The notes under the pieces are model-generated. The model was not told the origin of the DNA, searched no databases, and saw nothing but the letters and a program-made list of their open reading frames with translations. Shown here in pieces: positions 1-64,000 of a stretch of 64,000 bases of DNA. Numbering within the stretch: the first letter of the stretch is position 1; each line of letters begins with the position of its first letter. Both the position numbers and the translations under genes were made by a program. The DNA comes from Planctomycetota bacterium (GTDB lineage Bacteria; Planctomycetota; UBA8108; JACQVS01): NCBI GenBank assembly GCA_016209605.1, contig JACQVS010000015.1, positions 1-64,000 on the forward strand, in the 5' to 3' direction.

Positions 1-127
1 CGCGGAGGACGCCAAGATTAAGAAAGAAATCCAGAGTTTGAATTAAAAATATTATCTTTTCACATCTTTAATAATTTTTATTTCTTCATTTTGTCTTCTT
101 CTTGGCGCTCTTGGCGTCTTAGCGGTT
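1..127. repeat. Palindromic intergenic repeat, copy A (cut by window edge)
   Basis: The right end reads CTTGGCGTCTTAGCGGTT. The left end (CGCGGAGGACGCCAAG) lacks the outer dozen or so bases, which lie outside the window. The AT-rich interior matches the reverse complement of copy B (32682-32819) almost base for base, so the two are inverted copies of one element. No coding sequence is visible. Confidence 0.85.
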
Positions 128-199
128 CAACCAATTTCCGGACTCGTAAATTGATTTGTGTTCCGCCGCAGGCGGACGAATATCGGTTGTAGGTTCTCC

Positions 200-1444
200 A
201 TGCGCATCGGCATCGACCTCCTCTCCGAAAGCGGCGCCCCGGGCGGGGTTCACACCTACTCGAACCGGCTCATCGAGGCCCTCCTCGACCTGGCGTCCAG
301 CCGCTTCGAGGGCGCGGCCGCCGATCTCGAACTGGTCCTTTTTCTCCACGACGACTTCCAGTGGATGTTCGCCGAGGACAAGCTCGAGCGCGGCCGGGTG
401 CAGCGGATTTTTACCGGCCGTAAGAAGGTCCGGGCTTGCCGGCGCCGCTGGCTGGAGCAAACTCTCCTTCCCCGACTGCTCGACCGGCATCCCGTCGATC
501 TGCTCCACTCGGTCAACAACGTCCTGCCGCTCCGGGTGAATCTTCCGCGCGTGGTCACGGTGCACGATCTGTCGCCGTACGTCCTGCCCGGCCGCTTCGG
601 CTTCTTCAAGCGCACCTTCTTGCGCTGGGCGGTGCCGCGGTCGATCCTCGCCGCCAACCTGGTGATTGCCGTCTCCCAGAACACCCGCACGGAGATCCTC
701 CGCCGCATTGCCGGCGTTCAACCCGAGAAGGTGGCGGTCACCCCGGAAGGCTTCGACCTCCGCTTCCACCCGCGGCGGGACCCGGAGGCCGAGGAGAAGA
801 TCCGCCGGCGGCACCAGCTCCCCGATCCGTTCCTCCTCTATGTCGGCGCCGGCGAGCCCGGCAAGAACCTCCTTGGGGTCAGCCGCGCCCTGGCGCTGCT
901 CCACGAGAAGTTCCAGCTGAACATTCCCTGGGTTCTCGCCGGCGCCTCCGGGCCCCATCTCGATTGGCTCGAGAGGCAGTGGCTGGAGATGGGCTTGAAG
1001 GGGTGGATCCGGACGCTGGGACTGGTCCCCGATGAGGAGCTGCCCCACCTCTATCGCATGGCCAACGTCTTCATCTTCCCCTCGCTTTACGAGGGCTTCG
1101 GCCTCCCCCTGCTCGAGGCGCTGGCCTGCGGGACCCCGGCCATCACCTCGCAAGCCCCTTCGGCGCTGGCGGAGCTGGCCGGCAATGCCGCCCTGCGGGT
1201 CGATCCCCAGGCTCCCGAGGAGATCGCCTTCGCCATCGCCAAGCTCTGGAAAAACCTCCGCGTGCGGGAGTCCTACAGCGGGATGGGGCTGGCCCGCGCC
1301 GCCGAGTTCAGCTGGGAGGCGACGGCCCTGAAAACCTTGCGGATCTATCAACAAGTGCTGGGCGGGAAACCCTCTGATGGATCAATGGCTCTTCAGTCGC
1401 GCCCTTATTATAGCCCATCCAGGGAGATCAGGTACTCGGGATAG
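200..1444 (+). CDS. Glycosyltransferase family 4 (GT-B fold)
   Basis: This 414-residue protein is a retaining sugar transferase that probably uses a nucleotide-sugar donor for surface polysaccharide or glycolipid synthesis. The N-terminal half begins MRIGIDLL, followed by GGVHTYSNRL, the usual acceptor-domain glycine-rich stretch. The C-terminal donor domain has YVGAGEPGKNL and the E-x7-E signature in SLYEGFGLPLLEALACGTP. The ATG at 200 is preferred over the in-frame ATG at 158 because the Rossmann strand begins there. The 3' end overlaps the convergent gene at 1408 by 37 bp. Donor and acceptor cannot be told from sequence. Confidence 0.85.
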   Translation: MRIGIDLLSESGAPGGVHTYSNRLIEALLDLASSRFEGAAADLELVLFLHDDFQWMFAEDKLERGRVQRIFTGRKKVRACRRRWLEQTLLPRLLDRHPVDLLHSVNNVLPLRVNLPRVVTVHDLSPYVLPGRFGFFKRTFLRWAVPRSILAANLVIAVSQNTRTEILRRIAGVQPEKVAVTPEGFDLRFHPRRDPEAEEKIRRRHQLPDPFLLYVGAGEPGKNLLGVSRALALLHEKFQLNIPWVLAGASGPHLDWLERQWLEMGLKGWIRTLGLVPDEELPHLYRMANVFIFPSLYEGFGLPLLEALACGTPAITSQAPSALAELAGNAALRVDPQAPEEIAFAIAKLWKNLRVRESYSGMGLARAAEFSWEATALKTLRIYQQVLGGKPSDGSMALQSRPYYSPSREIRYSG

Positions 1445-1773
1445 TTCTCGATGGTTTCGGTCCGGCCGAACTGGTGGATTCTCTCGACCAGCACCATCCA
1501 CTCTGCGTATGCCTCCAGATCCGCAACCGCCGGGGCGGCGTTGACCGTATTTTCCTTCTGGAAATGCCCCACCAGGGTCTTCAAGGTGCCGCGCAGCCCT
1601 TTGGAGAGCACCTTGTTCTCGATGTCGCGCAGGAAAGCGCCGATGGAGACGGGGAGTTGCTGGGACTTGCGGGCGACGATATCGGCGATGCGGGCGACGA
1701 AGTCGAAGTGCTTGCCGAGGGGCTGGGCCCACTCTTCAGAAGCACCGCCGTGATAAGCACCAAAGCTGGACAT
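1408..1773 (-). CDS. Small hypothetical protein, 121 aa
   Basis: I do not recognise this family. The start at MSSFGAYHGG is supported by a GGAAGG/AGGTGG ribosome-binding site 6-10 bases upstream. The product is soluble, has no signal peptide or membrane segment, and looks mainly helical. It is convergent with the upstream glycosyltransferase and overlaps its last 37 bp. It has its own promoter-like sequence at 1853-1882, so it is probably an independent unit. Confidence 0.6.
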   Translation of the reverse strand: MSSFGAYHGGASEEWAQPLGKHFDFVARIADIVARKSQQLPVSIGAFLRDIENKVLSKGLRGTLKTLVGHFQKENTVNAAPAVADLEAYAEWMVLVERIHQFGRTETIENYPEYLISLDGL

Positions 1774-1792
1774 TGGAACCACCTTCCTTCTG

Positions 1793-1821
1793 GCGCTCCC
1801 GCCCATAAGAGGGGGAGCGGA
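1793..1821. repeat. Hairpin in the leader of the 1408-1773 gene
   Basis: Arms CGCTCCC and GGGAGCG (7 bp) surround a loop of about 14 bases between the predicted promoter and the start codon of the minus-strand small gene. It could be a leader structure; no run of U follows it. Confidence 0.35.
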
Positions 1822-1852
1822 TTATCGGTACTTACCCCCATTCAGACCCATA

Positions 1853-1882
1853 AGCATACCCGAAACGGCGGCCCGGAGTCAA
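1853..1882 (-). promoter_or_regulatory. Sigma-70-like promoter for the 1408-1773 gene
   Basis: On the minus strand TTGACT (1877-1882) and TATGCT (1853-1858) are separated by 18 bases, about 75 bases upstream of the start at 1773. The match to consensus is good but not perfect. Confidence 0.45.
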
Positions 1883-1928
1883 CTCTAATTGACGGAAATG
1901 TTCCCTGCTCGATCCCTAACATCTTAAT

Positions 1929-2918
1929 CTACTTATACTTATTCCTTCGTGCCCTTCGTTTCCGACGCGGTTTAAATCTTTCCAGGACCTGCCGCAAAGA
2001 CCCCCCGGCCTGCCGCAGACGCCGCTCCGCGGCGGCCCGGCCGGCACCGAGGCGGGCCATGACAATGGCTGCCTTGACGCTGCGGCCGGAGCGCTCCAGC
2101 AGTCGGGCCGCGGCGGCGGTCTCGAGGCTGCCCAGCTTGGCGATCAAGGCGGTGGCCCGGCGGATGAGCTTTCGATTCACCGGTCGCACGTCGACCATCA
2201 AGTTGTCATACACCTTGCCCCAGCGGATCATGGCCGCGGTGGTGATCATGTTGAGGGCCATCTTCGTGGCCGTGCCGGCCTTGAGGCGGGTGGAGCCGGC
2301 GATCACCTCCGGGCCCGCCAGGAGCTCGATCAAAAAATCGACCGGCAGCGTTTTTTTCCGCCCCGGCTCGAGGCGATTCGAGGTGATGAGGGCCGTGGCG
2401 GCGCCGCGGGCCTTCCCCGCCGCCAGGGCGCCGAGCACGTACGGCGTCGAGCCGCTGGCGGCGATGCCGCAGATCACATCCCTCGGCCCGGCGCGCCGCC
2501 GCCGGATCGCCCGGGCGCCGCGGCCGCCGCTGTCCTCCGCCCCTTCGATGGAATTCCTCAAGGCGCGGTCTCCGCCGGCGATCAATCCCACCACCCGCCC
2601 CGGGGGAACGCTGAAGGTCGGCGGGCACTCGGAGGCATCGAGAACCCCCAGCCGCCCGCTGCTCCCCGCCCCTACGTAGATGAGCCGCCCGCCGCGGCGG
2701 AACGACTCCACCACCCGGTCGATCAGCGGGGCGAGCCGCTCCAGGGCCCGGCCTACCGCCAGCCAGGCGCGCCGGTCCTCGCGATGGATGACCCCGAGGA
2801 TCTTCGGGGTGGGGAGGGCGTCGATGCCGATGGAGGCCGGGTTGACCGCCTCGGTGAGCTCCGCCGGGTCGGGCTGGAAGCGCGCTGCGGGCCGTTTTTC
2901 TCGTCGCGGCGATCCCAT
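1929..2918 (-). CDS. murQ: N-acetylmuramic acid 6-phosphate etherase
   Basis: MurQ splits the lactyl ether of MurNAc-6-phosphate to give GlcNAc-6-phosphate and D-lactate in peptidoglycan recycling. The SIS-domain signatures are clear: TEAVNPAS near the N-terminus, YVGAGSSGRLGVLDASECPPTF, GIAASGSTPYVLGAL and GSTRLKAGTATKMALNM. The length (329 aa) is slightly above the family norm of about 300, with a basic C-terminal tail. It follows the secreted protein at 2930-3934 by only 11 bases, so the two are probably co-transcribed. NagA at 18.4 kb would take the next step. Confidence 0.93.
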   Translation of the reverse strand: MGSPRREKRPAARFQPDPAELTEAVNPASIGIDALPTPKILGVIHREDRRAWLAVGRALERLAPLIDRVVESFRRGGRLIYVGAGSSGRLGVLDASECPPTFSVPPGRVVGLIAGGDRALRNSIEGAEDSGGRGARAIRRRRAGPRDVICGIAASGSTPYVLGALAAGKARGAATALITSNRLEPGRKKTLPVDFLIELLAGPEVIAGSTRLKAGTATKMALNMITTAAMIRWGKVYDNLMVDVRPVNRKLIRRATALIAKLGSLETAAAARLLERSGRSVKAAIVMARLGAGRAAAERRLRQAGGSLRQVLERFKPRRKRRARRNKYK

Positions 2919-2929
2919 GTCGAATTCGC

Positions 2930-3934
2930 TCAGCCTCCGTACTGGGCTTTGCGGTAAATCTCGCCCCGCTTCTGGTTGGCGCGGCGGATGAGATCGGTGA
3001 AGGGGTACTTCTGGGCGATCTGCTCCAGGGCCCGCATCGCCTCCTCGTACTTTTTCTGGCCGACCAGCTCGTCCGCCTTTCTGAAGATTTTCTCCGCCTC
3101 GGCGCGGTACTTCTCCGAGAGCGCCGTCACCTGTTCCAGGGACACCGCATCGAGCTTCTTCCGCTCCTTGGGGTCCTCGAGCGGCTGGAGGTGCTGGACG
3201 GCGGCCTTGGTGTCCTTCAGCTCCCAGGCGTAGCGCGACTTCTCGAGAATCTTGTCCACCTCCCTGGCCACCGCCGCCTGCCTCTTGTTCTGCTCGGCAA
3301 AGACCTGGATCTGGCGCTGCAGGGCGCTCAAGAGGGGCAGCTTGCCGGTGAATCGGTGCGCCACGCGCTCGCGGAAATCGACCAGGATCACCGCCGGCAC
3401 GCCGCGCACCAGCCCGAGCCTGGCGGCCGCGGTGTCGTCCTTCGCGACGGCCTCCTTTTTCTCGCCCGCGGGCTCCTTCTTGTCGCCCGGCTCCTTCCGG
3501 TCTACCCCATCCTTCTCGGCCTCCCCTTTCTTCGGGTCGCTTTTTTCGGGCTGGTCCTTTCCGGGGGCCGTTTTCTCGGCGGCATAGGCCGCGGCCAGGT
3601 CGTCGTCCTCGAGCTGGCAGGCCGGGAGCTGCTTCAAGGCCTGCTCGAACCGTGATTGGGCGAGGTACGACTTCCAGGCGCCGGGGAGATCCCCCTCCGG
3701 GGCCTGCCCTTCCGGCGATTTATAGCCGGCCCCGCCGCCGTAATAGACCAGGAAGGGCCGGTACTCGGCGCGGCACTTTTCGAGAACCTTCGGCAAGGGG
3801 AGGAAGACCGCCCCTTTTTCCGCTCTGGAAGCTTTTTCATCCTTGGGCCTCACGTCAGCGACGAGGGCCAGGGGCAGCAGGATGAAGACGGGGAAGAGCA
3901 AAATTCTGATACTGAGCGGGTGGATGGTTTTCAT
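2930..3934 (-). CDS. Secreted thioredoxin-like protein with helical C-terminal repeat
   Basis: This 334-residue protein starts with a signal peptide (MKTIHPLSIRILLFPVFILL). Residues of about 45-190 look thioredoxin-like: a strand followed by RPFLVYYGGG, and later RGVPAVILVDFRERVAHRFTG, which resembles the cis-Pro region. No CxxC pair is visible, so redox activity is doubtful. A Lys/Glu-rich low-complexity insert interrupts the fold. The C-terminus (KADELVGQKKYEEAMRALEQ) looks like a TPR helix pair. The ATG at 3934 is preferred over the TTG at 3940. It lies upstream of murQ in one unit. Confidence 0.6.
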   Translation of the reverse strand: MKTIHPLSIRILLFPVFILLPLALVADVRPKDEKASRAEKGAVFLPLPKVLEKCRAEYRPFLVYYGGGAGYKSPEGQAPEGDLPGAWKSYLAQSRFEQALKQLPACQLEDDDLAAAYAAEKTAPGKDQPEKSDPKKGEAEKDGVDRKEPGDKKEPAGEKKEAVAKDDTAAARLGLVRGVPAVILVDFRERVAHRFTGKLPLLSALQRQIQVFAEQNKRQAAVAREVDKILEKSRYAWELKDTKAAVQHLQPLEDPKERKKLDAVSLEQVTALSEKYRAEAEKIFRKADELVGQKKYEEAMRALEQIAQKYPFTDLIRRANQKRGEIYRKAQYGG

Positions 3935-4023
3935 AATCAATCTCTATTTTAAAGAAATCCCGGTTAAAATGAACTTGTTTTTGCAGTCCTGAATCCCTGG
4001 CCGCAGCATGGAAAGGACTCTCC

Positions 4024-4782
4024 GTGTCCGGAGCGTTGACCGCCAGCAAGGATCCTCGGCGCATCCGTCGGATGTTCGCCGACATCGCGCCGACTTACGA
4101 CTTCCTCAACCACTTCCTGAGCGCCAACCGCGACCGCGCCTGGCGCCGGGAGGCGGTGCGCCTGGCGGGGATCGGCCCCCGGCATCGCGTCCTCGATGTC
4201 TGCTGCGGCACCGGCGATCTGGCCCTCGAGGCCTGGAAGCGCCTGGGCGAAGAGCCGGCGGGCGTCATCGTCGGCGCGGACTTCTGCCCGGAGATGGTGC
4301 ATCGGGCGATGGAGAAGAAGCGGATCCTCGAGCGCCGCCGCGAGCGCCCGGCCGCGGCACCCTTCGAGCTGCTCGTCGCCGACACCCTCCGCCTGCCGTT
4401 TCCGGAAGGCGCCTTCGACTTCGTCACCGTCGGCTTCGGCATCCGCAACGTCTCGAGCCTCGAGGCGGGGCTCCGGGAGATGCGGCGCGTCCTCCGGCCC
4501 GGGGGCCGGGCGGTGATCCTCGAGTTCGCCACGCCGCGCTCCGCCTGGTTCCGCAAACTGTTCGAAGTCTATTTCCATCAAGTCCTGCCGCGCCTTGGCC
4601 GCTGGCTTTCCAGCGCCCCCGACCCGGATCTCGACAACGCCTACAAATACCTGCCCGACTCGGTGGACCTTTTCCCGGAGCCCCAGGTCTTGTGCGACGT
4701 CCTGCGGAGCGCCGGCTTCGCCGAGGTCGCCTATCGCTTGCTGACTTTCGGCATCGCCGCGGTACACTTGGGGGTCAAATGA
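4024..4782 (+). CDS. ubiE: Demethylmenaquinone/ubiquinone C-methyltransferase
   Basis: This SAM-dependent enzyme (252 aa) methylates the quinone ring in the last step of menaquinone synthesis. Seen in the sequence are RRMFADIAPTYDFLNHFLS, the SAM-binding motif VLDVCCGTGDLA, the motif GFGIRNVSSLEAGLREMRRVL and a closing YKYLPDSV. The start is a GTG with AAGGAC 7-8 bases upstream. It heads an operon in which successive genes overlap by ATGA. With UbiX- and UbiA-type enzymes downstream and no men genes, it probably serves the futalosine route. Confidence 0.93.
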   Translation: MSGALTASKDPRRIRRMFADIAPTYDFLNHFLSANRDRAWRREAVRLAGIGPRHRVLDVCCGTGDLALEAWKRLGEEPAGVIVGADFCPEMVHRAMEKKRILERRRERPAAAPFELLVADTLRLPFPEGAFDFVTVGFGIRNVSSLEAGLREMRRVLRPGGRAVILEFATPRSAWFRKLFEVYFHQVLPRLGRWLSSAPDPDLDNAYKYLPDSVDLFPEPQVLCDVLRSAGFAEVAYRLLTFGIAAVHLGVK

Positions 4783-5660
4783 GCGACTCTCCGACGATCC
4801 CACGCGCCCTCATCCTCGAGCCCGGCAGCCCGAAGCCGGATGCGGAGATCGGCAGGGTCCTGGCCGCCGAGTTGGGGCTGTTCCCCTCCGACGCCGTGGC
4901 CCGCGTGCGCTACGGGGGCGGCATCCTGGTGGCCAGGGCCGCCGCGGCGGCGGTCGACGCCATTCTGGCCAGGGTCCAGGCCCTGGGCGTCCGGGCGCGG
5001 GCCATCCCGGTGGAAGCGCTGGAGGAATGCCACCGCGGCTACCGCTCGAACCGGCTGGAGATCCTCGAAGAGATCCTCTGCGCTCGGCTGGCGGGCGGCG
5101 GCGAGATCGTCATCCTGCGCGAGGATCTGAAAGCGATCCAGATCGGCGGCCTTCCGGGCCAGGACCAGCCCCTCCCGGCCCCGCCGCGATCCGAGCAGGG
5201 CCGCAAGGACGCCCCGCCTCCGGAAAAAGCCCTCGAGCCTTACTTCGCCGAGCTGGCCGCTACCTCCCGGATCAGCCCGCGCGGGCAGAAAGTCCTGAGC
5301 TGGCTGCGCGAGTTCGAGGGGCCGCCGCCCCGCTTTTTCCTGACGCTTTATGCCAGGGACCCGGCCGGGCCCATCCGCCTCGAGCGCGAGGAGATCGACT
5401 TCTCGCCTCTGGGGGAGAAGAAGCTGGCGCACAGCCTCGACAACTTCCTGCTCCTGGCCGAAACCTTGATCGGGCAGTTCCCCAACCTGCTCAACCGCGA
5501 GCGGGTGGCCGGCTTCCTGGAGCGGCTCGATCCGGCGGAGATCCTCTTCTTCAAAGAGGAGGAAAGCCAGAACTTCGACCGCTGGATCCAGGCCTGGATC
5601 CGCGCCGAAGAGATCGCCCTCCAGCCGCCGGCGCCGGCGAGAAACCCATCGAGCTCCTGA
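4779..5660 (+). CDS. Unknown protein inside the quinone operon, 293 aa
   Basis: I do not recognise this protein. It starts in an ATGA overlap with ubiE and ends 6 bases before ubiX, so it is translationally coupled to quinone genes. The first 80 residues alternate strand and helix (RALILEPGSP, then GGGILVARAAAAAVDAILARVQALGVRARAIPVEAL), a pattern like small alpha/beta regulatory domains. The second half is helical and charged (SPLGEKKLAHSLDNFLLLAETL). No signal peptide or membrane segment is visible. A role in prenylation or decarboxylation is only a guess from position. Confidence 0.8.
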   Translation: MSDSPTIPRALILEPGSPKPDAEIGRVLAAELGLFPSDAVARVRYGGGILVARAAAAAVDAILARVQALGVRARAIPVEALEECHRGYRSNRLEILEEILCARLAGGGEIVILREDLKAIQIGGLPGQDQPLPAPPRSEQGRKDAPPPEKALEPYFAELAATSRISPRGQKVLSWLREFEGPPPRFFLTLYARDPAGPIRLEREEIDFSPLGEKKLAHSLDNFLLLAETLIGQFPNLLNRERVAGFLERLDPAEILFFKEEESQNFDRWIQAWIRAEEIALQPPAPARNPSSS

Positions 5661-5666
5661 TCGCCC

Positions 5667-6332
5667 ATGACCGACGAAGCTTGCAACCGACCAGACCGCC
5701 ACGAGCCGCCGCCTCCGGGAGAAGGCGGATCGCCTGCCGCCTCGAGGGCTCGGCGGGTGGTGGTCGGCGTCACCGGGGCGAGCGGAGCGATCTACGCCCA
5801 CCGCCTGACGGCCGAGCTGCTGCGCCGCGGCGCCGAGGTCTTCCTCGCCGCCTCCAGCGCCGGGCGGCAGGTCATCCAGGAGGAGATTCCCGAGCTGGCC
5901 GGCCCGGCCGACCGGATCTTCGCCCGCTTGCCTCCGGGCGAGCTGCGGATCTTCCACGAAAAAGACTTGTTCGCCCCCTTTTGCAGCGGCTCCTTCGCCT
6001 TCCACGGCATGGCCGTCGTTCCCGCCTCCATGGGAACGATCGGCGCCCTCGCCTCCGGCTGCGTGAGCAACTGCATCCACCGCGGCGCCGAGGTCGCCTT
6101 GAAGGAGAAACGGCCGCTCGTCCTGGTTCCCCGCGAGACCCCCCTCTCGGCCATCCATCTGGAGAACCTGCTGCGCCTCGCCCGCGCCGGGGCCGTCATC
6201 CTGCCGCCCATGCCGGCCTTTTACCAGCATCCCCGGACCATCGGCGATCAGGTCGACTTCGTGGTCTCGCGCGTCCTCGACCATCTGGGCTTTGACAACG
6301 ACCTTTTCCCCCGCTGGACCGAACGGCCATGA
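5667..6332 (+). CDS. ubiX: Flavin prenyltransferase (UbiX type)
   Basis: UbiX makes prenylated FMN, the cofactor of UbiD-type decarboxylases; in the futalosine pathway the partner acts on the prenylated naphthoate. Key motifs are VVVGVTGASGAIYAHRL, VVPASMGTIGALASGC, and the late VPRETPLSAIHLENLLRLA and PPMPAFYQHP. Length is 221 aa with an extra Pro/Gly-rich N-terminus of about 30 residues. No UbiD homologue is present in the window. The gene overlaps the next one by ATGA. Confidence 0.93.
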   Translation: MTDEACNRPDRHEPPPPGEGGSPAASRARRVVVGVTGASGAIYAHRLTAELLRRGAEVFLAASSAGRQVIQEEIPELAGPADRIFARLPPGELRIFHEKDLFAPFCSGSFAFHGMAVVPASMGTIGALASGCVSNCIHRGAEVALKEKRPLVLVPRETPLSAIHLENLLRLARAGAVILPPMPAFYQHPRTIGDQVDFVVSRVLDHLGFDNDLFPRWTERP

Positions 6333-7285
6333 GCCCCGCTGATTACCCGCCGCCTCCCGGAGGCTCCACCGCCGCCACCGAGCCGCTCCGCCCGCCCGCC
6401 GCAGCCCGCGGCCGGAGCCTCCTCGAGTCGGTGAAGACCTTCGGCGAGATGATCAAGATCTCGCACTCGGTTTTCGCGTTGCCTTTCGCCGTGGCCGCCT
6501 TCTTCGTCGCCGCCGGCGGCGCGCCGGACTGGCTGCTCTTCCTCAAGGTTGTCCTCGCCTGCGTCTTCGCCCGCACCGCCGCCATGTCCTTCAACCGCTG
6601 GGCCGATGCCTCGATCGACGCCCGCAATCCGCGCACCCGCGGCCGCGCCCTCCCCGCCGGACAGCTCCACCGCGGCGCCGTCCTGGCGGCGTCGGCGGCC
6701 AGCGCGGCCCTCTTCATCGCCACCGCCTTCTGGATCAACTCTCTGGCCTTCCGGCTCTCTCCGGCGGCGCTCCTCGTGCTTCTCGGCTACTCCTACACCA
6801 AGCGCTTCACCTCGGCCTCGCACCTGGCCCTCGGGCTCGCCCTGGGGCTTTCGCCGCTGGGGGCATGGGTGGCGGCGCGCAACGAGCTGGCGCTCTTCCC
6901 CGCCCTGCTGGGCCTGGCGGTGCTCTTCTGGACCGCCGGCTTCGACATCATTTACGCCTGCCAGGACCTCGACTTCGACCGCCGGGAGAAGCTGTTGTCG
7001 ATTCCGGCGCGCTGTGGGATCGCCCGCGCCTTGTGGATCTCCCGCCTGTTCCACCTGCTGACCCTGGGTCTCCTGGCCGTCTGCGGCTGGATAGCGGGCT
7101 TAGGCCCCGCCTACTTTTCTGGTATCATGATAGTTGGCGCGCTGCTCCTCTACGAGCAATGGGTTGTTCGCGGAGATGACCTGACGCGGGTCAATGTCGC
7201 CTTCTTCAACCTGAACGGTTTGATCAGCGTGATCTACATGACCGCCACCTTGATCGACCTTTTTCTTTTCAAACGCCAGCCATGA
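6329..7285 (+). CDS. UbiA-family prenyltransferase (MqnP-like)
   Basis: This integral membrane enzyme (318 aa, eight or nine TM segments) attaches a polyprenyl chain to an aromatic ring. The first Asp-rich motif is NRWADASIDARNPRTRGR and the second DLDFDRREKLLSIP. The pattern is that of the bacterial 4-hydroxybenzoate-type group that includes MqnP of the futalosine pathway. The Pro-rich N-terminus of about 30 residues is an unusual extension. It overlaps ubiX upstream and the pseudokinase gene downstream by 4 bases each. Confidence 0.9.
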   Translation: MSPADYPPPPGGSTAATEPLRPPAAARGRSLLESVKTFGEMIKISHSVFALPFAVAAFFVAAGGAPDWLLFLKVVLACVFARTAAMSFNRWADASIDARNPRTRGRALPAGQLHRGAVLAASAASAALFIATAFWINSLAFRLSPAALLVLLGYSYTKRFTSASHLALGLALGLSPLGAWVAARNELALFPALLGLAVLFWTAGFDIIYACQDLDFDRREKLLSIPARCGIARALWISRLFHLLTLGLLAVCGWIAGLGPAYFSGIMIVGALLLYEQWVVRGDDLTRVNVAFFNLNGLISVIYMTATLIDLFLFKRQP

Positions 7286-8349
7286 GCTCGACCGAAGGAT
7301 TTCTGCTGTCTGCTTACCTGCGCTCCAAAGGTCCGGTTCCTTACTCCAAGGCGGCCCGGATCGCCTGCGAGCTGTTGAAAATTCTGGAGAAGGCGCGGCA
7401 AGGCGGCGGCCCGGCGCCGCTGGCCATCCATCCGGGCCGCATCCACCTCGACGCGCGGGGGAAGGTGGATCTGCTGCCGGAGGAATCCGGCGCGGCGCCG
7501 GAGGCGGATCGCCTGCTGGCATACCAGGCGCCGGAAGTGCTCGCGGGGAAGGCGGGCGACTGGCGGTCGGCCCTCTACTCCCTGGGAGCCACGCTCTTCG
7601 AGCTGCTCACCGGCCGGAAGGCGCGCTCCGGAGCCAGCGCCGCGGAGGTTCTGAAGGAGAAAGTTCCCGAGCTGCGAGAGCTCAATCCAAGCATCCCCGT
7701 TTCCCTCGCGGCCATCGTCCAGTCGCTGCTCGCCGGCGATCCCCGGGCGCGGCCTCAGAGCCCCCTCCAGGTCCTGGAACGGATCCAGCAAGCCATGGGC
7801 TACGGCGCGAGCGCGGGCGCTGCGGCTCCTCGGCCGGCCGCCGCGCCCGCGCCGCGGCGGCCGCGGCCTGAAAAAACGCCGCGCCGGACCCCCGTCCCGG
7901 AGGAGTGGGAAGAGGAGAGTCCGGAGCGCTACGTGGTGGTCAAGCCCCGCCAGCGATACTTCACTTACGGCGGCATCGCCGTGGGCGGCATGATCTCGTT
8001 CTTCCTGGTCTTCACCGCGCTCAAGCGACACGACCAGCTTCCCAAACAGCAGGCCCAGCTCCTTCAAGCGCAAACCGAAGCGGCGGCCAGGGCCGTTCTC
8101 ACCCAGCGCCTGGGCGAGCGCCGCCGGCAGTTCGAAAAGGAGGAGAAGGAGGCGGCCAGGCATCTGGAGCAGAAGCTGCAGCTCAAGATCTCCGACAACA
8201 TGAAGATCACCGTCCTATCCGGCATGGTGGACCACTACTTTCACACCCCCAGCGGCCGGCTGATGGCGGAGGAGGTGGCCAAGCTGCGTCCGAAGCCCCA
8301 GATCGGCAATCCGGACCGCCCGCCGCCGAAAAAACAGGGTGAGAATTGA
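7282..8349 (+). CDS. Membrane-anchored pseudokinase (C-lobe only)
   Basis: The first 170 residues match only the C-lobe of a Hanks-type Ser/Thr kinase: HPGRIHLDARGKVDLL where the catalytic loop and DFG should be, then YQAPEVLAGKAGDWRSALYSLGATLFELLTG (APE and subdomain IX). The glycine loop, catalytic Lys, HRD Asp and DFG Asp are absent, so phosphotransfer is not expected. A Pro/Ala linker, a TM helix (IAVGGMISFFLVFTAL, about 232-247), a Lys/Glu-rich coiled coil and a short C-terminal domain follow. It sits between the prenyltransferase and nuclease genes with 4-base overlaps. It may scaffold at the membrane. Confidence 0.75.
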   Translation: MSSTEGFLLSAYLRSKGPVPYSKAARIACELLKILEKARQGGGPAPLAIHPGRIHLDARGKVDLLPEESGAAPEADRLLAYQAPEVLAGKAGDWRSALYSLGATLFELLTGRKARSGASAAEVLKEKVPELRELNPSIPVSLAAIVQSLLAGDPRARPQSPLQVLERIQQAMGYGASAGAAAPRPAAAPAPRRPRPEKTPRRTPVPEEWEEESPERYVVVKPRQRYFTYGGIAVGGMISFFLVFTALKRHDQLPKQQAQLLQAQTEAAARAVLTQRLGERRRQFEKEEKEAARHLEQKLQLKISDNMKITVLSGMVDHYFHTPSGRLMAEEVAKLRPKPQIGNPDRPPPKKQGEN

Positions 8350-9104
8350 ACAAACCGCGTCAGCGTCATTTGCTCTACTTCTTGACCGGCCTGGTCGCCC
8401 TGCTCGTCTATTATCTCCAGCGCGGCGGCTTTCCACCCGCGTCCCAGCCTTCCCTCCCCCCCGACGATGCGGCGGTGTACGCGGAGCTCTCGCAAAAGGC
8501 GGAGTTCTCGCAACAGACTGGGCGCGGCTTCGGCCGCCTGGAGGGGCCGGTCGGCCGGGCCATTGACGGCGACACCATCCAGCTCCTCGATGGCACCCGG
8601 ATTCGTTATCTCGCCGTCGACACCCCCGAGAAGGACGCCCCCTTTTACCGGCAAGCCCTGGAGCTCAACCGCCGACTCACAGAAGGCCAGCGGACCATCA
8701 TCTTCACGGCCGCCAGACACCAAAAAGACGCCTATGGAAGGGTGCTGGGGGCGGTGTTCATCGAGACCGGCGGGCTCTCGGGCAGTTCTACCAATGCTTC
8801 CCCGACGGTCCTGCTCGTCAACGCGGAGCTGATCCGGCAAGGCCTGGCCCATCTTTACCTGAAGGACAGTAATCCGCTCACCGAGGCCCTCAAACCGGTC
8901 CTCCTCGAGGCCCAGGCCTGGGCCATTGACCACCAGCTCGGCCTCTTTCCGGGCGAGCTGAAGGCGGGCCAAGCGGTGCTGGCGACCCGCTACCGCTACC
9001 ACCGCCCCGGCTGCCAGAACCTCAAAGCCGGCGAAGGGAAGCCCATGGACCGCGAGACGGCGCTGCGCTCTGGCCGCAGTCCCTGCAGGACGTGCCGGCC
9101 GTGA
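8346..9104 (+). CDS. Thermonuclease-like (SNase) protein with metal-binding tail
   Basis: This 252-residue protein starts with a TTG overlapping the previous stop and has an N-terminal membrane anchor or signal (HLLYFLTGLVALLVYYL). The SNase fold is clear: AIDGDTIQLLDGTRIRYLAVDTPEK carries the Ca-binding Asp, the catalytic Arg and the Glu of the PE motif, and KDAYGRVLGAV carries the second Arg. The tail YHRPGC...SPCRTC is a His/Cys set typical of small zinc-binding tails seen on some secreted nucleases. It probably acts outside the cytoplasm. It is sixth in the ubiE operon. Confidence 0.82.
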   Translation: MNKPRQRHLLYFLTGLVALLVYYLQRGGFPPASQPSLPPDDAAVYAELSQKAEFSQQTGRGFGRLEGPVGRAIDGDTIQLLDGTRIRYLAVDTPEKDAPFYRQALELNRRLTEGQRTIIFTAARHQKDAYGRVLGAVFIETGGLSGSSTNASPTVLLVNAELIRQGLAHLYLKDSNPLTEALKPVLLEAQAWAIDHQLGLFPGELKAGQAVLATRYRYHRPGCQNLKAGEGKPMDRETALRSGRSPCRTCRP

Positions 9105-9127
9105 GGGTTGAAAGGATGGTTCGAATC

Positions 9128-9973
9128 ATGCAAGAATCTCCAGAATTGCCCTGGTTGCGCGAGATGGTTCCTGAGGCCCTGGAAGGGCTCTTCCAGGAGA
9201 ATGACGCCGAGATTCCCCGCACCGTGCAGCGGCTGGTTGAGCATATGGACTACGACCGCAACCTTGAGACCCAGCTCATCGAAACGCTGCAGACGGCCGT
9301 CGAGCAGCACAACGATGACACCCAGGGAGCCATCTGGATCGCTTTGATCCTTGGCGAAAAGCAGTGCCACCCGGCGATCCCCCTCCTCCTCACGGCCCTG
9401 GGCGAAGAGGAGGATGAAGAGCTGCAAGCGGCCGCGGGCATCGCCCTTCTCAAGATGGGCTCCCAGGGCGTCGAGTCCTTGATCGAATCCCTGGAGGAGG
9501 AAAGTCCTTCGGTGGGTCTGCTGCAGGCCGGCTGTCGCCTGCTCGGCCACGTCGGCTACCTCGACGACCCCGACTTGCGCCAGCGGGCCATGGACTTCCT
9601 CCTCGAGCGGCTGGAGGCGGAAAAGCGCCGCCCCGGCGCCGATCTTCTGATCGAGAACATCGCCTCGGCGCTGGCCGAGCTGGGCGACCGCCGAGCCATC
9701 CCGGCGCTTCAGGCCATCTTCCAGGAGCGCTTCCAGGAGAACAATGTCGCGCTCCAGGACGCCCTGGAAATGCTGGAGGAAAATCTCAACGGCCAGGCCC
9801 GAACCGGCGACTTCATCCCGGGGGAAGAGGATTACCGCTGGGCCTTCGAGGCGGAGCCGGAGTCGCAGGCAAAAAAGAAAGCAGGGGCCAAAAAATCCCG
9901 GCGCCGCCGGAAAGGCCTCACGAAGGATATGAAAAGATTCTACCGGGGCCTGGGAACGGAATTCGAGCCGTAA
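9128..9973 (+). CDS. HEAT-repeat protein
   Basis: This soluble 281-residue protein is built of helical pairs with HEAT character, for example GAIWIALILGEKQCHPAIPLLLTAL, AAAGIALLKMGSQGVESLI and NIASALAELGDRRAIPALQ. The C-terminus is a Lys/Arg-rich tail (KKKAGAKKSRRRRKG) that may bind nucleic acid or membrane. The start at 9128 is favoured by AAAGGATGG 8 bases upstream; ATG 9116 is possible. It is the last gene of the ubiE operon. Its partner is unknown. Confidence 0.78.
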   Translation: MQESPELPWLREMVPEALEGLFQENDAEIPRTVQRLVEHMDYDRNLETQLIETLQTAVEQHNDDTQGAIWIALILGEKQCHPAIPLLLTALGEEEDEELQAAAGIALLKMGSQGVESLIESLEEESPSVGLLQAGCRLLGHVGYLDDPDLRQRAMDFLLERLEAEKRRPGADLLIENIASALAELGDRRAIPALQAIFQERFQENNVALQDALEMLEENLNGQARTGDFIPGEEDYRWAFEAEPESQAKKKAGAKKSRRRRKGLTKDMKRFYRGLGTEFEP

Positions 9974-10054
9974 CTGAGCATGGGATACAATTCTTCGTGC
10001 CTTCGTGGTGATTCTTATGCCGGGTAAATCAGTTGGCTGTAGATTCAGGCGCGG

Positions 10055-11830
10055 CTAGAAGTCCGACTCATCCTCGTCCAAGTCGTCGATGAACTCCTCC
10101 CCTGGCGCTTCCTGGGCGCGCACGGCGGCTTTGGCGATATGCTTGAAGAGGAGAAGGTTCTCCGGGTTCTTGCGCAGCTGGTCCCAGCGAAAGTTCCAGG
10201 CCCGCTCCGACTGGTTTCCCGCCCCCAGGCTCGAGACGCAGGTGTTGGGCCACTTGTCGCTCAAGGAGTGGCGCAGCTGCCACGCCTTGCCGGAGTCGAT
10301 GCCGCTCGCGGAGTCGAGCGCTTCCTTGGCATAGTACTTGGCCTGGTCGCGCAGGTCCCAGGCGCGCGGGTCTTCGGACCGGCCCAGCGTCTTGACGATG
10401 ATCTTGGGGGCGCAGCGGAGGAATCGGACTCTCCACTCCCAGGACCGGTCGCTCTGCAGACCCCGCAAGCTCATCAGCACCCAGGGCAGGTACTCTTCGT
10501 GATGCTCCACGCGGATCTTCCAGGCCCGGTCGCTGTCGATGCCGCCCAGGCTGATCAGCAAGGCCGGGATCGCGGTGCGCTTGTCGGCCCGCTTCTCCCT
10601 CAGCGCCCAGGCCGGCTCGGAATCGATCCCTTGCAGGCTGATGAGCACCTCGTTGGGCGCCTTCTTGCGCAGCCGCTCCCGCAACACCCAGGCCGAATCG
10701 GTCTCGTTGCCGCGCAGCGCCAGGGCGACCTGCTGGGGGGCAATTTCCGCCATTTGCTCGCGCATGGCGATGGCGCGGGGGTGGAAGGCCATTCCGGACA
10801 AGCTGGCGGCCACGTACAAGGGCTCGCGCTCCAGCAAGCGGGCCCGGAAGTTCATGCTCGGCTCGGAAACGCAGCCGCGCAGGCCGTGGGCGATCAGGGC
10901 CGGCTCCCGTTCGATCAGCTCCTCGCGGATCTCGTGGACTTCCATGATGTCAAAGCCGGAGATGAACAGCGCCGCGTAGGCGCTGCGGCCCGGCACCATG
11001 GCGCGGATCTGGTCGAAGAAGATCTTGATCGAGTGCTCCTGGCGCTTCTTGGCCTCGCCCATAGCCAACAGCTTCTCGACCGCCACTTGAAGGGGAGAGG
11101 AGGTTTGTTTGTGCTTTTCGGCCTCCTCCAGGTTGGCCCAATGGGGATCGAGGATGGCGGGATAACCCTTCAACCTGAGGACCTCGCTGACGCGGTTGAA
11201 AATGCGCTGCAGCGACTCCTCGATGGTCGAGCGAGCGTTGTCGATGACGATCCAGGAGCCTTTGTTCTCCTCGGCCAGCTCCAGGAATCCCTTGCGTATT
11301 TGCTCGCGGAAACCGATGCCCATGAGGCCCTTGCGGCCGAAATCCCCCAGCCGATGCTCGCGGATTTTCTGGAGCTTCTTGCGTACCCGCGAGGTCAACG
11401 GATCGACATCGCAGTACACCACCAGATCCGGCCAGAGGCCGCCGGCGGCCATGCTCAGGACATGATCGACGATCTGGCGGTCGAGGCCGCGGCCGTGATG
11501 CGACTGGGTCAAGGCGGAGTAGAGGTACCGGTCGCTGAAGATGACATGACCCGGCTTCAGCTTGGGCCGGATGTACTCATCGATCATCTGGGCATCGCGG
11601 GCGACATACAGCAGGAACTCGGTGACATCCGACATCCCCAGAAAGCTCGGATCGCGCGTCAGCTCGCGAATGGCGCGAGACACCTTGGAGCGGAAAACCC
11701 CCTGGTCGCGGGCGTGGTGCACCGGAATCCCTTGCGACTTGAGGTATTCGGCGAGGCGGTTGGACAAGGTGGTTTTACCACTCCCATCGATTCCTTCAAA
11801 ATCAATAAAAATCGGTTGCGGCTCCGCCAT
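10055..11830 (-). CDS. Thymidylate-kinase-like domain fused to 27-residue Trp repeats
   Basis: Residues 5-230 form a P-loop nucleotide kinase of the dTMP kinase type: FEGIDGSGKTTL (Walker A), FSDRYLYSALTQSHHGRGLD (the DRY and GRG motifs) and YCDVDPLTSRVRKK. Ordinary dTMP kinases end near 210 residues; this one has 591. Residues of about 290-570 hold roughly ten degenerate repeats of 26-29 residues with consensus SLxGIDSxxAWxLRexxxxxxPxxVL. The last seven have Trp at 381, 408, 437, 464, 491, 517 and 545. An acidic tail ends the protein. The Met at 11830 follows AGGA by about 8 bases. It lies downstream of the VTC gene on the same strand. Confidence 0.85.
   Translation of the reverse strand: MAEPQPIFIDFEGIDGSGKTTLSNRLAEYLKSQGIPVHHARDQGVFRSKVSRAIRELTRDPSFLGMSDVTEFLLYVARDAQMIDEYIRPKLKPGHVIFSDRYLYSALTQSHHGRGLDRQIVDHVLSMAAGGLWPDLVVYCDVDPLTSRVRKKLQKIREHRLGDFGRKGLMGIGFREQIRKGFLELAEENKGSWIVIDNARSTIEESLQRIFNRVSEVLRLKGYPAILDPHWANLEEAEKHKQTSSPLQVAVEKLLAMGEAKKRQEHSIKIFFDQIRAMVPGRSAYAALFISGFDIMEVHEIREELIEREPALIAHGLRGCVSEPSMNFRARLLEREPLYVAASLSGMAFHPRAIAMREQMAEIAPQQVALALRGNETDSAWVLRERLRKKAPNEVLISLQGIDSEPAWALREKRADKRTAIPALLISLGGIDSDRAWKIRVEHHEEYLPWVLMSLRGLQSDRSWEWRVRFLRCAPKIIVKTLGRSEDPRAWDLRDQAKYYAKEALDSASGIDSGKAWQLRHSLSDKWPNTCVSSLGAGNQSERAWNFRWDQLRKNPENLLLFKHIAKAAVRAQEAPGEEFIDDLDEDESDF
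10123..10963 (-). repeat. Coding array of about ten 27-residue Trp repeats
   Basis: Each unit has a short Ser/Asp turn, an (A/S)W pair, a basic helix and a hydrophobic helix ending in SL. Spacing between successive tryptophans is 27, 29, 27, 27, 26 and 28 residues. The earlier units (for example VHEIREELIEREPALIAHGL) have lost the Trp but keep the period. Confidence 0.75.
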
Positions 11831-11964
11831 GGAGGTTTCCTGAACTGTCATGGATCTCATGGTCAAAAGATCTCTGAGAACAGGCCCATTTTACCCAAAA
11901 GATGCCTGAAAGACTACCGGGGTCCGACCTTTTCCCGGTCGTAAAATGCGGTTCCTTTTACGGG

Positions 11965-12891
11965 CTAGCTGGGATTCTCGGAGGAGTTTTCCTTGCTGTA
12001 ATCCTGGCTGGAGTTGACGTTGGATTTTTTTCCCAGCCGGCGCTGGGGCGGCCGGACCTCCCCCGTGCCCCTCCCCCCCAAAGGCGTGTCGCCCATATTG
12101 AAGATGTCCGAGCCGTTGGCGCTGTCCAGCTCCCGGGTGAGCAGGTTGATGCTGGTGGTGAACTTCGAGACCCGCCGCGGCGGCATGGATCCCAGTTCTT
12201 TCTCCAGCCACTCCGGATAGCGGTTCTCCTTGCACTTGATTTCCAGGATGACCTTGTTGATCGTCTGAATGGGCCTTCCCAGCGTCTGGCGGTTCAAGGA
12301 CTCGACCCGGTCGTAAAGCCCGCGGACCGGCTGAAAAACCTCCAGATTTTCGTCAAAGGTCACTCTCAGCTCTTCTTCGTTCTTCTGGTACACCGTCCGC
12401 CGGTAGTTGATGATGGATCGGGGGCGAACGGTGTAATGCTGGAGATACCTTCTCAGCTCGTTGTAAACCTCCCCGAAATCATCAAAGGCCAGGCTGGGAT
12501 CGGAGTTGACCAGCTGGTCCAGGATGTTCTTCCCCTCGAAAAGCTGGTTGATGAAGGATTTCGGCACCCTCAACCGCCGTTTGATCACCAGACCTTCCAC
12601 CCGTTGCTTGATCTCGACAAAGCAGCAAGGGAACCACTCGAGCGTTTTCCCATCGCCCAGCTCGTAATAATATTCCTTGACGCGAATCTTGGTGTTGTTG
12701 TCGTAATGGTGAGTGGCGCGGTTGTAAAATTCGTAGAGATCGGTGTCGTAGTATATGGTGGAAATGAAGGTATGGGACCGGCCTCTGCGGAACTCGTAGA
12801 GGGGCAAATGCTTCGAAACCACTTCCTTGAGGCGCTTGGCCTCTTGCATCTCCAGCTCGTACTTGATTTCGCGTCGACCAAAGATACTCAT
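11965..12891 (-). CDS. VTC-domain polyphosphate polymerase
   Basis: This 308-residue protein has the VTC catalytic tunnel pattern: RREIKYELEM at the start, STIYYDTDLYEFYNRA, KIRVKEYY, CCFVEIKQRVEGLVIKRRLRV, INYRRTVY and LRVTFDENL, closing with NKVILEIKCKE. These alternating basic and acidic strand residues bind ATP, Mn and the growing polyphosphate chain in the family. It is cytoplasmic, with no membrane segment, so it lacks the eukaryotic anchor. The C-terminal 50 residues are low complexity. A consensus promoter lies 250 bases upstream. Confidence 0.88.
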   Translation of the reverse strand: MSIFGRREIKYELEMQEAKRLKEVVSKHLPLYEFRRGRSHTFISTIYYDTDLYEFYNRATHHYDNNTKIRVKEYYYELGDGKTLEWFPCCFVEIKQRVEGLVIKRRLRVPKSFINQLFEGKNILDQLVNSDPSLAFDDFGEVYNELRRYLQHYTVRPRSIINYRRTVYQKNEEELRVTFDENLEVFQPVRGLYDRVESLNRQTLGRPIQTINKVILEIKCKENRYPEWLEKELGSMPPRRVSKFTTSINLLTRELDSANGSDIFNMGDTPLGGRGTGEVRPPQRRLGKKSNVNSSQDYSKENSSENPS

Positions 12892-13146
12892 TGACGTCTT
12901 CACCACGCTCTGAAAAATTCACCGTGGGGGATTATGGCGTGCGGTTAATGGGCGATTGGAAGCTTCCTCGGGCTCCCTTCCCGGCAGGCACCCGGGAACG
13001 ATGCAGGAACAAAAATTCCTTATCCCCTTCACGGCCCTTCCTTCCCCGGGTTGAAAAACGGTTTACAAGCTTCACTCTATTACAGACAACCGTTATCGGA
13101 AGTAAAGGTGCTGAAACTAGATACTCCACTGAGAAAATTCAAGTCC
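12892..13146 (-). other. Long untranslated leader of the VTC gene
   Basis: If the promoter at 13147-13174 is used, the mRNA leader is about 250 bases, unusually long here. No ORF or recognised riboswitch is visible. The stretch is markedly less GC-rich than the genes on either side. Confidence 0.4.
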
Positions 13147-13174
13147 ATTATAGCCAGGAGGGGGTCGATGTCAA
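13147..13174 (-). promoter_or_regulatory. Consensus sigma-70 promoter for the VTC gene
   Basis: On the minus strand TTGACA (13169-13174) and TATAAT (13147-13152) both match consensus exactly, with a 16-base spacer. It lies between the porin stop and the VTC start and points at VTC. Transcription would start near 13140. Confidence 0.7.
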
Positions 13175-13208
13175 CAACCAGAAAAAAAAAGTGCCGGTCA
13201 CCAATTTT

Positions 13209-14798
13209 TTAAAAATTGATCAGCAGCTGCACGATGAGCTCGTTCGAGTCCACCGCGCCGGCGCCGGTGGACTCGCGGTTGAAGACGTACTCGGTCTTGA
13301 TGTAGATCTTCTTGGTGACCGAGAGCACCCCGCCGACCAGGAACTGCCGGCGGTCCCAGGTGCCGGGGAGGCTGGGGACCTGATCCATGCGGACATCGAG
13401 GACGCCGTAGCGCACCGTCGGCTCGACATAGTGGAAATAGTTGTCGATGAGCGGCTTGGGAAAGGAGAGGCGGTAAGAGCCCTGGACATACCAGCCGTCG
13501 CGGTCGAGGTTGCCATCCTGCGCATCGATATACTGGAAGAAAGCGTATAGCCCATCCCCCTTGCGGGTGTCCATCAAGTCGAGCCAGTCGCGCAGCAGGT
13601 GGTAGGCCTCGAGGTGGTAGCCGGCGCTGAAGCCGATGCGCTTCTGGTAGTCCTTCTCGGAGTTGCCGTAGCCGGCGGTCGGAATGCCCGCCAGATCGCG
13701 GACGGTCAGGCCGTCCTGCAGGAAATCGATGGAGTCCTGATTGAGCCGGTTGTCGAAGAAAAAGAAGAGGAAGTCCAGCTCGCCAAGGAAGTTGAAGTCG
13801 CGCTCGTAGCCGATGCCGAAGCCCAGCTCCCGGAGCGACAGGCCGGTCTTCACGTTGCGGTCATCCTGGACGATCTCCTGGAGATTCGCCTGGTCCTTGC
13901 CGATCTCCTTGACCCCGAGAGTGTGGCCATCCCCCACCGAGAAGTGCAGGACCAGGGCGCCGGGATTGTTTTCGAAGTCGAACGGCTCGTGCTCGGTCGA
14001 GGAGGTCTGCGAGGCCCGCCCGTTGACCTCTTCCAGGGCCGGAGGGGCCTCATCCTCAGCGGCAGGGGCGGAGCGCCGGCGGGGAGGTTTCGGCGCCTTG
14101 GCCGGCTTGACCGGTTTCTCCACCTTGGCGCCGCGCTTGTTGCCGATGGTACCCTTCCACATCAAGGCGATCTCCTCATCGCGCCAGAAAGCGGTGCCGA
14201 GGAGCGGATAGGTCTCCGAGAGGCGGGCGCTGGGGCCGATGTGGATGAAGCGGTCGTCGAGGCCGATCTGCGACTCGGTACGGAACCACCACTCGTGCTT
14301 CCAGTCGTGAAAGAAGCTCATTTCTTTAAGAAGGGTGTTGCCCCGGTCCGGGCGGAAGTCGAGCTGGCCGCGGATGCCCACGGCCTTGCCAACGTCGAGC
14401 TCGGGCTCGAGGCGCAGGCGGTCGAACTCGAGATGGGGGTCGGGATTGTCGGTGGTGCCGAGGAGCGAGTCGTGCTCCGACTCGGTGTCGACGAAGTTGA
14501 GCTCGAGCTTGCCGCCCAGGCGCAGCTCGGCGGCGCCGATGGTGATGACGCCCTTCGAGTAAACTTCCTTGGCAGCCTCGACGATGCTCTTCTTGACTTC
14601 CTTCGCGATCTCCTTCTCGATCTCCTTCTTCTGCGTCTTCTCGGTTTCGGCCTTCCATTGCTCGAGCTCCTGGAGGCGCAGCTCGATCGACTCCCGGGAA
14701 GCCGGGCGCTCGCGCGGCTGGGCCAGGAGCGGGTCGCGGGGAAGGAAGGAGAACATCCCTCCTCCCAGGATCAGCAAGGTCAATAATCGGCGCTTCAT
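13209..14798 (-). CDS. Outer-membrane porin, OprO/OprP-like
   Basis: This 529-residue precursor starts with a signal peptide (MKRRLLTLLILGGGMFSF), followed by a coiled coil (residues 38-80, for example ELEQWKAETEKTQKKEIEKEIAKE is part of it in shorter runs) and then beta strands. AELRLGGKLELNF, LRLEPELDVG and GQLDFRPDRG resemble the first strands of the phosphate-selective porin group. A Lys/Pro/Ala-rich insert (about 225-265) interrupts the barrel, probably as a surface loop. The chain ends in Phe, as outer-membrane barrels do. Substrate is unproven; the neighbouring polyphosphate polymerase gene makes phosphate plausible. Confidence 0.75.
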   Translation of the reverse strand: MKRRLLTLLILGGGMFSFLPRDPLLAQPRERPASRESIELRLQELEQWKAETEKTQKKEIEKEIAKEVKKSIVEAAKEVYSKGVITIGAAELRLGGKLELNFVDTESEHDSLLGTTDNPDPHLEFDRLRLEPELDVGKAVGIRGQLDFRPDRGNTLLKEMSFFHDWKHEWWFRTESQIGLDDRFIHIGPSARLSETYPLLGTAFWRDEEIALMWKGTIGNKRGAKVEKPVKPAKAPKPPRRRSAPAAEDEAPPALEEVNGRASQTSSTEHEPFDFENNPGALVLHFSVGDGHTLGVKEIGKDQANLQEIVQDDRNVKTGLSLRELGFGIGYERDFNFLGELDFLFFFFDNRLNQDSIDFLQDGLTVRDLAGIPTAGYGNSEKDYQKRIGFSAGYHLEAYHLLRDWLDLMDTRKGDGLYAFFQYIDAQDGNLDRDGWYVQGSYRLSFPKPLIDNYFHYVEPTVRYGVLDVRMDQVPSLPGTWDRRQFLVGGVLSVTKKIYIKTEYVFNRESTGAGAVDSNELIVQLLINF

Positions 14799-14835
14799 TT
14801 TCTTCTCCGGTTATCGTTAGTTCATGACACTTTTC

Positions 14836-17800
14836 TTAACGGCATTCGAGATCATCCGGCGTCAGGTCCACACCCTCCTGCGGGTAAGGTTCGGGTATCC
14901 TCTGGCCGGCCTTGAACAGGAAGTTGAGCAGGAAGAGGCCATCGGCCACGTCCAGTTTGCCGTCATCGTTCGTGTCGAAGGCATCCAGGCAGGTCGGCCG
15001 CGGAACCTTCTCGAAGAGCACCCGGAACAGCCAGGCCGCATCGGAGATGTTGACCAGGCCGTTCTTGTTGGTGTCGCCGCGGATGAACTTGCCTTGCGGG
15101 CAGAGGTCGACGGGGAACGGCCCCGCGTTCAGCTCGCCGCCGCGGGTGTCGACGAGATGCACGGTCACCGTCATGGCGCCGGCGCTCCCCGCGCTGAAGA
15201 TCGCGTTGAAGCCGATGCGCGCCTGGCATGTCGGCGGCGCGGGAGTGAAACGGCGCGACAAGCTGAGCGGCATGGTCTCCTTCACCCCATCCCGGTCGAT
15301 GATGAGCTCCGCGGTCCCGAGGCCGAAACCCGCCGGGCGCAGGACGACCTCGCGCAGGAAGACCAGGGAGTCCCCCTCGATTTGCAAGGTGTCGGCCGGC
15401 TTGACGCACTCGCCCGGCCGGCCGCCGATGACCTTGATGTTCACGGCCCCGGGGATCTCCGGCGCCTTGTAGAAATCACGGCAGTTGGTCTCGCCCGGCG
15501 TCGGCGCGGGGACGTTGAGGAGCTGGATGGTCGGATCGCCGTCCGGCAGGCGCCCGAAGGCGCGGTCCGGCCGCGGCGTGCAGTCGTTGTTCGTGAAGAA
15601 GCTCCAGGTGATCCGGTCGATCGGGCAGTTGCCATCGGCATCGCGCGAGAGCACGTGGAGGATCTCGTTGCAGTTGTCGAGGAGGATGGTGTGGACGAGC
15701 AGCGTCTGCGTTTTTATGCCTTTCGCCTCCAGCACCTTCAGGTCGGGCTGGTCGTTCAGCGGATCGACGAAGAGGAAGAGCAGGAACTCCTTGGGGGGGA
15801 TGATGGTGCCGGCGGGGATGCGGTACTCGCGCACCTTGCCGATGAGGCCCGCGGGGCAGCCCGGCTGGTCCTTTTCGTCGGCGAGGAACATGTCCCCCAC
15901 GTCGAGGGGCGAATCGCCGGCGTTGTACAGCTCGGCGAAGTCGGGCGGCTCGAGGTTGGGGTCGTCGTAAAGCTCCTTCAAGGTCGCCTCGCTCAAGGGG
16001 AGCGCCTCGTTCCAGACGAGGGGCGGCTTGGCCGGGCTGTAGGCGAAGCGGAAGGAGGCCAGGGGCGAGGCCGCCTCATCGTGGATCGTCGGCTCGGCGA
16101 ACGACGGGTCGATCTCCCCCTTCGCGGCCCGCTCCGCCAGCACCAGATCCTTGGCGCGGAAGAAGAAGGTCACCAGGGTCCCCCGCGGCCCCTCCGGCAG
16201 CACGGCGCTGAGGCGGTAGGCGGTGGCGCCGGCGACCGGCGCGGGATTGAAGCACTGGCGGTCGACCACCTCCGAGAGCGGCTCGACGGTCAAGCCGTTC
16301 TGCCGGCTCAAGGTGACCGGCGCGGCATTGCCGGCCTGGTAAACCAGCTCGACCTCGAAGCTCGGCTTCTCCGGCGTGTCCTCCTTCACGGTGTCCTGGT
16401 CGATGCTCACGAAGGCGATGATCTGGGGCTTGTCGGCCGGCGGCTCCTCGATGGCCCGCGGGCAGCGCGGCAGCACCCACACCAGCTTCTCGAAGGCCGG
16501 CTTGATGTCGCAGGCCAGCAGGTTGGGGCCGCCGGGGGTCGGGCAGGTGAAGCGGCAGCCGGGCCGGAGGGTGCGGCGCTCCCGTCCGTCTTCCTCCTCA
16601 ACGGTGCTGAGATCGCACTCGGAAGACGCTGGATGCTCGCCATCGCCGCCGCCTCCATCGGGATAGCGGCCGAAGGAGAGGTCGGGAGCGACCCCATCCG
16701 CCCCCTCCCCGGAGAAGTCGAACTCGGCGAGATCGACCACCTGGGTATCGGGGTCGAGGAGGGCGATCAGGTCGGGATCCAGTCTGCTCAACTGGAAGTC
16801 GGCGGAATACAGCCGCGCGCGCGTCCCCGGCTGGCCCGCTTCATAGTAGGTCTTGAAGGGGGGGTTGTCGCCGTCGGCGACGATCAGCAGGAACTCCTTC
16901 GGGTCGATGCGGTCGATGCAGACGGCATCGAAGCGCCAGAGGAACAAGCACTCCGGGGGGGTCGGATCCTCGAGGGGGCAGAGGTTGGAGAAGTCTTTAT
17001 CGGGGGCGAAGCAGAGCGGCCTCTGGTCCGGTTTTCCCAGCTCGCCGAACTTGGTCAAGCCCACCAGCGAGTAGCCCTTCAGGGAGACCGGCTGATCGCC
17101 GTAGTTGTAGATTTCGATCCAGTCGGAGCTCACCGGCCCGGACCCGGAGGGCTCCTCTTGAGCGTTGAACTTGTCGAAGAGGATGGTGCTGTGGTTGCGC
17201 GGCTGGTACTCGTTGATGACCACCGGCGGCAGCGGCCCGCCGACCACCTGGCAGTCCTCGCGGATGCTCTCCCCGACGATGTTCTCGACGCGGATGAGCA
17301 GGTCCAGCTTGGTGCCTGCCGGGCGGCGCGGAATCATTGCCGAGAGAACGATCCGGTGCATGGTGAAGCGGCAGGTCTTGCACGACGGGAAGGTCTCCCC
17401 TTTGAAATTGCGCCGCGTTTCCTGAACGTCACTGCGGCGGATCTCGGTGAGCGGAATGGGCCCGGGAATCACCTCCAGAACCTCGCCGCGGGGGCAGGCG
17501 CTGACGACGCGGATCTCGACGATTTCCTTGGCGAGCAATTCGAGGTCCTCAAGAAGCGTCACCGTGACCGGAATCAGCTCCGGCTCGGGCCCCAGGGCTC
17601 CCAGGTTGCTGCGCCCAAGGTAGCGCGGCGGCTTGATGCCGATGGGCTTGTTGGGCATGCCGGGGGTGGGGACGTAGATGACCCCGTAATTCTTCTCGTC
17701 GCTCTGCGGCAGGCCATCGGGGTATCGACCGACCGCGACGTTATCCTCCTGCAGGGCGTAGCCGCGCTCCTCGAGGAGGCCGCGGCCGCGGCCGCCGAAG

Positions 17801-18297
17801 AGATGGAGCTTCTCGCCGCCCCCTCTCAGCCTGAAGGGAGCGTGCAGAGGCCCCTTCTCGGGCTGGTTGTCGCAAATCACCACCAGGAAGCCTTTGGCCG
17901 GGATGACCATGCCGTCGGGGAAGGTGAAGCGGCGCGGCCGGATGCGGTCATCGGAGAGGCTGTAGTCGGTGAGGTTGACCGGCTTCTCCAGGGGGTTGTA
18001 AATCTCCACCCAGTCGACCGGCTGGCCATCGGCATCGAGCGAGATGGTTTTATCAACTTCGGCGTAAAAATCGCTGAAGCGAATAGCCTGCGGAGCGGCA
18101 TTGGCATTGGCGAAGATCTCATTGATGACCAAGGGCTCGAATCCGGCCCCTCCTCTCGAGCGCTTGCAGGAAGAGGCCGAAAACAATAAGAGCGCCAGCC
18201 CGGCGGAGATGAGCAGGCGAAAAAACAGCTCTTCTCCGGCTCGCCGCGGGAAGTTGGGAAGGAACTGGATGTGGGTCAACAAACCCGGCTTCACCAT
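14836..18297 (-). CDS. Lamin-tail-domain lipoprotein with C-terminal dockerin-like pair
   Basis: This large exported protein (1153 aa) has a lipobox (FSASSC) about 45 residues in, suggesting outer-membrane anchoring. At least three lamin-tail domains are recognisable by INEI/NEY starts and WVEIYNP-type motifs: VINEIFAN...VDWVEIYNP, VVINEYQPRNHS...SDWIEIYNYG and VWNEALPLS...PDFAELYNAG. Each ends in a FGRYPDG or FGRLPDG motif. The C-terminus (about 1070-1150) has two EF-hand-like loops, GDTNKNGLVNISDA and DTNDDGKLDVADG. The first in-frame Met (18357) would give an extra 20 residues; neither start has a good RBS. Confidence 0.78.
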   Translation of the reverse strand: MVKPGLLTHIQFLPNFPRRAGEELFFRLLISAGLALLLFSASSCKRSRGGAGFEPLVINEIFANANAAPQAIRFSDFYAEVDKTISLDADGQPVDWVEIYNPLEKPVNLTDYSLSDDRIRPRRFTFPDGMVIPAKGFLVVICDNQPEKGPLHAPFRLRGGGEKLHLFGGRGRGLLEERGYALQEDNVAVGRYPDGLPQSDEKNYGVIYVPTPGMPNKPIGIKPPRYLGRSNLGALGPEPELIPVTVTLLEDLELLAKEIVEIRVVSACPRGEVLEVIPGPIPLTEIRRSDVQETRRNFKGETFPSCKTCRFTMHRIVLSAMIPRRPAGTKLDLLIRVENIVGESIREDCQVVGGPLPPVVINEYQPRNHSTILFDKFNAQEEPSGSGPVSSDWIEIYNYGDQPVSLKGYSLVGLTKFGELGKPDQRPLCFAPDKDFSNLCPLEDPTPPECLFLWRFDAVCIDRIDPKEFLLIVADGDNPPFKTYYEAGQPGTRARLYSADFQLSRLDPDLIALLDPDTQVVDLAEFDFSGEGADGVAPDLSFGRYPDGGGGDGEHPASSECDLSTVEEEDGRERRTLRPGCRFTCPTPGGPNLLACDIKPAFEKLVWVLPRCPRAIEEPPADKPQIIAFVSIDQDTVKEDTPEKPSFEVELVYQAGNAAPVTLSRQNGLTVEPLSEVVDRQCFNPAPVAGATAYRLSAVLPEGPRGTLVTFFFRAKDLVLAERAAKGEIDPSFAEPTIHDEAASPLASFRFAYSPAKPPLVWNEALPLSEATLKELYDDPNLEPPDFAELYNAGDSPLDVGDMFLADEKDQPGCPAGLIGKVREYRIPAGTIIPPKEFLLFLFVDPLNDQPDLKVLEAKGIKTQTLLVHTILLDNCNEILHVLSRDADGNCPIDRITWSFFTNNDCTPRPDRAFGRLPDGDPTIQLLNVPAPTPGETNCRDFYKAPEIPGAVNIKVIGGRPGECVKPADTLQIEGDSLVFLREVVLRPAGFGLGTAELIIDRDGVKETMPLSLSRRFTPAPPTCQARIGFNAIFSAGSAGAMTVTVHLVDTRGGELNAGPFPVDLCPQGKFIRGDTNKNGLVNISDAAWLFRVLFEKVPRPTCLDAFDTNDDGKLDVADGLFLLNFLFKAGQRIPEPYPQEGVDLTPDDLECR

Positions 18298-18431
18298 AAA
18301 AGATCTAAGGAGCGCAAAATGCGTCCACTGGACATGGCTTGAAATCCATAAAGCCATATCCGCTCACTTATTCCAAACCACTTTCAATGATAGCAGAAAG
18401 CCCTTCTTTTGACTATGCCGTTCCCGAGGCC

Positions 18432-19613
18432 TTACCCGCGGCGGTAGACCCGCTGGCCGCGAAGATAAGTCTCTTCGACCACGAGGCGGGAGGACAGCAC
18501 CACCAGATCGGCGCCTCTGCCCGGGGCGATCTCGCCCGCGTCCTTCCAGCCCAGCAGCCGGGCCGGGGCGCGGGTCAACGCCGTGACGGCGGCGGCGGGA
18601 TCCGCTCCCACCGCCTCCACCTGCACCCGCAAGGCGCGGTCGAGGGTCAAGGCGCTGCCCGCCAGGGTGCCGTTCCGCCGGGCGACGCGGCCGGCCTTCA
18701 GCTCCACGTCCACGCCGGCGAAGACGTAAAGGCCATCCTCCAGGCCGCAAGGGTGCACAGAATCGCTGACCAGGCAGATCAGATCGCCGGGCTTGAGCCG
18801 CTCCACCCAGCGCAGCACCGCCGGATCGACGTGGAAGCCGTCGCTGATGAGCTCCACCCGCACCCGCTCGTCTTCCAGAAATGCCGACACCGGCCCGGGA
18901 CGGCGATGGTGGATGCCGTCCATGGCGTTGAAGAGGTGGGTGACGTAGCGGATGCCGGCCTGGATGGCCCGCCGGGCCTCCTCGTAGCCGGCGCCGGAGT
19001 GGCCGAAGGCCGGCACCACCCGGCGGCGCCGGAGATGCCGGACCAGCTCGAGGCCGCCGGGGCGCTCCGGGGCCAGGGTCATGGTCCGCACCAGCCCCCG
19101 GCCGGCCCGCAGGTACTCCTCGAGCAGCCTGGGAGAGTAGGTCCTGAAGTGCCTTCGCGGCAAAGCGCCGGGATGGCCGGGATCCAGGAACGGCCCCTCG
19201 AGATGGAGCCCGGCGGCCGTTCCCAGGCCGGCGCCGCCGGCAATGGCCGAGGCAAGGCGCTCGAGCGCCGCGAGAAATTCCCTCTTCGGCCCGGGATAGA
19301 GGCTGGCGAGGAGGCGGGTCACGCCGTGAGGCAGGTAGTGCTCGCGCACCACCTTCTCGAGCTCCGCGGCGCCGGCCGAGTTGAAGTCGATCCCGAGAGC
19401 CCCGTGGGTGTGGAGGTCGATGAAGCCGGGGGCCAGGCAGCGCCCCTCGAGGTCGACGCGCCCGAGCGCCCTCGCCCGGCGCCTCCCCCGCCGCAGCGCC
19501 TCCTTTCCCAGCGCCGTGATCCGGCCCCCCTCCACCGCCACCGGCACGCCGGAAACGATCCGGTCCGGGAGGAAGAGGCTTCCCCCCCGAAAGAGAATTC
19601 CTGATGACATCAT
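18432..19613 (-). CDS. nagA: N-acetylglucosamine-6-phosphate deacetylase
   Basis: NagA deacetylates GlcNAc-6-phosphate in amino-sugar recycling, directly after the MurQ step. The amidohydrolase fold is clear: GFIDLHTHGALGIDF, the metal ligand region LHLEGPFLDP, FGHSGAGYEEA, THLFNAMDGIHHR, ISDGFHVDP and the catalytic Asp in LVSDSVHP, plus GTLAGSALTLDRAL. Length (393 aa) is normal. Two consecutive ATGs begin the gene. It is divergent from the phospholipase-like gene. Confidence 0.93.
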   Translation of the reverse strand: MMSSGILFRGGSLFLPDRIVSGVPVAVEGGRITALGKEALRRGRRRARALGRVDLEGRCLAPGFIDLHTHGALGIDFNSAGAAELEKVVREHYLPHGVTRLLASLYPGPKREFLAALERLASAIAGGAGLGTAAGLHLEGPFLDPGHPGALPRRHFRTYSPRLLEEYLRAGRGLVRTMTLAPERPGGLELVRHLRRRRVVPAFGHSGAGYEEARRAIQAGIRYVTHLFNAMDGIHHRRPGPVSAFLEDERVRVELISDGFHVDPAVLRWVERLKPGDLICLVSDSVHPCGLEDGLYVFAGVDVELKAGRVARRNGTLAGSALTLDRALRVQVEAVGADPAAAVTALTRAPARLLGWKDAGEIAPGRGADLVVLSSRLVVEETYLRGQRVYRRG

Positions 19614-19666
19614 GGGCCGGGTATTTTATTCTGGCGGGCATTGCAAATTGGAGCGATTTCTTGGAA

Positions 19667-20578
19667 ATGACCGATTTTTTTCTCGCCCTCCTCCTCCTCG
19701 CCGGTTTCATGGCTTTAGGCGGCGGGTGGTCTCCAGCGGCCGCCTGGGGGCCCGGCATGCACATCCATCTCGGCCGCAGCCTGCTGCAGCGCTTGCGCAG
19801 GAGCCCCAAGCCGAGCGTGGAGCAGCAGCTCGTCCTTTACCACCCCGACCACTTCTATTACGGGAACATCGCCGCCGACATCATCAATTTCAAGAACTTC
19901 GGCGGCATCAAGAACAACTGCCACAACTGGAACATCCACGAGCGCCTGCTTTCCGAGGTGACCACGGACACGGAGCGCGCCTTCGTCCTCGGCTACCTGT
20001 GCCACCTCGCCGCGGACGTGATCGCCCACAACCACTTCGTGCCGTTCCATCTGCTGCACAAACTGCCTCCTCGCTACCTCGGCCATCCCTACTGGGAAGC
20101 GGTGGCCGACGGAACCGTCGGCGACGAGGATTGGAACATCATCGCCGCCCTCAAGCGCAACCGCAGGCTGCGGCGCAACGACCGCCTCATCCACCGCGCC
20201 GTCCGGCGGAAAGCGCTGGGCATGCGCTCCAACAAGTGGATCTTCAACAACATCACCCTGATCAGCCTGCGCAAGGCGTGGCGGGAGTTCATCCGCAAGG
20301 CCCACCAGAGGGAAAGACGCTACCCCCTGCACGGCGAATTTTTCAAGGCGTGCTGGACCCGCTGCTTCGAAGACATGCTGAAGGTCTTCGATGCCGATCA
20401 GCTCCTCATCCTCAAGCTGCAGGACCCCACCGGGCGCGGCGCCCTGCGAGGCGCCCTGCATCTGCGCCGCGAGCTGCTCCGGCACCACCCGGACGCCGCC
20501 GAGGCGCGGCGGTATTCCATTCCCATGGCGCACACGGTATACTACGCCTTTTTCCCCTCTTCCGTGGAGAAGAGATGA
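19667..20578 (+). CDS. Zinc-dependent phospholipase C-like protein
   Basis: This 303-residue protein starts with a signal or membrane helix (TDFFLALLLLAGFMALGGG), followed by the zinc-dependent phospholipase C pattern: AWGPGMHIHLGRSLL, YGNIAADIINFKNFGG, HNWNIHERLL and LGYLCHLAADVIAHNHFVP. The His and Asp residues in these motifs match the zinc ligands of the family. The basic C-terminal half is unlike the bacterial toxins. I chose the Met at 19667 because the ORF start at 19604 overlaps nagA and adds a poor leader. Its natural substrate is unknown. Confidence 0.75.
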   Translation: MTDFFLALLLLAGFMALGGGWSPAAAWGPGMHIHLGRSLLQRLRRSPKPSVEQQLVLYHPDHFYYGNIAADIINFKNFGGIKNNCHNWNIHERLLSEVTTDTERAFVLGYLCHLAADVIAHNHFVPFHLLHKLPPRYLGHPYWEAVADGTVGDEDWNIIAALKRNRRLRRNDRLIHRAVRRKALGMRSNKWIFNNITLISLRKAWREFIRKAHQRERRYPLHGEFFKACWTRCFEDMLKVFDADQLLILKLQDPTGRGALRGALHLRRELLRHHPDAAEARRYSIPMAHTVYYAFFPSSVEKR

Positions 20579-20601
20579 TCCAGAAAGAGGCCTAGCCATT
20601 C

Positions 20602-21684
20602 ATGGTTCAGAAACCGGACTTCCAGCTCGCTTCCGAATCCTGCATCGCGTCGACTCACCGCCGCAGGGCCCAGGGTTGGAGCCCGGCGGCCATCCTCGAG
20701 TTGGGCAGGGAAATCCTCGAGAAGGAGGCCCGAGCCATCCGGAAGAAGAAGGAGAGCCTCGGCCCCTCCTTCGTCAACCTGGCCGAGCGGCTGTTCAACC
20801 TGCGCGGCAAGACCGGCGTCACCGGGGTGGGGAAGTCGGGGATCATCGGCGAAAAGATCGCCGCCACCCTTTCCTCAACCGGCACGCCGGCCCTGTTCTT
20901 GAAGCCGGTCGACGCCCTGCACGGCGACCTGGGAGTCCTGCGCGGCGAGGACTACCTCATCGCCATCTCCAACAGCGGCGAAACCGCCGAGGTGCTGGCC
21001 GTGGTGGAGTCCGCCCGCGCGCTGGGGATCGGCGTGGCGGCCATGACCGGAAACCTCAACTCCTCCCTGGCGCGGGCGGCTGAAATCGCCCTCGACATCG
21101 GCGTGGAGGTGGAGGCGTGCCCCCTGGACCTCGCCCCCACCGCCTCCACGACCGTCACCCTCGCCGTGGGCGATGCCCTTGCCATGGTGCTCCTCGAGAT
21201 GCGCGGTTTCACCCCCGAGCAGTACGCCCGGTTCCATCCCGGCGGCCCCCTCGGCCAGAGATTGAAGCATCAAGTCAAGAACCTCATGCGCAGCGGCGAC
21301 AAGCTCCCCCTGGTGCGGTCAACCAGCACCCTGGCGGAGGCGCTGGCCGAGATGACCCAGCGAGAAAACCTGGGGGTGACGCTGGTCGTCGACCCGGAAG
21401 GCCTCCTGGCGGGCATCCTGACCGATGGTGATCTGCGGCGCATCCTTCTCAAGTCAAAGCTCCTCAAGTCAAAGGAAGGCGGCGGCCTCGAGCTTCAAAA
21501 GGCCGTCGGCGATTGCATGACGCGCCGCCCCAAGGTCATCGAGCCCGAGGCGCCGGTTTCGGAGGCGCTGCGGCTCATGGAAGTCCACAGCATCACCTCC
21601 CTCGCCGTGATCAATCCGCTCTCCAGGCCGGTCGGCATCATCCACCTGCACGATATCCTGGGGCGAGGCAAGATTCTGCTTTGA
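20602..21684 (+). CDS. kdsD: D-arabinose-5-phosphate isomerase
   Basis: KdsD converts ribulose-5-phosphate to arabinose-5-phosphate, the first step towards Kdo in LPS. The SIS domain (about 50-190) shows TGVGKSGIIGEKIAATLSS, AISNSGETAEVLAV and ALAMVLLEMRGF, and the link motif FHPGGPLGQRL is typical. Two CBS domains follow, the first with LVVDPEGLLAGILTDGDLRR. A direct duplication inside the linker (LLKSKLLKSK) lengthens it. The 360-residue length is a little above the usual 320-330. Prediction is firm. Confidence 0.93.
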   Translation: MVQKPDFQLASESCIASTHRRRAQGWSPAAILELGREILEKEARAIRKKKESLGPSFVNLAERLFNLRGKTGVTGVGKSGIIGEKIAATLSSTGTPALFLKPVDALHGDLGVLRGEDYLIAISNSGETAEVLAVVESARALGIGVAAMTGNLNSSLARAAEIALDIGVEVEACPLDLAPTASTTVTLAVGDALAMVLLEMRGFTPEQYARFHPGGPLGQRLKHQVKNLMRSGDKLPLVRSTSTLAEALAEMTQRENLGVTLVVDPEGLLAGILTDGDLRRILLKSKLLKSKEGGGLELQKAVGDCMTRRPKVIEPEAPVSEALRLMEVHSITSLAVINPLSRPVGIIHLHDILGRGKILL

Positions 21685-21708
21685 AACGCCGGCTTTCTTG
21701 AATAACTG

Positions 21709-21760
21709 GCCTTTTGCACATTTTGCGAGCTGTCTGCAGCTTGGAAAATGTGCAAAAGGC
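21709..21760. repeat. Hairpin element 1, upstream of rpmH
   Basis: A perfect 16-bp stem (GCCTTTTGCACATTTT paired with AAAATGTGCAAAAGGC) encloses a 20-base loop that itself contains AGCTG-tctg-CAGCT. It follows kdsD by 24 bases and may act as its terminator. Element 2 at 21865-21908 belongs to the same family in the opposite orientation. Confidence 0.8.
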
Positions 21761-21802
21761 TTTAATTTCACAGTTAATTATCGCCTATGGACTTACAATT
21801 CG

Positions 21803-21808
21803 TATAAT
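21803..21808 (+). promoter_or_regulatory. Possible -10 box for rpmH
   Basis: TATAAT stands 122 bases upstream of the rpmH start in the interval between the two hairpins. No convincing -35 is seen, so this is only a candidate. Confidence 0.3.
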
Positions 21809-21826
21809 ACCTGGAATTTCGGTGCG

Positions 21827-21845
21827 ATCCCAGTTCATCTGGGAT
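21827..21845. repeat. Short perfect hairpin between elements 1 and 2
   Basis: ATCCCAG-ttcat-CTGGGAT forms a 7-bp stem with a 5-base loop. It lies in the presumed rpmH leader, downstream of the TATAAT at 21803. Confidence 0.6.
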
Positions 21846-21864
21846 TAGTAAAAAATCCACTTAG

Positions 21865-21908
21865 CTTTTGCATATTTTTGCCCGCAGACAGTCAAAAATA
21901 TGCAAAAG
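21865..21908. repeat. Hairpin element 2, in the rpmH leader
   Basis: CTTTTGCATATTTTTG pairs perfectly (16 bp) with CAAAAATATGCAAAAG around a 12-base loop. The loop contains GCAGACAG, the reverse complement of CTGTCTGC in element 1, so the two are inverted copies. It ends 21 bases before the rpmH ATG. Confidence 0.8.
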
Positions 21909-21929
21909 TACAGAAAAGATGAGAGGCGC

Positions 21930-22079
21930 ATGAAAACCAACGTCAGAAAGTCGAACATCAAGCGGGAGAAGCGGGGCTTCCGGTACCGCATGAAAACCCG
22001 CGGCGGCCGCCAGGTCATCAAGCGCCGCCGCGCGCTGGGACGCAAGCTGCCGGGCTTCAAGAAATCGCGAGGTAAATAA
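21930..22079 (+). CDS. rpmH: Ribosomal protein bL34
   Basis: This 49-residue basic protein reads MKTNVRKSNIKREKRGFRYR and continues with MKTRGGRQVIKRRRALGRKL, the complete bL34 pattern of the 50S subunit. GAGAGG lies 5 bases before the ATG. In most bacteria rpmH is followed by rnpA near dnaA; here no rnpA follows, and a 336-bp palindromic element begins at the stop codon. Two hairpins precede it. Confidence 0.93.
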   Translation: MKTNVRKSNIKREKRGFRYRMKTRGGRQVIKRRRALGRKLPGFKKSRGK

Positions 22080-22413
22080 AAAGAGCATCCCGCCGTGTTA
22101 GAGCCTATTTCAGTAGACCATTCGGCCGCTCTTTTGAAGGCACGGGGCCGGCTGCGAAGACGCCATACTGCGTTGGGCCCCGCCGGTCGAATGCTCCGCA
22201 TTCGCCTCCGGGCGGCCCTCGCAGCCACCAGCCTTCGGCCGGTGCCGGCTGCTCCGGGCGCTCGCTCCTACGCCAGCTCGGAGCTCGCCCTCGCCTTATT
22301 TCTCCGGTTAATAAGGCTGCGTCGGCCCGCCTTGTCTGGCGCCTTCTCGCTCGGCCTCGGGCCTCGAAGCGCCTACCGAAACAGGCTCTTATTCCCGGCG
22401 GGATGCTCTTTTT
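22078..22413. repeat. 336-bp palindromic, highly structured element
   Basis: The ends are inverted repeats of about 34 bp with few mismatches: AAAAAGAGCATCCCGCCG at the left and CGGCGGGATGCTCTTTTT at the right, extended inward by a shared GAGCCTrTTTCrGTAG block. Internal stems include CGGGGCC/GGCCCCG (22143-22182), CGAATGC-tcc-GCATTCG (22188-22204) and GCCTTATT/AATAAGGC (22293-22317). It has no convincing ORF. It resembles, from memory, palindromic intergenic elements with GACGCAGCC...GGCGAGG cores found in many environmental genomes. It could serve as a two-way terminator or a structured RNA. Confidence 0.75.
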
Positions 22414-22440
22414 CTGGTTCGAGTCAGGGTGGTTCAGTTC

Positions 22441-23637
22441 TTAGAAGGGCACCTGCCACTGATCGTCACGGACGTTTTCCGCAATCTTCAGGGCGCCGCG
22501 CGCCACCAGGTGCTTGTAATCGGCTGGCTTCAGGGTCGTGGCCTCGTCGAAGCCATCGTTCCTCAAGGCCTCCTGCACGCGCTCGCAGATGCCGTCGATC
22601 TGGCTGCCTCCGCCGGTGAGGATGATGTTCTGGAGGACCTTCTCGGTGACATCCGAGTCGCAGCGCTTGAGGAGAGTCTTCACGCCATTCACGAGGTCGG
22701 GGACCAGCGCCTCGCAAGCCTCATGGATCAGCTCCCCGAAATCGAGCTGCTGCGGCCGGCCATCGACGTAAACCTTGACCATGGCGTGGCGGACGCCCTC
22801 GCCCACGTAGGAGTGCTTCTCCTTGAGCTGGGTCAAGGTGACGCGGGTGAGCTTGAGGTCGGGATACCGCCGCTGCACCAGCTGGAAGAGGTTTTCATCG
22901 ATGAAGTTGCCGGCCTTGGCGAAGCTGATCTGGTCTTCCTCGGTAGGGAAATAGCCGCGCACCAGGCAAAGGTCGGTGGTGCCGGCGCCGATGTCGACGA
23001 TCAGCGAATGCTTGGTAGGGTCGCTGGCGGCGCCGTTTTTCTTGAAACCCGCATCGTCGCGCAGGCCCATGGCCGCCAGGAACGGCTCGGGAACGACCAC
23101 CATGCGGTCGAGCACGCCGACCATGGCGGCGCGGATCTCCTTCAGGCGCTCGGGCGTGGCGTGCGCGGGGGATCCGACGACGCCCCACAACCGGTGCTCG
23201 CCCTTGGGATCGATCATCCTGCGGAGATGGGCCGTGAACTGCTTGCACACGTTCACATCGTCGACAAAGCCGTCCTTGAGCGGCCATTTCAGGTCGAGAT
23301 GGATTCGGAAGTCCAAGGCCTCCTCGCCGAAGAGCACTTCAGCGTCCGAGGGCAGGATCCCGGGAATGATGCCGGCCTTGGGATAGCCGACCAGACTGAG
23401 GAGGAAGTCCTGGTCGTGAGGGAGCGGCTTGCCGTCCTGACTGACCTGAAACACGGTGGTGTTCGTGCCCAGGTCGATTCCGACCCGCAGCGCGGTGCCG
23501 GCTGCCGCCATGGCCCTGCCTTCTGCCGCCATGGTACTGCCTTCCTTCATGCTGGCGGGGCTGCAAAGATTATCCTTCTCGGCAGGATTGTCGAGAGACT
23601 CGGAAAACTTGGATTTGAGGGTGGCGATTTTGGGCAT
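22441..23637 (-). CDS. MamK-like bacterial actin
   Basis: This 398-residue protein has the actin ATPase core: phosphate-1 motif RVGIDLGTNTTVF, phosphate-2 LIVDIGAGTTDLCL and adenosine motif LTGGGSQIDGI. Other stretches recall MamK, the magnetosome filament, more than MreB: LVGYPKAGIIPG, LDLKWPLKDG, FPTEEDQISFAKAGNFIDE and EACEALVPDLVNGVKTLL. It presumably forms ATP-dependent cytoplasmic filaments. The start at 23637 has AAGGAAGG upstream. The first 50 residues are an extension absent from typical actins. No magnetosome genes are near. MreB or ParM relatives remain possible. Confidence 0.78.
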   Translation of the reverse strand: MPKIATLKSKFSESLDNPAEKDNLCSPASMKEGSTMAAEGRAMAAAGTALRVGIDLGTNTTVFQVSQDGKPLPHDQDFLLSLVGYPKAGIIPGILPSDAEVLFGEEALDFRIHLDLKWPLKDGFVDDVNVCKQFTAHLRRMIDPKGEHRLWGVVGSPAHATPERLKEIRAAMVGVLDRMVVVPEPFLAAMGLRDDAGFKKNGAASDPTKHSLIVDIGAGTTDLCLVRGYFPTEEDQISFAKAGNFIDENLFQLVQRRYPDLKLTRVTLTQLKEKHSYVGEGVRHAMVKVYVDGRPQQLDFGELIHEACEALVPDLVNGVKTLLKRCDSDVTEKVLQNIILTGGGSQIDGICERVQEALRNDGFDEATTLKPADYKHLVARGALKIAENVRDDQWQVPF

Positions 23638-23970
23638 GGAGGTCCTTCCTTGCATCGGTTGAACTGGAATGGAAACCTGATTCACTACCTTCACTTTCAC
23701 AACGACATTCAAGGCCGGCTTGGAGGGATGGATTGGGCAACAAGCCTGCCCGTCTCACCGTCTCCGCAACGGAGCCTGGAGGGGCCAGGATTTAGGTTGA
23801 TCGTGCCGGTAATCTGGACTTCCCGAACTTCCAGTTTACGATTCAAATCTGGACGATCCGGTTCGTTCCGGGAAAACGCCGGAGGCCGCCCCGGTAAATT
23901 CTCGGTAAATTTTCTGATTTTTTCGGATCTTCACGCTTCCAAGATTCCAGAACAAATGTCTTTTTTTGGT

Positions 23971-23978
23971 GCTATAAT
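23971..23978 (+). promoter_or_regulatory. Extended -10 promoter for the DUF2225 gene
   Basis: TGCTATAAT is an exact extended -10 (TGnTATAAT, with its T at 23970). No good -35 is present, which is usual for this class. It is about 130 bases upstream of the DUF2225 gene. Confidence 0.5.
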
Positions 23979-23987
23979 GAAACCCAA

Positions 23988-24027
23988 CTCGGCCGAAATC
24001 TCGTTCTTGAAAAAAAATTCGGCCGAG
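23988..24027. repeat. Inverted repeat in the DUF2225 leader
   Basis: CTCGGCCGAA (23988-23997) and TTCGGCCGAG (24018-24027) are perfect inverted 10-mers 20 bases apart. They begin right at the predicted transcription start. They could be an operator or a leader hairpin. Confidence 0.6.
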
Positions 24028-24105
24028 CCAAAATCACTTTGACCAACTTCTGGACACCATCGGAAAATACAAACTCGGTTTGTAGGCAAATTTACTGGTG
24101 CGTTC

Positions 24106-24834
24106 ATGGTCTTCTGGATGAGCAAGGAATTGACTTGCCCGATGTGCCTATCCCGGCTGTCGGGCCGGGAAGTCGGTGGAGGTTTCGCGCTGGGTCAAGA
24201 CTCGGATCTGCTCGTGCGCATGAAAGGAAAGCACATCATCCAAGCGGAAATCCATTCGTGCCAGACCTGCCGCTTCTCCGGCTTCGCCAGGGATTTTTCC
24301 ATCAACAGCACGCCTGAAATGGGCGTCGAGTTCCGCACCCGGGTGACGCCTCTCCTCGCCACTGCTCCGAGCGTCCCGCCGGCGGCGCCGTTTCCGGATA
24401 TCCAGTATTACTGGGCCTATCACTCCGCTGATTTCCTGAAACGCCCCTCGCTGGCGCTGGGCCTGCTGCTCCTGAGAGCCTACTGGTGCCTGCGCCTTCC
24501 CCCCACCTCCAACCTTCCCGCCACGGAACTGGACATGCGCCGGGAGCGGTACTTGCCGGCCTGCGTCGAACACTTGCGCCAGTCCCTGCGCGGCAGCCGC
24601 AATCCCCATCTCTACTATCTGCTGGGGGAGCTCTGCCGGCGCTTGGAGATGTTCGAGGACTCGGTCGCATACTTCGAGAAATTCCTCCGCCGGCCGGCGG
24701 CAGCCCGCTATCTGCAGCTGGCGACCCTGAAGCTGATGGCGGCAGCGCGCGAGCGCGATGGGCGCGAGCGCACCATGGAGGAGATTTTGTACGATCACAA
24801 ATCCAAGGAATTTTACGATTCACTTTCCGAATAG
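24106..24834 (+). CDS. DUF2225 zinc-ribbon protein
   Basis: This 242-residue cytoplasmic protein has an N-terminal Cys set (ELTCPMCLSRL, then HSCQTCRFSGFARDFS) typical of DUF2225, and a helical TPR-like half (HLYYLLGELCRRLEMFEDSVAYFEKFLRR). The family function is not established. ATG 24106 or 24118 could be the start; neither has a strong RBS. The following small gene starts 14 bases after its stop, so they form one unit. Confidence 0.75.
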   Translation: MVFWMSKELTCPMCLSRLSGREVGGGFALGQDSDLLVRMKGKHIIQAEIHSCQTCRFSGFARDFSINSTPEMGVEFRTRVTPLLATAPSVPPAAPFPDIQYYWAYHSADFLKRPSLALGLLLLRAYWCLRLPPTSNLPATELDMRRERYLPACVEHLRQSLRGSRNPHLYYLLGELCRRLEMFEDSVAYFEKFLRRPAAARYLQLATLKLMAAARERDGRERTMEEILYDHKSKEFYDSLSE

Positions 24835-24847
24835 GGAGGAGAAGGAC

Positions 24848-25171
24848 ATGGGGGAGTACCAAGACCTGGTCAAGTCCGAAGCCAAGAAATTTCTGGAGGG
24901 CTGCCTGCCGGAGTTCGAAAACGACGCCGGCGATTTCGGGGGCAAGTCCAACCTGCCCAACTTCGCCAAGTGGGTGGACCGCACCGCCAAGCTCAATCAG
25001 GTGATCGACGGATTGGTCTCCAAGTGGAGCCGCAAGGAGTTCCAGTGGGTACAGTCGAACACCCGCAATCCCAGCAGCCAGGGCGGCGACCCGAAATCAA
25101 ACTGCTACGGCAGCGTGTACTCGGATATCCTGCACGAGATCAAGAAACTGAAGAAGCAGAAAGGAACATAG
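24848..25171 (+). CDS. Small hypothetical protein, 107 aa
   Basis: The start at MGEYQDLVKSEAKKF is fixed by an excellent RBS (GGAGGAGAAGG) just upstream. The protein is soluble and helical, with many Lys and Asn and a basic end (HEIKKLKKQKGT). I do not recognise it. It is probably co-transcribed with the DUF2225 gene. Confidence 0.7.
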   Translation: MGEYQDLVKSEAKKFLEGCLPEFENDAGDFGGKSNLPNFAKWVDRTAKLNQVIDGLVSKWSRKEFQWVQSNTRNPSSQGGDPKSNCYGSVYSDILHEIKKLKKQKGT

Positions 25172-25199
25172 TGCGCTGACGCGCGTGTTCAGGGGTAAG

Positions 25200-26228
25200 T
25201 TAGACCTGGTTCAGCCGATCGATCAGCTGGCGCAGCCGGCCCAGGCTGCGGCGGTTGAAGGAAAACACCAGGCGCGGCAGGCGGGACAGCTCGGGGCGGT
25301 CGTTCTCCTCCGGCAGCGCCATGGCCAGCTCGAAGCGCCCATGGCTCAGGAGATCGGCGAAGCGCTCGTTGATCTCCTCCAGCAGCGCCGCCCCCACCGG
25401 TCGATCGAGGCGGATGACATACTGGTCGCGAACGAAGCGCGAGGAATGGTAGTTCCGGTAAAAGCGGGTGATTTCCTCGCAAGCCTCATCCAGATCGTCG
25501 GTGATCTTGAACAAGCTCATGTCCTCGGGATCGATGAGCTGGGCCTTCAAGAGGTGGTCGTCGAGGTAGCCCTGCCAGCCTTTCCAGAAGCTCCCCCCCG
25601 GCTGGTCGATGAACACCAGCGGCATGGGATCGCACTTGCCGGTCTGGAGCAGGGTCAAGGACTCGAAGGCTTCATCGTGGGTGCCGAAACCGCCCGGAAA
25701 GATGGCGATAGCCGAGGTCTCCTTCACGAAAATCACCTTGCGGGTGAAGAAGTACTTGAAATTGATGAGCTTGGGGTCGCCGCGGATGGTCTCGTTGGCC
25801 GGCTGCTCCATGGGCAATCGGATGTTCACCCCGAAGCTCCGCTCCCGGCCGGCGCCTCCCTGAGCGGCCGCCATGATCCCGCCGCCGGCGCCGGTTATGA
25901 CCATGTATCCCAGACGCGACATGCGGTTGGCGAACTCGAAGGCGTGGCGGTAAACCGCCTCCTGGGGACCGGTGCGCGCCGAGCCGAAGATGCTGACCTT
26001 GCGATACTGGCGGTAAGGCGCGAAGACCTTGAAGGCATAGCGGAGCTCTTTGAGCGAGCTGAGAAGGATCTTGAGGTCGCCGCGCCCGGGTTTCTCCTGC
26101 GCCAGCTTGAGCCCCGTGGCGAGCAGGTCGACGAAGAGGAGGTTGTCAGGGTGGTCGCCGATCTGATCGGTGAAGCCCCGGAGGGCTTCCAGGAGATTGC
26201 GAACGGAGATCTCGGTTTCAGGGCTCAT
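25200..26228 (-). CDS. LOG-family nucleotide phosphoribohydrolase-like protein
   Basis: This family cleaves the base from nucleoside 5'-monophosphates (cytokinin-type or purine nucleotides). The motifs are VSIFGSARTGPQEAVY, MVITGAGGGIMAAAQGGA and AIFPGGFGTHDEAFESLTLLQTG, the signature PGGxGTxxE being complete. At 342 aa it is longer than plain LOG (about 190) and resembles the long form, with extra helical domains at both ends. ATG 26228 is preferred over the start two codons upstream. Confidence 0.85.
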   Translation of the reverse strand: MSPETEISVRNLLEALRGFTDQIGDHPDNLLFVDLLATGLKLAQEKPGRGDLKILLSSLKELRYAFKVFAPYRQYRKVSIFGSARTGPQEAVYRHAFEFANRMSRLGYMVITGAGGGIMAAAQGGAGRERSFGVNIRLPMEQPANETIRGDPKLINFKYFFTRKVIFVKETSAIAIFPGGFGTHDEAFESLTLLQTGKCDPMPLVFIDQPGGSFWKGWQGYLDDHLLKAQLIDPEDMSLFKITDDLDEACEEITRFYRNYHSSRFVRDQYVIRLDRPVGAALLEEINERFADLLSHGRFELAMALPEENDRPELSRLPRLVFSFNRRSLGRLRQLIDRLNQV

Positions 26229-26311
26229 TAACAATAAAATTCTTCAGCCGTCCGGGCTGTTCAAAGAACTAGCATAATAGTCTTACGGCTTACTGACCCG
26301 CCAACTTTTGG

Positions 26312-28516
26312 TCAAATCCCCGGCTCGATCGACAAGATCCGGTAATTTTCCTTGCCGCTCGGCAGCTGGACGTTGACCTCGTCATTGATCTTGAGCCCCA
26401 GGAACATCCGGCCTATGGGGGAGCGGTAGCTGATGACCCCGTCATCGGGATTGCCATCCCAAGGCCCGAGGATCCGGTAAACCTGGTTCTTGCCGGTCTG
26501 AATGTTGAGGAAGGTCACCTTGGAGCCCAGGGTCACCTCCCCCTCCTTCAACATGCTGCGCGTGATCAGGCGAGCCCGGTTCAGCTCGGCGCGGATTTCG
26601 GTCGCTTTCTTGGTGAGAAAGTCGCGGCTTTCCAGCGCCGCGCTGTACTCGGCATTCTCGCTGAGATCGCCGAAAGACGCGGCCCGGCCGATGTCGCGAA
26701 AGTTTTCCGGCAGCTTGACCTCCATGATCTCTCGCAGCTCCTCATGGCGCTTCTTCAATCCGGCCTCGGTGACATAGATGGTGTTTTCCTCCCAGACCGG
26801 CACATCCTGCGGCCGGGTCACCTCCGGCATGGTGCGCGTGATGATGTCCAGGGCCTCGATGCGCAAGGCTTCGCTGAGGCCGCTCGAGATCAGGATGCGC
26901 TCGTAAAGAGAGCGGCCCTTGACGCGGTCGAGGTCCTTCAAGACGCGGCGCAGCAAATCGTGGGAACGAGCGCCGATCAGGCTGCGGGCGCGAGCCAGCG
27001 CCTCTTTGGTGAGCTCTTTCCCCTCCCGCTCCCCCTTGCGCGCCAGGTGGTCCAGGAGATCCAGAATGCGTTCGAGAAGCTCGACGGGAGTCAGCTCGCT
27101 GACGGCGGCGAAGATCTCATCCTGGGCCCCATCTATACTCTTCCGCGCCGCCCAGACGAACAGGTCCGGAGCCATGCGAGGACCCCGCACCACCTCCGCG
27201 ATGCGGCTGGCGATGCGATCGCGCCAGGGCTCCTTCCGGGACAGCTCGCAGATGGAGTCGCGGATGCTGTCGCTCCCGGCGGTCAAAAGGGCCAGGGCCG
27301 CCTCGGGCCACTTTTCCTTGACGACCTGCGGCAGGACCGCCATCGCCATACGTTGCTCCTCGCCGCCCTCGATTTTACAGACCATTTTTTGGGGATCGGA
27401 GCAGGTTTGCAGGGCGCACAAGAGAATGGAGCTGTTGGCAATCGGGGCTCCAAGGTTGAATTTTTCGAGCAATATGGCCGCTTCGATGGCCTGCGGGCCG
27501 ATCGCCTCTCTCACCACCCGCTGCAGATCCGCCGTGATCACCTCGTGCAAACGGGGATGGACCTTGCCCCGCTCCCGGAACACCTTCTTGGCGAGCGAGC
27601 GCCGCCCGCTCCAATCGCTCTTCTGGAAGGCCTTGAGGAGGTCCTCTTCATAGGAAACAGCCTGCTTCAGCCGCTCGACCGCGAAGGGGGCGGCATCTTG
27701 AATGCGGTAAAAGCCGGAAGCGCGGAGCAGCTTCTTGGCGCGGCCCCACCACTTCGACCAGTCATCGCTCGCGACCACCGCCGGGATCAGATGGGACTTG
27801 ATCGCCTTCAGCTCCAGCGGATTGCCGTAGCTATTGATCACCGTGTCGATCAGCGCCACCGGATCCGCTTCGCGCATTTCCTTCAGCCGCTCGCTTCCTT
27901 TGAACTTCAAGACCAGGAGATGGTCCTCGTGCAAAGGCTCGAGGATGGTCTTCAGGGCCTCAAGGGTGACGCGGTGATTGGGCTTCTTCTCCAGATTGAC
28001 GGTGGCCTGGCGGAGGATGGGATCGATGGCGGTGATCTGGCCGGTCCCCCAGCCGGCGGGATGGTGGACGTAGGTGCCCTCGCGAAAGCGCAGGAACCGG
28101 TCCAGGTCATGAAAGGCCTTTTTGAGGTCGCCGGCTTTCTCCAGCCCCGACAGCTCCAGGTAAACCGTCTCCAGGGAAGCGCTTCCGTAGGCTTCGCGCC
28201 ACAGGGAAATGAAGCGCTGGCGCAGATCGACGGAGGAGGGCGAGGCGAAGCACTGCAGGCGCAGGAAGCCCAGAAAGGCGCGGGGATCGACCCGTTTTTC
28301 ATACAGGGGGGCGGTAAGATCGAGGAGCACCTCGGCCTTTTCCAGCTGCGCCGCCTGAATCAGGCCGTCGGCGGCTTCCAGAAAGACCGCCAGGTCCGGC
28401 GGGGTGTTGCCCGCCGCCCCTTCAATGGCCGACACCCACAGCGACTCCAACGTCTGAAATTCTCTCCGCCCGAGCAAGTCGCGAAATTGAGTCCGAAGGT
28501 CGCCTTCATTTTTCAT
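26312..28516 (-). CDS. greA: Long-form transcription elongation factor GreA
   Basis: The last 156 residues are a complete GreA: coiled-coil tip GDLSENAEYSAALESRDFL with the acidic pair that stimulates RNA polymerase cleavage, and the C-terminal domain LGSKVTFLN...YRSPIGRMFLGLKINDEV. Ahead lies a 575-residue helical region absent from the usual 158-residue factor. From memory, Chlamydia GreA is similarly long, so this shape fits the PVC group. The N-terminal part includes VHHPAGWGTGQITAID, a strand-rich patch reminiscent of CarD/Tudor-like domains. It is monocistronic, with a promoter-like sequence at 28563-28590. Confidence 0.88.
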   Translation of the reverse strand: MKNEGDLRTQFRDLLGRREFQTLESLWVSAIEGAAGNTPPDLAVFLEAADGLIQAAQLEKAEVLLDLTAPLYEKRVDPRAFLGFLRLQCFASPSSVDLRQRFISLWREAYGSASLETVYLELSGLEKAGDLKKAFHDLDRFLRFREGTYVHHPAGWGTGQITAIDPILRQATVNLEKKPNHRVTLEALKTILEPLHEDHLLVLKFKGSERLKEMREADPVALIDTVINSYGNPLELKAIKSHLIPAVVASDDWSKWWGRAKKLLRASGFYRIQDAAPFAVERLKQAVSYEEDLLKAFQKSDWSGRRSLAKKVFRERGKVHPRLHEVITADLQRVVREAIGPQAIEAAILLEKFNLGAPIANSSILLCALQTCSDPQKMVCKIEGGEEQRMAMAVLPQVVKEKWPEAALALLTAGSDSIRDSICELSRKEPWRDRIASRIAEVVRGPRMAPDLFVWAARKSIDGAQDEIFAAVSELTPVELLERILDLLDHLARKGEREGKELTKEALARARSLIGARSHDLLRRVLKDLDRVKGRSLYERILISSGLSEALRIEALDIITRTMPEVTRPQDVPVWEENTIYVTEAGLKKRHEELREIMEVKLPENFRDIGRAASFGDLSENAEYSAALESRDFLTKKATEIRAELNRARLITRSMLKEGEVTLGSKVTFLNIQTGKNQVYRILGPWDGNPDDGVISYRSPIGRMFLGLKINDEVNVQLPSGKENYRILSIEPGI

Positions 28517-28562
28517 AGAACCTTGGGCCGATTCCTTTCACGGCCAACGAAAAAAGTCTAAT

Positions 28563-28590
28563 CATATACCCTAGAATGCGGAACTTTCAA
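28563..28590 (-). promoter_or_regulatory. Sigma-70-like promoter for greA
   Basis: On the minus strand TTGAAA (28585-28590) is followed after 16 bases by TATATG (28563-28568). The alternative -10 TATGAT (28561-28566) gives an 18-base spacer. It lies about 45 bases upstream of the greA ATG. Confidence 0.45.
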
Positions 28591-28715
28591 CTTTTAAAAA
28601 CCGCTCCACTAAACCCTCGATTAATAAATGAATATCAGGTATCTTCAAGCTTTGTTTGTAACCGATGGACTTTTTTCATCCCATGAAACCGATTTTATTG
28701 CGCATGGAAAAGGAC

Positions 28716-29180
28716 ATGACCCCAGAAGAAAACCTTAACCGGCAGCATATCACCCTTCCGCCTCCCCCCAAACCTGTCGCCAACTATGTCACCTCGGTCC
28801 GGACCGGCAACCTGCTCTTCGTTTCCGGACACGGCCCCGCGCCGGCGGAGGGCGTGAAAGGGTCCGGCAAGGTGGGGAAGGACTTGAATGTCGAGGAAGG
28901 CTACAGCTCGGCGCGCCAGACCGGCCTGTCGATCCTCGCCACCGTGAGGGCCGCGCTGGGATCGCTGGACCGCGTCGAGCGGGTGGTCAAGGTTCTGGGC
29001 ATGGTGAACGCCGTCCCCGAGTTCGCCGATCATCCTAAGGTCGTGAACGGCTGCTCGGATCTCTTCGTGCAGGTGTTCGGCGAGGAGAAAGGGCGCGGCA
29101 CCCGGTCGGCCGTCGGCATGGGATCGCTGCCGGGGAACATCCCCACGGAAATTGAGGCCATCTTCCAAGTCAAGGAATGA
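28716..29180 (+). CDS. RidA/YjgF-family protein
   Basis: RidA proteins hydrolyse reactive enamine/imine intermediates from PLP enzymes. Seen here are VTSVRTGNLLFVSGHGP, DRVERVVKVLGMVNAVPEF and the terminal RSAVGMGSLPGNIPTEIEAIF, which keeps the active-site Arg and Glu. The length (154 aa) matches the longer YjgF subgroup rather than RidA proper (about 128). The ATG at 28716 follows AAAAGGAC; upstream in-frame ATGs at 28665 and 28704 are less likely. Confidence 0.85.
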   Translation: MTPEENLNRQHITLPPPPKPVANYVTSVRTGNLLFVSGHGPAPAEGVKGSGKVGKDLNVEEGYSSARQTGLSILATVRAALGSLDRVERVVKVLGMVNAVPEFADHPKVVNGCSDLFVQVFGEEKGRGTRSAVGMGSLPGNIPTEIEAIFQVKE

Positions 29181-29212
29181 GCTGATTTCTGGCGTTCGAA
29201 TCGCCTCCCCCC

Positions 29213-30349
29213 ATGCTCGATCGAGAAGCTTGCCGCCGCCGCATCCAACGCCTCTGCGACCTGGTAGGTCCGGGAAGCCAGCCGGACCGGCCGCAGGCCA
29301 TCCTGCTGTGCCGTCCCGAGCATCTCCTCTACTTCGCCAACGTTTCCCCGCTCCCCACCACCCTGAACTACCGCGCCCCCTGCTTCCTGCTCATTCACGC
29401 CACCGGCTCATCGACCCTCTTCACCGACAACTGGATCGGCCCGCCGCCCGACAACGCCGCCGACGAGGTGGTGGTCACCGAATGGTACAACATGAAGAAG
29501 CCGGCCAGCCTTCGCGCGCAAGCGGTGGCCGAGGTGGTGGCGGAGCACCTCGAGCGGCTGGGCCTCCGGTCGATCGCCGGCGAAGCGGGGGCGATGCCTG
29601 CGCCCATGGCGGCAAAGCTCCAGGCCTTCGTCGATGTCAACCCGGACCTCCTCAAGCTGCGGGAGATCAAGGACGAGGACGAGGTCCGGGCCATCCAGGC
29701 CGCGGTTCAGGTGGCGGAAATCGCCCAGGAGGCCTGCCGGCAGTTCGTCCGGCCCGGCCTCCGGGAAATCGAGGTTTATGCCCATCTCCTCGAGCGCGTC
29801 ACCAGCGGGATCGGCCAGCCCTTCCAGATGCTCTGCGACCTGGCCTCCGGCGAGCGATCGACGGCCGGCGGCGGTTCACCCACCGACCGAATCTTGAAGA
29901 AAGGGGAGCTGATCATCCTCGATTTCTTCCCCATCCTCCAGGGATACCGGGGGGACATCGCCAACACCCTGGCGGTCGATGGGTGCCCGACGCCCGCCCA
30001 GGAAGAGGCCTTCGGCCTGGTTCTCGAAGCCTTGCAGGCCGGCGAACAGCGGCTGGGGGCTGGGGTGCCCGTGAGCGATGTCTTTTACGCCATGGATGGG
30101 GTGTTCCGCCGCCATGCTTCCAAGGGCTGGAGCTTGATCCACCACGGCGGCCACGGCCTCGGGCTGGAGCATCCCGAGCCGCCGCACATCGTTCCGGAGA
30201 GCGACCGCAAGCTGGCCGAGGGGATGGTGATCACTCTGGAGCCCGGACTGTACCACGACTCCTTTGGCGGGGTGCGGCTCGAGAACGACTACCTCATCGC
30301 CAAGAGCGGCTTCGTGAAGCTCTCCAACCACCACCTGGGACTTAAGTAA
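29213..30349 (+). CDS. M24-family metallopeptidase (Xaa-Pro aminopeptidase-like)
   Basis: This 378-residue cytoplasmic protein has the creatinase N-domain followed by a pita-bread catalytic domain. The metal ligands are all visible: IILDFFPI (Asp), YRGDIANTL (Asp), HHGGHGLGLEHPE (His), ITLEPGLY (Glu) and VRLENDYLI (Glu). It should remove N-terminal residues preceding proline, or act on a related substrate. It follows the RidA gene by 32 bases, probably in one unit. Confidence 0.87.
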   Translation: MLDREACRRRIQRLCDLVGPGSQPDRPQAILLCRPEHLLYFANVSPLPTTLNYRAPCFLLIHATGSSTLFTDNWIGPPPDNAADEVVVTEWYNMKKPASLRAQAVAEVVAEHLERLGLRSIAGEAGAMPAPMAAKLQAFVDVNPDLLKLREIKDEDEVRAIQAAVQVAEIAQEACRQFVRPGLREIEVYAHLLERVTSGIGQPFQMLCDLASGERSTAGGGSPTDRILKKGELIILDFFPILQGYRGDIANTLAVDGCPTPAQEEAFGLVLEALQAGEQRLGAGVPVSDVFYAMDGVFRRHASKGWSLIHHGGHGLGLEHPEPPHIVPESDRKLAEGMVITLEPGLYHDSFGGVRLENDYLIAKSGFVKLSNHHLGLK

Positions 30350-30373
30350 ACCGAACTTTCAAGAGAAACATCA

Positions 30374-31603
30374 CTACTGCGGTAAACCGACGTCGCAGCC
30401 CAGGCCGTCCTGGGTTTCGTCGACCTGCGGGCCGCGGATCAGGCCGCTGGCCGCCGGGTTCACCGTGCCGTAGAGGGTCTTGAGCAGCTGGACGGGATCG
30501 AGGACCTCCACCCAGCCGTCGTCGTTGACGTCCGCCGCATCGGCGCACGGCAGCGGCCCCTGGGCAAAGAGATACCGCACCAGGACGATCGCATCGGCAA
30601 TGTTCACCCTGGCGTCGACATTGGCATCGCCGCGGATGAAGACGCGCGGCAGGTCGAGGAGCGGGCTGTGATCCCCGCCGCTGCCGTAGCGCTCATCGTC
30701 CGGATTGGACCGGTCATCCTGATAATCCAGCTCCCAGCTGTCGTCCGGTCCGGCCGCCGGCTCTTCGGCCGCCGGATTCTGGCCATCGAGCTCCCAACTG
30801 TCCTCATCGCTCCAGACCATGCCCTTGGGGCCCCTGGGCAGGCAGATGAGCAGGCCCAGGAGCAGCAGGGTGATGACGGATCGCATGCCGATGAGCAGGC
30901 GGATCCGCGACTTGCCCGATTTTTTTTCGTAGCGCATGGTGAGCTTGGCGATTTGCCGGGTCAATTGTTCATAAAATTCCGGCAGGTCCTCCGGGGGAAG
31001 GTTCACCGTGAAGTCGATGCGGACAAGGTTCGTGTCGCCAACCACCCGGGAAAAGCGCTGGGTCTTCTCCGGGGTCAAGTGGGACTCGTCCACGCTTTTC
31101 TGGGCGACGATGATGCAATCGAGGTCGCGGGCCTTCTGATCCACCAGGTCGCGATAAGCCTCCGGAGTGTTCGGGCAGCGGATGGCCGGCCGGGGCGACG
31201 CCCGGTAATGCCGGCCGGGCAGTTCCTTCACCTCGCCGGTCCGGAGGAGCTTCTCGATCGCCCGCTTGGCATCATCGAGGGTGAAGTCCCGCCACGGGCT
31301 GAAGATCGGCAGGACCTTTTCATATGCCTCCTCCAGGGTCAGCGCCTGGTCCTGGAGGATCCGGGCCAGCTCGCGCTCCGGCGACTTGGGATTCGAGCGC
31401 GAGTCCTTCAAGTAATTCTCGATGCTCTTCTCGGTGACGCCGCACCGGCTGGCCACTTCCTTCTTCTTCAAGCCGCGCTGGTGAACGGCGATGTCCGCCA
31501 CCATGCCGCGGAGCTCCCGCTCCACTTCCTTGAGGGCGAGGGACTCATCGACGATATGGTTTGCCAGGCGGCTCATGAGAAAATCGGGATGCTCGTCAGC
31601 CAT
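30374..31603 (-). CDS. HTH-transmembrane-dockerin protein
   Basis: Residues 44-66 of this 409-residue protein (LKKKEVASRCGVTEKSIENY) are a helix-turn-helix of the lambda-repressor/AraC-like type. A TM helix (ITLLLLGLLICL, about 242-255) follows. The outer part has two DSWELD motifs and ends with a dockerin-like pair (GDANVDARVNIADA; DVNDDGWVEVLDP). The cytoplasmic N-terminus could bind DNA while the EF-hands sit outside. The ATG at 31603 has GAGGAG 7 bases upstream. A perfect inverted repeat lies directly before the RBS. Its target genes are unknown. Confidence 0.75.
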   Translation of the reverse strand: MADEHPDFLMSRLANHIVDESLALKEVERELRGMVADIAVHQRGLKKKEVASRCGVTEKSIENYLKDSRSNPKSPERELARILQDQALTLEEAYEKVLPIFSPWRDFTLDDAKRAIEKLLRTGEVKELPGRHYRASPRPAIRCPNTPEAYRDLVDQKARDLDCIIVAQKSVDESHLTPEKTQRFSRVVGDTNLVRIDFTVNLPPEDLPEFYEQLTRQIAKLTMRYEKKSGKSRIRLLIGMRSVITLLLLGLLICLPRGPKGMVWSDEDSWELDGQNPAAEEPAAGPDDSWELDYQDDRSNPDDERYGSGGDHSPLLDLPRVFIRGDANVDARVNIADAIVLVRYLFAQGPLPCADAADVNDDGWVEVLDPVQLLKTLYGTVNPAASGLIRGPQVDETQDGLGCDVGLPQ

Positions 31604-31620
31604 GGTATTCTCCTCGCGGC

Positions 31621-31636
31621 GGATGCGGTCGCATCC
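31621..31636. repeat. Perfect inverted repeat before the HTH gene
   Basis: GGATGCG-gt-CGCATCC lies just upstream of the GAGGAG ribosome-binding site of the minus-strand HTH gene. It may be an operator for autoregulation or an mRNA hairpin. Confidence 0.55.
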
Positions 31637-31675
31637 AACCGGGCTCAAATTCGTATCGGTCAACAATATAAACCG

Positions 31676-31681
31676 ATTATA
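31676..31681 (-). promoter_or_regulatory. Extended -10 promoter for the HTH gene
   Basis: On the minus strand TGGTATAAT gives an exact extended -10, about 70 bases upstream of the start codon. The -35 position is poor. Confidence 0.45.
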
Positions 31682-31751
31682 CCAAAAAAGATCCGATGGG
31701 AAGCGCTAATTTTCAAACCGCCGCCCTTGCCCCCTCGCGCCGTTTTATGGT

Positions 31752-32663
31752 ATGGATGGGTGGATGCAGACGAACCTCTTCACCGGGATCATCCCGGCCC
31801 TGTTCACGGCTTACGACGACCGCGGCGATCTGGACCAGGGACGCCAGGCGCGCTTGATCGGCCATTTGATCGGCTCGGGCGTGCACGGGCTCTTCGTCGG
31901 CGGCTCGACGGGCGAGTTCGCCCTCCTTTCCCTCGCCGAGCGAGAGCGCCTGGCCGAGCAGGCCATAGCCGAGGCCGGGAAGGCCGTGCCGGTGATCGTC
32001 CACGCCGGCGCCTTCGACACCCGCAGCGCCGTCCAGCTCGCCCGCCACGCCCGGAAGGCGGGCGCGAGCGCCGTCTCCAGCCTGCCGCCGCTCTACTACC
32101 AGCCCAGCGAGGAGACCATCCTCCAGCACTACCGAGAGATCGGCGCCGCCGCCGGCCTGCCCTTCTATATTTACCACATGCCGTCGCGCACCGGCGTCCG
32201 GATGACCGAGCGCCTGGCGCAGAGGCTCCTTGAAATCCCCAACCTGGCGGGGATGAAGTTCTCCCACGGCAACCTCCACGAGCTGTGGCAGTTCCTGGAG
32301 TGGACGGGGGGAAAGGTGCCGGTGCTCTCCGGGTATGATGAGCTGCTCCTCCCGGCGCTGGTCCTGGGAACCGTGGGAGCGATCGGATCGACTTACAACT
32401 TCATGGCGGCACACTTCCTCGCCCTCTGGGCAGCCTGGAAGGGTGAGGATCTCCAGCGGGCGCGCGAGCTGCAGCTCCAGGCCAACCGCGTCATCGACGT
32501 CACCTTGCGCTGGGACAACAGCCTCTCCGCCGGCAAGGCGGCCCTCGAGGCCCTCGGCCTCGGCTGCGGCGAGCCCCGCCCCCCCCTGCGTCGCTTCACG
32601 GCCGAGGAAAAACGTGCCTTGACCGCCGAGCTGGCCAAGGCGGGGCTTCCAGTCACGGGTTGA
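31752..32663 (+). CDS. DapA/NanA-family class I aldolase
   Basis: This 303-residue TIM barrel forms a Schiff base with a 2-oxo acid. Seen are GLFVGGSTGEFALLSLAER, FYIYHMPSRTG (the Tyr) and LAGMKFSHGN (the Schiff-base Lys). GSTGE, rather than GTTGE, points to the N-acetylneuraminate lyase side of the family over dihydrodipicolinate synthase. With murQ and nagA in the window an amino-sugar role is attractive, though not proven. ATG 31752 and 31764 are both possible. Confidence 0.82.
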   Translation: MDGWMQTNLFTGIIPALFTAYDDRGDLDQGRQARLIGHLIGSGVHGLFVGGSTGEFALLSLAERERLAEQAIAEAGKAVPVIVHAGAFDTRSAVQLARHARKAGASAVSSLPPLYYQPSEETILQHYREIGAAAGLPFYIYHMPSRTGVRMTERLAQRLLEIPNLAGMKFSHGNLHELWQFLEWTGGKVPVLSGYDELLLPALVLGTVGAIGSTYNFMAAHFLALWAAWKGEDLQRARELQLQANRVIDVTLRWDNSLSAGKAALEALGLGCGEPRPPLRRFTAEEKRALTAELAKAGLPVTG

Positions 32664-32681
32664 AAGAAAAGAAAAACTATT

Positions 32682-32819
32682 AACCGCCAAGACGCCAAGA
32701 GCGCCAAGAAGAAAAAAAGAAAAAGAATTAAAATTATTAAGGATGTGAAAATATCCTATTTTTTAATTTAAACTCTGGATGTCTTTCTTGATCTTGGCGT
32801 CCTCCGCGTCTTGGCGGTT
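32682..32819. repeat. Palindromic intergenic repeat, copy B
   Basis: The 138-bp element runs from AACCGCCAAGACGCC to GTCTTGGCGGTT. Terminal inverted arms contain tandem GCCAAGA-type heptads. The AT-rich centre is shared with copy A (1-127) in reverse orientation and is unlike copy C. It fills the gap between the aldolase and rhomboid genes. Confidence 0.85.
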
Positions 32820-32849
32820 CAATTCTGTTCTTATTGTCGGCTACCGGCT

Positions 32850-34427
32850 TCAGTCTCTCGCTTGGCTCTGTAACCGGGGCGGGATGGCGAACGCCAGCCC
32901 CAACCCCGCCAGGAATCCTCCCAGGTGGCCGGCGTTGTCGATGTACTTGATGGCCAGGAGGCCCATGCCCAGGGTCAAGAGGACCATCACGGGAATGGCC
33001 CAGCGGAAGCGCGCCCGCACCACCAGCGGGAGGCTGTGGGGCCGGCAGTACACCGCCCCCAGCAGGCTGCCGATGATGCCCATGATGGCGGTCGATGAGC
33101 CGATGGAGATGGGGCGCGCCGCCGTCTCGGCAGGATCGAGAAAGATGGTCCAGAGGGAGTTCAGGTAATCTCCGGTCGCCTGGGCGAAGACGTTGCCGAG
33201 AAGGCCGCTGCCGAGGTAGAGGAGGCCGGCGCGCCACCAGCCGAAGATGCGCCCCAGCCAGGGCGCGATCACCGCCAGGACGAGCATGTTGAGGGCCAGG
33301 TGGACCGCGTCGCCGTGCAGGAAGAGGGAGGCCAGGAAGCGCCAGGGCTCGTGGAAGGAATCCTCCGTGCGCGCCCCCAGGGCGATCAGGCGGTCGCGGA
33401 AGGCTTCGCCGCTCGAGTTTTTCGCGGCCAGATCGAGGGGCCCGGAGATCAGGAAGCAGGCAGTGTTCAAGGCCACCAGCGCGCCGATCCACAGGCGCGA
33501 GCGCAGGCGGTCGCCGCTGGAACCCCAGACCGGCAGCTCCTGCCGCTCCGGCGACTTTTTCTTGATCCACCTCAAGAACTGGCTGCCGAGGGGCGTGAGC
33601 ACCGGCTGGATCCCGCGCCGCAGGAGGAGCGGCGAGCCGGCCGCCTTGAGGATGTCGAGGTGGAGAGGGATGCGGAAGCCGCGCCCCTCGATCTCCAGCT
33701 CGATCCCCTGGTGGCGCAGCCCGGAGACCTCGCTCCACGGATAAAACCGGCGGCGGAACAGCCGGCGGCGGGCGATCCCCGCGCCGTCAAAGCGGATGGA
33801 TGAGGACCGGCGCCAGAGGAGGAGCCAGCCGTAGGCCAGGGCCAGGAGGCCTAGAAGGTACAAGGTCCCGGCGATGGAAACGGGCAGCTCCTGGTGCAGG
33901 TATTCCTCGTAGACGAGAAATCCCCCCACGCCCAGGAGGCCCAGGACAATGGAGAACGAATCGATCCGGACGGCGTACCGGAAATCGAACGGCTCGAGCG
34001 CGCCCGCGGCCGCGCCGGCGCTGCCGCTGGTCTCCTTGAAGATGGCCTGCTCGAGATCGTAGAGGACCTGGACGAACTCGAGCGACAAGCTGCCATCGAC
34101 TCTCTGGAGGGGCCCGCCGGGGCCGCGGTAGCGGAGGAGGTCGAAGCAGATCCAGGAACGGCCGTCGCTCAAGCCGAAGACGCCGGCCCGCAGGTCGAGG
34201 AAGCGGACCCGCGAGAAGGGGATCGCCACGCGGCCGCCGCGGACCTCTTTCCGGGCAAAGTCGATGGTGACCTTCGGCGCGCCGCCGCAAAGCCGGCCCA
34301 GCGCCTTGAGGCCTGCGGGCTGGAGGATGGCTTCCCGGCGGCTCTCCTCCTCGACCGCGGTCGCGGCGGGCGGGGCCTTGGGGGCATCCGGAGGAGGCAT
34401 GGGAGGAATGGAGGGATTGTCCAGCAT
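32850..34427 (-). CDS. Rhomboid-family intramembrane serine protease with large N-terminal domain
   Basis: The C-terminal 200 residues of this 525-residue protein are a rhomboid: SLFLHGDAVHLALNML (first His), SIGSSTAIMGIIGSLLGA with the catalytic Ser of GSSTxxxG, and DNAGHLGGFLAG with the catalytic His. The N-terminal half has two TM helices (VLGLLGVGGFLVY, LYLLGLLALAYGWLLLW) and PH-like strands (IRFDGAGIARRRLFRRRFYPWSEV). The start at MLDNPSIPP is chosen by domain limits; the in-frame ORF opens 225 bases earlier without support. It is divergent from the M48 gene. Confidence 0.85.
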   Translation of the reverse strand: MLDNPSIPPMPPPDAPKAPPAATAVEEESRREAILQPAGLKALGRLCGGAPKVTIDFARKEVRGGRVAIPFSRVRFLDLRAGVFGLSDGRSWICFDLLRYRGPGGPLQRVDGSLSLEFVQVLYDLEQAIFKETSGSAGAAAGALEPFDFRYAVRIDSFSIVLGLLGVGGFLVYEEYLHQELPVSIAGTLYLLGLLALAYGWLLLWRRSSSIRFDGAGIARRRLFRRRFYPWSEVSGLRHQGIELEIEGRGFRIPLHLDILKAAGSPLLLRRGIQPVLTPLGSQFLRWIKKKSPERQELPVWGSSGDRLRSRLWIGALVALNTACFLISGPLDLAAKNSSGEAFRDRLIALGARTEDSFHEPWRFLASLFLHGDAVHLALNMLVLAVIAPWLGRIFGWWRAGLLYLGSGLLGNVFAQATGDYLNSLWTIFLDPAETAARPISIGSSTAIMGIIGSLLGAVYCRPHSLPLVVRARFRWAIPVMVLLTLGMGLLAIKYIDNAGHLGGFLAGLGLAFAIPPRLQSQARD

Positions 34428-34518
34428 AACTTGATTATCACTGGTGAACGCCGGAGTGGAATCCAAAATTTCTGAAGAATTTGGTGTCGGGGGCCTGCGG
34501 GCCTCATACAATTCCGGC

Positions 34519-35331
34519 ATGGGAAAACTGGTGCCGCTCCTGATCATCCTCCTGATCATCGGGCTGTTCTTCTTCCACCGCGCCATCCCCAACTGGACGC
34601 GCCGCCTGGGCCGCCGCCTCGGCGACATGAAGCGCGCCGGCGAGGAGATCATCTTCGATGAAGAGGTCCCCGGCAGCCCGCTGGCGGCTTATGAACTCGA
34701 GGCCGGGAAGGCGATGACGGCGCGCCTCCTGGCGGAGAACCCCCTCTCCGCCGACCTTCAGCAGCAGGAGCGCGTCTACCAGATCGGCAACCGGCTGAGC
34801 GCCCAGGCCGCGCGCCGCGAGGTGCGCTTCCGCTTCGCCATCATCGAAAGCGCCGAGCCCAACGCCATGGCCATCCCGGGCGGCAGCATCTTCATCACTC
34901 GGCCGCTGGTGGCCCTCTGCGGCGGCGACGACCACCGCCTGGCGGGGATCCTGGGCCACGAGATCGCCCACCTCGACCGCCGCCACGCGGTGAAGAGCTA
35001 CGCCGCCAGGGCGGCGGCGCGGACCGGCATGCGGGTCCTGGCGCTCGGCCGGGGGGTTCTCCTCTCGCAGGTGGTCGCCGGTCTCGAGACCTTGATCGCC
35101 CAGGGCTACAGCCGCGACCAGGAGCTGGAGGCCGACCAGGTCGGCGCCCACTTGGCCGCCGCGGCCGGCTACGACCCCCTGGCGCTGGCGCGGCTCTTCC
35201 GCGACCTGCGCGAGCGCCCCACCACGGGCGGCCACCCCATGCTCGAGCTGCTCCCCTTCTTCAAGAGCCATCCCCCCTTCGAGGAGCGCATCCGGGCGCT
35301 CGAGGCCCACTGGAGCGCGCGCCGGGCCTAA
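34519..35331 (+). CDS. M48-family zinc metalloprotease
   Basis: This 270-residue membrane-anchored protease has one N-terminal TM helix (LVPLLIILLIIGLFFF). The metal site is GHEIAHLDRRH (His 147 and 151) with the third ligand in QELEADQVG. Before it, PNAMAIPGGSIFITRPLV is typical of the BepA/LoiP/Oma1 group. The active domain is probably periplasmic, with a role in envelope quality control. It converges on the ABC permease with 13 bases between stops. Confidence 0.88.
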   Translation: MGKLVPLLIILLIIGLFFFHRAIPNWTRRLGRRLGDMKRAGEEIIFDEEVPGSPLAAYELEAGKAMTARLLAENPLSADLQQQERVYQIGNRLSAQAARREVRFRFAIIESAEPNAMAIPGGSIFITRPLVALCGGDDHRLAGILGHEIAHLDRRHAVKSYAARAAARTGMRVLALGRGVLLSQVVAGLETLIAQGYSRDQELEADQVGAHLAAAAGYDPLALARLFRDLRERPTTGGHPMLELLPFFKSHPPFEERIRALEAHWSARRA

Positions 35332-35344
35332 TCCGGGCAAGGCG

Positions 35345-37087
35345 TCAGCGGTCGCGCAGGCGCAGGCGCTCCAGCAGGCGATTGGAAAGGGCGAGAAGGG
35401 CCAGGCTGCCGGCGGCGTGGAAGAAGACGAACAGCCCGAGGACCGCCTCCACATCCTTGACGTTTCGATTATGGAGGAAACCTTCGATACACACGCCGTA
35501 AGCCATGAAGGGATTGGCGGCCGGCAAGAAAATTTCAAAGAAAGACCGACCTTGGCCCGACCGCAACCCCCAGAGGAGCGTGGCCACCAGCGGGAAGAGG
35601 AGGAAGATCCCCAGGAGCGTCAGGTAGGAGCCCAGCAAGGCCCCCAGGGTGCGCCGGCAAATTACCGAGAAGAAGCAGGCCACCGAGACGGTGAAGAGGA
35701 GGGCGAGGGGGAGGACCAGGGCCGAGACCAGGTAGCACCACAAGATGGCCTCGTGGCGCGGCGGCGGATTTCCCCAGCCCCCCGCCCTCGAGAAGTGCGG
35801 GCTGACGAGGAGCACCAGCCCGGCGGCCAGAAGCAGGCCGAAGACGCTCGCCAGGCCGGCGAGGAACTTTCCCCGCAGGATGGCCCGCAGGGGGAGCAGC
35901 GTGCCGCGCAGGAAGTCGAGGTTGCCGTGCTCGATCTCCCGGGGGATGGCGCTCGCCGCCACTCCCGGGGCGATGAGGACGAGGAGCGCCAGCGCCGCCT
36001 CACCGACCGGCAGCACCTTGGCGTCGAGGTCCTTATCGATGAGCGTAAGAAGAATGAAGATGACGAGGGGCACCCAGAAGATCAGCCGCTGGTACCAGAC
36101 GCGGCCGAAGAATTCCGAGCGGATTTCTTTCAGGAACATGGGACTGCGAAGGAGCGGGAAGCCGCCCTCCCCCAGGGCGAGGAGCAGCTTCGAGAAGAGC
36201 GGGCGGCGGATCCTCTTCGAGCCGCTGGCTCCCTTCCGGGCCAGCCTCCGCTCGCGGCGGCGGCTCATGACCAGGTCCGGAACGCGCACCCGCCGCAGGA
36301 GATAGAGGAAGTGCCCGAGGGAGAGGAGGCCGGCGTAGAGGAGATAGACCTGGAAAGGAGACACCGCCACCATGCGGGTCGGCATCTCCGGAAAGATGGC
36401 GAAACCGATGGCGCTGTAGGGGGAAAGGCCGAGCAAGAAGACCAGGAATTCTTCAATCCCCGAGACCCGAAACAGGCCCAGGCCCTCGCTCAGGAGCACC
36501 AGGACCAGCCCCAGGAGCATCAGCAGCCCGCCGTTCCAGAAGACCACCCACACCATGCCGCGGACCACGGCGTGGGAGGTGCGTCTCGAGCGCATGGAGG
36601 CGGTGAGGCAGATGAGCCCGGAGTGCAGGACCGCGAGGAAGGTGGCGAGGTAGCACTGGAGGATGGTTTCGAGGCCGAGGCCGCCGAGGAGGTAGAGGAC
36701 GCACACCGACGGCGCCGAGGCGAGGAGCAGGAGGAGCACGTAGCCGGTGGCGGCGAGAACCTTCGAGAAGACGATCGACCAGGGGGAAAGCAGCGTAGTG
36801 TAGAGGAGGTCGTAGGTGTTCTGCTCGCGCTCGCCGGAGATGGCGCCGGCGGTGAAGGCGGGGATGATCAGGAGGGCGACCGAGAGCTGGGTCATGAAAA
36901 AGACCATGAAGACCGCGGTGTTCTCGTAGGCGTACCAGGCGGCCCGCTGGCCCTGCGGCCAGCCGAGAAGCGGCAGGAGGGTCGATAGCGCCACCGCGAT
37001 GAAGAGCAGCCAGAAGGCGCGGCGGGTGCGCAGGAGGCCGACCAGCTCGCGCTTGAGGAGCGGAAATTCGAGGAACGGCCGCTTCAT
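35345..37087 (-). CDS. ABC-2 type permease, double length
   Basis: This 580-residue protein has about twelve hydrophobic helices in two sets separated by a basic linker (RRRERRLARKGASGSKRIRR), so it seems to be two fused ABC-2 half permeases. Each half contains the ABC-2 elbow pattern, for example AFTAGAISGEREQNTYDLL and IPREIEHGNLDFL. It starts 8 bases after the ATPase gene. Substrate is unknown; the family exports lipids, polysaccharides or drugs, or works in gliding and membrane remodelling. Confidence 0.83.
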   Translation of the reverse strand: MKRPFLEFPLLKRELVGLLRTRRAFWLLFIAVALSTLLPLLGWPQGQRAAWYAYENTAVFMVFFMTQLSVALLIIPAFTAGAISGEREQNTYDLLYTTLLSPWSIVFSKVLAATGYVLLLLLASAPSVCVLYLLGGLGLETILQCYLATFLAVLHSGLICLTASMRSRRTSHAVVRGMVWVVFWNGGLLMLLGLVLVLLSEGLGLFRVSGIEEFLVFLLGLSPYSAIGFAIFPEMPTRMVAVSPFQVYLLYAGLLSLGHFLYLLRRVRVPDLVMSRRRERRLARKGASGSKRIRRPLFSKLLLALGEGGFPLLRSPMFLKEIRSEFFGRVWYQRLIFWVPLVIFILLTLIDKDLDAKVLPVGEAALALLVLIAPGVAASAIPREIEHGNLDFLRGTLLPLRAILRGKFLAGLASVFGLLLAAGLVLLVSPHFSRAGGWGNPPPRHEAILWCYLVSALVLPLALLFTVSVACFFSVICRRTLGALLGSYLTLLGIFLLFPLVATLLWGLRSGQGRSFFEIFLPAANPFMAYGVCIEGFLHNRNVKDVEAVLGLFVFFHAAGSLALLALSNRLLERLRLRDR

Positions 37088-37095
37088 CGTCCCCC

Positions 37096-38085
<990 letters not shown>

Positions 38086-38128
38086 GTTCACACCTCGGCC
38101 CGAGATTTCGGGAGCTTCCCGGCTGGCC

Positions 38129-40354
38129 TCACCAGGGGAGCTCGCAGACGATCACGGTCATGCCCTTCCTTGTTCCCATGCTTTTCTGTCCTCCGGGAAA
38201 GACGGCCCCCCACTTCCAGGCGATTAAATACGCCGGCTGCTCTTCCTTGAGCTCCCGCCGCAGCGCGCGGGCTGGGCGATGGCTGCCGGGGTTCCAGATG
38301 TCCGCCGCCAGCACCGGATCCATGGGCGCGGCCACCGCCTTCAAGCAGCTCACGACGATGTGGTTTTCCATGGGTCGAGCTGCCAGGGTACGGAGGGGAT
38401 TCTCCGATCCCTGGGCCTGCCAGCTGTAGCCCATGCCCGCGAGGTAATAGTCGGACGAGGGCTGGTTGTACCAGGGCACCGGCTTGAAGTCGGCCAGCCG
38501 CCCCTCGCCCGGCGCTTTCCGCCTCGAAAAAGTCAGCGCCGCTTCGGCCCCCGGCGCGATCGTCTGGAGCGAGGAAAACTGTTCTTGATAGAAGAGCAAG
38601 GCGCTCAGGGGCTCCGGGCCGGGATTCTTGAGAGCGATGGAGAGAGCGTCCTTCTTCTCCGGCTCCCCCCCGGCTTCGGGGCGGCCGAACTCGATGTGGA
38701 GGTGCGGGTCGAGGGGCAGGCGGTAGTCGTAGCGGAAGAAGCGCATGCCGTTGGGGTAGTGGAGGACGGGGGGCAGGCGCAGGCCCCCCGAGAGGTCCGC
38801 CTCGACGCCGGTGGCCGGGATCGAGGCCTCCCCCCCCCGCTGGCGGCGATAATAGAGGTCCTGTTGCTCCAGCTTGAGAGGCCAGACCCGCGCCCCGTCG
38901 AGGCCTCCCCCGGCCCCCTCGGCCCCTGCCGGCCGGGGCTCCTCCAGGGCGATCTTTTCATAGGCGGGGGAGATGCTCCCCAGATAGCTCGAGGCTTCCG
39001 CCGTCCGGCCATCGGCATGGGCGCGCAGGATGGTCACCTCCTCGAGCTCCCTCCCCGGGAGGCCGGAGAGCAGGCCGTAGCGGAAGATCGCCACCACGGC
39101 CAGAATCGCCGCGGCGGCCACCACGGCGAAAGTCCACTCCCGCCGGCGCAGCCGCTTGAAGATGAAGGCCGGCGCGAGGAAGCCGAGGAGAAGGTAGACG
39201 GCGAGGGCCAGCGCCACCCCGCCCCGGCCGGGGATGTGGAAGCCGGAGAGTGCGAAGAGGACGCCCGGCAGTAAGCCATCCAGATGCCCCAGGCCGGCTG
39301 GGGCGCCACCAGCGAAGGAAAGCGTCCGGGAAACCGGCGGGTGGAGAGCCTCGTAAAGCCGCGGCGCCTGGGCCGGGCCGGGAAACCGGAATCCTTCCAG
39401 GGCCAGGCGGAAGGTGACGGTGCAGCCGGCTCCCTTTCGGGCTGCGATGGCGATGCCTTCTTCCGTCAATGCGGCCCCTTCGCCGGGCTGAAGATCGGCA
39501 AATAGCCCTCCCTTGGCGCCGTAAATCAGCAGCTCCTTCGAGACCGCCGTCTCCCTGGGTTCCTGGGAGATGCAGAGGAGCTTTTTCAGCCCCTCCGTCA
39601 GGCCGGCGCGCCACTCCGGGCCGGGAAAGGCGATCAAGGTGCCGCCTCCTCCCACCCAGCGCTCCAGCGCCGCGAGCTGGGGCGGATCGGCCTCGCGCAG
39701 GGCCGTCCCCTGGAGGATGACCAGCGCGAAAGGATCGTAGGCCGGCGCCATGGACGGCAGGCTCCGGGGGGCCAGGTACGCCACGTGGCAGGGGGGCAAA
39801 TTCGGAAGCGGAGTGTTCGGTTGGTTTCCCGCGCCACTTTCAGAGGTTTGCTTTTCAGAAGGACCTTCAAACGCGCCGTCCATCCACCCCGCCAGCTCGC
39901 CGAAGTCCACCGCCGCCTCGCTGGCAACCACCAGGTTGATGCGGTCGGGAAGGGCGGCGATGAACGGCAGGGAAAAGGACCGGCGGTACCCCTCGGCCTC
40001 GAAGGCGGCGGTGACTTCCGACCACAGGCCGAGATGCACCGGGAGGGAGACTTCTCGGGTGGTGCCGCGGGGGATTTCCAGCGGTAGCCGGCAGGAGACC
40101 GGATCGCGGGCGCCGTCATCCCCCACGCCCCCCACCACCAGGTGCCCCTCGAACGGCCCGCCGCGGTTGGCGACGCGGACGCGCACCAGGTTCCAGCGCC
40201 CCGGCTGGCAGACCCTCGCCAGGCCCGCCTCGAGCTTCACATCCTCCTTTTCGATCACCGGCGGGTCGGACTCGCCGCGGCGGCAGGAAGGTAAACCCAA
40301 GCTGCCGAGGAGAGGGGCGAGGACGATGACAAGGAATTTCCGGATCCGCTCCAT
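38129..40354 (-). CDS. Exported membrane protein of an ABC-2 operon
   Basis: This 741-residue protein opens with a signal peptide (FLVIVLAPLLGSLGL) and a Cys that may be lipidated, although the LPSC box is not canonical. A beta-rich domain follows (WNLVRVRVANRGGPFEGHL), then a Rossmann-like segment with LAALERWVGGGGTLIAFPG, like GATase-type domains of BatA/GldG relatives. Two TM helices (about 375-395 and 405-425) precede a C-terminal outer domain. It is the first gene of the ABC unit, 43 bases ahead of the ATPase. No enzyme activity is evident. Confidence 0.7.
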   Translation of the reverse strand: MERIRKFLVIVLAPLLGSLGLPSCRRGESDPPVIEKEDVKLEAGLARVCQPGRWNLVRVRVANRGGPFEGHLVVGGVGDDGARDPVSCRLPLEIPRGTTREVSLPVHLGLWSEVTAAFEAEGYRRSFSLPFIAALPDRINLVVASEAAVDFGELAGWMDGAFEGPSEKQTSESGAGNQPNTPLPNLPPCHVAYLAPRSLPSMAPAYDPFALVILQGTALREADPPQLAALERWVGGGGTLIAFPGPEWRAGLTEGLKKLLCISQEPRETAVSKELLIYGAKGGLFADLQPGEGAALTEEGIAIAARKGAGCTVTFRLALEGFRFPGPAQAPRLYEALHPPVSRTLSFAGGAPAGLGHLDGLLPGVLFALSGFHIPGRGGVALALAVYLLLGFLAPAFIFKRLRRREWTFAVVAAAAILAVVAIFRYGLLSGLPGRELEEVTILRAHADGRTAEASSYLGSISPAYEKIALEEPRPAGAEGAGGGLDGARVWPLKLEQQDLYYRRQRGGEASIPATGVEADLSGGLRLPPVLHYPNGMRFFRYDYRLPLDPHLHIEFGRPEAGGEPEKKDALSIALKNPGPEPLSALLFYQEQFSSLQTIAPGAEAALTFSRRKAPGEGRLADFKPVPWYNQPSSDYYLAGMGYSWQAQGSENPLRTLAARPMENHIVVSCLKAVAAPMDPVLAADIWNPGSHRPARALRRELKEEQPAYLIAWKWGAVFPGGQKSMGTRKGMTVIVCELPW

Positions 40355-40433
40355 GGCCGGAGGCATTGTAATTTAAAAATCAGCGATCGACAGTAATTTT
40401 CCTACCCAATGCTCCAAGTGAAATCGCCATATA

Positions 40434-42623
40434 ATGAGCGGCATGACCATGCGCCGCTTCTTGAACTTCCTCGTCGGCCTCGCCGCGGCCGCCGCGCCGT
40501 TCGAGGCTGCAGCCGAGGGAGAGCCGCCTGAAATCCCCATCGGGCTCGATGCTTACCGGAAGTGGGAGCGCTGGCCCTATCTTCGGATCGGGGCGCGTGC
40601 TTACATGCGGAGCACCTACGACCGCCGCGGCGGAAACGAGGCTGCTGACGCCAGTCACTTCCTCTACCAGCTTGCCGAGGACTTCAACGTCACCCTGGAT
40701 GTCCAGGGGCCGGGGGTCCTCTACTTCGCCCGCTTCAACCACTGGCACGGCAGCCCCTGGCACTTCGAAATCGATGGCACGGACCATCTCGTGCTGGAGA
40801 CCAGCACCCGAGATCCCGACCATCCGGTTCCGGACTCGATCTTCCTCCCCGAGGGTCTCTTTCCGAAGCCGCTGGCGTGGACCTGGTCGGTCACCCGGGG
40901 CGCCGACCTCCTGTGGGTGCCGATCCCCTTCGAGAAATCTTTCCGCCTGGCCTACTCGCGCACCCATTACGGGACGGGATACTATATTTACCACCACTAC
41001 GTCCGCGGCGCGCCGCTCTCGCAGCCTCTCAATTCGTGGGACGGGAAGATCCCGCCGGATAAGGACGTCCTCGAGCTCATCGGCCGCGCCGGGCAGGACC
41101 TGGTTCCCCCCGGCCTCGACGCCGAATCCGGGACGGTGGCGCTGGGCCCCGAGCCGGTGACGCTGGCGAAGCTGGCGCGCGCGCCGGCGCTGGTCCGGGC
41201 GCTCGAGATTACAGTCCCTCGCGAACAAGCGGCGGCCTTCTCCCGCGCGCGGCTCCGGATCATCTGGGACGACCGCTCCCATCCATCAGTCGACGCGCCG
41301 ATCGCGCTCTTCTTCGGGGCAGGGACGCTCTACAACCGGGATGGCCGCGAGCATCTGGTCAAGGCTTTTCCGGTTCACATCCGCCAGGATGAGGAGCGCG
41401 TCCACCTCGCGTGCTATTTCCCCATGCCCTTCTTCAAATCCGCCAAGATCGAGCTGGAAGGAACCTCTGGACGGACTTTCGCGGGGATCCGCTGGAGGGT
41501 GCGGACGCAGCCATATCGCGATCCGCCGAACCATGCAGCCTATTTCCATGCCACCTACCGCGACCATCCCGTGCCCGCCGCGGGCCGGGACCTGGTCCTC
41601 CTCGACACCCGTGAGGCGGAAGGCGGCGGCGACTGGACGGGCCACTTCGCGGGCATGTCGTGGATCTTCTCTCATCGCGCCGTCCTCGAGACGCTCGAAG
41701 GGGATCCGCGTTTTTTCTTTGACGACAGCCAGACTCCGCAAGCCCACGGCACGGGCACCGAGGAGTGGGGCGGCGGCGGCGACTACTGGGGTGGACGGAA
41801 CATGACCCTGCCTTTCGCCGGTCACCCGGTGGGCGCGAGGAGCGCCAAGGAAGCCAAGGACCCCGAGGACCTGATCCAGTCGGCCTATCGATTCCTGCTC
41901 GCCGACCTCATGCCGTTTGGAAACCGCGCCGTCATCCAGCTTGAGCACGGCGGGACCAACCAGGCCGCGGAGCATTACGAGACCGTGACTTTCTGGTACG
42001 GGCTGCCGGGAGCCTCGCTCGTCAAGACGGATGTCCTCCAGATCGGCGATCCCGAAAGCGAGAAGGCGCACCGCTACAGCTCCCCGGAGGCAAGCGAACC
42101 GGTCGAGATCGTCTCGCGCTACGAATGGGGTCCGGACGCCGTGGCGGGCGCGGAGATCTATTCCACTCACCCGGATCGCGGGCGGACCACGAGAGGATCA
42201 TCCGAGTTCACCCTCAAGATCGCACCCGGCAACTTCGGCATCCTCCTCCGGCGCAAGCTCGACTACAGCCATCCCAACCAGCGCGCGGAAATTTTCGTGG
42301 CCGAGGAGGGCTCGGAGGAATTCAAGGCCGCGGGAGTATGGTACCTGGCGGGCTCGAACACCTGCGTCTACTCCAATCCGCGCGAAGAGCTGGGGGCCGC
42401 CCAGCACCACGTCCAGACCTCCAACCGGCGCTTCCGAGATGACGAGTTCTTGATCCCCCGCGACCTCACCCGGGGGCGCGCTGCCCTCAGGATCCGGGTG
42501 AAATTCACGCCGGCCGAGATTCCTCTTTTTCCCGGCCAAGCTTTCCCTGTCGAGCCAGCCTGGAGCGAGATCCGGTACACCGCTTACGCTTTCGTCCTCC
42601 CCCCGGCGCCCGGAGATCGTTGA
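40434..42623 (+). CDS. GH172 (DUF2961) family glycoside hydrolase, secreted
   Basis: This 729-residue protein has an N-terminal signal peptide (RRFLNFLVGLAAAAA, followed by AAAEG). The family motif HGTGTEEWGGGGDYWGG is present; in characterised GH172 enzymes, which act on fructose dianhydrides and arabinofuranosides, the acidic residues here are catalytic. The early block YMRSTYDRRGGNEAADASHFL is also characteristic. GTGTEE replaces the common GTGTED. Starts at 40434, 40443 and 40449 are all possible. It is flanked by opposite-strand genes. Confidence 0.8.
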   Translation: MSGMTMRRFLNFLVGLAAAAAPFEAAAEGEPPEIPIGLDAYRKWERWPYLRIGARAYMRSTYDRRGGNEAADASHFLYQLAEDFNVTLDVQGPGVLYFARFNHWHGSPWHFEIDGTDHLVLETSTRDPDHPVPDSIFLPEGLFPKPLAWTWSVTRGADLLWVPIPFEKSFRLAYSRTHYGTGYYIYHHYVRGAPLSQPLNSWDGKIPPDKDVLELIGRAGQDLVPPGLDAESGTVALGPEPVTLAKLARAPALVRALEITVPREQAAAFSRARLRIIWDDRSHPSVDAPIALFFGAGTLYNRDGREHLVKAFPVHIRQDEERVHLACYFPMPFFKSAKIELEGTSGRTFAGIRWRVRTQPYRDPPNHAAYFHATYRDHPVPAAGRDLVLLDTREAEGGGDWTGHFAGMSWIFSHRAVLETLEGDPRFFFDDSQTPQAHGTGTEEWGGGGDYWGGRNMTLPFAGHPVGARSAKEAKDPEDLIQSAYRFLLADLMPFGNRAVIQLEHGGTNQAAEHYETVTFWYGLPGASLVKTDVLQIGDPESEKAHRYSSPEASEPVEIVSRYEWGPDAVAGAEIYSTHPDRGRTTRGSSEFTLKIAPGNFGILLRRKLDYSHPNQRAEIFVAEEGSEEFKAAGVWYLAGSNTCVYSNPREELGAAQHHVQTSNRRFRDDEFLIPRDLTRGRAALRIRVKFTPAEIPLFPGQAFPVEPAWSEIRYTAYAFVLPPAPGDR

Positions 42624-42668
42624 TGGGATCGCCCTTGATCTCATGAATCGAAGAGGATGAGGCCGGCA

Positions 42669-43658
42669 TCAGTTTTCTTCCACTTCTCCAGGGCCGGTTT
42701 GCGGCGGCTTGGGGAGGAGGATCGAGGCGAGGATGGCCGAGGCGAGGATTCCGGCGATCACTCCCAGGGAGACCTGGATGGAGACCTCGAAGCGCGTTTC
42801 ATCGAGGAACATCTTGACGCCGATGAACATCAGCACCAGGCTCAAGCCGACCTTCAGGTGATGGAAGCGGTCCATGAAGCCGGCGAGGAGGAAGTAAAGC
42901 GAGCGCAGGCCGAGGATGGCAAAGACGTTGGAAGTGAAGATGATGAAGGGGTCGCGGCTCTTCACCACCCCGAAGACCGCCGGGATCGAGTCGATGGCGA
43001 AGGCGAGGTCGGTGGTCTCGACGACGATGAGCACGGCGAAGAGAGGGGTGGCGAGGAGCCTGCCCCCCTCACGGAGGAAGAACTGCGTGCCCCGGTACCC
43101 CGGGGTCATGGGGATGAATTTCCGGAAGCAGCGCAAGATGAAGTTCATCTCGAAGTCGGTTTCCTCGGCCTTGTGAAAGAGGAGCCTGATCCCGGTGATG
43201 ATAAGCAGCCCGCCGAAAAAAAACAGCACCCAATGAAACATCTGCACCACGGCGCTGCCGATGAGGATGAAGCCCAGGCGCATGACGATGGCTCCGAGGA
43301 TTCCCCAGTAGAGGACGCGATGCTGCAGCTCTCCGGGAACCTGGAAGTGCCGGAAGATGAGGAGGAAGATGAAGAGGTTGTCGACGCTGAGCGACTCCTC
43401 CACCAGGTAGCCGGCGGTGAACTCGAGGGCGCGCTCCACCGAGCGGGTGCCCCAGTAGAGCCAGACGTTGAAGACCCCGGCCAGCCCCACCCACACCAGC
43501 GTCCAGAGCAGCGATTCGCGGATGCGGATGATCCGCCCCTGGCGGTGGAAGACGCCGAGGTCGAGGGAAAGCAGGCCCAGCACCAGAACGATGAATCCGG
43601 CCCAGTGAACAGGAGTGCCCAGCCCCGGCGATTCTGCGAGAATTAAAGGCGATTCCAT
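42669..43658 (-). CDS. TerC/Alx-family membrane protein
   Basis: This 329-residue integral membrane protein has about nine TM helices. The family core is present: ALEFTAGYLVEESLSVDNLFIF near the start and VVETTDLAFAIDSIPAVFGV in the second half; the Asp residues are thought to carry metal. The related Alx and MeeF/MeeY export manganese, so metal efflux is likely. ATG 43658 is chosen because the longer ORF would read into the repeat at 43677. No manganese riboswitch was recognised. Confidence 0.88.
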   Translation of the reverse strand: MESPLILAESPGLGTPVHWAGFIVLVLGLLSLDLGVFHRQGRIIRIRESLLWTLVWVGLAGVFNVWLYWGTRSVERALEFTAGYLVEESLSVDNLFIFLLIFRHFQVPGELQHRVLYWGILGAIVMRLGFILIGSAVVQMFHWVLFFFGGLLIITGIRLLFHKAEETDFEMNFILRCFRKFIPMTPGYRGTQFFLREGGRLLATPLFAVLIVVETTDLAFAIDSIPAVFGVVKSRDPFIIFTSNVFAILGLRSLYFLLAGFMDRFHHLKVGLSLVLMFIGVKMFLDETRFEVSIQVSLGVIAGILASAILASILLPKPPQTGPGEVEEN

Positions 43659-43676
43659 TTTTAAGAAAGAGGTAGG

Positions 43677-43789
43677 AACCGCCAAGGCGCCAAGAGCGCC
43701 AAGATCGAAGAAGAGAATTCAGAATTGCTATATAAAGAACACTCTTCTCTCTTCTTATTCTTCTTGGCGTCCTCTGCGTCTTGGCGGTT
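43677..43789. repeat. Palindromic intergenic repeat, copy C
   Basis: The 113-bp element has ends AACCGCCAAGGCGCCAAGAG and GTCTTGGCGGTT, the same inverted arms as copies A and B, but its centre is different. It lies upstream of TerC and downstream of the AbrB-like gene. Confidence 0.82.
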
Positions 43790-43843
43790 AAATTCTAATT
43801 CCTGGTGCATTTATAAGCTTGATTTCGGATTTTCGCTCTATCT

Positions 43844-44146
43844 TCAATCCCAGAATTCCGGCCGGTCCTCCGGGCGGGTCTTGGGCGGGTCCTTCATTTT
43901 CTTCTCGAAGTCCTGGAAGGCCTTGCTCTGGCTCTCCTTCTGCTTCTTGAGAATTTTGTCGAAGCCATCCTGGTCGGGCTTCTTCATGGCCTCGGCGAAG
44001 AGGTCAACCTCCACCCGCCAGAGGTGCAGGCGGTCTCCCTTCAGCTCGAACTCGAGGTAGCTCCCGGTCGTCCACTTCAAGGCCTCCATCACCTCATTGG
44101 GGAGCTTGATGGAGCCATCTGGATTGATTCTGATTCGTTGGCTCAA
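43844..44146 (-). CDS. AbrB/SpoVT-like DNA-binding protein
   Basis: The first 45 residues of this 100-residue protein (INPDGSIKLPNEVMEALKW, then GSYLEFELKGDRLHLWRV) form the swapped-hairpin AbrB fold found in transition regulators and MazE-type antitoxins. The rest is a charged helical tail (KILKKQKESQSKAF). No toxin gene follows. It begins 23 bases after lysS, at the end of a five-gene run. Confidence 0.7.
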   Translation of the reverse strand: MSQRIRINPDGSIKLPNEVMEALKWTTGSYLEFELKGDRLHLWRVEVDLFAEAMKKPDQDGFDKILKKQKESQSKAFQDFEKKMKDPPKTRPEDRPEFWD

Positions 44147-44169
44147 AGAGCACCCTCCTTTCCAATAGT

Positions 44170-45654
44170 TTATTCATCCTTGGGCCGCATCAGCGGGAAG
44201 GCGATGACATCGCGAATGGACGGCGCGTCGGCAAGGAGCATCACCAGCCGGTCGATCCCCAGGCCGACGCCGCCGGTTGGCGGCATGCCGCAACCGATGG
44301 CCTTGACGAAATCATGGTCGATGGGATGGTGGGCGATGCCCGCCTTGTCCTTGCCCAGCCCCTTCTGGTCCTCCAGGCGCTGGAGCTGCTCCACCGGATC
44401 GGTCAGCTCCGAGTAGGCGTTGCCAAGCTCCATTCCGGCCGCCATGGGCTCGAAGCGCTCCACCACGCGGGGGTTGCCGCGCTTCGCCTTGGTGAGCGGC
44501 GAGATCTCCACCGGGTGGTCGCAGACGAAGGTTGGTTGTAGGAGCCCGGGCTCGACCAGATTCTTGAAAAGCTCCATGACGCCGTGCCCCCAGGTGAGCG
44601 GCTGCGGGATCTCGAGGCCGCGTTTCTTCAGCTCGGCGGCGAGGGCGGCCGCTTCCATGCCCTCGGCGTCAATGCCGCGCTCCTTGAGGCCGTCAAGGAC
44701 CGTCAGCTTCCGCCACGGCGGCGTGAAGTCGATCTCCTGCCCCTGGTAGCGGATCTTCATGGCGCCGGTGATCTCCAGCGCGACGCTCGAGACCAGGTCC
44801 TGGAACCGCTCCATCTGGTCGTGGTAGTCGGTGTAGGCCTCGTACCACTCCAGCATGGTGAACTCCGGGTTGTGGCTGCGGTCGATGCCCTCGTTGCGGA
44901 AGTTCTGGCAGATGGTGAAGACCTTCTCGAAGCCGCCGACGATGAAGCGCTTGAGCGGCAGCTCCGGGGAGATGCGCAGGTAGGCCGGCTGGTCCGAGAG
45001 CGCGTGGATCGAGGTGGCAAACGGCCGGGCCTCGGCGCCGCCGTAGATCATTTCAATGGCCGGCGTGGTGACCTCGAGGAAGCCGCGCTGCTCGAGATGC
45101 CGCCGGATGGCGGAGATGGCGCGAGCCCGCACCTCCATGATGAGGCGCGAGGCCGGGTCGGTGATCCAGTAGAGGTAGCGTTCGCGGTACTTGATCTCCG
45201 GATCGGCGAGCTGGAACCAGGTCTTCTCCTCGGTCGCCTTCTGGATCGGCACCCGCACCACCGCCTTGGCCAGGATCTCGAAGGCCGCGGCGTGGACGGT
45301 CAGCTCCCCCATCTTGGTCAGGAAGACCGGCCCGCGCGCTCCCAGGTGGTCGCCGAGGTCGACGGTCTTCTTGACGATCTTCCAGGCGGCGTCATCGAAG
45401 TCGTTCTTGCGGAACATCAGCTGGAGTTGGGCGCTGGCATCGCGGATGTCGGCGAAGACGAGCTTGCCGGCATCGCGATGGGCGGTGAGGCGGCCGGCCA
45501 CCGCCACCTCCTTCCCCATCAGCTCCGCCTGCCGCTGGCGCACCTCCGCCAGGGTGTGGGTGCGGGAGAAGGAGTAAGGGTAGGGGTTCAAGCCCTGCGC
45601 CCGCAGCTCCCCGCGCTTTTCTAAAAGTTCATCATCGAAGGAGTGGTGGGTCAT
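44170..45654 (-). CDS. lysS: Lysyl-tRNA synthetase, class II
   Basis: The enzyme (494 aa) charges tRNA-Lys. The OB-fold anticodon domain (about 50-150; VAVAGRLTAHRDAGKLVFADI) precedes the catalytic core with motif 2 (FRNEGIDRSHNPEFTMLEWYEAY split over adjacent strands) and motif 3 (PPTGGVGLGIDRLVMLL). EARPF and GNAYSELTDP are also diagnostic. The Met at 45654 is preceded by AGAGA. It follows the Gfo/Idh gene by 23 bases, an unusual partner for a translation gene. Confidence 0.95.
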   Translation of the reverse strand: MTHHSFDDELLEKRGELRAQGLNPYPYSFSRTHTLAEVRQRQAELMGKEVAVAGRLTAHRDAGKLVFADIRDASAQLQLMFRKNDFDDAAWKIVKKTVDLGDHLGARGPVFLTKMGELTVHAAAFEILAKAVVRVPIQKATEEKTWFQLADPEIKYRERYLYWITDPASRLIMEVRARAISAIRRHLEQRGFLEVTTPAIEMIYGGAEARPFATSIHALSDQPAYLRISPELPLKRFIVGGFEKVFTICQNFRNEGIDRSHNPEFTMLEWYEAYTDYHDQMERFQDLVSSVALEITGAMKIRYQGQEIDFTPPWRKLTVLDGLKERGIDAEGMEAAALAAELKKRGLEIPQPLTWGHGVMELFKNLVEPGLLQPTFVCDHPVEISPLTKAKRGNPRVVERFEPMAAGMELGNAYSELTDPVEQLQRLEDQKGLGKDKAGIAHHPIDHDFVKAIGCGMPPTGGVGLGIDRLVMLLADAPSIRDVIAFPLMRPKDE

Positions 45655-45677
45655 GAATCTCTCTGGAATCCGGTCCT

Positions 45678-46877
45678 TCAGCTGCTCTTCAGCATCTCCT
45701 CCCACGTGACGGCCCGCCGCTCGTAAACCGCTTTGCGGACGAGCAGCCCCACCAGGGTGGCGTCGCGGCCGTTGTAGACGGTGGAGTGAGGAATCCGGTC
45801 GTGCCGGATGCAATCGATGAAGGAGTTGATGGCCAGGGTGGTCTCATCCTCGATCTCCGGCTGCACCAGCTGCGTCTTGTCCTTGCGGTCGGACCGGTCG
45901 GAGTAGGTGATCTTGCCGGCGGTCAAGTCGATCCCCCCCAGAAGGCCGATGAAGCGCTCGTGATGGCCGCTGAAGGCCGGGTCGTTGGGGGAGATCCAGC
46001 TGTGGCTGAACTGGACGATGAAATTGCCGGGGTACTCGAGGATGGCGCAGTAGAAGTCGGAGACGTCGCGTCCGGGATCGTTCGATCTGAAGAGCTCCCG
46101 GTTGCCGAGGCCGAAGGCCTGCCTGGGGGTGGCGCCGGCGACCCAGTTGATGACATCCCAGGAGTGCACCGCTTGCTCCACCATCCAGTCGCCCGATTCG
46201 AGGACGCGGCTCTGCCAGGAGCCCGGCCCGCCGAGGCCGAACTTGCCGCCCCAGGCGTTGTTGAAGGCCGCCCGGCCCTCGACCAGCGGCCCCAGCACCT
46301 TGTCCTCGCGGATCAGCTTGATGCCTTCCATGGTGCGCGGGTTGCAGCGCCGCTGGAAGCCGATCTGCACCTTGACCTGGGGGTGCTTCTCCTGCTGGCT
46401 GACGATATCATCCGCCTCCTTGACGGAGATGCACATCGGCTTTTCGCCGTAGAGGTGCTTCCCCGCGGCGATGCAGTCCATGTAAATGCGGTAGTGCGCC
46501 ACGCACGGGGTGGCACTGAAGACCGCCTCGATGGAAGGATCCTCAAGCAGCTTGCGGTAATCGGTGTGAAGCGCCGGCTTCCGGCCGCCGGCGGCCTCCA
46601 CCAGGCCCGCGGCGTGGTTGAGGCGGCCCTCGTCGAGGTCGCAAACGGCGGCGATGCTGACGTAATTGTTCTTGAGGGCGGTCTCGAGGTGGCGAGTCCC
46701 CCGCCCGCCCACGCCGATCAGGCCGGCGCGGACCGGGTCGCCGGGGCCGGCAGCGAGGGGGGCGGGGGGGCCAGCCAGGGCGCTCCAGCCGGTTCCCGCC
46801 GCCGCGGCGCTTGCGGCGCCCGCGGCCAGGAAGCTCCGGCGGCTGAGGGTTCGTTGGTCATCGGGTTTCCGGTTCAT
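45678..46877 (-). CDS. Gfo/Idh/MocA-family oxidoreductase, Tat-exported
   Basis: This 399-residue protein starts with a twin-arginine signal (TLSRRSFLAAGAASAAAAG). The Rossmann domain follows (VRAGLIGVGGRGTRHLETAL) and the family motif GEKPMCISVKEA carries the conserved EKP Lys. A C-terminal domain (QAVHSWDVINWV) closes the fold. Such Tat-exported members are abundant in planctomycetes; substrates are often sugars or inositols. Its first 20 bases overlap the permease gene. Confidence 0.88.
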   Translation of the reverse strand: MNRKPDDQRTLSRRSFLAAGAASAAAAGTGWSALAGPPAPLAAGPGDPVRAGLIGVGGRGTRHLETALKNNYVSIAAVCDLDEGRLNHAAGLVEAAGGRKPALHTDYRKLLEDPSIEAVFSATPCVAHYRIYMDCIAAGKHLYGEKPMCISVKEADDIVSQQEKHPQVKVQIGFQRRCNPRTMEGIKLIREDKVLGPLVEGRAAFNNAWGGKFGLGGPGSWQSRVLESGDWMVEQAVHSWDVINWVAGATPRQAFGLGNRELFRSNDPGRDVSDFYCAILEYPGNFIVQFSHSWISPNDPAFSGHHERFIGLLGGIDLTAGKITYSDRSDRKDKTQLVQPEIEDETTLAINSFIDCIRHDRIPHSTVYNGRDATLVGLLVRKAVYERRAVTWEEMLKSS

Positions 46878-48465
46878 GTTCCTTGCCTGTCCGTTTACCA
46901 GCCGGCCAGACACGGGCCAGCAGTTGAAAGCACCCTATCATAAAGAGAACGGCGGCAAGATGGAACAAGCAAAGCGCCGCCGGCGTTTCCAGGACGGTGT
47001 TGTAGTGGAGCAGCGAGTAAATGGTGAGCGGCACCGGCTGGAAGCCCGGCGGCGCCGCCAGGACGGACGCCGACAGCTCGCCGCTCTGGAAGATGAGGAA
47101 GGCGGCGGCGGCGAGGGCCAGCCCGGGGGCGGCGAGCGGCAGGTAGACGCGGAGGAGCCTGGCGTGGAAGGCGGCCGGCGAGAGCGCGGCGGACTCGAGG
47201 TACTCGAGCGGCACCGACCGCCAGCAGGCGCTCGCGGCGTGCCAGGCGATGGGGAAGAACCGCGCCACCCCCGCCACGATGAGAATGCCCGGGCCGTCGT
47301 AGATGATCTCGAGAACGGGGCGGTTGTAAATCCGGATGAGCGCCGCCCCGAGGAGCGGGCCGGGAACGGCCAGGGGGAACCAGAGAAGGCACCGCAGCCA
47401 GGCGGGCGGCCGCCGCCGCGGCAGCATCGTGATTCCCGCGAGCAGCACGGCCAGAACCACCGCCGCCAGGCTCACCAGGGCGCTCCAGCCGAGATCGCGG
47501 CCGTGGAGATGCAGCACCGCCCGGGCGTTGGAGAAGAACCGCGCGCCGCCGGCCATGGAGAAGAGCTTGCCTAACGGCCAGGCCACCCAGAGGAGAGCCA
47601 GCCCCCAGAAGAGCAGGCTCCACCCCTTGCCGAGCTCCAGGGGCGACAGGAAGCGGGTCGAGGCGGAGGGCGCGAAGCTGAAGCCGCGCTCGAAAAACCG
47701 GCCCGCGAGCGCGGCCGCCGACCCGGCGACCGCCACCGCCGGCAGCGCGAAGAAGAAAGCCGCCCCCGCATCGCCGGTGGCCTGGTACTCGATGAGGATC
47801 TCGACCGGATAAGCGGAGAGGAGGAGCAGCGCCGGCACCTCGTAGTTGAGGAAGACGAGCAGGAAAACCAGGGCCGCGCCGGCCCCAAGGCTGGACGAGA
47901 CCAGGGGAAGGATGACCCGCGCGGCGATTCGCCAGCGGCTCTCCCCCGAGAGCCGGGCGGCCTCGCCGATCTCCACCGGGATCGCCCGCAGGCCGCTCGA
48001 GAAAAAGGCGAGGATGAGCGGCGCGTAGGCAAAGCCGAAGATGAGCACCGCGAAGAGAAAGCGGACCTCCGGGCCGCGACCCGGTAGGTCCCCCAGCAGC
48101 CGGCGCCACACCGCCACCTGGTAGTAGGGCGGCAGGAGGAGGCCGGCGAGGGCAAGCAGCCGGAGCGCCGTCCGCCAGGCTTCCGTCATTTTCACGCTCT
48201 CGAGGATGACGGCCGCGCCGCCGCCGAGGAGCGCCGCCAGGGCGGTCGAGGAGCCGGCGAGGAGCAAGCTGCGGAGGAACAAGCCGGCGAGGCGCCCGCT
48301 CAGGAGGTCGCCCGGCCGCCAGCGGTCCGAAAGCGCCATTTCGAGGATCAAGAAAGCCCCGGGCAGGAAGACCAGAAAGGCCACCAGCAGCCAGCCGGCG
48401 GCCCTGGCAAGAAGGAGCGGCGCCTTCGAGGCCGTGAACGGGGGCGCGCGGCGCGGACTCTTCAT
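46858..48465 (-). CDS. ABC transporter permease, iron(III)/FbpB-type
   Basis: This 535-residue inner-membrane protein has about twelve TM helices and two binding-protein-dependent permease domains. EAA loops are seen at GEAARLSGESRWRIAARVILPL and LESAALSPAAFHARLLRVYLPL. The double-domain form is typical of FbpB/ThiP-type importers. It overlaps the solute-binding gene by ATGA. No ATPase subunit is visible nearby; a distant or shared ATPase would be needed. Confidence 0.85.
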   Translation of the reverse strand: MKSPRRAPPFTASKAPLLLARAAGWLLVAFLVFLPGAFLILEMALSDRWRPGDLLSGRLAGLFLRSLLLAGSSTALAALLGGGAAVILESVKMTEAWRTALRLLALAGLLLPPYYQVAVWRRLLGDLPGRGPEVRFLFAVLIFGFAYAPLILAFFSSGLRAIPVEIGEAARLSGESRWRIAARVILPLVSSSLGAGAALVFLLVFLNYEVPALLLLSAYPVEILIEYQATGDAGAAFFFALPAVAVAGSAAALAGRFFERGFSFAPSASTRFLSPLELGKGWSLLFWGLALLWVAWPLGKLFSMAGGARFFSNARAVLHLHGRDLGWSALVSLAAVVLAVLLAGITMLPRRRPPAWLRCLLWFPLAVPGPLLGAALIRIYNRPVLEIIYDGPGILIVAGVARFFPIAWHAASACWRSVPLEYLESAALSPAAFHARLLRVYLPLAAPGLALAAAAFLIFQSGELSASVLAAPPGFQPVPLTIYSLLHYNTVLETPAALCLFHLAAVLFMIGCFQLLARVWPAGKRTGKEHEPETR

Positions 48466-49493
48466 CGGACGAAGAGTTCCTTCAGGAACGGCTCCGCCTC
48501 CTCCAGGGAGCGGGCCGCCGCTTCGAAGCCGACCTCGAGGAGGCGGAGGTCGGCCGGCAAGGAGAGTTCCGGCGCCGGCTTGAGCCCCCGGCGCACCGGG
48601 ATCTGCGCCGACCCCGAGGCGGCGAGGCGCTGCTCGGTCTCCGGCGAGATCAGAAAGTCTAGCAATTTTTTCGCCGCCTCGGGATTGGGCCCGCCCTTCA
48701 CCAGGGCGGCGGTGTTGGGGATGAGGAAAGCCCCCAGCGGCCGGTCCAGGCCGGGGAAGCCCGGCCGCTGGTCCGGGAAGACCATGCGGATGGAATCGCC
48801 GCGGCGGATGCCCTCCACGGCGTCGTCGGTGTCGGTGAGGCCGAGGGCGGCCTCCCCGGAAGCCACCAAGTCGCGCACCATGGCGTTGCCGGAGACGATC
48901 TGGACGTCGTTCTCCACGAGGCGCTGGAAAAACTTCCGGGCGGCCTCGGGCCCCAGCCGGGCCCACAGCGCTCCGGCGTGGGCGGCGGTGGTGCCGAGGA
49001 GCGGCAGCGCCATGGCCGCCCGGCCGCGCCAGCGGGGATCGTGCAAGGCGGCGATCGAGTCCGGCGCCTCCCTCTCCTCCACCCGGCGGATGTTGTAGAC
49101 CAGGACGCGGACGCGCGCCGCGAAACCGGTCCACAGCGCCCCCTGGCCGCGGCAGGAAGGCGGGAGGCCGTTTTGCTGCGGCGACTCGTGCGCCGCCAGG
49201 AGCCCCTTCTTCGCCAGCGCCACCGTGCGCAGCGCCTCGGAGTTCCAGAAGACGTCGGCGCGCGGCCGATCCCTCTCCTCCAGCAGGCGGTGGTACAGGC
49301 CGGTGGTCTTGTCGGCCTCGGTGTCGTAGCGGGCGAGGACCTTGATCCCGGTTTTCTCCTCGAACGCCTTCAAGACCGGCTGGGAGTAGTTCTGGTCGAG
49401 GGAGCAGTAGACCACCACCTCGGGAGGCCTCTGGCCTCGGGGGCCGCAGCCGGCCAGCCCGCCCATCAGAAAAACGGCAAACCTTGCTTTCAT
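48462..49493 (-). CDS. Extracellular solute-binding lipoprotein, FbpA-like
   Basis: This 343-residue protein has a lipoprotein signal (FLMGGLAGC). The fold starts with VVVYCSLDQNYSQPVLKAFEEKTGIKV, the standard opening of the iron(III)/2-aminoethylphosphonate group, and includes ADVFWNSEALRT and VSGNAMVRDLVASGEAALGLTDTDDA. It captures a ligand for the permease that it overlaps. Iron is the usual ligand; a Tyr pair typical of FbpA is not obvious, so another anion or sugar is possible. Confidence 0.83.
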   Translation of the reverse strand: MKARFAVFLMGGLAGCGPRGQRPPEVVVYCSLDQNYSQPVLKAFEEKTGIKVLARYDTEADKTTGLYHRLLEERDRPRADVFWNSEALRTVALAKKGLLAAHESPQQNGLPPSCRGQGALWTGFAARVRVLVYNIRRVEEREAPDSIAALHDPRWRGRAAMALPLLGTTAAHAGALWARLGPEAARKFFQRLVENDVQIVSGNAMVRDLVASGEAALGLTDTDDAVEGIRRGDSIRMVFPDQRPGFPGLDRPLGAFLIPNTAALVKGGPNPEAAKKLLDFLISPETEQRLAASGSAQIPVRRGLKPAPELSLPADLRLLEVGFEAAARSLEEAEPFLKELFVR

Positions 49494-49552
49494 AAAACTC
49501 CCGCCAGCCCCATTTTTTCAAAAAAATTGCTGTCCTGCACTCATTTTTTGCG

Positions 49553-49558
49553 TATAAA
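49553..49558 (+). promoter_or_regulatory. Possible -10 of the exporter gene
   Basis: TATAAA, preceded by TGCG, lies 23 bases before the start codon at 49581. The -35 is weak. If it is right, the leader is very short. Confidence 0.3.
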
Positions 49559-49580
49559 TAGTCGTTCGATCCGTGATGCT

Positions 49581-51797
49581 ATGGTAAGCGAGCCACTCGA
49601 GACCCCCGGCCGTCCGCCCACGCGGCCCCTCAGCTATCGGACCATCAAGAAGATCTTTCCTTACCTGTGGAGGCGGCGGTGGCTGATCCTCGTGACCTTC
49701 CTTCTCACCGCCTCCTACAGCGGCTTGATGGCCGTCCGCAACCTCCTCCCGGCCATCTGGACGGATGGAGTCCTCCTCCCGGAATCCTTGGATGCTGACT
49801 CGATCTTGAACCAGAAACTGGCTCCGGTCTTGAAATGGTTCGGCCTCGAGCGCGACGCCCCCGATGGGGCCTGGCAAAAAATCCCGCTGAAAGGGGAGTT
49901 CCTGGACCTCCAGCTGGCGCGCTACAAGGCCTGCAGAGAAACTTCCGGGAGCCCCTTTTCGAACTCCGTGCGTTCAAAGCTGGATTACACTTTTGAGGAT
50001 GGCGAGGCCCTGTTCGTGATGCTGGGGCCGTCCGCCTCCAGAGAGCCGGCCAGGATCCCTTATCCGAAAGTTCCCTTCACGGAACTGTCCGTCAAAGCGC
50101 CGCCGGAGGCCTTTTCGAAAGATTCGAGCGGCAGGATCGTCTCGGTGCGCTCGGGAAGGCTGTCCTTGACCTGCCATCCGGTCAGGGCCGATTGGGAAAT
50201 CCTCAAGCTTCTGGTCATCTTCGGCCTCATCGTCTGCTTTCTCATCACCGCTTGCGATGTCGGGCAGAAATACCTCGAGCAGTTCGTCATCCAGAACATC
50301 CTCGCCGACCTGCGGCAGGAGCTGATCGGCCACATGACCACCTTGAGCATGGCCTTCTTCAACGAGCGCTCCCGCGGCGACCTCCTCTCCCGCGTCTCCA
50401 ACGACCTCAACCAGGTGAGCGCCAGCCTGCAGCTTATCTTTGGCGATCTCATCCAGAAGTTGATGCTCTTTTTGGTTTCGGCCGGGGCGCTGCTTTATCT
50501 CGAGTGGCGGGCCGCCCTGGCGGTGCTGGCCTTTTATCCCTTCCTCTTCGGCTACATGCTCAAGTCGAGCCACCGCGTGCGGCGGCGAAGCCGCAAGCAG
50601 TCCACCAAGCGCGGGCTCATGACCGTTGCCGTCGAGCAGCTTTTCAGCGGCATCCGCACCGTGAAGAGCTTCAGCATGGAGGAGCTCGAACAAGAGCACT
50701 TCCAGGAGAAGAACAGGGATGTGGTCAAGCAGGCCCTGCGCACCACCCAGGCCCGCATTTTTTCGCTGGCCTCCATCGAGCTTTTTTCCAATCTGGCGCT
50801 GGTCGTCGCCCTCGGGGCCGGCGGCTACTTCATCATCCGCGGCCTCTTCGGACTTTCGATCGGCCTGCTCATCGCCTTCGTCACCATGATTCAAACCATG
50901 TACCTGCCGGTGAAGACTCTCGCCAAGGCCATCGCCACCCTGCAGGAGTCGATGGGGTCGATGGAACGGGTGATGGAGCTTTTCGAGACCCGGCCGACGG
51001 TCGTCGAGGCGACGGAAGCCAGGCCGCTGCCGCCGTTCCAATCCTCGATCCGCTATGACCAGGTATGTTTCAGCTACGGCCGCGAGCAGGTGCTGAAGGA
51101 CATCTCCTTCGAGATCCCCGCCGGCGCCATGGTGGCGATCGTCGGCCCGACCGGCGCCGGAAAGAGCACGGTGGTCGACCTGCTCCTGCGCTTTTACGAC
51201 CCCACGGGGGGGAAGATTCTCATCGACGGCCATGACATCCGCTCCGTCACCATGGACAGCCTGATCTCGCAAGTCGCCATCGTCAGCCAGGACCCTTTCC
51301 TCTTCGACACCACCATCCGCAACAACATCCGCTACGGCCGGCCCGGCGCCGGCGAGGATGAGATCGTGGCCGCCGCCAAGGCGGCCAACATCCACGACTT
51401 CATCATGAGCCTGCCGCAGGGGTACGACACCCCCATCGGCGACCGCGGCGTCATGCTCTCCGGCGGCCAGCGCCAGCGCGTCACCATAGCCCGCTCGCTC
51501 CTCAAGAACGCCCCCATCCTCATCCTCGACGAGGCCACCAGCAACCTCGACTCCGAGTCGGAGGCGGCGGTTCAAGACGCGCTGGAAAGGCTCATCAAGG
51601 TGCGCTCCACCATCGCCATCGCCCACCGCCTCTCCACCATCCAGCACGCCCGGAGCATCATCGTCATCGACCAGGGCGAGATCGCCGAGCAGGGGAGCTT
51701 CGAGGAGCTGATGGAGAAAAATGGGCTCTTCCGCCGCCTCTACCAGCGCCAGTTCAAGGACGGCAACGACGGAAAAGAAGGTAAGAACGGCGAATAG
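49581..51797 (+). CDS. MsbA-like ABC exporter with periplasmic insertion
   Basis: This 738-residue half transporter has a TM domain followed by an ATPase. Walker A is GPTGAGKST (522-530), the signature is LSGGQRQRV, Walker B is ILILDEATSNLDSE and the switch is AHRLSTI. The oddity is a 150-residue insertion (56-206) between TM1 (33-55) and TM2 (207-225), where other exporters have a short loop; it should face the periplasm. The rest matches the lipid A flippase MsbA. The LPS genes in the window fit, but other lipids are possible. Confidence 0.88.
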   Translation: MVSEPLETPGRPPTRPLSYRTIKKIFPYLWRRRWLILVTFLLTASYSGLMAVRNLLPAIWTDGVLLPESLDADSILNQKLAPVLKWFGLERDAPDGAWQKIPLKGEFLDLQLARYKACRETSGSPFSNSVRSKLDYTFEDGEALFVMLGPSASREPARIPYPKVPFTELSVKAPPEAFSKDSSGRIVSVRSGRLSLTCHPVRADWEILKLLVIFGLIVCFLITACDVGQKYLEQFVIQNILADLRQELIGHMTTLSMAFFNERSRGDLLSRVSNDLNQVSASLQLIFGDLIQKLMLFLVSAGALLYLEWRAALAVLAFYPFLFGYMLKSSHRVRRRSRKQSTKRGLMTVAVEQLFSGIRTVKSFSMEELEQEHFQEKNRDVVKQALRTTQARIFSLASIELFSNLALVVALGAGGYFIIRGLFGLSIGLLIAFVTMIQTMYLPVKTLAKAIATLQESMGSMERVMELFETRPTVVEATEARPLPPFQSSIRYDQVCFSYGREQVLKDISFEIPAGAMVAIVGPTGAGKSTVVDLLLRFYDPTGGKILIDGHDIRSVTMDSLISQVAIVSQDPFLFDTTIRNNIRYGRPGAGEDEIVAAAKAANIHDFIMSLPQGYDTPIGDRGVMLSGGQRQRVTIARSLLKNAPILILDEATSNLDSESEAAVQDALERLIKVRSTIAIAHRLSTIQHARSIIVIDQGEIAEQGSFEELMEKNGLFRRLYQRQFKDGNDGKEGKNGE

Positions 51798-51817
51798 CCG
51801 GGTAAATTTTGAATCCC

Positions 51818-51846
51818 TTGCTCGCCCGGAACGCCAGGGATACAAT
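51818..51846 (+). promoter_or_regulatory. Sigma-70-like promoter for the dockerin-VWA gene
   Basis: TTGCTC (51818-51823) and TACAAT (51841-51846) stand 17 bases apart, 50 bases before the start codon. Confidence 0.5.
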
Positions 51847-51895
51847 GCTCTCAAGTTCGGAAAAGGTTGTGTGAACTTTTACGGAGGGCCATGCC

Positions 51896-52762
51896 ATGAG
51901 CTTCAAATCCACGATCCGCGCCGCGGGATCCATCCTCATCGCGGCCGTCATCCTCGGCGCCGCCGGTCCTTTGGAGGGGGCCGGTTTTCTGCGCGGCGAT
52001 GCGGATGGCAAGCCGCCCATCAACATCACCGATGGGATCCACATCCTGAAATACCTCTTTCTCGGGCAGCCGCTCCCGTGCAAGGACGCCGCCGATGTGA
52101 ACGACAGCGGCGAGATCGGGATCGAGGACGCGATCCATCTCCTGCTCTACCTGTTCGTCGCCGGCCCGCCCCCGCTGCCGCCCTTTCCTGACGCTTGCGG
52201 AGCCGATCCATCGGAAGACGCCCTGGACTGCGAGAAGAGCCCCTTCAGCGGGGAGGCCGTCGTTTATCTCATCGACCGCTCCGGCAGCACCGCCGGTGGG
52301 GATCTCGACCTCGAGAAGCGGGAGGTGCTCCGGGATATCGAAAATTTCTCGAGCTGCGTCGAGTTCGGGATCATTTTCTACGATACCAACCTGATGAAGT
52401 TTCCAGCGGGCGGAAAGCCGGTTCCGGCAAGCTCCGAGTTCAAGGCCGCGGCCAAGGCCTTCATCCAATCCGTGCAAGCCGGCCACGGCACCTGTTTCAA
52501 ATCAGCCCTTCTCTCCGCGCTGGACCTCGCCGATCTGGCGCGCGCGGAAAGGAAGCGGATCATTTTTTTTAGTGATGGCTACGCGGCCTGCCCGGGAACC
52601 GACTCGACGGCTTACTCGAACCAGACGCTCCAGGAGGTCAAGACCCGGAACCAGGGCAAGGTTCCCATCCACACGGTGGGCATCGGTTCTGACATCAATG
52701 AAAATTTCATGAAGGCTCTCGCCGCTCAGAATAACGGGACTTACAGAAAAATCGACCGTTGA
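51896..52762 (+). CDS. Secreted dockerin-VWA protein
   Basis: This 288-residue protein has a signal peptide (SILIAAVILGAAG), then a dockerin-like EF-hand pair (about 32-112; GDADGKPPINITDG and DVNDSGEIGIEDA, ending GADPSEDALDC). The rest is a von Willebrand factor A domain with the MIDAS motif DRSGST (127-132), the distal Thr in GHGT and the Asp in FFSDG. It probably binds a metal-dependent protein ligand at the surface. GGAGGG precedes the ATG by 7 bases. Its 3' end abuts a truncated toxin gene. Confidence 0.82.
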   Translation: MSFKSTIRAAGSILIAAVILGAAGPLEGAGFLRGDADGKPPINITDGIHILKYLFLGQPLPCKDAADVNDSGEIGIEDAIHLLLYLFVAGPPPLPPFPDACGADPSEDALDCEKSPFSGEAVVYLIDRSGSTAGGDLDLEKREVLRDIENFSSCVEFGIIFYDTNLMKFPAGGKPVPASSEFKAAAKAFIQSVQAGHGTCFKSALLSALDLADLARAERKRIIFFSDGYAACPGTDSTAYSNQTLQEVKTRNQGKVPIHTVGIGSDINENFMKALAAQNNGTYRKIDR

Positions 52763-52830
52763 ACCCGTTTGATATAGACGATAACTCTCAGAAACTGGTT
52801 GCGAGCCGTCGGAGTGAACTTGATCTTCAC
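52741..52830 (-). pseudogene. Truncated RelE/ParE-type toxin
   Basis: A GTG overlapping the antitoxin stop opens a 29-codon frame: VKIKFTPTARNQFLRVIVYI followed by KRVQR, the N-terminus of a ParE/RelE toxin. It then runs into the end of the VWA gene (SIFL, stop). About 60-70 residues of a normal toxin are missing, so it is non-functional. Confidence 0.7.
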
Positions 52831-53105
52831 AATGCTTCTTCAAGCAGAGCATCCGCTTCCTTGAGGACCTGGTCCAGGTCGTGCCCTCTGCCGGCCTTGA
52901 TTTCATTCTCCCCACGGGCCAGCAAACGCAGGAGCTGCCTCTCGGACTCGGCACGCTCATATTCTTCAACGCTTAACAGCGCGGCGGCCGCCCTCCCCCG
53001 CTGCGTGATGACGACGGGATCCTTGGAAACTCGGATCTTTTTAAGGACCGCAGCTGCATCTTGGCGCAGATCGGTCACTGGAATGAGTTCATGAATCTTT
53101 GCCAT
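52827..53105 (-). CDS. Phd/YefM-type antitoxin
   Basis: This 92-residue protein has the family N-terminus (IHELIPVTDLRQDAAAVLKKI) with PVVITQRGRAAAALLSVEEYER, the DNA-binding and dimer part; the C-terminus is the toxin-binding helix. GGAGGT stands 8 bases before the ATG at 53105. The cognate toxin downstream is truncated, so this is an orphan antitoxin and perhaps only a repressor. A 143-bp gap upstream holds nothing recognisable. Confidence 0.82.
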   Translation of the reverse strand: MAKIHELIPVTDLRQDAAAVLKKIRVSKDPVVITQRGRAAAALLSVEEYERAESERQLLRLLARGENEIKAGRGHDLDQVLKEADALLEEAL

Positions 53106-53248
53106 TTCATTACCTCCAAAAGTACATTTAAACATAGCGCTAAAATATCGATTCATCCAATGGAATCAATGGATTGCGCCTTTTTAAACGGCCCGAGTCT
53201 CGACTTCAAGCAGAAGGTCCTCGAGCTCGCCCGCTGTCGCCAGGCGGC

Positions 53249-55357
53249 TCAATCCCGCTTCCGCTCGACCCGCAGCAAGCACAGGGTCCGAGCCGGCAGC
53301 TCGAAGGCGACGCGGCTGCGCGGCCCCTCGACGCGGTGAGATCGCCGGAAGAGCACCTCGCCGGTGGCGCTCGCGGTGAGGATGCAATCGTAAGGGCCGT
53401 CCGCGAGCAGGTAAAGCTCGGCCCCCATCGGGCGCGGCGCGCTGCCGAAGTTGAAAAGCCGCGCTTCGAAGTCGTGGCGGCCGCCTCCGGCGACCAGCGC
53501 GGCAAGGTCGCGCGGCGGCGTGATCCAGCGCACGCGGTTCAACGGGAACACCAGCGGGCTGCCGGGGTCGCCCGTGGCGGTGAAGTAAAGGAGGTCGGGC
53601 GCCGGTGCGGGTGGCGCCGGCCGAGGCAGATACTGGAGATAGTTCCGGGAAAAGGAAAGCACCCGGTCGGTCCACCGCATCTCGCTCGTGTAGCCTTCCC
53701 AATTCGAGCGGAATGCCTCGGCGTTGCGCTCGAGCGCCCTGGCCAGGGCGCGCTCATCGCCGCAGAGTCGATACTGGATGTAGCCGGACGCCTCCCTGAG
53801 CAGTAGGCGGTCGTAAGCCGCGTCGCCCGTGAGGAAACGGTACTTGGCGAGGGTGTCTGGAAGGAAGCCGCCCATGTTCCGCGCGCACCAGGCTTCCGAA
53901 CCTGGCGCCGGCGGATGCGTCTCGTCCGGATTCCGGAGGCGAATCGCCGCCATCGAACGGATGGGCTCGAGGTAGCGCTCATCCTCCAGCATGTGGCTGG
54001 CCAGCAGAAGCGCCCCGGTCATGAGCCGCGCGGCACCGGGCCAGTTGTAGAGCGCGTCATTGTGGCCAGGCGAAAAGGGCTGCCACCACGGCTCACGGGG
54101 CGCGCCGATGAAGCCATCTGGCCAGCGCACCGCCGAGGGCATGATGCCGGCGGGCTTGCCGTTGCCCGCGCGGGCGGTAGCGTCTATCCATAGCTTCAGC
54201 CAGTCGCCGAACAGCCCGCCGAGGGCGCGGTCTCCGGTGCGCTGCCAGCAGAGCAGGGCCGGCTGCACGACCGCCGTGTGGTAAACGGTGTCGTAGGCCC
54301 GTGGCGGGCTGGCGTCCAAGCGGTCCGCGCTGAAGTAGATCGATTTGAACTGGAGGAAGCCGCGCTCGTTGCGGCCGGTCCAGAGACCGCGCATCAGCTC
54401 GGCCAGCCGCATGGCCCGCTGCTTCCAGAGCGGGTCATCCGGCTTGAGATGCAGCATCGGGAGGATGGTGTCGGTGGTGTCCTCGTTCGAGTGCTCGACG
54501 TCGGTCAGGCGCGAGGTGAATCCCAAACGCATGTGCGGCTGGAGGAAGATGCCGCTGGAGAGCCGTTCCTGGGCGGCGTTCACCTTGGGATCGTCGAAGG
54601 CCAACAGCACCGGCGCCCACCAGCGCCACATCTCGACGTCGTCGCCCCAGCCGCCGCCAAACTGTCCGTCCGGCAACTGCCGCTCGTCAATCCACCAGCA
54701 AATGATGTCCGTGAGCTTCTCGAGCCCTTCGCGCTGGAGGTTGGCCCACTCGGGGGCGGCGTCATCGCGCGCATACGGCTTTGGCCAGGGGATCGGCTCG
54801 CCGAGGTACATTCGGATGACGCGGTTTTCCGGAAACGCTCTGACCGCCATTTCGAGGAGCCGGCGGCCTTCGCCGTAATATTCCTCGCGCCTTTCCGGCA
54901 CTCGGAGCAGCGGACCGCTTTGAATCACGCGCCAGATGAGCATCCGCCCGCGATACAGGCACCAGAACGGCTGGAGCGGCGAACCCGGCGACGGCTCCGG
55001 CGGGTGCACAGGACCGGCGCCCGCCGGCTTCACCTTGCTGGTGATGAAGCGGCACAGGTAGCCGTTCTCAGCGGCGCGGCTGTGGTCCACCGCCACCTTG
55101 GACTTGCCGTTGGCCCAGTCGTCCACGACGGGGAGCAGCTTGCCGAGGTCGGCGCGCAGCGTCGGGTCGAGGTCGGGCAGCGCCTCCAGTTGATGGAGCA
55201 GCCGGCTGCGTGCGGCCTCATCTTCCGCGCTGCCCGCCCGGTGAATGAGTTCGGCGATCTCGTTCGAGCCGGCCGGCACCGCGGGCGTCAACGCGAGCGC
55301 TCCGAAAAAAAGAATGCCGGTGAGGCGCGGCTGGGGGAACCGGTTCTTGGGCAGCAT
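53249..55357 (-). CDS. Secreted protein, likely alpha/alpha-barrel carbohydrate enzyme
   Basis: This 702-residue protein has a signal peptide (LTGILFFGALALTPAVPAG). The middle is rich in Trp and helix pairs (DIICWWIDERQLPDGQFGGG, then WGDDVEMWRWW), the pattern of (alpha/alpha)6 barrels in polysaccharide lyases and GH families; the C-terminal 130 residues are beta-rich (LLYFTATGDPGSPLVF). I cannot assign a family or catalytic residues. The start at 55357 fits the signal peptide. It stands alone on the edge of the decayed region. Confidence 0.65.
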   Translation of the reverse strand: MLPKNRFPQPRLTGILFFGALALTPAVPAGSNEIAELIHRAGSAEDEAARSRLLHQLEALPDLDPTLRADLGKLLPVVDDWANGKSKVAVDHSRAAENGYLCRFITSKVKPAGAGPVHPPEPSPGSPLQPFWCLYRGRMLIWRVIQSGPLLRVPERREEYYGEGRRLLEMAVRAFPENRVIRMYLGEPIPWPKPYARDDAAPEWANLQREGLEKLTDIICWWIDERQLPDGQFGGGWGDDVEMWRWWAPVLLAFDDPKVNAAQERLSSGIFLQPHMRLGFTSRLTDVEHSNEDTTDTILPMLHLKPDDPLWKQRAMRLAELMRGLWTGRNERGFLQFKSIYFSADRLDASPPRAYDTVYHTAVVQPALLCWQRTGDRALGGLFGDWLKLWIDATARAGNGKPAGIMPSAVRWPDGFIGAPREPWWQPFSPGHNDALYNWPGAARLMTGALLLASHMLEDERYLEPIRSMAAIRLRNPDETHPPAPGSEAWCARNMGGFLPDTLAKYRFLTGDAAYDRLLLREASGYIQYRLCGDERALARALERNAEAFRSNWEGYTSEMRWTDRVLSFSRNYLQYLPRPAPPAPAPDLLYFTATGDPGSPLVFPLNRVRWITPPRDLAALVAGGGRHDFEARLFNFGSAPRPMGAELYLLADGPYDCILTASATGEVLFRRSHRVEGPRSRVAFELPARTLCLLRVERKRD

Positions 55358-55419
55358 GGAAGCATCCTAACACGGCGGCGAGACTTTTATAAGCGGCATC
55401 GCTGCGCCGAGTAGAGGAG

Positions 55420-55447
55420 GGCTCGGAGCCGTAATTGGCACCGAGCC
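55420..55447. repeat. Hairpin beyond the secreted-protein gene
   Basis: GGCTCGGAGCC and GGCACCGAGCC pair with one A-A mismatch around a 6-base loop. No U-tract follows on either strand. It lies in the 290-bp gap (55358-55647), which otherwise shows nothing. Confidence 0.5.
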
Positions 55448-55647
55448 TCCCCCCGCACCGACCTCACCTGGCGGATTTCCCGCAGCGAGTTCGTCAAGCA
55501 TGACTCTCCTTGCCAGCCCAGGGTCTTATGATCCATGGGCGAAGTAACGGATTGCGCTGGAGTATCTTTATGACTGTACTTTTGCATCGAGGTGTATCGT
55601 GAATTTGTTCTTCCGGCTTCGCACCGAAATGCGTAAAGCCCAGAAAA

Positions 55648-56163
55648 TCATCGTCCGCTGCGCACAGCGCGTACAAAGAGAGCGACGCCCTTGTCGACGG
55701 CGTCGACATGGCCGTCGTAGAACTGGATGAACCAGGCGTGGCCGGTGATATCGGCCGATGACGAGGACGACCAGTACAGGTCGAGCACCCCAAACACCGG
55801 ATCGATCGCCGGATCGACGCGCCCATAATCGACGATGCTCTGTAACTCACGCACGTTCGGAAGTCGCCAGTCCGCATAACCGGCGACATCGAGATTCTCG
55901 CAGTACTTCAAGGCATCCTGCCAGTCGAGGATGTCTTCCATGCCGATCGACCCGTTCCCGCTCACGTCCGCCGTGTCCTTCTGCCACATAAGCCCCGTGC
56001 AGGTGTCCGTCACCGTGCTTTCTTCGTAGAGCACGAACCTGCCTTCTTCCGGGCAGCCCGCCTGATAGAAGCCGTCCTGGCCGGGGAAATCGGTACTCGC
56101 GCAGTCGATCTCGTTGCCGGCGGCGCTGTCATAGCACTTCGTCTGCCCGGTGGTGTCTGGCAA
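55648..56163 (-). pseudogene. 5'-truncated DUF1566 (Lcl C-terminal domain) gene
   Basis: The reading frame (171 codons) has the DUF1566 core: TDTCTGLMWQK, DWQDALKYCENLDVAG, ADWRLPNVRELQSIVDYG, YWSSSSSADI and the closing FVRAVRSGR. It includes an EF-hand-like DVSGNGSIGMED. The first codon is TTG (LPDTTGQTKCYD), a sequence that in relatives follows a signal peptide, which is absent here. An in-frame stop is two codons upstream and a sigma-factor fragment abuts the end head to head. Confidence 0.65.
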
Positions 56164-56375
56164 GCCTCAGCCCGGATCATAGGCAGGTGATACTGCTCTC
56201 TAGAGTCGAGGGATTGAAGATTAAGGAGGTTGCCCGGCTAATGAATCGTTCTGAGAGCGCAGCGAAAAACCTGCTTTTCAGAGCCCTTCGTGAGCTGAAG
56301 TCGTCGTTCGGGGACACGGAGAGTCTCAATTTGCCGGATAGGAGACTAGGGGAGTCAAATGACATCCAACGTTGA
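56157..56375 (+). pseudogene. ECF sigma factor fragment (region 4 only)
   Basis: The frame reads LASLSPDHRQVILLSRVEGL, then KIKEVARLMNRSESAAKNLL and FRALRELKSS, a typical sigma-4 helix-turn-helix of an ECF sigma factor. Region 2 is missing: the frame is cut at the junction with the DUF1566 remnant around 56160. It ends 17 bases inside the following kinase remnant, the usual overlap of planctomycete sigma/kinase pairs. Confidence 0.7.
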
Positions 56376-56575
56376 CTATCCGGATTCAGATTTGCAGAAA
56401 GACTCTCGCAGATCCGATCAGGATCTGGAAGATCTCGTGGCTGGATACGTCGATCGTCTGGCGGGAGGCGAGAAGCTGGATCGAGACCAGATTTTGGCTG
56501 AACAGCCGTATTTCGGTCAGGAAGGTCTCCGTCGACCACCGCACGGACATCTACTCAACCGGATTCACATCCTAA
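56359..56575 (+). pseudogene. Decayed Ser/Thr kinase gene
   Basis: The first 50 codons match the leader of planctomycete kinases linked to ECF sigma factors: QDLEDLVAGYVDRLAGGEKL, DRDQILAEQPYFGQE. Then, in the next frame (56531-56557), comes VDHRTDIYS, the segment after the activation loop, followed by a stop. The whole N-lobe and catalytic loop between them are deleted. Confidence 0.6.
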
Positions 56576-56768
56576 CGTTATAAATAACAATAACTTATGT
56601 AATTCGTTGACAATAATAAATATCGAAAATATAATCACAGCAATAATAGAAATAAGTGTCAATATTATTTTTTGTTTACGCATAATTTTAATAAAACAAG
56701 TTGCCAGGATTTTCTTGCTGCACCAAGTTTAACAACGAATGGGGAGGATGGCCAGAACGCCTCGAAGT
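56576..56768. other. AT-rich intergenic patch
   Basis: These 193 bases are strikingly AT-rich against the surrounding GC-rich DNA and have no ORF of note. The plus strand contains a full-consensus promoter (56607-56635). It may be a remnant of a transferred element. Confidence 0.6.
56607..56635 (+). promoter_or_regulatory. Full-consensus sigma-70 promoter, orphan
   Basis: TTGACA (56607-56612) and TATAAT (56630-56635) are separated by exactly 17 bases. No plus-strand gene follows; transcription would run antisense into the heptosyltransferase gene. A chance match in AT-rich DNA is possible. Confidence 0.5.
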
Positions 56769-57821
56769 TCATTTCCCGAAAATCCCCAGGCGGCGGTCGA
56801 GCCTCTCGATCCTCTCCAGCACCTCCTCTGGGGATATGCCGCGCATGCAGCGGTGGTCGATGGGGCAGGTCTTGAGATGGCAGGGACCGCAGGGGACGTC
56901 GCGGCGCACCACCTCGGTCTCCTCGAGGTTGACCGCCGTGTAGCGCGGGTCGGTGGGGCCCATGACCACCACCACCGGGATGTGAAAGGCGACGGCGTAG
57001 TGGCGGGTGCCGGTGTCGGTGGTGACGAGGAGCTTCAAGTCGCGCACCAGCGGCTTCAGCACATCGAGCGGCACCGGATCGGCGGCCGTGGAGATGGGCC
57101 GCCTCTTCATGGCCGCCTCCAGCTCCCGCGCGATCGGCTCCTCCCCCGGCCCCACCAGGATCACCGTCCGGGCCCCGAACTTTTCCGCGATCCCGTCCCC
57201 CACTCGGGCGAAGCGGTCCGGCGGCCACATCTTGCTCGAGCCGAAAGCGGCCCCGGGATTCAAGCCGACCAGCGGCTCGCCGTCCTCGAGGCCGAGCTTC
57301 TTCCGGCGCTCCCGCCAGCGCTCCTCCTCGCCCGCGGTGATGCATAGCCGCGGGCGCCCGCCCCCCCCCTCGATCCCCAGGGGGCCGAGCAGCCGGCCGA
57401 AGCGCGCCGTCATGGGTTCCGGCGACTTGGCGCCACCGGGGCCGGGGTAGTCGACCGGATCGGTGAGCAGACCCCCCCGCAGGTTGCGGCGGTAGCCCAC
57501 CCGCCGCGGGATGCGCGCCAACCAGGCCAGGACGGCGGCGCGGAGAGAGTCGGGGAAGAGGATGGCCAGGTCGAAGCGCTCCCGGCGCAGCATGGCGGCG
57601 GTCTTCCAGAGACCGGCGAGCGAACCGCGCGAGCTGTCGAAGAGGATATCGTCGAAGTAGTCGCCGCCGGCCACCACCTGATCGCGGCCGGGCTTGAGGA
57701 GGAGGGTGATCCGGCTCTTCGAGCATGCGCGGCGGAGGTCGCTCAAGGCCGCGGTCGCCATCACCAGGTCGCCCACCCAGTTCGGCGCGCGCACCAGAAT
57801 CTTCTGCGGCTCTCCAGCCAT
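56769..57821 (-). CDS. waaF: LPS heptosyltransferase (WaaF-like)
   Basis: This 350-residue GT9 enzyme adds ADP-heptose-derived heptose to the LPS inner core. The N-terminal motif is LVRAPNWVGDLVMATAAL, the donor site has GLNPGAAFGSSKMWPPDRFA and TTDTGTRHYAVAF, and the ending CPIDHRCMRGISPEEVLE is typical of WaaF. HldE, encoded at 60.4 kb, would make the heptose donor. Whether it adds heptose I or II is not certain, but II is likely. Confidence 0.88.
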   Translation of the reverse strand: MAGEPQKILVRAPNWVGDLVMATAALSDLRRACSKSRITLLLKPGRDQVVAGGDYFDDILFDSSRGSLAGLWKTAAMLRRERFDLAILFPDSLRAAVLAWLARIPRRVGYRRNLRGGLLTDPVDYPGPGGAKSPEPMTARFGRLLGPLGIEGGGGRPRLCITAGEEERWRERRKKLGLEDGEPLVGLNPGAAFGSSKMWPPDRFARVGDGIAEKFGARTVILVGPGEEPIARELEAAMKRRPISTAADPVPLDVLKPLVRDLKLLVTTDTGTRHYAVAFHIPVVVVMGPTDPRYTAVNLEETEVVRRDVPCGPCHLKTCPIDHRCMRGISPEEVLERIERLDRRLGIFGK

Positions 57822-57869
57822 GGCCAGTTCTTATCCCTCCCCTCGGCCGGCGCTCCCAGGCTCGAGCGC

Positions 57870-58931
57870 TCACGCCCCCTTCTTGAGCAGGCCCTCGAAG
57901 CGCTGCTTCTGGGTGGCGTGCAGATAAGCGGTCTCGGCGGTGATCAGCCGATCCTTGTAGCGCTGCAGGAGGGCGTCATCCATGAGCTGCATGCCCTCGC
58001 CGCGGCCGGCCTCGATGAGGGAGACGATCTTGGCCACGCTCCCCTCGCGGATGATGTTGGAGAGGCTGAAGGATCCGAAGAGGATCTCGTTCACCGGGAT
58101 TCGCCCCTGTTCGACCCGCGGCAGGAGCAGCTGGGCGCACACCCCTTTCATGGTCTCCGACAGCATGATGCGGATCTGGTTCTGCTCTTCCTCCGGAAAG
58201 ACGTCGATGATGCGGTCGATGGTCTTGGCGGCGCTGTTGGTGTGGAGGGTGGCGAAGACCAGGTAGCCCATTTCCGCCGCGGTGATGGCGAGGCCGATGG
58301 TCTCGTGGTCGCGCAACTCGCCGACCAGGATCACATCCGGATCCTCGCGGCTCGCCGCCCGCAGGGCAGCGGCGAACGATTCGGTGTCGACGCCGACCTC
58401 GCGCTGGGTGATGTAGCTGCGCTTGTTGCGGTGCACGAACTCGATGGGCTCCTCGATGGTGACGATGTGGCGCTCGAAGTTGGTGTTGATGTAGTCGATG
58501 AGCGACGCCAGGGTCGTCGACTTGCCGCTTCCGGTCGGGCCGGTCATCAGAATCAGGCCGTTCTTCAGCTCGGTGTACTTGAGGATCACCTCCGGGACGT
58601 TGATGGCCCGGAGCGGCAGGATCTCCTCGGGGATCAGCCGGAATACGGCCGACGGGCCCAGGCGCGTCTTGAAGCAGGCGACGCGGAAGCGGGCGACTCC
58701 CCGCAGCTCGTAGGCCATGTCGAGATCGTTGCGTTCCCTGTAGATCTTGCGGCGGCGGTCGTCGAGGATCTCGTCGATCAGCTTGGCCATGTGCTCGGCA
58801 TTCATGGGCTTGTCGCTCATCGGCGTCAGCCTGCCGTGGATGCGGATCTTGGGGAAGATGCCGGAGGCGATGTGCAGGTCCGAGCCCTGGGCATCCCTGA
58901 CTTTCTTGAGATAGGCGTCGATTTCAGGCAT
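57870..58931 (-). CDS. pilT: Type IV pilus retraction ATPase
   Basis: This 353-residue hexameric ATPase retracts type IV pili. Motifs are Walker A GPTGSGKSTTLASL, the Asp box VTIEEPIEFVH, Walker B ILVGELRDHETI and the His box FATLHTNSAAKTIDR. The N-terminal domain opens with DAQGSDLHIASGIFPKIRIHG. It is followed upstream by a second PilT gene 42 bases away, so the two are co-transcribed. No pilin genes are in the window. Confidence 0.93.
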   Translation of the reverse strand: MPEIDAYLKKVRDAQGSDLHIASGIFPKIRIHGRLTPMSDKPMNAEHMAKLIDEILDDRRRKIYRERNDLDMAYELRGVARFRVACFKTRLGPSAVFRLIPEEILPLRAINVPEVILKYTELKNGLILMTGPTGSGKSTTLASLIDYINTNFERHIVTIEEPIEFVHRNKRSYITQREVGVDTESFAAALRAASREDPDVILVGELRDHETIGLAITAAEMGYLVFATLHTNSAAKTIDRIIDVFPEEEQNQIRIMLSETMKGVCAQLLLPRVEQGRIPVNEILFGSFSLSNIIREGSVAKIVSLIEAGRGEGMQLMDDALLQRYKDRLITAETAYLHATQKQRFEGLLKKGA

Positions 58932-58973
58932 GGGAGGAGTACCTCTCGGTCTGGCGGTGACTCGAAAGAAATC

Positions 58974-60359
58974 TTATTTGAAGCGGTCCGGATTCTGCGC
59001 CCGGAAGCGCGCCTCTTCCTTGGTGATGTGCCCCTGCCGCAGGAGCTCGGCGATGGAGTCGTCCATCATCACCATTCCCTGCTTGGCGCCGGTCTGCAGG
59101 ATCGAGATGAGCTGGAAGGTCTTCCTTTCGCGGACAATGTTGGCCACCGCCGGGGTGGTGAAGAGGACCTCCAGCGCCGGCTCGCGGCCGGTGCCGTCGG
59201 CGCGGGGGATGAGCTGCTGGGAGATCACGCCGCGGAGCGACTCGGACACCATGGCGCGGATCTGGTCCTGCTCCTTGGGCGGGAAGACGTCGATGATGCG
59301 GTCCACCGAACGAGTGGCGTTGGTGGTGTGGAGCGTCCCGAACACCAGGTGGCCGGTCTCGGCCGCGGTGATGGCCATGGAGATGGTCTCGAGGTCGCGC
59401 ATCTCCCCCACGGCCATGTAGTCCGGGTCGGCGCGCATCGCCGATCGCAGCGCCGAGGCGAAGGTATGGGTGTGGACGCGCACGTGCCTCTGGTTGACGT
59501 TGCAGTTCTTGCTGGGGATGATGAACTCGATCGGATCCTCCATGGTGACGATGTGGTCGTACTGCTCCTGGTTGATGATGTCGATCAGGGCCGCCATGGT
59601 CGAGGACTTGCCGCAGCCGGCTGGGCCGGTAATGAGGACGATCCCCTGGCGGTACTTGGTGAACTTCTTCAAAGTGTCGGGAAGGTGCAGTTCCTCCAGC
59701 GTCGGGATGTGGTCGGGGATGATCCGGAAGATCGCGTCGATCCCCTTGCGCTGGCGGAGGGCGTTGGCGCGGTAGCGGCCGTGCCCCGCCTCGTAGCAGA
59801 AGTCGAGATCGTTCGACTTCTCGAACACCGAACGCTCGCGGGGGGTCATGATCTCGTGAATGCGCGGCTGGGTGTCCTCTTTGGCGAGGACCGGATGGTT
59901 GAGGTACACCACCCGCCCGTGCAGCCGGAGGAAGGGGGGCGAGTCGACCTGGAAGTGGAGGTCCGAGGCGCCGAGCTGGCGGGAGATCTTCAAGTACTCA
60001 TCGAGGGGCTTCCCCGCCAGCTTCTTGAAGTCCATGCGGGCGACCTCGGCCACCCTGTAAATCTGGGCCTTCGGGGGGGCTGCCTTGGGGGCCTCGTACG
60101 CAGGCGGTCCTGGCTCGGCGGCGCGCTCGCCTTCATCGGCGAGCTTCCTCACGCGGTTGGAGATCGCCTGGTAGTGGCCGGGTTTGATGTAGCCGCGCTC
60201 GAGGAGCAGCCGCCCCAGCGTCATGCCGCCGTTCTTCCCCGGCGGGGCCGGCGCCTTCTCGATGAGCGCCAGGCACTCCCTGATCTGGGCATCGGTGGCG
60301 ATTTTATTGTTGATCGCGATTTTTCCAAAAAGAATGTCTTCTCTGGTCGGTGCCGGCAT
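58974..60359 (-). CDS. PilT/PilU-like ATPase with N-terminal extension
   Basis: This 461-residue paralogue has all ATPase motifs in altered form: GPAGCGKSSTMAAL, VTMEDPIEF, YMAVGEMRDLETI and GTLHTTNATRSVDR. The first 110 residues are an extra domain (ILFGKIAINNKIATDAQIRE; LGRLLLERGYIKPGHY) resembling the N-domains of GspE/PilB. It could be an accessory retraction motor like PilU, or a hybrid controller. The Met at 60359 begins the recognisable sequence. Confidence 0.85.
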   Translation of the reverse strand: MPAPTREDILFGKIAINNKIATDAQIRECLALIEKAPAPPGKNGGMTLGRLLLERGYIKPGHYQAISNRVRKLADEGERAAEPGPPAYEAPKAAPPKAQIYRVAEVARMDFKKLAGKPLDEYLKISRQLGASDLHFQVDSPPFLRLHGRVVYLNHPVLAKEDTQPRIHEIMTPRERSVFEKSNDLDFCYEAGHGRYRANALRQRKGIDAIFRIIPDHIPTLEELHLPDTLKKFTKYRQGIVLITGPAGCGKSSTMAALIDIINQEQYDHIVTMEDPIEFIIPSKNCNVNQRHVRVHTHTFASALRSAMRADPDYMAVGEMRDLETISMAITAAETGHLVFGTLHTTNATRSVDRIIDVFPPKEQDQIRAMVSESLRGVISQQLIPRADGTGREPALEVLFTTPAVANIVRERKTFQLISILQTGAKQGMVMMDDSIAELLRQGHITKEEARFRAQNPDRFK

Positions 60360-60406
60360 GGCAGAATCCTCCATTTCTTACGATGAATTCTATCATACCG
60401 TAAAAA

Positions 60407-61900
60407 TTAATCGCAGCGACTGATTTTTGACAGGATCTCGGTCGTGGAAATGCCCGGCAGCTGCTCCACCAGCTCGACGCGCCCGCCGTAGGACTCGACC
60501 AGCTCCCGTCCGACCACAATGCCGTCGCGATACTCGCTCCCCTTCACCAGCACCTCGGGCCGGAGGGCCTCGAGAAGTGCCATGGGGGTGTCCTCGTCGA
60601 AGAGCGTGACGTAGTCCACCGACTCGAGGCTGGAAAGCATGAGCATGCGCTCCTCCTGAGCGGTGACCGGCCGCGACGGCCCCTTCAAGCGGCGGATGGA
60701 GGCGTCGCTGTTCACGGCGACAATCAGGCAGTCCCCCTGGCGGCGGGCCTGGTTGAGGAGGTGGTGATGGCCGACGTGTAGGAGGTCGAAGCAGCCGTTC
60801 GTGAAGACGATCCTCTTGCCGCGGGAGCGCAGATCGCGCGCGATGGCCAGCAGCTCTTCCAGGGTCTTGAGCTTGGCGGCCCCGGGGTGGCCGTGGTAAG
60901 TGAGCTCCGCGAGGATCTCCTCCCGCGCCAGGGGAGTCGCCCCGAGCCGGCGGATCTCGATCCCGGCGGCGAGGTTGGCGAGCTGGACCGCCTCCCCCAT
61001 GCTGATGCGGGCGCCGACCGCAAGCCCCAACATGCTGAGGACCATGTCGCCCGCTCCGGTGACATCGGCGACCACCGTCGCTTGCGTGGCGTAGTGCTGC
61101 GACTCGCCGCCGGCGCTGCAGAGGAAGATGCCGTCCCGGTCCATGGTCACCGCCACGTGCTCAAAGCCGTGCTGGCGGGCCAGCTTTCGCCCGGCCTCGG
61201 CGCACTGCTCGGGGAGGTCGCAGGGGAGCGAGCTGGCGAGGGAGGCCTCGTAGCGGTTGGGGCAGATCAGGAACGAGCCGCGGTAGCGCTCGTAATTGTC
61301 GAGGCGCGCGGGGTCGACCAGCACCGGAACCGAGCCCGCGAGGCGCATCGCCTGCTGGAGGAAGTCCTCGCGCAGGAGCCCCTTGTGATAGTCGGAGATG
61401 AGGATGGCATCGAGCGATCCCGCCAGGGCCGCGAGGCGGTCGAGGAGTCTCCGGCTGACCTCCCATGGAACCGGGCCGGTGTCCTCGGTGTCGACGCGGA
61501 TGAGCTGCTGCACCGCCCGGTCGGCGTGCTGGACGAAGCCCAGGTGCCGGGCCTTGAGGGTGGTCACCCGGCCCGAAACGGCGACGAGAGAGCCGGGATC
61601 GCAGCCGGCTGCGCGCAGCAGCTCGCGCGTTTTCTCCGCCGCCGCGTCCTCGCCCACGGCGCTCAGGAAGTGGACCTCCGCCCGCAGCCGGGCCAGGTTG
61701 GCGACGACGCTGCCCGCGCCGCCGAGGCGGTTCTCGCGGCGCGAGACCCGCAGCACCGGCACGGGAGCTTCCGGCGAGATGCGCGCCACTTCCCCCCAGA
61801 CGTACTCGTCAAGGATCGCATCGCCCAGCACCGCCAGGCGCGGGCGGCCGATTTGCGAAAACGCCTTGATCAAGGCGCGGCTGGAAACGGCAACGGTCAT
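60407..61900 (-). CDS. hldE: Bifunctional heptose-7-phosphate kinase/adenylyltransferase
   Basis: HldE phosphorylates D-glycero-heptose-7-phosphate and adenylylates heptose-1-phosphate for LPS core. The N-terminal ribokinase-type domain has LGDAILDEYVWGEVARISPE, RLGGAGSVVANLA and VTGAGDMVLSMLGLA. The C-terminal nucleotidyltransferase has FTNGCFDLLHVGHHHLL and VKGSEYRDGIVVG. Length (497 aa) is close to the normal 475. It overlaps lpxK by ATGA. Confidence 0.95.
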   Translation of the reverse strand: MTVAVSSRALIKAFSQIGRPRLAVLGDAILDEYVWGEVARISPEAPVPVLRVSRRENRLGGAGSVVANLARLRAEVHFLSAVGEDAAAEKTRELLRAAGCDPGSLVAVSGRVTTLKARHLGFVQHADRAVQQLIRVDTEDTGPVPWEVSRRLLDRLAALAGSLDAILISDYHKGLLREDFLQQAMRLAGSVPVLVDPARLDNYERYRGSFLICPNRYEASLASSLPCDLPEQCAEAGRKLARQHGFEHVAVTMDRDGIFLCSAGGESQHYATQATVVADVTGAGDMVLSMLGLAVGARISMGEAVQLANLAAGIEIRRLGATPLAREEILAELTYHGHPGAAKLKTLEELLAIARDLRSRGKRIVFTNGCFDLLHVGHHHLLNQARRQGDCLIVAVNSDASIRRLKGPSRPVTAQEERMLMLSSLESVDYVTLFDEDTPMALLEALRPEVLVKGSEYRDGIVVGRELVESYGGRVELVEQLPGISTTEILSKISRCD

Positions 61901-62946
61901 GTTTTGTTCAAGGCTCGATCGAGAAGTCTCTGAAAGTGCTCTCCGCCGGCCGTCATCTGGGGCCGGAGGCGCAGCCAGCGCCACTTGATTTTCGCGGTCC
62001 GGCGAGGCCAGCCCTCCGGGAGAATCTTGACGGCATCTTTCTGCGTGCAGATCACGGCCTCCGCCCCGGCGGCCAGGGCCCGCTCCTCGAGGCGCTCCAG
62101 GTCCCGGGGAGTATAGCCGTGGTGGTCGGGAAAGGCCAGCCACTCCACCAGCTCGAGGCCCAGGCCCACGAGCTCCCTCCGGAAGGCTTCGGGGTTGCCG
62201 ATCCCGCAAAAAGCCAGGGCGCGGCAGCCTTTCAAGGCCGCCGGCGGCTCGGCGGCGGCAGGGGAGGCGCGCCAGGCCCGCCAGCCCTCGGGCTGGAAGT
62301 CGACTTCGCACTGAGGGATTCCCGGAAAGCGGCGGCGCAGGTACGAGCGCAGGACGGCGAGCTTGTGCCCATGGGTATGGCGGCAGCGGGTCAAGACGAA
62401 GAGGTCCGCCTGGCCGAGCGCCTCGATCGGCTCCCGGAGCGGCCCCGCCGGCAGGACCCGGCCTGAGCCGAAGGGATCGGTGGCGTCGATGAGCACCAGA
62501 TCGAGGTCGCGATGCAGGCGGACATGCTGGAAGCCGTCGTCGAGAACGAGGACATCCGCGCCTTGGCCGAGAGCCTCGCGGCCGGCTGCGGTCCGATCGG
62601 GATTCTGGAGATGCAAGAGCCCCGGCAGGTTCTCCTCCAGCACCAGGAATTCATCGTTCACCGGCTCTCCAGCCGGACCGGAAGCCGCGTTCACGATGCG
62701 CCGCCGGTATCCCCGGCTCAGCACCGCCGGCCGCAGCCCGCGCCCCGCCAGCTCCCGCGCCACCAGCTCCACCACCGGCGTCTTCCCCGTCCCCCCCACG
62801 GTGAGGTTGCCGACGCTGACCCCCGGCGCCGCGAGGCAAACGGCCCGGGCGGCGAGCCTCTGCCGGCGGAGCCGGGCAACGGCGCCGTAAACGGCGGAAA
62901 GCGGCGACAGGAGATGCATCCACGGGGAGAGAAAGAGACGGCTCAT
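61897..62946 (-). CDS. lpxK: Tetraacyldisaccharide 4'-kinase
   Basis: LpxK phosphorylates the lipid A disaccharide at 4'. The protein (349 aa) has an N-terminal membrane-binding helix, Walker A GNLTVGGTGKTP, and LSRGYRRR, LVLDDGFQHVRLHRDLDLVLID, ALAFCGIGNPEAFRR and FPDHHGYTPRDL. All are typical of the family. It overlaps hldE by ATGA and starts 9 bases after the lipoprotein gene, giving an LPS operon. Confidence 0.94.
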   Translation of the reverse strand: MSRLFLSPWMHLLSPLSAVYGAVARLRRQRLAARAVCLAAPGVSVGNLTVGGTGKTPVVELVARELAGRGLRPAVLSRGYRRRIVNAASGPAGEPVNDEFLVLEENLPGLLHLQNPDRTAAGREALGQGADVLVLDDGFQHVRLHRDLDLVLIDATDPFGSGRVLPAGPLREPIEALGQADLFVLTRCRHTHGHKLAVLRSYLRRRFPGIPQCEVDFQPEGWRAWRASPAAAEPPAALKGCRALAFCGIGNPEAFRRELVGLGLELVEWLAFPDHHGYTPRDLERLEERALAAGAEAVICTQKDAVKILPEGWPRRTAKIKWRWLRLRPQMTAGGEHFQRLLDRALNKT

Positions 62947-62955
62947 GGCGGACCG

Positions 62956-63561
62956 TTACCTCTTGACGCCGGGCGGAAACGCCGGCAGCTCGCCGAGCGC
63001 CCGCCCCACCGCCGAGCGGATGCTCCGCTCCAGGTCCAGGGGGGTCACCCCGACGCCGGAGGGATTGCGGCTGGCGGCGCTGAGATGGCCATTCCGGAAG
63101 TAGAGGCTCTCCTGCGCCTCCAGCCGGATGAGCTCCACCTCGAACCGCCCCTCGATTCCCGCGCCTTCAAAAGCCGGAATCCGGTCCCAGCTCAAGATCC
63201 GGATGCGCAGCTCCGCCGCCGGCTTGGCGCCCGCGCCCTCCGGCGCGGTTTCAAGGAGGGCGTATCCTCGCTTCTCGAGCGCCTCCTGAGCGCCGCGCCG
63301 GAATTCCTCCAGGACATTGACCGTTCCCGGCCCCAGGATGGCGCGCTGCAAGAGTCCGGCGGTGGAGTACTGGTCGAGGTTTTCTTTCCAGGTCTGATTC
63401 TCCACCGGCGCGACGCGGATGGGATTGGGGGCGATTTCCTGGAAGCGCGGGTGGATCCTGGCCGGGCTCTGGGCGCAGCCGGCGGCCGCGCCCAGCAGGA
63501 TGAAAATCCATGCGGCGGGGTCGATACCACGGAGCGGAGGTTTCATGGCACGATGCTTCAT
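62956..63561 (-). CDS. Putative lipoprotein of the LPS operon
   Basis: This 201-residue protein has a lipobox (LLGAAAGC) following a hydrophobic stretch. The mature part (IRVAPVENQT, TVNVLEEFRRGAQEALEKRGYAL) alternates strand and helix like outer-membrane assembly lipoproteins such as LptE or GNA1162-type proteins, but I cannot assign it. Met 63561 and 63546 are both possible starts. Location just upstream of lpxK suggests a role in LPS or outer-membrane assembly. Confidence 0.65.
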   Translation of the reverse strand: MKHRAMKPPLRGIDPAAWIFILLGAAAGCAQSPARIHPRFQEIAPNPIRVAPVENQTWKENLDQYSTAGLLQRAILGPGTVNVLEEFRRGAQEALEKRGYALLETAPEGAGAKPAAELRIRILSWDRIPAFEGAGIEGRFEVELIRLEAQESLYFRNGHLSAASRNPSGVGVTPLDLERSIRSAVGRALGELPAFPPGVKR

Positions 63562-63581
63562 AATTGACCGGCCGGCAATTT

Positions 63582-64000
63582 TCAAGATTTCTTTTTTTCC
63601 CAGACCTCGAGAAGCGCGTCGGACTGCGACTGGAGCCACTGCCGCTGCTGCATCTTCTCCACGAGATCCATCGGCAAGGCCTCCTCCCCCAAAAAGGCCC
63701 CGGACAGCGATCCGGTGAGGGCGCACAGGGTGGAGACCTCGCCGCCGGCGCGCAGCGAGGCGGCGAGGGTCTTTTCGAAATCGTACGGCGATCTCAAAAA
63801 GTAATAGACGGCGGCCAGGAAGACGAACAGGCCGTGGTCGGGAATGCCGGCGTTGTACGTCGCCATGGGATCCCGCCCCGACTTGAAGGCGGCCAGATCG
63901 AACTGCTCGAGGGCGCGGTACTCGGTGAGGGAGAGGATCCGCGGAAAGTCCAGGATGCGCTCCGCCGTGTCGCCGTGGAAGCGGCCCGCCGCCTGGGACA
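63582..64000 (-). CDS. ADP-ribosylglycohydrolase-family protein, C-terminal part
   Basis: The gene runs off the window; only its last 139 codons are seen, starting at SQAAGRFHGDT. The family end is recognisable (ASLRAGGEVSTLCALTGSLS GAFLG in two pieces), where true hydrolases have GGDxDT with metal-binding Asp residues. Here it is GGEVST, so catalytic metal binding is doubtful. It stops 20 bases before the lipoprotein start and may be the upstream gene of the LPS unit. Confidence 0.65.
   Translation of the reverse strand, partial: SQAAGRFHGDTAERILDFPRILSLTEYRALEQFDLAAFKSGRDPMATYNAGIPDHGLFVFLAAVYYFLRSPYDFEKTLAASLRAGGEVSTLCALTGSLSGAFLGEEALPMDLVEKMQQRQWLQSQSDALLEVWEKKKS

Follow-up and report, generated by a model that had tools for sequence, protein, structure and literature searches.

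A recurrent fusion of a thymidylate-kinase-lineage domain with a ten-repeat helical solenoid, encoded beside a VTC-type predicted polyphosphate polymerase

The window, a stretch of 64,000 nucleotides from a Planctomycetota genome, carries on its minus strand a gene in which a kinase domain is fused to an array of helical repeats. The open reading frame runs from an ATG at 11830 to a stop at 10055, exactly the boundaries assigned by an earlier sequence-only reading of this DNA, and encodes 591 amino acids. Upstream on the same strand lie a gene for a predicted polyphosphate polymerase, a promoter-like element and two further genes. The features of the locus are as follows.

10055..11830, minus strand: kinase and helical-repeat fusion gene (open reading frame and translation; recurs in 20 aligned full-length homologues)
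11171..11830, minus strand: kinase domain, residues 1-220, thymidylate-kinase fold (PF02223, TIGR00041, AlphaFold2 model)
11771..11797, minus strand: P-loop E-G-I-D-G-S-G-K-T, residues 12-20 (invariant through K19 in 20 members)
11594..11599, minus strand: R78-D79, Asp/Glu in place of the thymine-contact Arg of canonical thymidylate kinases (position 79 of the aligned rows)
11285..11395, minus strand: basic lid region, residues 146-182, with an invariant R-K-G-L-x-G (net-charge comparison)
10163..10993, minus strand: ten two-helix repeats of about 27 residues, residues 280-556 (periodicity and AlphaFold2 models; no family match)
11965..12906, minus strand: VTC-domain gene, predicted polyphosphate polymerase of the TTM fold (PF09359, 2.1e-33), directly upstream of the kinase gene
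13147..13174, minus strand: perfect sigma-70 consensus TTGACA-16-TATAAT upstream of the VTC gene (12/12 match)
13209..14798, minus strand: upstream gene, probably for an outer-membrane beta-barrel (no Pfam match of its own; syntenic in relatives)
14836..18357, minus strand: secreted lamin-tail and dockerin protein of 1173 amino acids (PF00932, 1e-24; PF00404, 1.6e-5)

The sequence-only reading had described a P-loop kinase with Walker A, DRY and GRG motifs, and these are indeed found at residues 11-20 (F-E-G-I-D-G-S-G-K-T), 100-102 and 113-115. Residues 7-220 match PF02223 (1e-25), and the protein scores 96.4 bits against TIGR00041, the dTMP kinase equivalog, whose cut-off of 83.25 is also passed by the homologues from loci L016, L033 and L034. 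An AlphaFold2 model of the whole protein, built from 39 sequences, reached a pLDDT of 94.1 and a pTM of 0.91, and the best PDB matches of its kinase part in Foldseek were all thymidylate kinases (Tmks; TMt about 0.9). The likeness to Tmks (PF02223/TIGR00041; Aquifex 2pbr, Thermus 5x7j) covers the fold, the P-loop, DR[YF], GRGL and about 30-35% identity over 200 residues. Column comparison with plain Tmks showed that the P-loop Lys, DR[YF], GRGL and the lid Arg are retained, and the phosphoryl-transfer residues K19, D100-R101 and R166 of the lid are invariant in the fusion family.

The differences from Tmks concern the residues around the base and the lid. At position 79 all family rows hold Asp or Glu, whereas canonical Tmks have Arg in 28 of 29 cases and Lys in one. 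The equivalent Arg74 of Mtb TMPK hydrogen-bonds the thymine ring (PMC3619541, PMC6920704), with the Mtb residues placed on the fusion family by sequence alignment and not through a bound structure. The Tyr and Gln of the AYQ motif (Y109/Q110), present in 29/29 canonical Tmks, are absent from the family, and the DRxE lid motif at positions 165-168 is replaced by [SG]-R-K-G within a basic R-K-G-L lid. The lid has a mean net charge of +8.6 in 10 family rows versus +1.7 in the 29 canonical Tmks. The family also differs from Tmks by its tail of about 370 residues with the solenoid, by its separate clade and by the presence of a second Tmk in every genome checked. In a kinase-domain tree (n=50), the 20 fusion members formed a single clade on a long stem against 30 plain Tmks (support 100/100). 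The second, separate Tmk was found in 17/17 genomes and scores 141-178 bits, compared with 84-107 bits for the fusion; in the window's own genome it lies on contig 250. Since a better-scoring Tmk is present in all 17 genomes, the label ‘dTMP kinase’ is probably a misannotation of the fusion family. A thymidylate kinase function, as the domain's earlier name implied, is thus not borne out, the thymine-recognition residues being replaced family-wide and a higher-scoring Tmk being present in every genome tested. Judged by its residues, the fusion kinase is a Tmk-lineage descendant and a distinct family that appears to have lost thymine recognition and kept the phosphoryl-transfer core. Annotation pipelines would label this large family dTMP kinase, as it passes the NCBIfam equivalog cut-off, but it very probably is not one.

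The tail had been read as about ten repeats of 27 residues forming a helical solenoid, and both points are supported. Self-similarity of the C-terminal half peaks at offset 27 (+0.149, against -0.301 for the best of 1000 shuffles), while the same periodicity test gave no such peak in the kinase half. Ten units of 26-31 residues share the consensus PxxVLxSLxGxDSxxAWxLRExL. The Ala-Trp pair reported for each repeat does mark the array, but Trp is common rather than invariant among aligned family members and the Arg of the x-L-R position is better kept: it occurs in 10/10 repeats of the window protein, with eight of these Args invariant in 20/20 full-length aligned members and a ninth kept in 19/20. 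Structure prediction, which the sequence-only reading had suggested as a check, gave a confident model of both kinase and solenoid. In the AlphaFold2 models the array is helical throughout and forms an alpha-solenoid of helix pairs (mean pLDDT above 90), each unit consisting of a helix of 6-7 residues and one of about 10; the tail alone, modelled from ten sequences, reached a pLDDT of 91.3.

The expectation that this C-terminal part belongs to no known repeat family was supported by sequence and fold comparison. The tail of the window protein had no match in Pfam, NCBIfam or PHROGs, nothing significant in the PDB by sequence (best profile match E 0.35), and its model had no Foldseek match in PDB or BFVD at E<=0.001 (best PDB 3.9e-3). 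HEAT, ARM, TPR or other repeat families were absent among the Pfam matches of 20 members. Profile matches of single homologues' tails to Ribosomal_L10, XTBD and FliG_C were weak and inconsistent between members and were rejected. The tail resembles HEAT/armadillo alpha-solenoids in its stacked two-helix repeats with a conserved acidic residue and an Arg per unit. In HEAT repeats such a ladder of Asp and Arg is structural, and the Arg ladder of the tail may be so too or may form a binding surface. However, it differs from them in its 27-residue unit and its Asp-Arg spacing as well as in the lack of a Pfam match or a Foldseek PDB match at that threshold. We conclude that this is a previously undescribed helical repeat with neither a library match nor a significant fold match.

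Tail-bearing fusions were present in 14 of 78 relatives, the window's own genome counted. Of 145 Myxococcus-class genomes 75 carry the fusion, many of them in two copies; it is therefore recurrent and not unique to one assembly, the alternative that the sequence-only reading had named. A named collection added nine full-length homologues in Myxococcota, including Myxococcus, Archangium and Citreicoccus isolates, so that the family is present in culturable Myxococcus and Archangium. An assembly artefact was rejected in view of the occurrence in many independent assemblies and isolates. A profile built only from the repeats matched the array in 14/294 genomes of the window's phylum and 75/195 of the other phylum, and by coordinates and frame length these matches are fusion loci or contig-end fragments. 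In the genomes sampled the solenoid is confined to this kinase, with the restriction that the search scored the best candidates per genome and weaker free-standing copies could escape it. The open-access literature yielded no account of the kinase-solenoid fusion or of its VTC link, in agreement with the earlier impression that the architecture is undescribed. We thus regard the architecture as real, recurrent and, as far as that literature shows, undescribed, and its genomic association, presented below, as strong and specific.

A plasmid or viral origin was considered and rejected: the plasmid search gave no match to the tail, and matches on viral contigs were limited to the kinase part. Anti-phage defence was likewise set aside. 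PADLOC returned weak kinase-domain matches (PDC-M51B, 2.3e-10; VakA, 1.8e-7), no stronger than expected of any Tmk-like protein, and there was no defence context.

The strongest clue to the role of the kinase, absent from the sequence-only reading, is the order of its neighbours. In the window, the gene next upstream of the kinase exceeds the PF09359 cut-off of 23 with 116.3 bits. Its product, a predicted polymerase, has an N-terminal R-x-E-x-K and a C-terminal E-x-K, and its acidic patch is only partly replaced; TTM hydrolases such as AtTTM3 carry extra Glu at those tunnel positions (PMC4641920). VTC adjoins the kinase in most inspected loci of both phyla. Among 95 full-length kinase genes of the Myxococcus class, 89 are preceded by VTC on the same strand and followed by DUF4956, each at no more than 3 kb; VTC lies within 100 bases of the kinase in 69 of those 89, and DUF4956 is found within 3 kb downstream of 94 of the 95. 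At the genome level kinase and VTC co-occur in 69/73 cases (Fisher p 7e-29, overstated as the genomes are related). All 18 fusion-bearing genomes tested across the two phyla contain VTC, and all 18 contain DUF4956; the window's genome has a single DUF4956 match, on another contig (C233). Both families were also present in the same three control genomes, so VTC and DUF4956 probably form a pair without the kinase as well. The kinase thus adds to the VTC/DUF4956 pair without being an obligate part of it.

The sigma-70 consensus at 13147-13174 is one of two 12/12 matches in the 64 kb, the other lying at about 56606 on the plus strand. Matches of 10-11/12 precede VTC in several relatives, and from its sequence and position the element is likely the promoter of the VTC-kinase genes.

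Several loci show variations of this arrangement. In Myxococcota locus L181 (4532-14885), genes for VTC, a Na/Pi cotransporter, the kinase-solenoid, a PHO4 transporter and PhoU_div are clustered; there and in L038 the cotransporter gene sits between VTC and kinase, with PHO4 and PhoU_div further on. Many Myxococcus-class genomes and L034 (6401-11686) carry two paralogous VTC-kinase-DUF4956 modules, and one copy in L034 has CotH and porin genes around VTC and kinase. At the Myxococcales locus L037 (6392-11725), the kinase-solenoid gene is directly preceded by a gene for a PelF-type glycosyltransferase and an ORF for a membrane protein, PelG-like by sequence inspection alone. Pel exopolysaccharide was nevertheless rejected as the general context, as PelF occurs in 3/58 genomes of the class. 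In Gram-positive pel clusters, CotH, poly-phosphate polymerase and DUF4956 are neighbours (PMC7112168). These modules have VTC and DUF4956 in common with the fusion operon, but a kinase-solenoid gene is not among the Gram-positive sets described in that work.

The fusion, the residue changes, the separate clade, the paralogy and the gene order are all observed by computation. The near-constant place of the kinase between a predicted polyphosphate polymerase and a membrane protein suggests that it probably works in phosphate/polyphosphate metabolism rather than in DNA-precursor synthesis. As our best explanation, offered tentatively, the fusion would be a neofunctionalised phosphotransferase in a VTC-DUF4956 phosphate/polyphosphate module, with the solenoid as a docking arm. 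A Tmk-lineage kinase may have changed its substrate and joined a module that comprises a polyphosphate polymerase of VTC type and the membrane protein DUF4956. We infer an active P-loop site, which would transfer phosphate between a small acceptor, not dTMP, and either ATP or polyphosphate. The basic lid could hold a phosphate-rich substrate, much like the lid of PPK2. The ten repeats may serve as a rigid arm fixing the kinase to a VTC/DUF4956 assembly at the membrane, and such docking might couple polymer synthesis to phosphorylation of the acceptor. In favour of a polyphosphate module count the lid charge (+8.6 versus +1.7) and the other phosphate genes at L030, L034 and L181. Against it count the score above the NCBIfam dTMP kinase cut-off, the missing PPK2 profile match, the near-neutral solenoid, the occurrence of VTC and DUF4956 without the kinase and the place of the window genome's one DUF4956 match on a separate contig. 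Bacterial VTC and DUF4956, whose role is poorly known, gain a constant partner through this association, and with it a function that can be put to the test.

The arm is unlikely to bind the polymer itself. The net charge of the solenoid is near neutral (-9 to +10 over about 314 residues), which argues against a polyphosphate-binding surface. CHAD domains (PF05235) offer a parallel as helical modules encoded with or fused to TTM-type polyphosphate enzymes (PMC6537752). However, CHAD is built from a pair of four-helix bundles whose surface is strongly basic, in contrast to the near-neutral solenoid of ten two-helix repeats, and PF05235 had no match among 20 fusion members in Pfam.

A more specific form of the phosphotransferase proposal, possible but doubtful, is a polyphosphate-using nucleotide kinase derived from Tmk independently of PPK2, which would phosphorylate NMP or NDP from the polyphosphate of the neighbouring VTC, or run in reverse. 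PPK2s and Tmks descend from a common P-loop ancestor, and polyphosphate binds to PPK2s beneath a lid of Lys and Arg (PMC8776046); by analogy this ancestry and lid mechanism would fit, as do the VTC operon and the basic lid of the fusion. With PPK2 (PF03976) the fusion has in common the wider P-loop superfamily, a lid rich in Lys and Arg and a genomic association with polyphosphate genes. The PPK2 profile did not match the window protein at E<=1, and the parallel is one of lid chemistry and ancestry, not of family membership; we know of no such solenoid in PPK2. Eight of the nine fusion genomes from the window's phylum gave no PPK2 match, a point in favour, but several of these eight are incomplete assemblies. 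Real PPK2 is present in 7 of 8 Myxococcota fusion genomes tested, where a fusion acting like PPK2 would in part duplicate it, and net charge alone is no demonstration of polyphosphate binding. Equally doubtful is the fullest version of the idea, a new polyphosphate machine in which 27-residue helical repeats of a new class anchor a Tmk-derived phosphotransferase, distinct from PPK1 and PPK2, to the bacterial VTC polymerase and the membrane protein DUF4956. Such a machine would couple the synthesis or translocation of the polymer to the phosphorylation of some acceptor, a nucleotide or another molecule.

Alternatively, the protein might be a regulatory nucleotide sensor with little catalysis, in which nucleotide binding reorients the solenoid and turns VTC/DUF4956 on or off. 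SPX domains regulate eukaryotic VTC, and the fusion could play an analogous part; its solenoid is restricted to this kinase and accompanies the VTC/DUF4956 pair, as would be the case for a dedicated regulator. We nonetheless consider this unlikely, because the invariant P-loop Lys, DR Arg and lid Arg favour catalysis. Still less probable is a cell-envelope module, in which the kinase would act on an acceptor related to polysaccharide or surface protein, beside CotH-type kinases and Pel-type genes. The CotH gene adjoining VTC and kinase in L034, the PelF-type gene and PelG-like ORF upstream in L037, the contiguity of CotH, poly-phosphate polymerase and DUF4956 with pel clusters in Gram-positives (PMC7112168) and the secreted lamin-tail-dockerin gene of the window are in line with it. 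However, PelF is found in 3/58 genomes although most large genomes of the class carry the fusion, and CotH was seen at one inspected locus only, VTC being the constant partner. That the fusion is a second functional dTMP/dNMP kinase with a protein-binding tail, its operon place a regulatory convenience, is very improbable: the PF02223 match, the TIGR00041 scores above cut-off (window, L016, L033, L034) and the nearest folds, all Tmks, speak for it, but thymine-contact Arg, AYQ and DRxE are all replaced, 17/17 genomes have a better-scoring Tmk, a long stem branch separates the family from Tmks, and the VTC linkage would go unexplained.

Further genes accompany the module. A Porin_O_P gene lies beside it in L030 and L034, in line with the beta-barrel proposed for the window gene at 13209-14798. 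The protein encoded at 14836-18357 combines three lamin-tail domains with a dockerin-like repeat, and in close relatives synteny between its gene and the VTC-kinase pair is kept. On the plus strand of the window, a HEAT-repeat gene at 9092-9973 (HEAT_2, 5.8e-10) is convergent to the kinase gene and keeps this position in most close relatives. The cassette at 5667-9104, also on the plus strand, encodes a flavoprotein (UbiX-like), a UbiA prenyltransferase, a degenerate protein-kinase-like protein and an SNase, and is largely syntenic in relatives.
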